From a virus: 28,176 bases of DNA. The notes beneath the pieces were generated by a model that saw only the letters and a list, made by a program, of their open reading frames with translations, had not been told where the DNA came from and searched no databases. The translations under genes were made by a program, and so were the position numbers. The stretch covers positions 1 through 28,176 of the IMG/VR virus record IMGVR_UViG_3300022929_000152, one strand, 5' to 3'. Position 1 is the first letter of the stretch. Each line of letters opens with the position of its first letter. Of the stretch, positions 1 through 28,176 are shown piece by piece.

Positions 1-1095
1 CGTATATGAAAGTTGCCAAGCATAGTCATATTTAGGAATGTCAATTAGTTCTTCTTCTGTACCATCAGCATAGATTGCTTTAGCTCGCATACTCTTGCCA
101 CGGAAGTGCATGTGTGGCAAGAACGTGTGAAGCATAATGTCATTCTTTAGAGTAATCTCTGCTGTCTGTACAAAGTTAGGATCAAACGGTGGGATAGGAG
201 TCCAGTTGTTAGGGAAGATACAAGCACAGTCGCCTGCCATTCTCTCTTCTGGTACTACGCCTTCATCATGGAAGTATAGTCCGATTCTAGCTCTATCTGT
301 TCTTTCTGTACCATCAGGAGTGTAGTGCAGTTGTAGATTTACAGTACTACCTGCTTTTAGTAGACCACCAGTATTTTCATCGTAGAAGTCAGGATCGCCA
401 CCAGGAACATATGCGCTGATGGTTGCGTTATCCATATTCTGTTGACCTTCACCTTGAGCACCTAGTAAACTTCCTCTGCCCTCACCTGGAGCTTGTATAG
501 TATTGAGCATATGGTGCATTACAGTAGGCTCAGATGGCAAGAACTGTGAACCACGCAACCACTTATCTTCTGTCAAACCAAGATCAACACTCGTATATCG
601 ATAAGGTATTGCATTAGGACCCATTGTACCGAATGCAGGAATTTCCTGAGGTGGTACTTCGATAATCATATCGGGCTCACCATGTACCCACTCTGAAGTA
701 GAGTACGTTGTTTCTGTTAAGGGATCTCTATCTCCATCAACAGGTGCACCAGCATCTATCCATGCTACAATAGTATCAACTTCACGATTGCTTAGCGTTC
801 TGTGATTGATAATTGTACCCGCATACTTACGATCAATCTGGCCAGGAGGCATACGCTTTGACACAATAGCCTCTTTAATAGCAGGTGCAAAGCCTTGTAC
901 CATTTGATAGTTAGTCATAGCCCAAGGCGCTATGCCACCTTCCCTGTGACAGGCCTGACATTGTTCTACAAAGATAGGCGCAACATCTCGTGCATAATCG
1001 ATCTCATCCGCCTTTGCTGTAATAGCTATTGCACAGAGCAATGCTGTCCACACTGCTACTGTACTAAGCCAAAACATTTTCTTGATGCTATTCAT
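1..1095 (-). CDS. secreted cytochrome c-copper type II monooxygenase, C-terminus off window
   Basis: The reading frame runs off the left edge, so about 365 residues are seen without a stop. Residues 1-29 look like a signal peptide ending AKA. A c-type haem site CQACH lies at 46-50, with M82 in a KRMPP motif as probable sixth ligand. The rest matches the copper layout of the peptidylglycine/dopamine-beta monooxygenase superfamily: HH at 194-195 and H257 (in LHYTPDG) for the CuH site, H328-M-H330 for the CuM site. The expected CuM methionine would lie past the edge. It should act in the periplasm, taking electrons through the haem; the substrate is unknown. Its ATG overlaps the stop of the upstream paralogue as TAATG, so translation is probably coupled. 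Haem and copper motifs are seen; the activity is inferred. Confidence 0.78.
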   Translation of the reverse strand, partial: MNSIKKMFWLSTVAVWTALLCAIAITAKADEIDYARDVAPIFVEQCQACHREGGIAPWAMTNYQMVQGFAPAIKEAIVSKRMPPGQIDRKYAGTIINHRTLSNREVDTIVAWIDAGAPVDGDRDPLTETTYSTSEWVHGEPDMIIEVPPQEIPAFGTMGPNAIPYRYTSVDLGLTEDKWLRGSQFLPSEPTVMHHMLNTIQAPGEGRGSLLGAQGEGQQNMDNATISAYVPGGDPDFYDENTGGLLKAGSTVNLQLHYTPDGTERTDRARIGLYFHDEGVVPEERMAGDCACIFPNNWTPIPPFDPNFVQTAEITLKNDIMLHTFLPHMHFRGKSMRAKAIYADGTEEELIDIPKYDYAWQLSYT

Positions 1096-2381
1096 TAATC
1101 ATCTCCCATGATACTTCTTTGTGCTTTCAATTGTTCAAATCCTTCATCGTCTAAATGAGTGATAGCAAGCCAAGCGTGAGTCATCTCATCGCCTGTGCGT
1201 GAACCGCCCATTACAAACATATCTGGATCTGGGTTATTTGGATTGTTTGCTGTGTTATCATACCATTGCTTGAGAATGATAACTGCGCCTGCTGGAATCA
1301 AAGGAGCAGCTTCTGGAGCATACAAATGGCTATGATGCCATGTAGCTGACCATTTAGAGACTTGACTTACTTGTTCTGTTCTACCTGTTTCTGGATAGAA
1401 GATCTCTAAACTTGCTGCGTTCATTCTCAAATGGCCATGTGGCTGGAAGCTGTCCAATCGAACAGGATGATCGAAACTGTGAAAGCCCTGAGTCATTGCA
1501 TATCCATTGGGTGGGACTACTAAGTCGTCCTGGTCCCCAAGGCGATACAAACTCAAATCTTGTTTGTATTTCAATCGTGCGCTTTCCTCTTCGGTGTATA
1601 ACCAAAGTCCGATCTCTACTACATTGTCTTTGATTACAGAACCTGGTGCCATTGCGCCAAGACCACCTGGAAACATGTGAATATCCCAAGATACTTCTGC
1701 GTTTGCTGGGATTGTACGACAAACTCCTTCTGGTACAATCTCTCCCCACTTTCCCATAGCGTACTCAGTGAGCATGCCTTCACGCCCTTCAGATGTAATG
1801 ATAGAGGAATTAGCATGGTGTACTACTGCTTTTGCTTCACCGCGTGGCTTTACTTGTACAGCTTTAATGCATCGATCTTCGCTAAGACCCGTTGGTACTA
1901 AGTGCTTATGCCAAAGATCATTTCCATTTGCAGGAATATCTATAGCGACTGAAGGAATGATTGCATCTGGTGCACCGAAGTCTTCTTCAAAGTTCCATGC
2001 TTCTGGATCTCTTAACTGAGGTGCTTGTACAATTGTATCTGGATCGCCGTATAATGAACCGCCGTTTACCCAGTCAACGATTGTGTTAATGTCTTCTTGT
2101 GCTAAACGCCAATCACCTTGCAGATCTTGAATACCAATACCATGATCGTAAGCGTAAGGAGGCATTTCTCGTGATGCTACCTTTAATGAAATAAGAGGAG
2201 CCCATGGACGAATTTGTTCATAGGTCTCGAAACTCATTGGTCCGATACCGCCTGCTCTATGACAGACTACACAGTTTTCATTTATAATGTTTGCTACTTC
2301 GTCAGTATAGGTTTGACCGTTGACTCCACCGGTAACAAATCCTATTGCGAAGAATGTAAGCATTAACAGTATCTTCTTCAT
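1095..2381 (-). CDS. secreted cytochrome c-copper type II monooxygenase (PHM/DBH-like)
   Basis: 428 residues. The N-terminus (1-22) is a signal peptide ending VNG, followed by a haem c motif CVVCH at 37-41 and a candidate axial M73 in REMPP. The copper domain shows HH at 188-189, H235 (WDIHMFPGG), H315-G-H317, and M400 in GDEMTH, the full set of CuH and CuM ligands in the order found in PHM/DBH enzymes. It is a diverged paralogue of the next gene, to which it is coupled by TAATG. A good Shine-Dalgarno (AAGGAG) precedes the ATG. Maturation would depend on host cytochrome c assembly and copper supply. Bacterial proteins with this haem plus ascorbate-type monooxygenase architecture exist, mostly uncharacterised; in a phage it would be an auxiliary metabolic gene. 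The substrate cannot be told from the sequence. Confidence 0.82.
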   Translation of the reverse strand: MKKILLMLTFFAIGFVTGGVNGQTYTDEVANIINENCVVCHRAGGIGPMSFETYEQIRPWAPLISLKVASREMPPYAYDHGIGIQDLQGDWRLAQEDINTIVDWVNGGSLYGDPDTIVQAPQLRDPEAWNFEEDFGAPDAIIPSVAIDIPANGNDLWHKHLVPTGLSEDRCIKAVQVKPRGEAKAVVHHANSSIITSEGREGMLTEYAMGKWGEIVPEGVCRTIPANAEVSWDIHMFPGGLGAMAPGSVIKDNVVEIGLWLYTEEESARLKYKQDLSLYRLGDQDDLVVPPNGYAMTQGFHSFDHPVRLDSFQPHGHLRMNAASLEIFYPETGRTEQVSQVSKWSATWHHSHLYAPEAAPLIPAGAVIILKQWYDNTANNPNNPDPDMFVMGGSRTGDEMTHAWLAITHLDDEGFEQLKAQRSIMGDD

Positions 2382-2394
2382 ATCGTGCTCCTTG

Positions 2395-2712
2395 CTATTT
2401 TTTTCGTTTTAATGAATTAATTTCTTTCTTCAACTTCTCCATTTCTTGCATTATTTCTGTTGTGCCGCCAGGAGCAACAGGAGGATGCGACCAAGCTTCT
2501 AGATGATCGATTCTTTCAGCTAATATAGGATAATCGGATCTCCATTTAGCTTCTTTCTTTGCAATTTGGATATCGTACTTAACAGCAAGATATTCCATAA
2601 AGGCATCTAGCTTCTTTTGAAACCATATACCCATTCGGGTAGTAAGAAACCATTTACCAAAGGCAGAACCAAATACGCCAGTAATTGCAGCCCTAATTAA
2701 TAAAACCCACAT
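2395..2712 (-). CDS. small membrane-anchored conserved phage protein
   Basis: 105 residues with one hydrophobic N-terminal segment (about 2-25) and a long charged helical tail ending in a Lys-rich coiled coil (EMEKLKKEINSLKRKK). Its ATG overlaps the lipase stop as TAATG, and it lies in the lysozyme-lipase operon. A single N-terminal membrane anchor plus a soluble helical tail in a lysis cassette would suit a lysis accessory protein such as a holin-like or inner-membrane spanin-like factor. No family motif proves this. Function unknown. Confidence 0.72.
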   Translation of the reverse strand: MWVLLIRAAITGVFGSAFGKWFLTTRMGIWFQKKLDAFMEYLAVKYDIQIAKKEAKWRSDYPILAERIDHLEAWSHPPVAPGGTTEIMQEMEKLKKEINSLKRKK

Positions 2713-3428
2713 TAGTCGTTATCCTCTAGGTGCTTGCAGTATTCGTCCATACCATGATCACGAACTCCATCAAATACAGTACCATTTCTCCAAGCTGCTC
2801 TACGACCACGCCAACCATCTTTGAATCTCTGCCACCAAGTCATCTTACGGACATTACCATAGAAGTTGATATAATGTAATTCACCATGATGCTTGTACCA
2901 AAGCAAGGCAGGAGGAACAGAAGGAACGATATCGTTATTGTTTACAGTACGATAATGCGGCACTTTTAGTTCTTTGCACTTTGAAGGTGTAGCATTACGT
3001 GGACAACCGAATGTGTAGAGTGCTTCTGCCGTTGGATAATGGAAACAGAAAATAGAAGCAATCGCTGCTCCGAGACTGTGACCTGTTACATACACTGGAC
3101 GAGCTTTTCGACCCATGAGTTTCGCCACTTCGCCATGTACTTTGAGTTCTAACTTTTCGTACTCTTCATAGAAACCTTCGTGAAAGCCTCTTTCATGAGT
3201 TGCTTCCAAGTCAGCAAATACATCACTCTTTTCAGTTGGCTCAGTGCCACGGAATGCTACAGTGATTCGTTCTTTATTACCAAGCACATAAGCTTGTGCG
3301 CCTTCGATATCAAAAAACGTAATGGAAGTAAACCCAAGGGCTTTCCATTCTTTACGTACTTCTTTATCTAAGTCTTTATATGCTAATCTAGCAATACATG
3401 CGTGTGCGTGAAACTCATTCGAGATCAT
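2712..3428 (-). CDS. class 3 lipase (alpha/beta hydrolase)
   Basis: 238 residues. The nucleophile elbow GHSLG is at 116-120 with catalytic S118. NNNDIVPSVP at 163-172 supplies the probable Asp (D166), and H225 in RDHGMDEY is the probable catalytic His. The pattern and the upstream VAFRGTEP oxyanion-loop motif are typical of lipase class 3. No signal peptide is seen, so it would act in the cytoplasm or after membrane disruption. It sits directly after the lysozyme in the late operon, which suggests a role in attacking membrane lipid at lysis or in remodelling host lipids late in infection. The substrate is unknown. Confidence 0.85.
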   Translation of the reverse strand: MISNEFHAHACIARLAYKDLDKEVRKEWKALGFTSITFFDIEGAQAYVLGNKERITVAFRGTEPTEKSDVFADLEATHERGFHEGFYEEYEKLELKVHGEVAKLMGRKARPVYVTGHSLGAAIASIFCFHYPTAEALYTFGCPRNATPSKCKELKVPHYRTVNNNDIVPSVPPALLWYKHHGELHYINFYGNVRKMTWWQRFKDGWRGRRAAWRNGTVFDGVRDHGMDEYCKHLEDND

Positions 3429-3443
3429 TGTATATCCTCCAAG

Positions 3444-3905
3444 TTATCGATCTAAGCTAGCCAAATTCTCAAGCCTTACCATTAGTCTTTCAGCTCGATT
3501 AGTTACTTGATCGTACCAACGGCTGTCTCTACCTTCTTTTGCTGCTTCTACCCAATCGCCAGCTTCGATAGCTGAATTGAATTTCTTAAATCCGCTAAGA
3601 CGAGGACGACCCATGTTAAACATCATGTTAACCAGGACCTGCTGGATTTCGTCTGGTAAGTCTCTAAATGTCCCTTCTCCGTATAGAGTTCCACACTCTC
3701 CGATTGCAGTATCGAGATCTCGCTCAAAACATGACCTGACTCGCTCTTCAGTAACTGGAGTTCCAACTGGCCTTCCGAATTCCTCGTCACTTTCGAGGAC
3801 AAGGTGACCGACTCCAAAGGTGGGTAAGCCGAGATGGTCGAGATAGGTTTCATATACTACACCTTCGTCTATTTTTAATTGTTCGTAAACTGCTTCTCTA
3901 TTCAT
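3444..3905 (-). CDS. e: T4-type lysozyme (endolysin, GH24)
   Basis: 153 residues, close to the 164 of T4 gene e lysozyme. The catalytic triad aligns without gaps: E14 (KIDEG), D23 (YLDHLG) and T29 (PTFGVGH) match T4 E11, D20 and T26. The C-terminal SRWYDQVTNRAERL also matches the T4 enzyme (SRWYNQTPNRAKRV). It hydrolyses the glycan strand of peptidoglycan. There is no signal peptide, so release through a holin is expected. The start overlaps the upstream small gene as ATGA. It lies in a late operon whose only visible promoter is the TATAAATA at 5047-5054. Confidence 0.95.
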   Translation of the reverse strand: MNREAVYEQLKIDEGVVYETYLDHLGLPTFGVGHLVLESDEEFGRPVGTPVTEERVRSCFERDLDTAIGECGTLYGEGTFRDLPDEIQQVLVNMMFNMGRPRLSGFKKFNSAIEAGDWVEAAKEGRDSRWYDQVTNRAERLMVRLENLASLDR

Positions 3906-4093
3906 TGATTATGAATCCTTAATCGTGCTTGTCTTTCGTTTTCACTTTCTGGAGGAGTATCACCTTCTATTTCTTCAGCTGTAGTGAATTTCGTATCTTT
4001 TTTACCAAAAATAGCGTCCCAGTTCGCTGAGAATTTAGCTTGATCTACCTTTCGTGCTTTATCGCCTTTACCACCATGCCAAGTACCAGCCAT
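3902..4093 (-). CDS. small conserved phage protein (HGGKGD motif)
   Basis: 63 residues with an N-terminal WHGGKGDKARK segment followed by NWDAIFGKK. To my recollection this pairing recurs in short hypothetical proteins of T4-like marine phages. The C-terminal half is charged and probably disordered. It overlaps the lysozyme start by 4 nt (ATGA), so it belongs to the same late operon. No catalytic motif is visible. Function unknown. Confidence 0.7.
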   Translation of the reverse strand: MAGTWHGGKGDKARKVDQAKFSANWDAIFGKKDTKFTTAEEIEGDTPPESENERQARLRIHNQ

Positions 4094-4095
4094 AA

Positions 4096-4356
4096 TTACC
4101 CCATATATATTTTTTGTAAGTGCGTTTCAAATTCTTCTACTTTGGCTAATCGATTCGGCCAAAGGATATATTCCTTTTCAGGATTCTTTTTTAGATTCGT
4201 TAGTAGCGGAACGATAGAATTATAAAGACTATCTATCTTTGCTTGAAGTTGCTCTACATCAGATGATGTTTGTTGAAGCTGTGTAGAGGCTTGTTGAACT
4301 GCTTCTAATTCAGTTTCATCAACAGCAGTAAATCCAAAATCAAATATGTCTGTCAT
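4096..4356 (-). CDS. conserved phage protein, coiled coil
   Basis: 86 residues from the ATG at 4356, which overlaps the kinase stop as TGATG; a GTG one codon upstream is less likely. The middle (about 18-60) is a predicted coiled coil rich in Gln, Leu and Ser. The C-terminal EKEYILWPNRLAKVEEFE segment looks like the most conserved part. It is co-transcribed with the kinase and lysozyme. A structural or assembly role is possible; no function is assigned. Confidence 0.72.
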   Translation of the reverse strand: MTDIFDFGFTAVDETELEAVQQASTQLQQTSSDVEQLQAKIDSLYNSIVPLLTNLKKNPEKEYILWPNRLAKVEEFETHLQKIYMG

Positions 4357-5021
4357 CACGTATTCCTCTGTTTGTCAATCCACATTGTAGCTTGTTTACT
4401 TTGTGGTTCAGCTTTTGACCATGTCATCATTTTCTTATATACGCTTTGAGTAGCTCCGTCAAAATTAGATCCATCAGAATTATCTACTACATAGAATTTG
4501 CTCTTAAATAAGTTTTGAAACTTACCTATATTCTTTTGAACATCTTTCCACATAGCAGTAACCTGATCATCTGGCAGAGTCCTTTCGCGTTTAGCATTAC
4601 GAGCGAGTGCAGTATCTAAATCGGTATTTACAAATACCATTGCCACTTCGTATCCTAAAGCTCTAAGGTTAACTACTTGTCTTTCGATTTTGCTATAGTC
4701 TTTACCAGTACCATCAATAACTAATCCAAGTCGACCGCTTATAGCTAAGTCTAATTTCTTACCAGTAAGTTCTGATGCGCCTTTGCGAATCTGTTGACCT
4801 TGTGGAGAGAATATAGTTTCTGGATCTGGAGTAAGACCAGCTTTTTTCAAAGCAGCTTCGAATGCGTTATCAGAATTAATTAGCTTAAATCCTAATGCAG
4901 GTAAAGCAGTTTTTCCAACAATAAAGGACTTACCAGATCCTGGTCCTCCTGCTAGAAAAACAGCTTTAAATATTGCGGGGTCATTAACCCCTTCTTCTAA
5001 GTATTCACTAAAAGATAACAT
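4356..5021 (-). CDS. P-loop kinase (zeta-toxin/polynucleotide kinase-like)
   Basis: 221 residues. The Walker A motif GGPGSGKS is at 25-32, with LINSDNAFE following and LGLVIDGTGK as the second strand. The later FVNTDLDTALARNAKRERTL region resembles the lid arginines of zeta-toxin and polynucleotide kinase-like enzymes. The substrate (sugar nucleotide, nucleic acid end or nucleotide) cannot be decided. The N-terminus MLSFSEYLEEG resembles the T4 capsid-targeting sequence, with LEE|G as a possible prohead-protease site, so the protein may be packaged in the virion. It is the first gene after a perfect late promoter. Confidence 0.8.
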   Translation of the reverse strand: MLSFSEYLEEGVNDPAIFKAVFLAGGPGSGKSFIVGKTALPALGFKLINSDNAFEAALKKAGLTPDPETIFSPQGQQIRKGASELTGKKLDLAISGRLGLVIDGTGKDYSKIERQVVNLRALGYEVAMVFVNTDLDTALARNAKRERTLPDDQVTAMWKDVQKNIGKFQNLFKSKFYVVDNSDGSNFDGATQSVYKKMMTWSKAEPQSKQATMWIDKQRNT

Positions 5022-5046
5022 TACTTTTCCAAGTGTGCTTTAATAC

Positions 5047-5054
5047 TATTTATA
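5047..5054 (-). promoter_or_regulatory. T4-like late promoter TATAAATA
   Basis: An exact match to the T4 late promoter box lies 25 bp upstream of the kinase ATG in the short gap after the ClpP-like gene. The predicted transcript start is near 5041. It would drive kinase, two small genes, lysozyme, lipase, the membrane protein and the two haem-copper genes. Confidence 0.75.
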
Positions 5055-5062
5055 TACTTTTA

Positions 5063-5632
5063 TTACTTAGAAGCTTTCTTTTTTATTTTACGCGATTTAG
5101 ACTCAAGCCTTTTTAATGCTTCATCTGCTGACATCCATATATCTTTGCCATCAAGCATTGATTCTATTTCTTTTTCAGATAAGAAATTTGCATATATTGA
5201 TCGCAACAACTCTTCTGACCAACCACGTTCATGAATGAGTTGGTCAATCATCTCACCGCCTTTACCTACGGTTCCGCCTGAATAGTTATGGAACATAAAG
5301 ACAGAATGATTTGATATTTCTACTTGATGCGCTTGCAAGAAAATCATTGTTGCAGCTGACATACATGCACCTTCAACGGAGGCAATAATAGTAGCTTGTG
5401 ATTCCTGCAATACTCTAATAAACTGGATTGCCGAATATAAATCCCCACCAAAGCAATTGATATGTAAAACTATCACGTCGTTCTCTGTAGCATTACGAAT
5501 GTGGTGAAACCAATCCACATAATCTTCGGCTGGACCAAGTGTACCAGACAAATAGTAGTCGGATATTTTTGCTAGTGGCCTATCTAAGAAACTATCTTTG
5601 TCTTTAAACAAATCGCCCAATACTTCGCTCAT
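5063..5632 (-). CDS. ClpP-like serine protease (clan SK)
   Basis: 189 residues, near the length of bacterial ClpP. The triad can be placed by alignment: S92 in GACMSAATM, H115 in FMFHNYSGG and D164 in GKDIWMSADEA, matching E. coli S97, H122 and D171. It lacks the normal ClpP start and ends in a Lys-rich tail (RKIKKKASK). It could act with host ClpX/ClpA to redirect proteolysis or be an independent processing peptidase. The stop lies only 9 bp upstream of the late promoter, so it closes the upstream operon. ClpP-like genes are known in marine T4-like phages. Confidence 0.86.
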   Translation of the reverse strand: MSEVLGDLFKDKDSFLDRPLAKISDYYLSGTLGPAEDYVDWFHHIRNATENDVIVLHINCFGGDLYSAIQFIRVLQESQATIIASVEGACMSAATMIFLQAHQVEISNHSVFMFHNYSGGTVGKGGEMIDQLIHERGWSEELLRSIYANFLSEKEIESMLDGKDIWMSADEALKRLESKSRKIKKKASK

Positions 5633-5641
5633 AAAATATTC

Positions 5642-6316
5642 CTATCGTCCAAACATCTTTCTTCGTTTATATTCTGCAATTGTATCGAGTAACTTTTCTG
5701 TATGGTTATCTCGATGTTCGATAAAGACCTGAGGCTCTTCATTATCAACTGCGATTAATGTAACTAATTGTGTAATAGGAATCCCTGTTCGTTCTTCCCA
5801 CATAATAGCATACGCCGATTCTTGTATAAAATAGTTTTCAATCCATTCCTTCTTTTTTAATTTCTTAGAAGTTTTGAAATCTATAACAGACAGACGGCCA
5901 TTCCACTCAGCAATACAATCGACTCTACCAGCCAACTGTAAGTGATTAGAGTATAGTGCAACTTCTTGAGCATAGACTTTTCCTATATTATTATCTAAAA
6001 CGGATTTAACAGACTGGAAGTTATCGACTATATTCGGCATGAACTCTTCAGCATAATTCTCTTCATTATCGATATACTTTTCAATAATAGAGTGAACTGC
6101 AGTTCCACGAGTTGATGCGCGATAAGAAATTTTATTGGCTTCATCTTCGCCGACTCGATTTCTCCAAGCACGTATATGATCTTCAGAAAGGATAGACAGA
6201 ACAGTAGTAACCGAAGGATAACTGTTTCCTTCAGGAGTTTCGTACGTTCGTTCAGTCTCTCCAGTCTTTGTTTCTAAGTCTTTATAATCTAACTTCCAAT
6301 CGGAGTGTTCAAACAT
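5642..6316 (-). CDS. RecB/Cas4-like PD-(D/E)XK exonuclease
   Basis: 224 residues from the ATG at 6316 (a TTG one codon upstream is less likely). The motifs are in the usual order: RGTAVH (H75), QEVAL (E118), GRVDCI (D133), VIDFKT (D146, K148) and a motif with YFIQESAY (conserved Gln and Tyr). This is the Cas4/AddB type of metal-dependent DNA exonuclease. It probably processes DNA ends or takes part in recombination and repair during phage replication. Its start lies inside the 3' end of a 46-residue gene. The four-cysteine cluster of iron-sulfur Cas4 enzymes is not present. Confidence 0.85.
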   Translation of the reverse strand: MFEHSDWKLDYKDLETKTGETERTYETPEGNSYPSVTTVLSILSEDHIRAWRNRVGEDEANKISYRASTRGTAVHSIIEKYIDNEENYAEEFMPNIVDNFQSVKSVLDNNIGKVYAQEVALYSNHLQLAGRVDCIAEWNGRLSVIDFKTSKKLKKKEWIENYFIQESAYAIMWEERTGIPITQLVTLIAVDNEEPQVFIEHRDNHTEKLLDTIAEYKRRKMFGR

Positions 6317-6449
6317 CAAAGTCTCTCATTATTTTATTTTTATCAAACTTATTTTCATATGGATCAACGTATGTTTTCTTTTTGTTTGATTTCTTGTTGT
6401 GCTTTTCATCCTTTTTATTTCTTGGATCAAAGCGCTTAAATTTAGCCAT
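6309..6449 (-). CDS. very small basic protein (46 aa)
   Basis: The 46-residue frame starts at ATG 6449 and ends TGA at 6309-6311. It begins MAKFKRFDPRNKKDEKHNKK and is extremely rich in Lys, Asn and Asp. It overlaps the 3' end of phoH by 8 nt and the start of the exonuclease by 8 nt, and so fills the gap between them exactly, which favours a real gene. A nucleic acid-binding role is possible from the charge alone. Function unknown. Confidence 0.65.
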   Translation of the reverse strand: MAKFKRFDPRNKKDEKHNKKSNKKKTYVDPYENKFDKNKIMRDFDV

Positions 6450-7134
6450 TACGATCAATCATCTCCTTAGTCATAATGTATTCTCTTACAAACCCAGATC
6501 GAACAATATCTTCCCACGAGAATTCTATATGATCAAAATGAGTCATCTGGTTAATAATGTCTAGAAACGTTAAGATGCCGTTTCTATCTTTTTCTCTATC
6601 AAAATCTGACTGATAATAGTCACCGCACATAATAAGTTTAGTACATTGTCCTAGTCGTGTAACCACTGAATCTAATTCATGGAAGTTTAGATTCTGCATT
6701 TCATCGATAATAACAATTGCATTTGATAGTGTAATACCACGTATGAACGATGTGGAAATAAACTCGAGTGCAGATTGATTTACTAATTTTGTCCATGCAT
6801 CATTCTGATTAAAAAACTCTGTTAGTATGCTTCGATATGGTCCAGTATAAGCATCAAGCTTTTCTTGTTCATTTCCTGGTAGATATCCGATATCGCGTGT
6901 AGGTACTACTGATCTAACGATAACGACCTTTTCATACGGTGTACTTTTATCTAGCACATCCTCTAACGCCAAATACAAGGCTAAGAAGGTTTTACCAGAT
7001 CCGGCTGAACCTGACAAACATAAATTATTTCCTTGTCCATATGATTCGAATACTTTCTTCTGATTGTTTGTTATTGGTTCAAGTTCAGGTAAATCTTCTA
7101 ATCTAATTTTTAGAGACTGCTTACTATTTGACAT
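6442..7134 (-). CDS. phoH: PhoH-like ATPase
   Basis: 230 residues from the ATG at 7134. Longer starts would run into the zinc-ribbon gene and add an unrelated N-terminus. Walker A GSAGSGKT is at 42-49 and Walker B VIIDEMQN at 141-148, followed by the family's GDYYQSDF motif. PhoH proteins are RNA/DNA-dependent ATPases related to superfamily 1 helicases; phoH is one of the most common genes of marine phages, with an unsettled role (phosphate stress, RNA handling). It is in an operon with an FmdB-like protein upstream and a RecB-like exonuclease downstream. Confidence 0.93.
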   Translation of the reverse strand: MSNSKQSLKIRLEDLPELEPITNNQKKVFESYGQGNNLCLSGSAGSGKTFLALYLALEDVLDKSTPYEKVVIVRSVVPTRDIGYLPGNEQEKLDAYTGPYRSILTEFFNQNDAWTKLVNQSALEFISTSFIRGITLSNAIVIIDEMQNLNFHELDSVVTRLGQCTKLIMCGDYYQSDFDREKDRNGILTFLDIINQMTHFDHIEFSWEDIVRSGFVREYIMTKEMIDRNG

Positions 7135-7378
7135 TGATTGTGTTATTCCTTCCGGATCCAGATTTAATTTTCTGTTGAACCTCTTTCCATCCACCATCAG
7201 TTTTAGAAAGTATTCCGCCGACTTGATATGATATGAGAGGCGCACCTATTTTTTGTGTTACAGATAATTTACCGCATTCTTCACATGGAACAGATTCTGG
7301 ATCATTCCTTTCGGCGATCCTTTTTATTGCGGTAAACCCATGTCCGCATTCCTTACAATGATAATCATATGTTGGCAT
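7124..7378 (-). CDS. FmdB-family zinc ribbon protein
   Basis: 84 residues opening MPTYDYHCKECGH, the signature of FmdB-type putative regulatory proteins. Zinc ligands are C8, C11, C32 and C35. The tail (SGSGRNNTINVK) is probably disordered. It overlaps phoH by 11 nt and the upstream gene by 14 nt. The biochemical role of FmdB zinc ribbons is unknown; they are frequent in T4-like marine phages. Confidence 0.85.
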   Translation of the reverse strand: MPTYDYHCKECGHGFTAIKRIAERNDPESVPCEECGKLSVTQKIGAPLISYQVGGILSKTDGGWKEVQQKIKSGSGRNNTINVK

Positions 7379-7934
7379 TTTTATTTATCCTAAACCATTC
7401 TGGAACTTCGCGTTTTGTCCAACGCATCTTAAACCTTTCCTGTTTAGTCTCATAAAATAATCGATAAGACTTTACTGGATCTTCTGGAAACATGCATTCT
7501 GGATTCGACTTCATTGCTAACCTAAATGGAGTCATCGGTCCTTTTGGTATATTATCTGGTGCACTTCGAAGTGCCCATAGTACAGTTTCACTTTTATGTA
7601 GCTTATTATATCTATGCCTGTATTCTAAGCATAATGCATACATATGTTCCCAATGCCATCGATAGTTCTCTTCTGATTCCATAGTCCAAAGAGTGCATGG
7701 GTGATTGTAGTGTACGGCTTTGTAATATACGAGGTCGGCTTCGACATCATCAAGCACATAATGCTTAACCATGGTTTTGCCGGATTTTGAGGGTAGACGT
7801 TCTAGAGTTCCGTCAAGAACTCGATGAGCAGTGGAGAGCATTTGACCACTCTCCACTATCATTTTTACGACGTGCTTATCGCACTGCAACTGGGCAGCTT
7901 TAGTAGGATCTTTATCTAATACAAAAATATTCAT
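7365..7934 (-). CDS. conserved T4-like phage protein (MNIFVLDKDP family)
   Basis: 189 residues from ATG 7934. An ATG at 7943 would add three residues but lies in the -10 box of the promoter, so it is not transcribed from it. The start MNIFVLDKDPTKAAQ with CDKHVVKMIVES and MLSTAHR is, to my memory, a widespread phage family of unassigned function, sometimes named as a DNA glycosylase on weak grounds. There are several conserved His, Cys and Trp residues (HYNHPCTLW, YRWHWEHMYAL). It heads the operon with the zinc ribbon, phoH and exonuclease, so a DNA or nucleotide role is plausible. Confidence 0.8.
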   Translation of the reverse strand: MNIFVLDKDPTKAAQLQCDKHVVKMIVESGQMLSTAHRVLDGTLERLPSKSGKTMVKHYVLDDVEADLVYYKAVHYNHPCTLWTMESEENYRWHWEHMYALCLEYRHRYNKLHKSETVLWALRSAPDNIPKGPMTPFRLAMKSNPECMFPEDPVKSYRLFYETKQERFKMRWTKREVPEWFRINKNANI

Positions 7935-7941
7935 AATATAC

Positions 7942-7970
7942 ATTATACCACATTTTACGCCAAATGTAAA
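7942..7970 (-). promoter_or_regulatory. sigma70-like promoter, extended -10
   Basis: TTTACA (7965-7970), a 17 bp spacer and a perfect TATAAT (7942-7947) preceded by TGG, giving an extended -10. The expected start is at 7934-7935, at or one base before the ATG of the next gene, so the mRNA would be leaderless. Confidence 0.75.
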
Positions 7971-7991
7971 ATGGTTTTATCTTCTATTGAA

Positions 7992-8099
7992 TTAAATTAA
8001 TCCAGCAGAAGCAAAAGGTAAGGCAACTATTAAGATCATAGCAACTATAGGAAATAATACTCCCTTAACAGTTTCTAGAGCCAGTTCTCTCTTCTTCAT
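7992..8099 (-). CDS. 35-aa single-span membrane peptide
   Basis: This short frame starts at ATG 8099 with a strong Shine-Dalgarno (AAAGGAG) and ends TAA at 7992-7994. The peptide has a charged start MKKRELALETVKG followed by one hydrophobic segment (about residues 14-34) rich in Val, Ile, Leu and Ala. It is preceded by the second copy of the pseudoknot RNA element. Small one-span phage peptides often act on host membranes (inhibitors, holin-like), but the function here is unknown. The clean ribosome site and membrane pattern support coding. Confidence 0.6.
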   Translation of the reverse strand: MKKRELALETVKGVLFPIVAMILIVALPFASAGLI

Positions 8100-8150
8100 T
8101 TAAATTTCTCCTTTATCCCTTGTGAGGATGTTAACGTGTGTTTGCTTGGT

Positions 8151-8202
8151 GTAGCAGTGGGCCCATTTGGTTATAAGGCGGTACCCATACCTTTATAGCT
8201 AC
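8151..8202 (-). ncRNA. structured RNA element, copy B (pseudoknot)
   Basis: It begins at the base after the stop codon of the 76-residue gene and ends about 50 nt before the ATG of the 35-residue peptide. The outer stem is GTAGC (8198-8202) with GCTAC (8151-8155). Inside, GGTA/TACC forms a hairpin whose TGGG loop (8184-8187) can pair with CCCA (8158-8161), an H-type pseudoknot. A 34-nt core, 8158-8191, is identical to copy A at 33 positions. It may be a cis-regulatory RNA or a duplicated tmRNA pseudoknot. Confidence 0.6.
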
Positions 8203-8433
8203 TTAATATTTGCCACCGGCATTACTTACAAAAGCATTCATTTCTTTGCAAAGCTCTTGAATATCCTGCATATTAGGATATGCTGGTAGATCCGGATACT
8301 CAACAGGGGTTCCTGCATCTTTCAATGCATGGTACCTGTCTATGACTTCATCCTTCTTTACATGATACTCGTCTACAAGTAAATTTTTTGCTTCCATAAG
8401 CATATTAAATCTTAGTTCATACGGATTTGACAT
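8203..8433 (-). CDS. conserved phage protein (MSNPYELRF family)
   Basis: 76 residues from the ATG at 8433, which has a Shine-Dalgarno AAGGAG. A longer frame to 8475 would run back into the RNA element. The protein begins MSNPYELRFNMLMEAKNLL, is helical and charged, and ends VSNAGGKY. I recall short proteins with this start in many T4-like marine phages, without a known function. It lies between the two copies of the pseudoknot RNA element. Confidence 0.78.
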   Translation of the reverse strand: MSNPYELRFNMLMEAKNLLVDEYHVKKDEVIDRYHALKDAGTPVEYPDLPAYPNMQDIQELCKEMNAFVSNAGGKY

Positions 8434-8460
8434 ATTTGTCTCCTTGTGTGTTGTGTGTGT

Positions 8461-8512
8461 TAAGCTTGGGCCCATTTGGTTATAAGGCGGTGCCCATACC
8501 CCATCTAGCTTA
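8461..8512 (-). ncRNA. structured RNA element, copy A (pseudoknot), at the tmRNA 3' side
   Basis: The outer stem is TAAGCT (8507-8512) with AGCTTA (8461-8466). GGT (8498-8500) pairs with ACC (8489-8491), and the enclosed TGGG (8493-8496) pairs with CCCA (8467-8470). The 34-nt core 8467-8500 matches copy B except at position 9 of the core, where C replaces T; both can pair with the opposing G. The outer stems of A and B differ in sequence but each pairs. The stem overlaps the tmRNA tag stop codon, so it excludes the tmRNA hairpin at 8504-8522. It may be the tmRNA's own pseudoknot or a leader element of the downstream gene. Confidence 0.6.
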
Positions 8513-8696
8513 TGCCGCTAGAGCGTAAACATTATCGTTTGCGTTTATTTTAATTTAGTTTTTACGTCTACTCTGACGATTCTCCATAAGTCTTCAGTCG
8601 TCTGTCGAATCTAAAACGCCCCCATATGTTTTATTGGTGGAGGCGAGGGGAGTTGCACCCCTGTCCAAACTTCCTATCTCTTACTTCAACGAATTC
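8504..8696 (-). ncRNA. ssrA: circularly permuted (two-piece) tmRNA
   Basis: Read on the minus strand, the acceptor half comes first (8696 to 8635) and ends with a T-arm (stem AGGGG/CCCCT, 7-nt loop TGCAACT at 8651-8657) and encoded CCA (8635-8637). An 11-nt spacer (8624-8634) follows, then the 5' half starting GGGGGCG at 8623 with the TTAGATTCGAC signature. GGGGGCG pairs with CGCCTCC (8639-8645) over 7 bp, and the third pair is G-U, the alanine identity element of tmRNA. The tag frame at 8510-8542 encodes ANDNVYALAA then TAA, compared with ANDENYALAA in E. coli. A hairpin (8504-8509 with 8517-8522) holds the stop codon. The outer ends of both pieces are uncertain; the coding piece may extend to 8467. 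It would rescue stalled ribosomes and tag proteins for degradation. Confidence 0.9.
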
Positions 8697-9080
8697 TTAG
8701 TCTTCGAATGTATGCCTAAACAATCGTCCATTATACTCAAAGGTAACTGTTTCACCTCTTTGTACTTGTATCGGAACTTCTTCACAAAACTCTTTCTGAA
8801 CAATCCTGGATTGAGCATTATTCTTAGCAACGTTAGAACCGATAATAGCTCCAGCAATTGTAGCTGCTGTTTTACCAGAACCGTTTCCAACTTGATGTCC
8901 TAAGACACCGCCAATGACTCCACCCACTATACCTGATGTTGCGGTATTATCTACGAAGACATCTCTAACTACGCATTGCTTCTGATAAATCGTAACATAT
9001 CTCGGTGTTGTACTTAGCACAACCACATCAGCAAAAGCAAATGTTGGTAAGAGTGCTCCGAGTAAAAGAAATTGTTTCAT
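8697..9080 (-). CDS. secreted glycine-zipper 2TM-type protein
   Basis: 127 residues. A signal peptide (1-17, cleaved after FAFA) has no lipobox cysteine. Residues about 48-85 are Gly/Ala-rich (GIVGGVIGGVLGHQVGNGSG, then TIAGAIIGSNVA), the pattern of glycine-zipper 2TM envelope proteins of the SlyB/Rick_17kDa type. The C-terminal part is a small beta domain. It would lie in the periplasm or outer membrane. Strong ribosome site AGGAG. Host-derived envelope proteins of this type are common in Proteobacteria, so it may be acquired. The acceptor half of the tmRNA begins directly after its stop. Confidence 0.78.
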   Translation of the reverse strand: MKQFLLLGALLPTFAFADVVVLSTTPRYVTIYQKQCVVRDVFVDNTATSGIVGGVIGGVLGHQVGNGSGKTAATIAGAIIGSNVAKNNAQSRIVQKEFCEEVPIQVQRGETVTFEYNGRLFRHTFED

Positions 9081-9135
9081 GTTTTTCTCCTAACAGTGTT
9101 ATATATACGGTGTTACTAAAGGAAACACTAAAATA

Positions 9136-9151
9136 TGGTAATATATTACCA
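9136..9151. repeat. 16-bp perfect palindrome
   Basis: TGGTAATATATTACCA is a perfect inverted repeat between the glycine-zipper gene and the gene upstream, with a second small inverted repeat (GTGTT 9110-9114, AACAC 9124-9128) beside it. It could be an operator. It has no T-tract after it, so a terminator is unlikely. Confidence 0.45.
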
Positions 9152-9156
9152 CTTTA

Positions 9157-9348
9157 TTAATAATAATTTCCAAACTCATCGATATTAACATCTTTACCTG
9201 GAACAGGTCTTAATAGATGTTTAGTTTCTACCGGTTCTTTTCCGAGCAATACACGTGCACGGTCACGTACTTCTGCAGTGACTGCATGTCCATACATTTC
9301 TGGATCAAGGAGGCTTTTTAGGAATTGCATTACTTGAGCTTCATTCAT
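9157..9348 (-). CDS. small conserved phage protein
   Basis: 63 residues from the ATG at 9348. A GTG at 9363 coincides with the predicted transcript start from the late promoter, which favours the ATG. The start MNEAQVMQFLKSLLDPEMYGHAV and the tail PGKDVNIDEFGNYY are seen; there is no catalytic motif. It is a single gene behind a perfect late promoter. Function unknown. Confidence 0.72.
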   Translation of the reverse strand: MNEAQVMQFLKSLLDPEMYGHAVTAEVRDRARVLLGKEPVETKHLLRPVPGKDVNIDEFGNYY

Positions 9349-9368
9349 ATATTCAAATCTCACGTTAC

Positions 9369-9376
9369 TATTTATA
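9369..9376 (-). promoter_or_regulatory. T4-like late promoter TATAAATA
   Basis: Exact TATAAATA with a predicted transcript start near 9363, giving a 15-nt leader to the ATG at 9348. The leader contains GAG as a weak ribosome site. Confidence 0.75.
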
Positions 9377-9406
9377 TGTATTTTTAACTAGGCTTTTTTA
9401 TTACTT

Positions 9407-9988
9407 TTATATGTCATAACCAAGAATGACATCATGGATATTTCGCCAGTTCAAAACTCGTGGTATATCCTTATCATCAGCATTATGCTCATGTGACATT
9501 AGCAATGGGTTCAAGCCAAAATATTTTCCGACTCTTGCATTGTCTGGTTTATCTTCAATCCACCAGCATCCGGTGTTTTCATATTTTGCCAATGCTTCAT
9601 CTTTATCTGCACCACAATCTAGGTAGACAAACTTATCAAAGACGCTTGGTCCAAATAATTCAGAAAGGTTTTTAGTTCGCAAATGCTGTGCGTATTCATC
9701 ATCACTCATTGAAGTGATTACATGGAATATGTAACCATGTTCTTCATGAAGCTTTTTGACATATTTAATTGCATCACGAAATGGAGGAAGTCGACGTATG
9801 GTAGCTGATTCATTGAACATACGAATTAAGCGTTGTGCTTCATTCCTAGGAATCTCATACTTTTCATCCATCTTGTATAGTCCATCATTGACTATTTTAT
9901 AACCATGACGATTCATCCAACGATCAAAAGAGTGTTCCCAATCGCAGAGAACACCATCACAGTCAGTTAATATAATTTTATCTTTCAA
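9407..9988 (-). CDS. HAD-superfamily phosphatase, 5'-nucleotidase type
   Basis: 193 residues with a TTG start that overlaps the upstream stop (TTGA) and has an AAGGA site 8 nt upstream. The HAD motif I is LTDCDGVLCDW with nucleophile D9 and acid D11; motif II is probably VITSMSD; the last motif is WWIEDKPDNA. This resembles 5'(3')-deoxyribonucleotidases and short HAD phosphatases of T4-like phages. It probably dephosphorylates nucleotides, which fits its place near the ribonucleotide reductase and RNase H genes. The substrate is inferred. Confidence 0.83.
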   Translation of the reverse strand: MKDKIILTDCDGVLCDWEHSFDRWMNRHGYKIVNDGLYKMDEKYEIPRNEAQRLIRMFNESATIRRLPPFRDAIKYVKKLHEEHGYIFHVITSMSDDEYAQHLRTKNLSELFGPSVFDKFVYLDCGADKDEALAKYENTGCWWIEDKPDNARVGKYFGLNPLLMSHEHNADDKDIPRVLNWRNIHDVILGYDI

Positions 9989-10368
9989 TTTATAATCCTT
10001 TTTTCAAATTCTTCAATCGAGCCTGGAAATCTCCAAGCCCATATAGCCACTAAAGCCATAAATCCTACTGACCAATAGAATCCTTTCAGCGGAATAGTAA
10101 AGAACATAATCACGGCTGATGATGACATTGTAATCAGCATCATGTATTTTAGTTTAGTGGGAAATATTCTCTTCTCAGTCCAATTCGTGAGAAACGGACC
10201 AAACTTTGGATGGCTATAAAGCCATGCGTGCATCTTAGGAGAACCTTTAGCAAAACAATATGCCGAAGCAACAATAAAGATACTAAATGGAATACCTGGC
10301 GTTACTACACCAACGTATCCCATTGCTAGACAAATGAACCCTAGTACTTTCCATAGAAACTGTTTTAT
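9985..10368 (-). CDS. DUF454 (YbaN-like) inner membrane protein, probable ATA start
   Basis: 127 residues if the start is the ATA at 10368, placed 6 nt after AGGAGA. The only standard start in frame upstream is a GTG at 10389, 11 nt inside the previous gene, with no properly spaced ribosome site. Starting at ATA gives (M)KQFLWKVLGF, aligned with the start of YbaN-family proteins. Family signatures are seen: MGYVGVVTPGIPFS, AYCFAKGSPKMHAWLYSHPKFGP and a W-E/K-R-x-I-P-like WTEKRIFPTK. There are probably three or four membrane segments. The DUF454 role is unknown; it is usually a cellular gene, so it may be acquired from a host. Confidence 0.8.
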   Translation of the reverse strand: MKQFLWKVLGFICLAMGYVGVVTPGIPFSIFIVASAYCFAKGSPKMHAWLYSHPKFGPFLTNWTEKRIFPTKLKYMMLITMSSSAVIMFFTIPLKGFYWSVGFMALVAIWAWRFPGSIEEFEKRIIN

Positions 10369-10378
10369 GATATTTCTC

Positions 10379-10597
10379 CTATACAGCACCTAATAAAACT
10401 TTATCTATTTCCATAGCCATCTCTTCAACCAGCTTCTCGTACTCATACTTAGACTTTAAATCGCCAACAAACTCCTCAGAAGCCTCAACCCAGCGGCCAT
10501 CACTCAGCTGCATCATCATACCACCGTCGCAGTCAGTAACCTTTAACCAACGGTATTCTCCCTTAAGGATCACGAAATCACCAGGAAATATAATCAT
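10379..10597 (-). CDS. hypothetical protein, small beta domain
   Basis: 72 residues starting MIIFPGDFVILKGEYRWLKV, with alternating hydrophobic residues and turns (DCDGG, LSDGRW) that suggest a small beta-barrel, then a C-terminal helix. The start has GAGGTG 6-7 nt upstream, inside the end of the preceding gene. It is the second gene of an early operon. Function unknown. Confidence 0.68.
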   Translation of the reverse strand: MIIFPGDFVILKGEYRWLKVTDCDGGMMMQLSDGRWVEASEEFVGDLKSKYEYEKLVEEMAMEIDKVLLGAV

Positions 10598-10598
10598 A

Positions 10599-10841
10599 TT
10601 AAACCACCTCTCGCTGTTCTGAAGTCAATGCATTCCAAACATCATAACCACCGGCACGTCGAATCTGTGCTCGTGGATCCGGATCAGTTTCCATGGACAA
10701 GACACTTAGATTATCTCTAAGCTCATCGATAGCTTTCATCACGTGGCCAACGTTGTTTGCTTCTTCGCAGACAACCATTAGCTTCTTGTATGATGCAGCA
10801 ATGTCGTTAACCAAATTCATATCAATCTTCTTAGTAATCAT
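10599..10841 (-). CDS. hypothetical helical protein
   Basis: 80 residues, mostly helical, with no recognisable motif. It is the first gene after a sigma70-like promoter (10875-10903) and is followed at once by the 72-residue gene, whose ribosome site lies in its last codons. Function unknown. Confidence 0.65.
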   Translation of the reverse strand: MITKKIDMNLVNDIAASYKKLMVVCEEANNVGHVMKAIDELRDNLSVLSMETDPDPRAQIRRAGGYDVWNALTSEQREVV

Positions 10842-10874
10842 AATATAAGTCCTTATTCATTAATGTATGGTGCT

Positions 10875-10903
10875 ATTATACGACATATTGGGCCTAATGT
10901 ACA
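10875..10903 (-). promoter_or_regulatory. sigma70-like early promoter
   Basis: TGTACA (10898-10903), a 17 bp spacer and a perfect TATAAT (10875-10880). The predicted start is near 10868, with a 27-nt leader to ATG 10841. The -35 and spacing match the promoters at 12819 and 16861. Confidence 0.78.
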
Positions 10904-10920
10904 ATTTATTTTTCGTATAT

Positions 10921-10962
10921 AAATCAACGGCTTAGAAAATCTCTCTCCTAAGCCGTTGATTT
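10921..10962. terminator. intrinsic terminator, possibly bidirectional
   Basis: A perfect 15-bp stem (10921-10935 with 10948-10962) and a 12-nt loop lie between the end of the 45-residue gene and the early promoter. T-rich sequence follows on both strands (better on the plus strand). On the minus strand it would insulate the promoter at 10875 from upstream transcription. The rest of the stretch 10963-11002 shows only two repeats of ACAAATTGTG. Confidence 0.75.
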
Positions 10963-11002
10963 TGTTGATATTTTAAATTGTAACAAATTGTGACAAATTG
11001 TG

Positions 11003-11140
11003 TCAGCCTTGGCCTCTATACCGCTTAAAGCTGCGTTTCTTATGTTTATTCATGCTGGCCATCTTTAACTTGCCATTTCCGATTGATGTTCCTTTCACGA
11101 ACGTAGTTCGTTCAACCTTTACTTCCGTTTTCTTGGCCAT
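11003..11140 (-). CDS. very small basic protein (45 aa)
   Basis: The frame starts at ATG 11140 with AAGGAG upstream and ends TGA at 11003-11005. The C-terminal half (KMASMNKHKKRSFKRYRGQG) is strongly basic and ends in a Gly/Gln/Arg tail, a pattern I associate with tiny proteins of T4-like marine phages. It probably binds nucleic acid. It is followed by a strong terminator. Confidence 0.68.
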   Translation of the reverse strand: MAKKTEVKVERTTFVKGTSIGNGKLKMASMNKHKKRSFKRYRGQG

Positions 11141-11154
11141 GATATGATTTCTCC

Positions 11155-11337
11155 TTAATGCATGGTTTCATACTGATATAAATCGTCAACTAACTCTTCT
11201 ATTTTGTTATCAAGGTATTCTAACTTTTTTTGTATTACGTGAGCTTTCTTAGAATTACCAGACTTTTGTAACTTTCTCATAAAATACTCCAATTCTCTAG
11301 AATCTTTCTTCAGCCTTTCAACTTGTGGACCATGCAT
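11155..11337 (-). CDS. small coiled-coil protein
   Basis: 60 residues with heptad-like charged and hydrophobic spacing throughout (ERLKKDSRELEYFMRKLQK, then KKLEYLDNKIEELVDDLYQ). It has GAGGT 7 nt before the ATG. It follows a terminator at 11409-11448 and is apparently co-transcribed with the 45-residue gene. Function unknown. Confidence 0.66.
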   Translation of the reverse strand: MHGPQVERLKKDSRELEYFMRKLQKSGNSKKAHVIQKKLEYLDNKIEELVDDLYQYETMH

Positions 11338-11408
11338 AGCACTTACCTCTCGTAGTTATTGGAAATGAGTAGAAAAGTTAAGTATCCTCCTTTTTGTAGT
11401 TTATAAAG

Positions 11409-11448
11409 TAAAAAAGAACCTAAGCCTTATTCAGACTTGGTTCTTTTT
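11409..11448. terminator. intrinsic terminator
   Basis: On the minus strand AAAAAGAACC pairs with GGTTCTTTTT (10 bp, extended by AAG/CTT across a bulge), followed by a T-run. It ends the RNase H operon. A hairpin of 8 bp (11461-11468 with 11475-11482) lies just upstream. The gap to 11337 also holds an AAGGAGG without a start codon. Confidence 0.8.
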
Positions 11449-11479
11449 CGGTTTTCGAGTATAATATTTACCACAATAT

Positions 11480-11487
11480 TATTTATA
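11480..11487 (-). promoter_or_regulatory. T4-like late promoter box TATAAATA, odd position
   Basis: This exact box lies just past the stop of the 148-residue gene and upstream of the terminator at 11409-11448. A transcript from here would meet the terminator before the next gene at 11337. It may be chance in an AT-rich gap, or drive a short RNA or an anti-terminated transcript. Confidence 0.4.
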
Positions 11488-11491
11488 AAAT

Positions 11492-11938
11492 CTAGTCTTT
11501 GATTAAATTAGGAAAGGCTTCTTGCACTAATTTTTTAGTAATACCTTTATAGTGCGCGGTGTTATTCTTATATATCAATTTTTTATCTTTCATAAGAATA
11601 AGAACTTCGGCATCTTTAGGATGTACACTCTCAAGTACTTCGATGAACATCTTCTCTCTACGCACAGACGGTAAGCCATCTCCTCGACCACCTTTTACAA
11701 AGTACGTAAACTTCTTAGCCTGCCTATGGATGCTTGATTTACTATATCCATCTGGAGTATGTTCAGCATTATATGGCGGAGTTCCTTCTGGCAAAGTAAA
11801 TACAATAAGCGAATCCATTGCACCACGCAATATAGACTTAAGCGCTATTGTCTCATGCTCTTTCAGAATCTTTATCTTCTCTTCTTTTGTTTTTGCTGCA
11901 GCTGCTAATTCAAGTACTTCGTGTATGTACAAATTCAC
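11492..11938 (-). CDS. conserved T4-like phage protein, GTG start
   Basis: 148 residues starting at the GTG at 11938 (MNLYIHEVLELA), which overlaps the RNase H stop as GTGA and has TTGGAG 7 nt upstream. A longer ATG start at 11956 would add six residues inside RNase H. Conserved-looking segments are VFTLPEGTPPYN, FVKGGRG, RREKMFIEVLESVHPKDAE and KGITKKLVQEAFPNL. I recall homologues in many marine T4-like phages without a function. Its coupling to RNase H suggests a replication-linked role. Confidence 0.8.
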   Translation of the reverse strand: MNLYIHEVLELAAAAKTKEEKIKILKEHETIALKSILRGAMDSLIVFTLPEGTPPYNAEHTPDGYSKSSIHRQAKKFTYFVKGGRGDGLPSVRREKMFIEVLESVHPKDAEVLILMKDKKLIYKNNTAHYKGITKKLVQEAFPNLIKD

Positions 11939-12786
11939 GTAAAATCTCCAACGCATTCTATTAGTAATTTACAACGCTTCTTAATAAGATAGTTAAGTAT
12001 CTTCGAAGGATGAGCAACTTTAGTGTTGTCAAATATATCTATAACAGAATTTCTCAGTTCGATTGGAGTCTCGGATAAATCAATCATCTTTTTATTGCGT
12101 ATGTAATTTCGATACGCTTCTTGATCTGAGTCTAACCAGCTTGAGGTTTCCACATAGTTCGAGTAATGAGCTATTTTCTTTTGAGTCATTGGCGTTTGTC
12201 TAATGCCGCTAACAAAGGTATCATCGCCAGAAAGAATATTAGGTACACCGTCAGAAGAATCACCTTTAAAGATATGCTCGGTAAGATAGTTTACAGGATC
12301 AGCATGTTCGACAAACTTCTTAGTCATTGGAGAGAACTGTCGAATATTGTTATAACGATGAAGCTGTATAAAGTCTTTATCAGCAGAAACAATCATAACG
12401 TTTTCATGCTTACCAAACTCTTGAGTATTTTCACACAATATACCAACGATGTCATCAGCTTCACATCGATCTACTTTAATCACTTTATAAGGAAGGTTTT
12501 CTTTTATTTCTTCAAGAACTAAGTTTGTGATTCTAAAGACTTCATCCCAATCAAGAGTTGATTCATCTCTATTTGTTTTACGCTTGAACTTATATTGAGG
12601 AAAGACTTCCTTCCGCCATGAAGATGAATCAGCTGCGATTACTACTTGTCCGTACTGATCTCTAAACTTTTTATTGTACATACGAATAGAGTTAAGAATC
12701 ATATGACGAATCATATCTTCTTGTATATCTATTTTTTGCACAATAATATTAGATATTGCAATGCCGGAGTAATCAATGATAATCAT
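11935..12786 (-). CDS. rnh: RNase H (FEN1-like 5'-nuclease), T4 type
   Basis: 283 residues, compared with 305 in T4. Metal ligands are visible in order: D5 (IIIDYSG), D53 (AADSS), E109/D111/D112 (CEADDIVG), D136/D138 (SADKDF) and D176/D179 (GDSSDGVPNI). It removes RNA primers and acts as a flap nuclease in lagging-strand synthesis. It is the first gene after a sigma70-like promoter and is coupled to the 148-residue gene. Confidence 0.92.
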   Translation of the reverse strand: MIIIDYSGIAISNIIVQKIDIQEDMIRHMILNSIRMYNKKFRDQYGQVVIAADSSSWRKEVFPQYKFKRKTNRDESTLDWDEVFRITNLVLEEIKENLPYKVIKVDRCEADDIVGILCENTQEFGKHENVMIVSADKDFIQLHRYNNIRQFSPMTKKFVEHADPVNYLTEHIFKGDSSDGVPNILSGDDTFVSGIRQTPMTQKKIAHYSNYVETSSWLDSDQEAYRNYIRNKKMIDLSETPIELRNSVIDIFDNTKVAHPSKILNYLIKKRCKLLIECVGDFT

Positions 12787-12818
12787 TATTATATAACCTT
12801 TTCAATTTAATATATGAT

Positions 12819-12847
12819 ATTATATCACAAAATTCAATATTTGTACA
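12819..12847 (-). promoter_or_regulatory. sigma70-like promoter, extended -10
   Basis: TGTACA (12842-12847), 17 bp, TATAAT (12819-12824) preceded by TGA, an extended -10. The start is predicted near 12812, with a 26-nt leader to the RNase H ATG. The -35 lies in the last codons of the upstream gene. Confidence 0.8.
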
Positions 12848-13049
12848 CACTTCCCTTATCAGTCATTGAGTAAAAATAGTTTATAACGAATTCCGATTCT
12901 TTTCTTTTGCAATCATAATTGAAGCGTTCGCTCTTCATTGGCCACCAATAAGAATTATATCCATTCATATCTTTGTACATGAATCTCAAATAGAGCCACG
13001 AAAACTTTCTTATACCATACGTGTTATCTTTAAAACTTACTACTTTCAT
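12834..13049 (-). CDS. hypothetical aromatic-rich protein
   Basis: 71 residues unusually rich in Tyr, Trp, Phe and Lys (SWLYLRFMYKDMNGYNSYWW). There is no signal or membrane segment and no known motif. It follows the 109-residue gene by 2 bp and its 3' end carries the -35 of the RNase H promoter. Function unknown. Confidence 0.6.
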   Translation of the reverse strand: MKVVSFKDNTYGIRKFSWLYLRFMYKDMNGYNSYWWPMKSERFNYDCKRKESEFVINYFYSMTDKGSVYKY

Positions 13050-13051
13050 AG

Positions 13052-13381
13052 TTATTCCTCAAAGAGTCCTTTGTGATTATCCATAATTAATCTCAATTCT
13101 TCAAGGTATTCTGCCATTTCATCTACACGGGAGTGTAGCACATGATATCTTCCTTCATGCCTCAATAACATTGCATATGTAGTATTAAGAATAACATTGA
13201 GGTCAGAAAGCATTTCGGCTGAAGATAACGGATCATAGTCTAACTTCAGTAATTCATAAACTAAAGCGTCGATTGCGTCTGCTGCAACTGACATAACAGG
13301 ATCATCCATCTTCTCGATATCTGCAGATTTTCCTTCTCTCGTTTTACTCGGAGTTGGAAATTGTATGATACTAGCTGACAT
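13052..13381 (-). CDS. hypothetical helical phage protein
   Basis: 109 residues. A short disordered start (MSASIIQFPTPSKTREGK) is followed by a helical domain with acidic C-terminus. The IIQFPTPSK-type opening recurs, to my memory, in T4-like marine phage hypotheticals. It overlaps the GIY-YIG gene's end by 11 nt. No function can be assigned. Confidence 0.7.
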   Translation of the reverse strand: MSASIIQFPTPSKTREGKSADIEKMDDPVMSVAADAIDALVYELLKLDYDPLSSAEMLSDLNVILNTTYAMLLRHEGRYHVLHSRVDEMAEYLEELRLIMDNHKGLFEE

Positions 13382-13817
13382 GTAATCCTCTTAAATGTGA
13401 TTTACGCACTTTCACTTGAATCCATCCATTATAGTAGTCTTCCCTTAAAAGTGCATCACGTTCTATTTGCTCTTTTAATTCTAAATAAGCACATTCCGCT
13501 TTGGTTTTACATAAGTGCAATATTGTTCTTTGGAATGATTCATGACCAAGTGCAATGATATCATTCTTTAGTTCTTCATTAGAACCACAATACTCTTTCC
13601 AATCAGATTCTACTTTATATCTTTTCTTTTTCTTATTGACTTGACGAGTTTTCATAGACCAGAAAAACTTCTTTCCTATATACTTCTTACCAGTCTCTAA
13701 GTTTTCGATTAGATATACAAAACCGTATATTTCTTTTGGATCTAAATTATCAGGCTCATATGCAATCCGCCTAGGCGGTAACCCAGATATTTTTTCTTCG
13801 ATTATCCACTGATTCAT
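13371..13817 (-). CDS. GIY-YIG family endonuclease
   Basis: 148 residues. The GIY-YIG core is seen as GFVYLIENLETGKKYIGKK (32-50) with the FVY and YIG elements. Later conserved residues include CGSNEEL, LHLCKTKAECAYLELKEQ (catalytic Glu region) and YYNG. There is no separate C-terminal DNA-binding domain, so it is shorter than free-standing homing enzymes such as I-TevI or the Seg proteins. The same compact family is found in many marine T4-like phages. Its expression seems controlled by the stem described at 13815-13853. Confidence 0.85.
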   Translation of the reverse strand: MNQWIIEEKISGLPPRRIAYEPDNLDPKEIYGFVYLIENLETGKKYIGKKFFWSMKTRQVNKKKKRYKVESDWKEYCGSNEELKNDIIALGHESFQRTILHLCKTKAECAYLELKEQIERDALLREDYYNGWIQVKVRKSHLRGLHVS

Positions 13818-13853
13818 AAATAGCCCATATAGCAGTTATATGGACTATTTATA
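13815..13853 (-). promoter_or_regulatory. late promoter embedded in an RBS-sequestering hairpin
   Basis: TATAAATA (13846-13853) forms the 5' arm of a 17-bp inverted repeat: 13837-13853 pairs with 13815-13831, with a 5-nt loop (ACTGC) and only two G-U pairs as defects. The 3' arm contains the TGGG ribosome site and the ATG at 13815-13817. Transcripts reading through from upstream would hide both. A transcript from the late promoter should start near 13840 and lack most of the 5' arm, freeing the site. Confidence 0.7.
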
Positions 13854-13855
13854 GT

Positions 13856-14017
13856 TCATTCCCAGTCAGTGTTTCCATATCCAATGGACTCAATGTCCAT
13901 TTCTTCTTTTTCTAATTCGCCGCAATACGGGCAATACAGTATATCAATACCTTCGTCTTCAGCTTGCTCAGACATAATCATATATCGAATACCGCAAGAG
14001 TCACACGTCTTAGTCAT
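13856..14017 (-). CDS. small zinc-ribbon protein (53 aa)
   Basis: The frame starts at ATG 14017, overlapping the nrdB stop as TAATG, and ends TGA at 13856-13858. Zinc ligands are C5-x2-C8 and C29-x2-C32 (TCDSCGIRY, LYCPYCGE), followed by an acidic tail. It is the third gene of the nrdA-nrdB operon. A role with the reductase is possible but unproven; many tiny phage zinc ribbons bind RNA polymerase or nucleic acid. Confidence 0.75.
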   Translation of the reverse strand: MTKTCDSCGIRYMIMSEQAEDEGIDILYCPYCGELEKEEMDIESIGYGNTDWE

Positions 14018-15000
14018 TAACCATTCCCCCAAATATCTTTCCAGTCTCCAGTTAATGCGCCACGTGCATAGTCAGTTGCGCGATTCTCGAAGAAGTTAGT
14101 ATGCGTTGGTGCATTAATCATTTCTTCTACCCAAAGTAAAGGATTCTTCTTAATCTTAAATATGCCCTTTAAGCCTAAGCTAATTAGCCGACGATCGCAG
14201 ATGTAACGAATATACTTCTTAACATCTTCAGCTGATAGATCTTCCATGTCACCCATAGAGAATGACAGATCGATAAACTTATCTTCTAGCTCAACCATGC
14301 GCTCTGCAATAGTATAGATTTTACCTTTCAGATCATCATTCCAAAGCTCTACATTTTCTTGAATATATGTACGGAATAACTTAATCATATTCTCAGCGTG
14401 CATAGTCTCATCAACAATAGACCATGTAATAATCTGACCCATACCCTTCATTTTACCATGACGTGGGAAATTCAATAGCATAATGAATGATGAGAAGAGT
14501 TGCATTCCTTCAGTAAATGCTGAGAATGCTGCAATGTTTGTTGCTATTGTACCTTTATCTTGGGTATCATTAGAAAGATCCAAGAAGTATTCGTGCTTAT
14601 TAGACATGGCTTCGTATTCAAGGAACTCATTATATGTCGACTCAGGCATACCCAAAGTTTCAATTAAATGGCTGTAGGCGGCCACGTGGAGCGCCTCACG
14701 CGCGGCAAATCCCATAAGCATCATTCTTACTTCAGGCTGAGGAAAGTGCGGGAGATAGTTATTAACATATCCTCCAGCAACATCAATATCACCTTGCGTA
14801 AAGAATCGAAAGATGTTTGTTAAGAATCCTTTTTCTGAATTTGATACCTTATTATGCCAATCCTTAACGTCTTCTGCCATAGGCACTTCTGTGTGTAGCC
14901 AATGGCTTTGCTCATGCTTTAACCAAGCATCATATGCCCATGCATAATTGAATGGCTTAAAGTAAGCTCTTTCGTCTGTTAATTTTAACTTTGTTGACAT
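14017..15000 (-). CDS. nrdB: ribonucleotide reductase class I, beta subunit
   Basis: 327 residues from the ATG at 15000, with GAGGG 6 nt upstream inside the end of nrdA. Di-metal ligands can be placed: D71, E102 and H105 (REALHVAAY), E164 (FTEGMQ), E198 and H201 (DETMHAEN). Y109 is at the spacing of the radical tyrosine of E. coli Y122, so a tyrosyl-radical enzyme is expected. Together with NrdA it makes deoxyribonucleotides for phage DNA synthesis. Confidence 0.95.
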   Translation of the reverse strand: MSTKLKLTDERAYFKPFNYAWAYDAWLKHEQSHWLHTEVPMAEDVKDWHNKVSNSEKGFLTNIFRFFTQGDIDVAGGYVNNYLPHFPQPEVRMMLMGFAAREALHVAAYSHLIETLGMPESTYNEFLEYEAMSNKHEYFLDLSNDTQDKGTIATNIAAFSAFTEGMQLFSSFIMLLNFPRHGKMKGMGQIITWSIVDETMHAENMIKLFRTYIQENVELWNDDLKGKIYTIAERMVELEDKFIDLSFSMGDMEDLSAEDVKKYIRYICDRRLISLGLKGIFKIKKNPLLWVEEMINAPTHTNFFENRATDYARGALTGDWKDIWGNG

Positions 15001-15001
15001 G

Positions 15002-16804
15002 TTATCCCTCACATGCTAAGCATGGTTCATCGTTTACTAGAGCACTCATGTCTAGCTCCTTAATGATTTGCCGCTCAATCTTATTAGATACTTTATCTGC
15101 TTTACCGAGCTTTTCTGATCGGCAATAGTAGAGCGACTTAAGTCCTTGTTTCCATGCTAGGTAGTGTGCAGCATGAACATATTTAACATTTGAATCTGGA
15201 CGGAAGAAAAGATTAAGCGACTGTGCTTGATCAATATACTCCTGACGCTTAGCAGCATGATCGATCAACCATCGCTGATCAATCTCCATGGCAGTCTTAA
15301 AGACGTCTTTTTCCCATGCGTCAAGGAATGTCAAGTGTTGTGCTGATCCGTCGTTTGAGATGATTGAGGACCAGACTTCGTCGTATTCTTGCTTGACTTC
15401 TCCAGCTTCAATCTTATTTTTAATAAGCTTATCAAGATGCTTATTTTTATTAAGATGAGATCCAGAAAGTGTATCTTGACGATACGCGTTAGCTCTAAAA
15501 GGCTCAATAGAAGGGCTAGTATTCCCCATGATGATAGAGCTAGAAGCATTAGGAGCCACAGCCATAACGTGAGAGAAACGTAGACCACTACCTTCTGCGT
15601 CGGGAGGACTACCTCGCTCAGCACCCAATTCCAAATTTGCTTCATCAAGTTTACCTCTTATATGCTTAAACATTCTAATGTTAGCACCGGTTGCCATAGC
15701 ACTTTCCCATGGCATATTCTTACTTTGCAGATAGGCATGGAATCCTAAAGCGCCAACGCCGATGCTGCGTTCGCGGAAAGCCGAAAATTTAGCACGAGAA
15801 ACAGTATCAGGTGCATTGTCAATAAAATACTGAAGTACATTATCCAGCATTTCTGCTACATCTTTAAGGAATTGCGCGTTCTTACTCCATGAGTCATAAT
15901 ACTCTAGGTTGACTGATGAGAGACAACAAACTGCAGTACGCTCCTCATTGGTTGCTAGAATAATCTCTGAACACAGATTAGACTGATGTACTTTTAAGCC
16001 TAAGTCTTTTTGGAACTGCGGTAAGCCACGATTAGAAGCATCAATGAAATGGATATAGGGTTCGCCGGTTTCCATTCGAAGCTCGATGATCTTCTGCCAC
16101 AATGCCTTAGCAGATACCGTATCCTTGATCTGGCCAGAATGGGGTTCTACAAGATTCCATCCATCATCAGCATCTGGATCCGTCATAGCTCGTTCTACTA
16201 CTTCCATAAAGCGATCTGTAATATTAATACCATGGTGTAGGTTCAAGCAACGAACATTCGGATCGCCTGTAGGCTTACGCATCTCCAAGAACATTATAAC
16301 GTCTGGATGAGATATATCCAAGTAAGTAGCGTAAGAGCCCCTGCGAGTGCGTCCTTGGCGATATGCGAGGCACGATGAATCGTAAGTCTTGAGATGAGGC
16401 ATAACACCCACAGACTTATCATCGGCGCCACGGATGCCAAAACCAATCCCAACGCCACCGCCAAGCATAGATAGCCAATTTGTTTCAGAAAGGTTTTCAA
16501 CGAGTCCCTCCGCAGTATCATTAATATAGTTTAGAAAGCAAGAGATTGGCATACCATTCTTAGATTTGCCAAAAGAGAGAATAGGAGTAGAATACGATAG
16601 CCAATGCTTAGATGAATAATCGTATAGTCTTTGTGCGTGTTCTGGATTTGAGCTAAAGGTTTTACTGACAAAAGCAAACCTTTCTTGAGGAGATTCTTCA
16701 TCTTCCCGCATGTAGCTTTCTCGTAGTCGTTGGAGACCTAACTTATCAAATAGCTTATCTCGGGAGAGATCGATTTGTATACCATTATATTCTTGTTTTG
16801 CCAT
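15002..16804 (-). CDS. nrdA: ribonucleotide reductase class I, alpha subunit (no ATP cone)
   Basis: 600 residues, about 150 shorter than E. coli NrdA. The protein starts at the catalytic barrel region and lacks the N-terminal ATP-cone, so overall dATP inhibition is probably lost. Active-site motifs are present: C89, NLCSEI (N276, C278, E280), C293/C294, the radical-transfer pair Y559-Y560, and a C-terminal CLACEG with C595 and C598 for re-reduction. Good ribosome site AAGGA. It leads an operon with nrdB and a zinc ribbon behind a sigma70-like promoter. Confidence 0.95.
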   Translation of the reverse strand: MAKQEYNGIQIDLSRDKLFDKLGLQRLRESYMREDEESPQERFAFVSKTFSSNPEHAQRLYDYSSKHWLSYSTPILSFGKSKNGMPISCFLNYINDTAEGLVENLSETNWLSMLGGGVGIGFGIRGADDKSVGVMPHLKTYDSSCLAYRQGRTRRGSYATYLDISHPDVIMFLEMRKPTGDPNVRCLNLHHGINITDRFMEVVERAMTDPDADDGWNLVEPHSGQIKDTVSAKALWQKIIELRMETGEPYIHFIDASNRGLPQFQKDLGLKVHQSNLCSEIILATNEERTAVCCLSSVNLEYYDSWSKNAQFLKDVAEMLDNVLQYFIDNAPDTVSRAKFSAFRERSIGVGALGFHAYLQSKNMPWESAMATGANIRMFKHIRGKLDEANLELGAERGSPPDAEGSGLRFSHVMAVAPNASSSIIMGNTSPSIEPFRANAYRQDTLSGSHLNKNKHLDKLIKNKIEAGEVKQEYDEVWSSIISNDGSAQHLTFLDAWEKDVFKTAMEIDQRWLIDHAAKRQEYIDQAQSLNLFFRPDSNVKYVHAAHYLAWKQGLKSLYYCRSEKLGKADKVSNKIERQIIKELDMSALVNDEPCLACEG

Positions 16805-16860
16805 AGTAATTCCTTCAACTTAAGACCAAAATACCATTTGTATTTTCTTTTGATTGGTCT

Positions 16861-16889
16861 ATTATATATCATATGAACTACTTTGTACA
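16861..16889 (-). promoter_or_regulatory. sigma70-like promoter of nrdAB
   Basis: TGTACA (16884-16889), 17 bp, TATAAT (16861-16866). The start is predicted near 16854, giving a 50-nt leader to nrdA. Confidence 0.75.
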
Positions 16890-16906
16890 TACAAATGTGA
16901 TATATT

Positions 16907-17338
16907 TTACTCTGGAGGATTTGCTGCAGCTCTTTCTTCGGTGAAATCTACAGCCTTCTCATAATACACTATAATTTCCCTTTGCTGTAAGATATAGCGT
17001 CTGAGCTCTTGTAGATTGATTGAAAGGTTTTCATAATCTGGAATCGACATTGAAACAAAAACAATCTGACCATTATTTTTTTCAAAGTCTGCTAAAAAAT
17101 CATCTAAGGTATCTGGAGTAACAACATAGAATTGCACATTATTCAACTCGACCGGTTGAGGACGAATCGGAATTTGAATATTTGGATATTCAATCTTTGT
17201 GACAGTGACAATCCTAGGTTCAGGATCTGGCTTTGAAAATCCTAGTAGGCTACAACTACTCAGGAATAGGCTCGAGATCACTAACAGACTTATTGTCAGT
17301 GTTTTGTTCAATTTCTCTAAAGACTTCAACTGTACCAT
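16907..17338 (-). CDS. lipoprotein, putative outer-membrane spanin
   Basis: 143 residues with a signal peptide and lipobox LSSC (C29). A Pro-rich linker (KPDPEPR, PIRPQP) follows, then an alpha/beta domain (QFYVVTPDTLDDFLADF, then a helix LRRYILQQREIIVYYEKAV). Its 5' part overlaps the 3' part of the membrane coiled-coil gene by 83 nt in another frame, an arrangement typical of Rz/Rz1 spanin pairs. It is longer than most o-spanins. The lipoprotein call is firm, the spanin role is inferred from context. Confidence 0.72.
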   Translation of the reverse strand: MVQLKSLEKLNKTLTISLLVISSLFLSSCSLLGFSKPDPEPRIVTVTKIEYPNIQIPIRPQPVELNNVQFYVVTPDTLDDFLADFEKNNGQIVFVSMSIPDYENLSINLQELRRYILQQREIIVYYEKAVDFTEERAAANPPE

Positions 17339-17666
17339 TGTTTATTCTCGTTTGTATTAATCCAGGTCGTGCTATAGCTAATCTTGTAAGATCATGCTTA
17401 GCAAACTTGCTTCTCATTTCATTCAATCCAGCATTTGCTTCTTGAAGGTTTGTTTGTAACTCGGTATTTAATTCGTTCTGCTTTTCCATTTGTGCTTGCA
17501 ATTGATTCATGGAAGCAGTCTGCTGTTCTAGCGCAGAATCAAGTATCGCCTTTTCTGCAGATAACCTTTGAATAGTTGCTTGCGTGGAATCATAATAATA
17601 CTTAGCACCGAAGATAGCACCACCTATAATTCCAAATACTGCTATCATTATATAAAGCCTTAACAT
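17256..17666 (-). CDS. putative inner-membrane spanin (Rz-like)
   Basis: 136 residues with one N-terminal membrane helix (about 4-22) and a long periplasmic coiled coil (about 28-95, rich in Gln, Glu and Leu). This is the i-spanin topology. It overlaps the lipoprotein gene out of frame and is coupled to the upstream gene by TAATG. It lies more than 12 kb from the lysozyme gene, as spanins of T4-like phages also do. Confidence 0.65.
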   Translation of the reverse strand: MLRLYIMIAVFGIIGGAIFGAKYYYDSTQATIQRLSAEKAILDSALEQQTASMNQLQAQMEKQNELNTELQTNLQEANAGLNEMRSKFAKHDLTRLAIARPGLIQTRINNGTVEVFREIEQNTDNKSVSDLEPIPE

Positions 17667-17905
17667 TATGCTAATCTCACTCGTACTGTTCCACCGTTAT
17701 CATAATATGCTTGACCGATTCCTACACCGCCTGATGCTGCATTCGCTTCATTCGTGTATGGTCCAGGCAATGACCAGCCAGATCCGTCTTGTATATTTTG
17801 AACAGTCGTAGACGCATCGATAAAGTTATTGACAATTTGCTGAGATATTTCGCCAGATCCTACCTCATCAAATTTACCTGTTAAAGGATTAAATTTGTAT
17901 GGCAT
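17666..17905 (-). CDS. putative small virion protein
   Basis: 79 residues starting MPYKFNPLTGKFDEVGSG. The opening resembles the N-terminus of marine phage tail-associated proteins. The C-terminal part is rich in Gly, Asn and Ser (GPYTNEANAASGGVGIGQAYY) like virion fibre segments. It is coupled to the gene upstream. A structural role is inferred. Confidence 0.62.
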   Translation of the reverse strand: MPYKFNPLTGKFDEVGSGEISQQIVNNFIDASTTVQNIQDGSGWSLPGPYTNEANAASGGVGIGQAYYDNGGTVRVRLA

Positions 17906-18111
17906 TAGCTAGTCCTCGTTACGGTCAAAACGTTTCCAGTTGCATCATATGTCATTGCTAATGTCATAACGACGTCGCCAGCTGAACCGCCTAACTTATA
18001 TTCTACAACTGTAAGATTGCCATCAACATCATATGTATTGTTTATAAAATCGTGGGCAGGAATGCCCAGCGGATTTGACATATCAGTTTCACGGGAATAT
18101 TTCTTTAACAT
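17905..18111 (-). CDS. putative small virion protein
   Basis: 68 residues. After a short basic start it shows beta-rich repeats (TYDVDGNLTVVEYKLGG, MTYDATGNVLTVTR) similar to YD-like strands of structural proteins. The ATG overlaps the upstream stop as TAATG. It is next to the 79-residue gene. No specific family recognised. Confidence 0.6.
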   Translation of the reverse strand: MLKKYSRETDMSNPLGIPAHDFINNTYDVDGNLTVVEYKLGGSAGDVVMTLAMTYDATGNVLTVTRTS

Positions 18112-18308
18112 TATTTTTTCCTTTTCTCTATCATGGCATTAATGAACTTCATTCCAAGTGAGCGGCGATACATTCTTTCAGTATCTTCTTTTTTTCGTTT
18201 ATCCCGCCTTGTAAAAAACATAGGACCGGCATTAGGAGCCATATCTACCCCACCACCAGCGACGGAGTTTGCTGCTACTTCTTCAGCGTAATTTTTAAAA
18301 GATTTCAT
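18111..18308 (-). CDS. small protein with capsid-targeting-like N-terminus
   Basis: 65 residues starting MKSFKNYAEEVAANSV, close to the T4 internal-protein start MKTYQEFIAEA. A Gly-rich linker (AGGGVDMAPNAGP) follows, then a strongly basic helix (RRDKRKKEDTERMYRR). It would suit a DNA-binding protein packaged in the head. It overlaps the upstream gene by ATGA. Confidence 0.65.
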   Translation of the reverse strand: MKSFKNYAEEVAANSVAGGGVDMAPNAGPMFFTRRDKRKKEDTERMYRRSLGMKFINAMIEKRKK

Positions 18309-18889
18309 CGCTTGATTTCTCCGGGATTAATGTAAATCTTTTGATTCGTTTTTATATGAGTAACTTCGTATATTGGAGTAGTGATAATAGTATCGACTGG
18401 CATACAATTTTCATGAACTAGTACTGTACTATTTTTTAACGCAATATATTCTCCGGTTTTTGGAGATAGAACATCAGACTTTAGTGTGTAAATGCCTGGT
18501 TGTATGATTGCATTTTCCATAAACCAAGTTGACTCGAACAAAGAGTCTTCAAAGCTAACATCCATTTTATCGAGTACTTTAAGTAATGCCTCTTCAGACA
18601 TACCTGTTTCTTCTTTGATTAGAAATAAAGCTGTTGCCCAAGAAGCAAGTTTAGTTTTTCCAAATGGAAGTTTATTGAGAAGCCTTTTGATATTAAAAAC
18701 TAAACGATGAAAAACAGTATACGCAGATTTTTCATCATTCGTTTGAAGGGTAGAAGCTTTACGTAATACCTTTCCGTCTTCATCTACGATACCTAATTTA
18801 TACGCTTCTGTATCATCCCAAGATGTAGTTAGCAACTTGATAAAGCGATACGCGTAAAATAAGTCTCCTGTTCTTGAAATAACACTCAT
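18305..18889 (-). CDS. conserved T4-like phage protein
   Basis: 194 residues with an N-terminal helical domain (FYAYRFIKLLTTSWDDTEAYKLGI, then AYTVFHRLVFNIKRLL, then LASWATALFLIKEETG) and a C-terminal beta domain (about 125-194). The N-terminal segments match what I remember of a conserved marine T4-like family. It lies among virion genes and is coupled on both sides. Function not known to me. Confidence 0.75.
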   Translation of the reverse strand: MSVISRTGDLFYAYRFIKLLTTSWDDTEAYKLGIVDEDGKVLRKASTLQTNDEKSAYTVFHRLVFNIKRLLNKLPFGKTKLASWATALFLIKEETGMSEEALLKVLDKMDVSFEDSLFESTWFMENAIIQPGIYTLKSDVLSPKTGEYIALKNSTVLVHENCMPVDTIITTPIYEVTHIKTNQKIYINPGEIKR

Positions 18890-19254
18890 AGATGTCTCAA
18901 TCTCTCAACCACTAATGGGTTTAACGGAATTTCTATTTTTTCATTATCATTGACATAATTAAGATACACTAACATAGTCTTGATTATTGGCCAATGCTGT
19001 TTCTTTACCTTGTACCATAACATTTTGGTACCAGCTTCTATACTGAAGACATTACAGATGACTACAATATGATTAAGTATTAATCTTTCTTGCAGTTCAC
19101 CTGTATCGTCGTATCTACTTAATAATCTTTTGATGTACTTAAAACGATTTAAGTCATCGTAAAATTCTTCAGCTTCAGTACATTGTTTATTGTTATAATT
19201 ATTAGCTGCATAAAGAAGAAATGTATCTTCAGTCAAAGTTTCAAAAAGCTTCAT
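18886..19254 (-). CDS. conserved T4-like phage protein
   Basis: 122 residues starting MKLFETLTEDTFLLYAANNYNN, helical, with ERLILNHIVVICNVF and HWPIIKTMLVYLNYV segments. I recall a conserved family of this pattern in T4-like marine phages. It follows a near-consensus late promoter (19287-19294) and starts a run of coupled virion genes. Function unknown. Confidence 0.75.
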   Translation of the reverse strand: MKLFETLTEDTFLLYAANNYNNKQCTEAEEFYDDLNRFKYIKRLLSRYDDTGELQERLILNHIVVICNVFSIEAGTKMLWYKVKKQHWPIIKTMLVYLNYVNDNEKIEIPLNPLVVERLRHL

Positions 19255-19286
19255 AAAACCCTCAATAAAATAAAGTATTGCTACTC

Positions 19287-19294
19287 TATTTATT
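19287..19294 (-). promoter_or_regulatory. near-consensus late promoter AATAAATA
   Basis: AATAAATA differs from TATAAATA at one base, lies 33 bp before the ATG at 19254, and the leader holds GAGGG as ribosome site. Position and context fit a late promoter for the genes from 19254 leftwards. Confidence 0.5.
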
Positions 19295-19301
19295 CAGGTT
19301 A

Positions 19302-19502
19302 TTACTCGTCTTCTGAAACTTCTACTTCTTCTACTACTTCAACTTTCTTAGCTTTTTTAGGAGCTTCTTTTTTTACAACGCCATTCCAAGCATCTTGCTG
19401 CTCTTGTGTCAGCTTAGCACCTTTAAGCTTTTCGCCCTTAGCTGTAAAATAACCATCTGCTTTCGCAATTGAATCCTTTAAGTATCCTTTTTTTGTAGCC
19501 AT
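19302..19502 (-). CDS. small Lys-rich protein with acidic tail
   Basis: 66 residues: a Lys/Gly/Ala-rich half (MATKKGYLKDSIAKADGYF) and a tail with KKEAPKKAKK followed by an acidic VEVVEEVEVSEDE. Such charge-separated proteins occur among head or internal proteins. It follows the structural gene at 19505 by 2 bp. Function unknown. Confidence 0.65.
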   Translation of the reverse strand: MATKKGYLKDSIAKADGYFTAKGEKLKGAKLTQEQQDAWNGVVKKEAPKKAKKVEVVEEVEVSEDE

Positions 19503-19504
19503 GT

Positions 19505-20293
19505 TTATGCCTCGTTATCGATTAAAATTAAATCAAACAAACCACCAGCTGCACAAGTATTCCCAGATAAAACCTGCAATTCAATGTCCGTCTTTTCTGT
19601 GAATACTAATGGTACTGGATAATTATATTCTATAGGAACACCAAAGGTAGCAAATAGCCCTTTAATGTTAAATGCCCCGCCAAAAGGCTTAGCCATTAAT
19701 CGGCATTGGACATCTGTGCTTTTTGTTATATTAAAATGCACTTTAAGAAGATATGCGGTCTTACCAGCTGGGACAGTATATAAAGCCATTAGGGTTTGGC
19801 CGTTGCCCTCTAGTATAGACGCTTTCACAGCTCCACCAACAGTTGCAGTAATAAGACCAGCATTAGTGGTAACTGTACCATCTTTAAAGATCATTCTAAA
19901 GATTCGAATAAATGTAGTTATACTCGAATTGCCTATTAAAACATCTTCAACAACAAGTTGATAGTTCTCATCTAGCCCTTGTACTTCCACAGTTTTGCCT
20001 GAGTCCAAAGGATCATCTGATGCGATTGTTGCAACACCTGCAGTTGTTAAATAGGTGTATGCATTAGATCCATCATATACTGTTTCCCAAGAGCCAGATC
20101 CAATCGTTGGATTAAATCCGAACTTATTAATATGTGCCCATCCATCAACCAAGCCTTGAGCAATATTAATATTAGAACTAGCACCAGCGGAGTTAATGAT
20201 GTTACCATCTTTATCGGACATCATTACCACTTCGTGAACGTCAGAGTTCCCGGCGTGGTAATGAGCTTTACGATTTACGCTATATTGTGCCAT
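19505..20293 (-). CDS. virion structural protein
   Basis: 262 residues, beta-rich, without signal peptide. The opening AQYSVNRKAHYHAGNSDVHEVVMMSDKDGN resembles structural proteins of marine T4-like phages as I remember them. Residues 100-262 form a regular beta domain with Gly/Thr-rich turns. It is placed among head and internal-protein genes. Whether it belongs to capsid, tail or fibre cannot be decided. Confidence 0.72.
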   Translation of the reverse strand: MAQYSVNRKAHYHAGNSDVHEVVMMSDKDGNIINSAGASSNINIAQGLVDGWAHINKFGFNPTIGSGSWETVYDGSNAYTYLTTAGVATIASDDPLDSGKTVEVQGLDENYQLVVEDVLIGNSSITTFIRIFRMIFKDGTVTTNAGLITATVGGAVKASILEGNGQTLMALYTVPAGKTAYLLKVHFNITKSTDVQCRLMAKPFGGAFNIKGLFATFGVPIEYNYPVPLVFTEKTDIELQVLSGNTCAAGGLFDLILIDNEA

Positions 20294-20304
20294 GATCTAT
20301 TACC

Positions 20305-21426
20305 TTATACTTTATAGCGATTTGATCTTAGCCAACCAACCATCCGATCCATAGGAGAAGGTCTTTGAATTGTTGAGCCATCAGCAGATGATACAGCAAA
20401 TTGCTTACCCCTCTGCATAATCACTACTTTATTACCAGTTTTAGGATCAATATGACCAGGTTCTTCAAAGGAAAGCATATCAGGCGTTTTACCAAATATA
20501 AAACCAGCCTTTGTTAAAACACTATCAGCTGCTGCTTGTTCGCCTTTCCCTTTGAAAGGTACTGGATTTACTTTTACAGCTGCTTCTTGTAGTTTAGTAT
20601 TTTCTTTAACAACAGTACCGTCGTCTTTTTCACCAGACTTTTTAGTGTTATTAGTGTGCATATCTTTGAAGTCTTTCTCGCCTTGTGCTTCTGGCTCGGC
20701 TACTTCTTTAACAAGACCGCTTTTTCTAACAGCAGCTTCAAGGTCGGCAATAGTCATCCTAGGATCTTTAAGAGCTCCCTTAACGGCGGTCTTATTTTTA
20801 ACTACAAGATCAACACCATCGAAATAAGCATCCATATCTTTTAGCTTAAACGTTTTTCTGATGTGAGCTGAAACATCTGTTTGACCCATGCCTCTGCCTA
20901 CGACAGAAACTTTATCGTTAGGCTTGAGTGTCTTAGCTTCTTGCAAACTCTCTTCAACTTCTTCTTTGACGAGGCCACTCTTTCTAACGGCATCTTCGAG
21001 ATCAGCGATAGTCATGCTGTTGTTTCTAAGAGCTCCCTGAACGGCAGTCTTATCTTTAATCACCAAGTCAGCATCATCGAAATAAACGTCCATATCTTTT
21101 AGCTTGAATAATTTTCTGATGTGAGCCGAAATGTCCAATTGGCCTGGACCTCTACCTACAATAGAAACTTTATCGGTAGGCCTGAGTTTCTTAGCTTCAT
21201 TAATTTTATCTGCTGTAGCTTTTTTCATGGTGACTTTATACGTCTTATCACCAAACTTAAAAGTCTCATCGCCTTTCTTAGCAGCATCTGCTGCAGCACC
21301 CATAAAGTCAGCTACACCTTCGTCGGTTATTTCCGCTGGTACCCAGGCTTCTCTTTTGACTGCTTTCGCTTCATACATTTTTACATATGCATTAGCGATA
21401 CTTTTCGTTATGTTATTGTCGATCAT
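20305..21426 (-). CDS. probable internal head polyprotein with duplicated domain
   Basis: 373 residues. Two copies of an ~80-residue domain lie at 78-157 and 164-243, offset 86 residues, each with DKVS(I/V)VGRG, (D/V)SAHIRK, FKLKDMD and MTIADLE motifs. Each copy, and the C-terminal domain, is preceded by a site like those cut by the T4 prohead protease (gp21): INE|A at 77/78, LQE|A at 163/164, LQE|A at 281/282. Cleavage would release four pieces. The linker 244-280 is charged and disordered. A packaged, processed core protein is the best guess; it is inference from motifs. Confidence 0.7.
   Translation of the reverse strand: MIDNNITKSIANAYVKMYEAKAVKREAWVPAEITDEGVADFMGAAADAAKKGDETFKFGDKTYKVTMKKATADKINEAKKLRPTDKVSIVGRGPGQLDISAHIRKLFKLKDMDVYFDDADLVIKDKTAVQGALRNNSMTIADLEDAVRKSGLVKEEVEESLQEAKTLKPNDKVSVVGRGMGQTDVSAHIRKTFKLKDMDAYFDGVDLVVKNKTAVKGALKDPRMTIADLEAAVRKSGLVKEVAEPEAQGEKDFKDMHTNNTKKSGEKDDGTVVKENTKLQEAAVKVNPVPFKGKGEQAAADSVLTKAGFIFGKTPDMLSFEEPGHIDPKTGNKVVIMQRGKQFAVSSADGSTIQRPSPMDRMVGWLRSNRYKV
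20698..21195 (-). repeat. tandem intragenic duplication (~240 bp, offset 258 bp)
   Basis: The segments 20956-21195 and 20698-20937 encode the two copies of the duplicated domain in the 373-residue protein. They are clearly homologous at both protein and DNA level, with about a dozen or more substitutions per copy, so the event is not very recent. Confidence 0.85.
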
Positions 21427-21442
21427 TTTAGTTTTCCTTTAT

Positions 21443-21751
21443 TTAGTTAAATATGTATTGTGCCGCTAATGCACCACAGACCGAAGTCATTACTACCCAA
21501 AACAATCGATTGACTACTTTTACTGTAATAGCAGTTTCATCAACTTTTGTTTCAACATCATCGATTCTATCAGAATGCTTATTAAGCCGATCATTGATAG
21601 TCTTACGATCATCTTCTAGCATGATAAGCTTTTCTTCTGCACGGGCCAAAGAAATGACAGTTTCAGATAACTTATCTATCTTTTCTTCGATGCGATCAAG
21701 CCGCTTATCTTCTTTTAACAGATGTTCTTCTAATTGGTTTTTAGTTGGCAT
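21443..21751 (-). CDS. coiled-coil protein with C-terminal membrane anchor
   Basis: 102 residues: a long charged coiled coil (about 5-75: EKIDKLSETVISLARAEEK and a further heptad region) then one membrane helix (about 83-101, LFWVVMTSVCGALAAQYIF). This layout resembles XhlA-type haemolysin-associated lysis proteins, but many phage membrane proteins share it. It overlaps the upstream gene by 11 nt. Confidence 0.68.
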   Translation of the reverse strand: MPTKNQLEEHLLKEDKRLDRIEEKIDKLSETVISLARAEEKLIMLEDDRKTINDRLNKHSDRIDDVETKVDETAITVKVVNRLFWVVMTSVCGALAAQYIFN

Positions 21752-21998
21752 ACTTAATCCTAATCCGTAAGTCGTCTTTACCTTTAATTAGACGATGGTA
21801 CTTTAATTTATCGATTGTTACTACATCGCCTACGCATAATTCAAATGGCAAACTATCATCGAATTGTAGTTGCCATTTATTACCTTCTAGTACTTCAATC
21901 TTACGATTTTCTTTATCTCTATGCCAAACTAAATCTTCTTCGTCAATGCCAGATAAGAAAAGACGTATGTCATCATATTCATAATATGGGGTTACCAA
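21741..21998 (-). CDS. small beta-barrel protein, cupin-like
   Basis: 85 residues starting at TTG 21998, with GGAGG 9 nt upstream and the upstream stop just 1 bp after the start codon. The VGDVVTIDKLKYHRLIKGKDDLRIRI part resembles the second half of a small cupin barrel, but a full metal-binding HxH set is missing. Function unknown. Confidence 0.62.
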   Translation of the reverse strand: MVTPYYEYDDIRLFLSGIDEEDLVWHRDKENRKIEVLEGNKWQLQFDDSLPFELCVGDVVTIDKLKYHRLIKGKDDLRIRIKYAN

Positions 21999-22522
21999 AA
22001 AAAGTTACCTCCACCTGATAACCCTAACTGCTTCGCATAATATGGAAGACGACACGACCAGTATCCGGCTTTCGTCTTATCTTTTTTCTGATCGCAGTTA
22101 TGCCGAGAAGCAAAAGCTTTTCGTGCAGCTGGATCATCGATCTTTGCTTTTAAGCCTGATGTATCACCAAACTCAACCTTTATTACATTGCCCTTATCAT
22201 TTTTTACATAGACATAAAACTTTTTAGAACCACCCCTTTTTGGTGAATCTAGTTCTACATCATCTGCTTCCATTAAAGGACAATCTAGTGGCACGTGATT
22301 ACCTTCATGCATTGCATACATGCCAATATCAGTTTCTTCTAATAGTACTTTATCAATACCATCTGGAGAATAATTACCTTGTTCCATCTGAATACGCGCT
22401 TCTTGAAACAATTCGTAATATGACTGTGACCCTACACGAAACACATTCTCGTGTAATGGAATATTATTCTCTACATGATACTCTAAATGTCTAGATGCAT
22501 TAAATTGAGCAAAAGGTATCAC
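21992..22522 (-). CDS. two-part virion-associated protein, GTG start
   Basis: 176 residues from GTG 22522, which overlaps the upstream stop as TAGTG. The C-terminal domain (about 90-176: KKFYVYVKNDKGNVIKVEFG, ASRHNCDQKKDKTKAGYWSCRLP) is a family I recall as widespread in T4-like phages, with C142 and C157 as possible metal or disulfide partners. LME|A near residues 83-86 would be a prohead-protease site separating the two parts. Function unknown. Confidence 0.72.
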   Translation of the reverse strand: MIPFAQFNASRHLEYHVENNIPLHENVFRVGSQSYYELFQEARIQMEQGNYSPDGIDKVLLEETDIGMYAMHEGNHVPLDCPLMEADDVELDSPKRGGSKKFYVYVKNDKGNVIKVEFGDTSGLKAKIDDPAARKAFASRHNCDQKKDKTKAGYWSCRLPYYAKQLGLSGGGNFFW

Positions 22523-23619
22523 TACTTCTTGCCTCTTTCCTTGGACATTAAGTCAGCAAGCTTGCCTAAAGTCTTTTTGTCTTTATCAGATATATGTTTT
22601 TTCTTTACATCATCCATCGACTTACCGTATGCTTTAGTAGATTCTTCGGTTTCTTTTCCACCTTTTTTTGATTCACGCTTTGCAGCAAGATAAGCAGCGA
22701 TTGCCATATTGCGACGCTCTTCTTTATCTTTATCTTGAAACTGGGGAGCATCGGATGCTTGGAAGTCTTTAATCCACTGATCAAGACCATCTGAAACCTC
22801 GAGCTTCTCGTCAAAAGGCTTTTCCGTAATCTTTACAGCTTCTGAGATTGCAGATGCATTTTTCATGTAATCTGTTTTGTTCATCGAGCCAATACCAAAA
22901 GCCTTCATAGACTTCTTCAAAGCATCTTCAGGACTATCAGCACGGACTGTATTAATGTCGCCTTTATACTTAACTCGGTATGAATCTGATCCGCGATTAG
23001 CTTCAGTTGGCATAACTCGTGCGATCATAGCTTTCGCTTCATCATCATTAACTTTAAATGCTTTCTTCAATGCTTCAACGCCTTGTTGAGCATTCTTAGT
23101 TGGGCCGAGCACTTTATTGATTTGTGTATCAGTTACTTTTGCCTTTTTATTAAGGCGAGCTTTAATTGCTGCATAGTTACTAGGAACTTTATATGCAGCT
23201 TCATCAAGAGACTCTTCGACTGACTCATATTTGCCAGCCATGACAGCGTGCATATCTTTTGCTTTCTCATGGAATCCAGTAAGCTTATTCTGCATCCACT
23301 CAGGAAACTCATTATTTCCAGCAATATACTCAGAAACTTCATTCGCAACGTAAGCAATAAATTTGGCTTGGTCCATCGCCATGCCAGCTTCATCCGGAGA
23401 TGCAGGCATATTGTCTTCAGGAGCTTCTGCTATCTGGCCTTCTTCGAACATACTTTTTGTGACGCGATTTTTTACTGGGCCCATATGTTGGTATCCTTTC
23501 ATCACGTATTTCTTTAAATCAGTCTTTAGAATTTTTTCTAATTTTCTTGTCTTAGGATGCATAACAGTTGTATATTTACCAGCAGACATGAAATCAACTG
23601 CTTCACGAATCTTAAACAT
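22522..23619 (-). CDS. probable processed internal head protein
   Basis: 365 residues, Lys- and Glu-rich. It carries four sites of the (I/L)xE|A type: IRE|A at 6/7, IAE|A at 65/66 (the same tetrapeptide as in T4 internal proteins), LDE|A at 140/141 and ISE|A at 260/261. The pieces between are helical modules; 211-245 (SDSYRVKYKGDINTVRADS) looks like a small folded unit. The C-terminus (residue 295 on) is highly charged. A scaffold or core protein processed by the prohead protease is inferred. Confidence 0.7.
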   Translation of the reverse strand: MFKIREAVDFMSAGKYTTVMHPKTRKLEKILKTDLKKYVMKGYQHMGPVKNRVTKSMFEEGQIAEAPEDNMPASPDEAGMAMDQAKFIAYVANEVSEYIAGNNEFPEWMQNKLTGFHEKAKDMHAVMAGKYESVEESLDEAAYKVPSNYAAIKARLNKKAKVTDTQINKVLGPTKNAQQGVEALKKAFKVNDDEAKAMIARVMPTEANRGSDSYRVKYKGDINTVRADSPEDALKKSMKAFGIGSMNKTDYMKNASAISEAVKITEKPFDEKLEVSDGLDQWIKDFQASDAPQFQDKDKEERRNMAIAAYLAAKRESKKGGKETEESTKAYGKSMDDVKKKHISDKDKKTLGKLADLMSKERGKK

Positions 23620-23622
23620 CTT

Positions 23623-24462
23623 TTATCCTCTTACTTTATCAGCGATAGACTCAACCGCATCTAACCATTTGCGATATTTGCCGTTTGTAGTTTCAACTAT
23701 AACATAGTTAGCGCCAAGTACAGAAATAGTTCCTACTTCACCAGATTCTTTAATTACAACCTGATTACCTACTTCAAACAATTCACCTTTTACAAAAGCT
23801 TCACGCTTTTCAGAAATCGGTTCTAACTGGATATGCCTATGGTATTCAGACGATTCTTTAATACCCATTGCATTGCGAAGAGTGTCAAATAATTCCTGAC
23901 CGCCTTTAAACCCAGAAGGTAATCCCTTTGAAAAAGAAGAGAAATCATTATCTGCTGCAGCAGCTCTCATTTTAGATGCTGACATACCTTCAACACCTTC
24001 AGCATCAGGATCACGCTCACCAGCCGATACTACATTTACGCCACCTTCGAAATTATAGAAACCATGACGTAATTTTTGACCATTGTACTTGTTAGCCAAT
24101 GCAGTAAATTCATTAACTCGATCAGATCCAACGACCATTGTTACCTTAGTGAATCCTTGATCGTATAGCTGAGTCAATACTTCTAGAGCATTTTTTACAT
24201 TTTTATCGAGAATAATATTACGACCATGCTTAGGAAACATCTTACGCATTACTTTAATTTTAGTTGCATAATCTAATGGATTCTTTTTTGGATCAGATGA
24301 TTGAGAAGCGTATATGCGATAGTTATTACCTTTTGCAATAGATGCTACTTTGGTAATAAGCTTCTCATGGCCGACCGTCGGTGGATTAAACCGGCCAAAA
24401 GTAAAAACAACTTCTTTAGTTTCTTCAACTAAAAAGTCAGAAAACGATTTAATTGCTGGCAT
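23623..24462 (-). CDS. nucleotidyltransferase (HxGH family, NMNAT-like), capsid-targeting-like start
   Basis: 279 residues. After MPAIKSFSDFLVEE, a capsid-targeting-like start with LVE|E, the protein has FGRFNPPTVGH (T29-H32, a variant of the HxGH motif) and GMSASKMR (160-166, matching the ISxTxxR motif), the hallmarks of nicotinamide/cytidylyl-type nucleotidyltransferases. A separate beta domain (about 225-272: GNQVVIKESGEVGTISVLG) follows. It may make NAD or another nucleotide adduct. Its start overlaps the upstream 54-residue gene by 14 nt, with AGGAG upstream. Confidence 0.82.
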   Translation of the reverse strand: MPAIKSFSDFLVEETKEVVFTFGRFNPPTVGHEKLITKVASIAKGNNYRIYASQSSDPKKNPLDYATKIKVMRKMFPKHGRNIILDKNVKNALEVLTQLYDQGFTKVTMVVGSDRVNEFTALANKYNGQKLRHGFYNFEGGVNVVSAGERDPDAEGVEGMSASKMRAAAADNDFSSFSKGLPSGFKGGQELFDTLRNAMGIKESSEYHRHIQLEPISEKREAFVKGELFEVGNQVVIKESGEVGTISVLGANYVIVETTNGKYRKWLDAVESIADKVRG

Positions 24463-24613
24463 CGTTTTCTCCTAAAGACTTATCATTTTTCGTTTTGGCG
24501 TTTTCAATTGGACCGGTCGTATCTGCACGCTTACGCTTTTTTGCTTTAAGCGCAAGCAATTCATCGCCTGTTTGTGTATAGTCTACAGCTAAGTAGTCTT
24601 TAAAAGAATACAT
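24449..24613 (-). CDS. very small basic protein with capsid-targeting-like start
   Basis: The frame starts at ATG 24613 (GGGA about 8 nt upstream; a second ATG at 24619 is possible) and ends TAA at 24449-24451. The 54 residues begin MYSFKDYLAVDYTQ, like the other putative capsid-targeted proteins here, then run into KAKKRKRADTT. It fills the gap between the ligase-like and nucleotidyltransferase genes and overlaps the latter. Function unknown. Confidence 0.62.
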   Translation of the reverse strand: MYSFKDYLAVDYTQTGDELLALKAKKRKRADTTGPIENAKTKNDKSLGENDASN

Positions 24614-24625
24614 ATGCATTTCCCA

Positions 24626-25864
24626 TTAAGATCGAGACGGAGTGTCCCAACCTTTTATTATATTTGGATCAAAGTTATTAGTCGAAAATTCTAATCGATC
24701 TACTAACTTTACTGCTCCACCACCTGTTCGATCTATAGCAACAAAGCCTTCATGACCGGTCACTTTAAATCCATTTTTTGTTTTTACAAAGGTATTTATA
24801 TCTTTTAATTTATTAAGCTTATTAATAAGTATCAATTTAGCCGCAACAATTGCTTTTTGTAAGTCAAATACTAACTTAAGATTTGCTTTGTTTTGCGGGC
24901 TAAAGAACTTAAGTATTTCATCACGCTTTGCAAATTGAGCTTGTTTACCCTTTTCAGAACTACGCTTATCAGCTTCTTTATTGAACCTTTCAGATATCCA
25001 ATTAATTAGGTTATCAACATGCTTCTTAGTATCAGTAATCTGTGTCTTATTACGAACCATAGAGTTGTTAAACGTTTCAATCATTCCAGAAAATTCTGAA
25101 TTCTTTTCTAACTCTTTAAGAGTAGATGATGCGATGCTATTAAATATTTTTCCAGCAATCGATAAGGCTTTAGTTACTTCATCAGTATCAGCCTTTGTTA
25201 ATGTTGCTGTACCAGAAAGATCTCGTAGTTCAGCGTCTTGTGCCCATATCGTAGAAACTTTATTGAATTTAGATACGTCAACGCCATAGTTAGCCGTCAT
25301 TGTTTCAAAGCTTCCGCCCGAATACGACGTGTGGAAAACAATTCCAATCTTAGCTGCCTTTATCTTCTTTGCTTCTGCAGAAGAATCTTGTACAGCGTAA
25401 ACGATTGTATTCGGATGGAAAGTAATGTACTTAGATCCGTCTATTGTTTCAGTTTTCAAATCAGATTGAGTAAACATAATGTCGCCTTGAACAACATCAG
25501 TAATACCAAGCTTACTCATCTCATCGAATGCGATCTTGAGCTTGTTTGATAGATCGCCAGATGTATCAGCATCGATATCAGCATGCGACTTATACACCTT
25601 AGGATTCTTGTTAAAAATACCCTTTTTAGCCACAAAGAACTGTCCATCTGATGGATCGATACCAGCAAAGACTGCAGGAGCTCCATCCCACTTGACAGTT
25701 ACATCAGTGGCTGATGCAGCTGACCCAGCTAACATGTCCCTTAAAGAGCGTAATGCAAGTATAGCATTGCGTGCACCTTTTACACCACCATAGATAACCT
25801 GATCTTCGATGTGAGTCATGTGCGTATTTTTTTCTTCTGACAAATATTGTTTAAACTTTATCAT
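24626..25864 (-). CDS. ligase-fold nucleotidyltransferase candidate, capsid-targeting-like start
   Basis: 412 residues. The start MIKFKQYLSEEKNTH carries LSE|E as a possible prohead-protease site. VTVKWDGAPAVFAG (K58-W-D-G61) fits motif I (KxDG) of DNA/RNA ligases and capping enzymes, VVQGDIMF (about 124-131) fits motif III, GHEGFVAI (370-377) fits motif IV, and AVKLVDR (384-390, K386) fits motif V. An insertion of about 200 residues, mostly helical, separates the middle motifs. I know the family as conserved and unassigned in T4-like marine phages. Ligase activity is an inference. Confidence 0.75.
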   Translation of the reverse strand: MIKFKQYLSEEKNTHMTHIEDQVIYGGVKGARNAILALRSLRDMLAGSAASATDVTVKWDGAPAVFAGIDPSDGQFFVAKKGIFNKNPKVYKSHADIDADTSGDLSNKLKIAFDEMSKLGITDVVQGDIMFTQSDLKTETIDGSKYITFHPNTIVYAVQDSSAEAKKIKAAKIGIVFHTSYSGGSFETMTANYGVDVSKFNKVSTIWAQDAELRDLSGTATLTKADTDEVTKALSIAGKIFNSIASSTLKELEKNSEFSGMIETFNNSMVRNKTQITDTKKHVDNLINWISERFNKEADKRSSEKGKQAQFAKRDEILKFFSPQNKANLKLVFDLQKAIVAAKLILINKLNKLKDINTFVKTKNGFKVTGHEGFVAIDRTGGGAVKLVDRLEFSTNNFDPNIIKGWDTPSRS

Positions 25865-25865
25865 T

Positions 25866-26957
25866 TTATTTACTCTTAAAATCGCACATCATTCGTGTAG
25901 GATATCCGTCTTTTCCTTGAGTATCCCGTATGTTTATACTGAACGTATAATACTGTGATTCGAACTCAATGTTAATTCTCTTGCCCTTACCAGTTTTACC
26001 ACCATAGTAGATAGTAACATTACCTGGTTTAGCCGAGGCTGCCATCTTAGCTTTATCTAATTGATAGCTATCGATGTTACCACCTTTTTTATGTATCACG
26101 TGATAACCGTAGCCAATTCCTGATTCAAGTAATGCTTGCAGGCCTGCTTTATCAACCTTAGCATTTCTCTCTACAACTGCTTTAGTAAGATCTCCGTTAA
26201 ATACATCACAAAACATAACTGGATCTATGCCAAATAGTTTTAGTAACTTAAGGCCATTTTTATTAGTTATGTTCTTTGATTTAATTTCTGCTGGAGTGAG
26301 AATAGTACGAACGCCGACATTGAAGAATGTTGTTGTACCACCTAGCTTGAGGCTGAGGTAAACGGGTTTACCGTCAATAGTTAATGTAATATCAGTAACT
26401 GATGAACCAATGTCGTTCCCAGAACCTTTAGTGTTTGAAAGAACAATTTTGCTTCCAAACTGAAGAGGACGTTTTGTGTTTTCTCCACCTACGACATCGA
26501 TAGTAAGGGTTTTCGCATTACTAATGTCATAAGTTTTATCTAGGTCTTGTATTGCTGCTAACATTCCAGCATCGGACACTTCTTCGCCAGCCCACCATGC
26601 ATTCAATGCATTTGCAAATTCCGGTTCAAAGAGATTGCCGCGGTTATTAACACCACGGTTTCCTGATGAACCATTTCCGTATTTGATGTTAAAGGAGCTA
26701 ATGCCAGATCCGCTTTTAATGTCTGCAATAGAGATATCGTCAGAAAAGGCCCTAGATACGTTAACCATTCCAGGCACTTTCAGATCAAAATTTATAGGAG
26801 TATCAATAGAAGGAAATTTACCCTTTAAAAAAGATAATAGCTTTACTGCGTCTTCTATTCGATTTTCATCCCATCCGCTTAATCCACTACGGATCTCATC
26901 CTCGGTCTTTGGAAAGAACGAGTAAGCTTCGTTGAGATACGAAACAAACCTTAACAT
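25866..26957 (-). CDS. conserved phage protein, possible PD-(D/E)XK nuclease fold
   Basis: 363 residues from ATG 26957 (a TTG two codons upstream is less likely). The start MLRFVSYLNEAYSFF is capsid-targeting-like, with LNE|A as a cleavage site. NRGNLFEPEFANAL followed by DITLTIDGKPVYLSLKLGG resembles the E...D-x(n)-xxK layout of PD-(D/E)XK nucleases, with Ser in place of the acid before K. It is the first gene behind a perfect late promoter and leads the ligase-like and nucleotidyltransferase genes. Function not established. Confidence 0.72.
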   Translation of the reverse strand: MLRFVSYLNEAYSFFPKTEDEIRSGLSGWDENRIEDAVKLLSFLKGKFPSIDTPINFDLKVPGMVNVSRAFSDDISIADIKSGSGISSFNIKYGNGSSGNRGVNNRGNLFEPEFANALNAWWAGEEVSDAGMLAAIQDLDKTYDISNAKTLTIDVVGGENTKRPLQFGSKIVLSNTKGSGNDIGSSVTDITLTIDGKPVYLSLKLGGTTTFFNVGVRTILTPAEIKSKNITNKNGLKLLKLFGIDPVMFCDVFNGDLTKAVVERNAKVDKAGLQALLESGIGYGYHVIHKKGGNIDSYQLDKAKMAASAKPGNVTIYYGGKTGKGKRINIEFESQYYTFSINIRDTQGKDGYPTRMMCDFKSK

Positions 26958-26994
26958 AAGCAATAGTTCCCATAAAATTTGAAATGTATGATAC

Positions 26995-27002
26995 TATTTA
27001 TA
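26995..27002 (-). promoter_or_regulatory. T4-like late promoter TATAAATA
   Basis: Exact TATAAATA with predicted start near 26989, 32 nt before the ATG at 26957. It should drive the nuclease-like, ligase-like and nucleotidyltransferase-like genes. AATAGT beside the box can pair with ACTATT before the ATG, a weak hint of start-site pairing. Confidence 0.75.
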
Positions 27003-27006
27003 CGTT

Positions 27007-27450
27007 TTAGCGGTTGATGAATTCGTTATAAAGAACTTCTTGTAATTTATATGCTTCCTTTTCTGATGGCTTATTCATATACTTAACGTTAGTTATATCT
27101 TTCCCTTTAAATATTTCCCTATAGATTCCTTTGTTTGGAACCCATTCATGTTTTAGTTCACCTCTCAAGAACTGCTTAACGTGGATTAGCTCATGTATAA
27201 TGAGTGTAATTAGGTCTTTATTTTTATATCCCTTATTCAAACGAACGCAGAAGTCTCTAGGTCTATACTGAGAATCTTCCCAAATAGTATCGCCTTGAAT
27301 TCCTTCCTTTGTTTCTAGGTTAGGTATTATGCGATACGTGATTTCTAAGACATGTCGCGGAAACATTCTATCGGCAACAAAATCAGTAATTTCATCGATG
27401 AGTGCACGCTCTTTTTTATTGTGCACTCCTTCATACATGGTTATAACCAT
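27007..27450 (-). CDS. SprT-like zinc metallopeptidase
   Basis: 147 residues. The zinc site is HELIH (86-90) in LIIHELIHVKQFLRG, with E130 or E132 in KPSEKEAYKLQE as probable third ligand. Size and pattern fit SprT/Spartan-type minigluzincins. It has no signal peptide, so it acts in the host cytoplasm or in the virion. The ATG at 27450 has AGGA 7 nt upstream. Its target is unknown; SprT relatives cut DNA-protein crosslinks. Confidence 0.75.
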   Translation of the reverse strand: MVITMYEGVHNKKERALIDEITDFVADRMFPRHVLEITYRIIPNLETKEGIQGDTIWEDSQYRPRDFCVRLNKGYKNKDLITLIIHELIHVKQFLRGELKHEWVPNKGIYREIFKGKDITNVKYMNKPSEKEAYKLQEVLYNEFINR

Positions 27451-27459
27451 AAGATTATC

Positions 27460-27678
27460 CTAAGCAGCGCTTGCCGCTTTCAATTTGATTGTATCGATGA
27501 TACGTCCTTCAACTCTTTCTTTGAGTTCAGGTATATCCATCATAGCACCAGCTAAAAAGCTAATTAGGTAGCCACGATCAAAGATGTCATTAACATTTCT
27601 GTTGGTTGAAATTGCATCTAGCATTCCTTGAACAAGAGCTTCATTTTCAGAATGATAATCGTTGTAAGTTTTAGTCAT
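27460..27678 (-). CDS. hypothetical protein
   Basis: 72 residues, helical, with an acidic N-terminal half and no known motif. It has AAGGA before the ATG at 27678 and lies 9 bp before the metallopeptidase gene. Function unknown. Confidence 0.68.
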   Translation of the reverse strand: MTKTYNDYHSENEALVQGMLDAISTNRNVNDIFDRGYLISFLAGAMMDIPELKERVEGRIIDTIKLKAASAA

Positions 27679-27696
27679 AATATATTCCTTATCAAA

Positions 27697-27969
27697 TTAA
27701 TAAATGTAAACGTCATATGAACTAGCATTTGCTAATCCACCGACTACGTTTCCACAGTAGTCGTACGAGAGAGTGCGGGTTTTCCCAGTGTAGATGTTGT
27801 GAACTTCTTTCTTCACGATCGGTCTACGACCACGGACAACCACACGCTTTGTGTCCCTAGCAAGTTCGTTCATCATACGAACTGTTTTTCTAAGCATCTC
27901 GAGAGTCTGCATATCGTTAGCAGACATTGGATCGAGAGTAGTAACATAGCTATTAGAAATTCTTTTCAT
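27697..27969 (-). CDS. conserved phage protein, basic core
   Basis: 90 residues from ATG 27969, directly after the stop of the next gene upstream. A longer frame to 28068 would read through that gene. Helix at 15-40 (SANDMQTLEMLRKTVRMMNE), then a basic strand region (KRVVVRGRRPIVKK) and a Tyr-rich tail (SSYDVYIY). Similar short proteins occur in marine T4-like phages, as I recall. Function unknown. Confidence 0.66.
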   Translation of the reverse strand: MKRISNSYVTTLDPMSANDMQTLEMLRKTVRMMNELARDTKRVVVRGRRPIVKKEVHNIYTGKTRTLSYDYCGNVVGGLANASSYDVYIY

Positions 27970-27970
27970 T

Positions 27971-28176
27971 TTAGGCACTCCAAAAAGTTTCAGAAGAAGG
28001 TGAGCAGTAATAAGGAGTATCTGAACGCTCCATGAACTTTTCACCAGATAAGAGGTTTGTCTTTTCAACCATTTTTACAATGTTGCTTTCGAACTCTTCA
28101 ACCGAGACAACCTCGTAGACGTTGTTTGAATTTTTGTTTGCAGCCGCTCGGGCAATCTTAGCACCGCGGAGAGTCT
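27971..28176 (-). CDS. hypothetical protein, N-terminus off window
   Basis: An open frame enters from the right edge and ends TAA at 27971-27973, one base before the next ATG. About 68 residues are seen: a basic Ala-rich start (GAKIARAAANKN), a helix (VEEFESNIVKMVEKTN) and the end YYCSPSSETFWSA. Reading frame and coupling favour a real gene. Function unknown. Confidence 0.6.
   Translation of the reverse strand, partial: TLRGAKIARAAANKNSNNVYEVVSVEEFESNIVKMVEKTNLLSGEKFMERSDTPYYCSPSSETFWSA

Follow-up and report, generated by a model that had tools for sequence, protein, structure and literature searches.

A circularly permuted, two-piece tmRNA gene in a T4-like viral contig, and candidate small protein genes in the intervening segments of its phage relatives

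The tmRNAs of mycobacteriophages such as Bxz1 and of Bacillus phage G are one-piece molecules and represent a different gene form from the one considered here. Like the gene of the window—the whole 28,176-base stretch of DNA that was analysed—these tmRNAs from Bxz1, other mycobacteriophages and phage G are phage-encoded ssrA products (PMC4131195). The gene of the window belongs to a known but infrequent kind, the two-piece tmRNAs of marine phages described with Melnitz, a marine Methylophilales phage (MZ577095–MZ577098) assigned to Kyanoviridae in its record, which holds a two-piece tmRNA like that of the window (PMC9004378). In that report, 402 of 18,146 phage genomes yielded 133 unique tmRNA structures, of which 53 are two-piece, and a permuted tmRNA was present in 17 of the 47 contigs clustered with Melnitz. 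The 2025 tmRNA database counts 79 unique bacteriophage sequences among 97,179 and holds 11,946 permuted ones (PMC11915505); beside these, the window contributes one further phage copy that is well supported.

The minus strand of the window, an IMG/VR virus record, holds a complete, circularly permuted tmRNA gene at 8696–8467. ARAGORN called a permuted tmRNA at 8419–8727 (minus strand) with the tag ANDNVYALAA, and the Rfam model RF04321 (tmRNA_permuted) matched 8694–8510 (minus strand) over the full model, with 112.8 bits (gathering cut-off 47) and an E-value of 1.5e-21; RF01850 (beta_tmRNA) reached 89.2 bits (gathering cut-off 84) over 8754–8461 of the window. The parts follow each other in permuted order, the acceptor piece with the T arm and CCA (8696–8635) preceding the tag-coding piece (8623–8467):

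8635–8696, minus strand: acceptor piece of the pre-tmRNA (ARAGORN, Rfam RF04321, covariation)
8646–8662, minus strand: T arm, AGGGGTGCAACTCCCCT (sequence placement, T-stem covariation)
8624–8634, minus strand: intervening segment (ITS) of 11 nt, without an ORF (sequence placement)
8467–8623, minus strand: coding piece (Rfam, comparative pairing; 3′ end inferred from the pseudoknot)
8510–8542, minus strand: tag reading frame ANDNVYALAA, then TAA (ARAGORN, sequence placement)
8505–8521, minus strand: hairpin CTAGC-GGCATAA-GCTAG with the stop codon in its loop (sequence placement)
8467–8502, minus strand: PK2-like 3′ pseudoknot, outer stem UGGGC/GCCCA, inner stem GGU/ACC inferred (beta_tmRNA model match)
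8697–9080, minus strand: upstream gene for a glycine-zipper protein (PF05433, E 6.4e-8)
8203–8433, minus strand: downstream small ORF with Shine-Dalgarno site AAGGAG and ATG at 8433 (sequence)

The acceptor piece, first in the transcript, comprises the 5′ half of helix 2, the T arm, the 3′ acceptor strand and an encoded CCA; the coding piece comprises the 5′ acceptor strand GGGGGCG, helix 2, the tag frame and the 3′ pseudoknot. Between both pieces, the acceptor stem CGCCTCC/GGGGGCG is paired at 7/7 positions with G3-U70, and the tag frame has a degradation-type end followed directly by a stop. The stop codon of the upstream glycine-zipper gene abuts the acceptor piece, beside a GAATTC, and given this contact, cotranscription of the tmRNA with the upstream gene is likely. 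Downstream, a longer reading of the small ORF (8203–8475) had no match in Pfam or PHROG.

An earlier note, made from the letters of the window, had proposed most of this arrangement. Its permuted tmRNA is borne out by ARAGORN and by RF04321 (112.8 bits vs a cut-off of 47), the full-model match over the cut-off being also the outcome of the covariance-model check that it had named. The tag returned by ARAGORN is the one it had read (frame 8542–8510, minus strand), the 11-nt spacer between the halves corresponds to the ITS at 8634–8624 (minus strand), the 7-bp acceptor stem with G3-U70 is found in the window (7/7) and likewise in 36/36 distinct relatives, and the stop of the tag frame lies, as described there, inside a hairpin (8521–8505), in its loop. 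The interval given for the gene, 8504–8696, takes in nearly all of it but leaves the 3′ pseudoknot (8502–8467) outside, and the strand, for which the note gave no indication, is the minus one.

Relatives were collected by scanning viral contigs with a 15-mer from the acceptor piece, which gave 84 stretches. In these and in the other related loci, ARAGORN called permuted tmRNAs in 62 loci, 41 of them distinct when taken with their flanks, the window's included. Dropping L068, which lacks the 15-mer, left 40 rows, 37 of them distinct over both pieces and 36 not the window's; the 40-row set, which includes the window's copy and three repeats, gives the same picture as the 36-sequence set. Every one of the 36 distinct relatives has standard pairs throughout the seven positions of the acceptor stem, and double changes occur at pairs 4, 5, 6 and 7 in 2, 19, 11 and 3 sequences, respectively. 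G3-U70 is present in 36/36 and, being invariant, is uninformative on covariation; CCA is encoded in 35/36, and nine of the 36 share the 11-nt length of the ITS. For the inter-piece helix 2 (GUAAG/CUUAU), 179 of 180 cells hold a standard pair, and three of its pairs show double changes, in 8, 8 and 7 sequences; the helix-2 segments AUUC/GAAU and GUUU/AGAC are standard in all 40 rows, without double changes. The T stem, which shows double changes, is standard in 40/40 rows at four pairs and in 39/39 at the fifth.

The remaining helices are kept less strictly. The five pairs of the stop hairpin are standard in 30/38, 31/38, 35/38, 38/38 and 28/35 rows, and the PK1-like hairpin pairs in 15, 39, 34 and 39 of the 40 rows. 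For the 3′ pseudoknot, the outer pairs are standard in 24/39 (the outermost), 36/39, 36/39, 34/39 and 33/38 rows, four of them with double changes, and the inner pairs in 37, 38 and 33 of the 40 rows, with no double changes. Directly 3′ of the pseudoknot stem, L082, L083 and L096 have a run of T, and in these relatives the stem may double as a transcription terminator. The acceptor piece, ITS, PK1 region, tag and 3′ pseudoknot combine in many ways among the tmRNAs, and these mixed combinations suggest recombination within the permuted tmRNA gene.

The earlier note had named an SmpB/AlaRS-compatible fold of both halves together as a check. When the acceptor piece was cofolded with the first 62 nt of the coding piece, the minimum free energy (MFE) structure had the expected acceptor-stem, T-stem and helix-2 pairs; with the whole coding piece, the acceptor stem was kept in the MFE structure but the expected helix 2 was lost. 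The cofold energy of −34.5, compared with a mononucleotide-shuffle mean of −30.7 (sd 3.5), was reached by 44 of 300 shuffles. The cofold energy is thus weak evidence for the tmRNA fold, and the comparative pairing is strong evidence.

Judging from its genes, the window contig comes from a marine, T4-like (Kyanoviridae-like) phage, in agreement with the phage location claimed by the earlier note. It is an IMG/VR virus record, and the neighbours of the tmRNA match PHROG families for PhoH, an exonuclease, a ClpP-like protease, an FmdB-like regulator, NrdA, NrdB and a cytidyltransferase. A contig of 53.7 kb, whose ClpP-like protein is 100% identical to that of the window, carries a T4-like DNA polymerase that is closest to Phage C48C1 (Kyanoviridae; 56.9% identical over its length), with cyanophages next in the match list at 51–52%; the baseplate protein of the relative G002 matches cyanophages over one third of its length. 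Elsewhere in the window are found a Zeta-toxin/kinase-like ATPase (4356–5021; PF06414, E 1.2e-11), a class 3 lipase (2712–3428; PF01764, E 3.6e-17) and two adjacent large ORFs (1–2381) that have a CxxCH motif close to the start and match nothing in Pfam; G002 (L169) has a similar pair. Through the ClpP-like gene, 80 related loci were kept and the first 60 scanned with ARAGORN. A permuted tmRNA was found in 11 of these 60, all within the 12 most similar (L002–L013), and was absent from the stretches scanned, many of them fragments, of the other 49, including all 48 less similar loci. A one-piece tmRNA with an odd tag was called by ARAGORN in a 128-kb viral contig (L065, 15825–16201).

The earlier note had also taken the permutation as a hint of an alphaproteobacterial host and had proposed the alphaproteobacterial Rfam model as a check; the hint was not supported. 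The best model of the tmRNA clan for the window is not RF01849 but the betaproteobacterial RF01850, which is over its cut-off by a small margin, and the relatives are mixed: beta is the best clan model and over its cut-off in L068, L110, L137 and L013, best and below the cut-off in six of the eight loci of one comparison, and alpha is the best in L082, L212, L214, L221, L226, L239 and L240. Among 398 sampled Pseudomonadota genomes, only local matches of 32–44 nt to the window tmRNA were found, in 18 of the 398 at E ≤ 0.001, and the NrdA search returned, among bacterial genomes, only two Midichloria contigs (46–49% identity). Genome DNA search, NrdA (compared with phages and bacterial genomes) and the Rfam clan models gave no consistent host; on these comparisons, a permuted tmRNA by itself does not reveal the host. 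SmpB was found in none of 18 related phage records, which are possibly fragments, with 10 of 14 control genomes positive, so that the gene would depend on the SmpB of the host.

Taken together, the gene is very likely a functional phage ssrA of the permuted two-piece form, predicted to carry out ordinary trans-translation with the host machinery. Direct support is provided by the sequence, the architecture, the pairing under selection, the conserved degradation-type tag and the phage context; the processing, charging, use of host SmpB and benefit to the phage would be as follows. The transcript, probably read through from the upstream gene, would be cut by the tRNA-processing enzymes of the host at two places, 3′ of CCA and 5′ of G1 of the coding piece; the 11-nt ITS would be discarded, and the acceptor stem and helix 2 would hold the two pieces together. 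The host AlaRS would charge the molecule with alanine via G3-U70, and the host SmpB and EF-Tu would bring it to ribosomes stalled on broken mRNAs during infection. Addition of ANDNVYALAA would then lead to degradation of the product by host proteases, returning the ribosome and amino acids to phage protein synthesis. Such a function would be useful to the phage, as truncated mRNAs arise during infection. Of 41 distinct copies, counting that of the window, 40 have a tag with the end LAA, which fits degradation; the exception, L148, has LTA.

The same tag would also suit a working tmRNA whose main use is the selective degradation of host proteins for amino acids early in infection. This is unlikely for the window, since its tag is of the degradation type but nothing in the sequence confers selectivity, and tmRNA acts on stalled ribosomes irrespective of the protein being made. 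Selective degradation of host proteins has been proposed for the tmRNA of Melnitz (PMC9004378). A decoy, that is, a phage RNA that titrates the host SmpB or blocks host trans-translation instead of performing it, has been suggested for the tRNA-like-domain-only tmRNA type of mycobacteriophage DS6A (PMC4131195). Such a role would agree with the lack of an own SmpB in the 18 phage records searched, and a tRNA-like domain alone would suffice for it; the window, however, retains a complete tag frame together with the stop hairpin and the 3′ pseudoknot, and the LAA end is kept in 40 of the 41 distinct copies, which makes a decoy very improbable here. That the gene is a passenger or remnant of a host ssrA, acquired by imprecise excision or misbinning, is hardly credible: prophages do integrate at ssrA, and ssrA fragments do occur in prophages (PMC9004378), but neither piece is damaged, the two show covariation across 36 distinct phage copies, the neighbours are T4-like phage genes, close relatives have the tmRNA too, and only local matches were found among the 398 bacterial genomes.

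The ITSs of the relatives vary widely. A strict parser (7/7 acceptor pairs, G3-U70 and a 5-bp T stem) yielded 55 distinct permuted tmRNAs, the window and Melnitz included, with ITSs of 4–150 nt. Five families of small ORFs—zinc-finger, M, B, V and W—occur in the ITSs of relatives, all of them with codon-level purifying selection, and in four of the five a start codon and a Shine-Dalgarno-like site lie within about 20 nt of CCA. The zinc-finger family occupies seven different ITSs in 8 of the 55 tmRNAs (L008, L010, L012, L013, L082, L101, L137 and L161), each of 98–104 nt and reading as a CxxC...CxxxC peptide. There is no usual start codon in the ITS ahead of the conserved part; the start would fall in the acceptor piece, at a TTG or ATG that is also tmRNA and that has no clear ribosome-binding site ahead of it. 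The peptide scan of viral contigs, which as in the other families reaches close relatives only, found 9 relatives, all of them (9/9) with one of the seven ITSs at the match.

Family M is exemplified by Melnitz, where GGAG-AAGTAT-ATG just after CCA opens MFKWLSKTRLVV...; the ORF of the family reads MFKWLSKTRLVVITRDYFRERNRKADAKIPKYLSG..., and other members read MRQWLLNLK.... Its loci are L163 (Melnitz, MZ577097), L211–L228, L285, L299, L313 and L390. In the four Melnitz GenBank records the ORF lies under the annotated SsrA feature alone (45984–46436 in MZ577097), with no CDS at this place in the feature table of MZ577097. The peptide scan found 21 relatives, 18 of them with the ORF in the ITS and three (L229–L231) matched in the coding piece only; L229 has family W in its ITS instead. 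Family B, with a Shine-Dalgarno site and ATG after CCA, encodes the peptide MRI.MKGGDEYDALSRKSK...; in L194, AAAGGAG-TTTTT-ATG opens this basic peptide. It is found in the ITSs of L194, L232, L233 and L239–L241 and stands alone in L234–L238, and its scan gave 10 relatives, five with the ORF in ITSs and five with it elsewhere on its own. Because homologues exist outside tmRNA genes, the ITS seems, from these sequences, to have captured a real gene in this case.

Family V (MFDRLTEFFIKLF...) is held by the ITSs of L298, L308, L310, L339, L341 and L367, and family W (MWIYKCDAG...) by those of L229 and L335. Other small ORFs are found in the ITSs of L309, L363 and L378, of L316 and L394, and of L315, L318, L319, L329 and L387; taken together with V and W, several of these peptides are hydrophobic. 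A C-terminal (K/R)YL(S/G) motif is common to M, V and L318, and families M and V may be related. All 10 ORF-bearing loci tested exceed the Rfam tmRNA_permuted cut-off. The zinc-finger and nine further ITS peptides had no Pfam match over the curated cut-off. The L319 peptide, from a 238-nt ITS with a TTG start, matched DUF2061 weakly (E 0.0012, below the Pfam cut-off) and, in a PHROG search with no cut-off, phrog_37232 (unknown; E 0.0041); a stand-alone B homologue matched phrog_16066 (unknown; E 8.1e-5) in the same kind of search. In 50,697 phage isolate records, family M was found in the four Melnitz records only, the zinc-finger gave one weak match (E 0.9), family B nothing at E ≤ 0.01, and families V and W nothing at E ≤ 1. 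A tRNA-like nature considered for the ITSs of L119 (the same ITS type as L006), L068 and L098 was discarded, no Rfam tRNA match being obtained at E ≤ 5.

The coding character of these ORFs was assessed by the mean BLOSUM62 score at differing codons in the ORF frame, compared with column shuffles that ignore relatedness. The score was 2.97 for the zinc-finger (7 sequences), 3.01 for M (11), 3.17 for B with its stand-alone homologues (7) and 2.96 for B in ITSs only (3), and none of 2000 shuffles reached any of these values; the same holds for V (5 sequences; 0/2000), and for W, with two sequences only, 2 of 2000 did. Differences by codon position were 5/1/14 between L082 and L137 (zinc-finger) and 8/6/19 between Melnitz and L224 (M), and pN/pS in the pairs listed ranged from 0.13 to 0.69 for the zinc-finger, from 0.19 to 0.39 for M and from 0.04 to 0.29 for B. 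As negative controls, the 67-nt and 96–99-nt ITS classes gave no coding signal, their scores being reached by 972 and 874 of 1000 shuffles, respectively; the 84-nt class has too little variation for the test. ORF hints in the 20-nt ITSs and in L006/L119 were given no weight, and the best frame of the 81-nt class was reached by 217 of 1000 shuffles.

A census that did not select for ORFs was obtained with a 20-base pattern of the coding piece, which matched at least 120 stretches. Among the 120 listed, 111 were parsed and 9 were not, giving 100 distinct tmRNAs with 91 different ITSs of 14–264 nt. Of 69 ITSs of at least 60 nt and without N among these matches, 18 hold an ORF of at least 28 codons that opens with an ATG behind a Shine-Dalgarno-like site, whereas 300 dinucleotide shuffles gave 0.63 on average and never more than 3; for the first 80 census loci, the figures are 12 of 47 ITSs against a mean of 0.44 and a maximum of 3. 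The Shine-Dalgarno patterns (GGAC and GGAT included) were widened after viewing the data and applied equally to the shuffles. The 18 ORFs among the matches listed are not independent, comprising four of family M, five of V, one of W, three of the L309 type, two of the L316 type, and L318, L329 and L387. A stem of at least 7 bp near the ends closes 34 of 35 and 62 of 65 ITSs of at least 28 nt, vs 11% of mononucleotide shuffles, and the ORFs lie largely in the loop of this stem. In L194 and L335, the closing stem includes the ribosome-binding site of the ORF.

These results argue for the ITS of phage permuted tmRNAs as a nesting site for small protein genes, a probable arrangement in which one transcript would yield both the two-piece tmRNA and a predicted protein. 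A small phage protein would then be made from the ITS piece thought to be waste. As several of the ORF frames have no stop before the coding piece, the cuts that mature the tmRNA would turn these ORFs into nonstop mRNAs. The gene would thereby supply a substrate for its own tmRNA, and this arrangement may act as a feedback device. That all ITS ORFs are nonstop mRNAs was ruled out, because among the census matches listed 8 of the 18 ORFs reach a stop within the ITS (L299, L309, L313, L318, L329, L335, L363 and L378), as do the family M ORFs of L224–L228; 10 of the 18 do not have a stop before the coding piece, so the nonstop idea fits a part of them only. Under the nested-gene interpretation, the window copy would have lost its ITS cargo or would never have had one.

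Searches of the openly licensed literature yielded no account of protein genes within the ITS of permuted tmRNAs, and a small protein gene at this place appears to be undescribed so far. If true, it would be a new arrangement for a two-piece RNA gene to hold a protein gene in its discarded spacer, and ribosome rescue would be tied to the making of small phage proteins. With Melnitz in culture, the nested ITS gene is directly testable.

Bacterial permuted tmRNAs served as a contrast. Of the 398 sampled Pseudomonadota, 333 match the permuted model at E ≤ 0.001, a level that includes weak matches of one-piece tmRNAs according to control genomes, and 157 exceed the cut-off. Among the best 30 bacterial loci, 22 were parsed and 8 were not, 21 of the ITSs being 5–47 nt long and one 115 nt. 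Three of seven loci picked for their long matches, the 115-nt case again among them, were parsed, with ITSs of 126, 58 and 115 nt; an ATG with a Shine-Dalgarno site and ORF was found in none of these three. The 126-nt ITS is open from a TTG without a Shine-Dalgarno site for 46 codons into the coding piece; this bacterial sample is small and biased to high scores.

With regard to the known systems, the parsing yielded two sets of distinct permuted tmRNAs, of 55 and 100 members, which may overlap and come nearly all from IMG/VR viral contigs. The permuted ssrA of Melnitz lies near the genes of PhoH and a PDDEXK nuclease and is accepted by the same strict parser as that of the window. They differ in the ITS, 142 nt with an ORF in Melnitz vs 11 nt without one in the window; in the best clan model, alpha in the Melnitz-like L212, L214, L221 and L226 and beta in the window; and in the glutamine riboswitch found 3′ of the tmRNA in the Melnitz-like L212, L214 and L221, with none over the cut-off in the window. 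The alphaproteobacterial permuted tmRNA (RF01849) has the same permuted architecture, although it is not the best clan model for the window. The betaproteobacterial one (RF01850) is, with the 3′ pseudoknot included in the match, but it exceeds the gathering cut-off by only 5 bits, the last hairpin of the model is missing in the window, and only short local matches to the window occur among the 398 sampled Pseudomonadota. For the ORF-bearing ITSs, the nearest counterpart is a permuted tmRNA from a nominally archaeal metagenome assembly, called unique in PMC11915505, with a tRNA-Ala gene in its intervening sequence: like the relatives described here, it carries a gene inside the ITS, in its case a tRNA, whereas theirs are protein-like ORFs.
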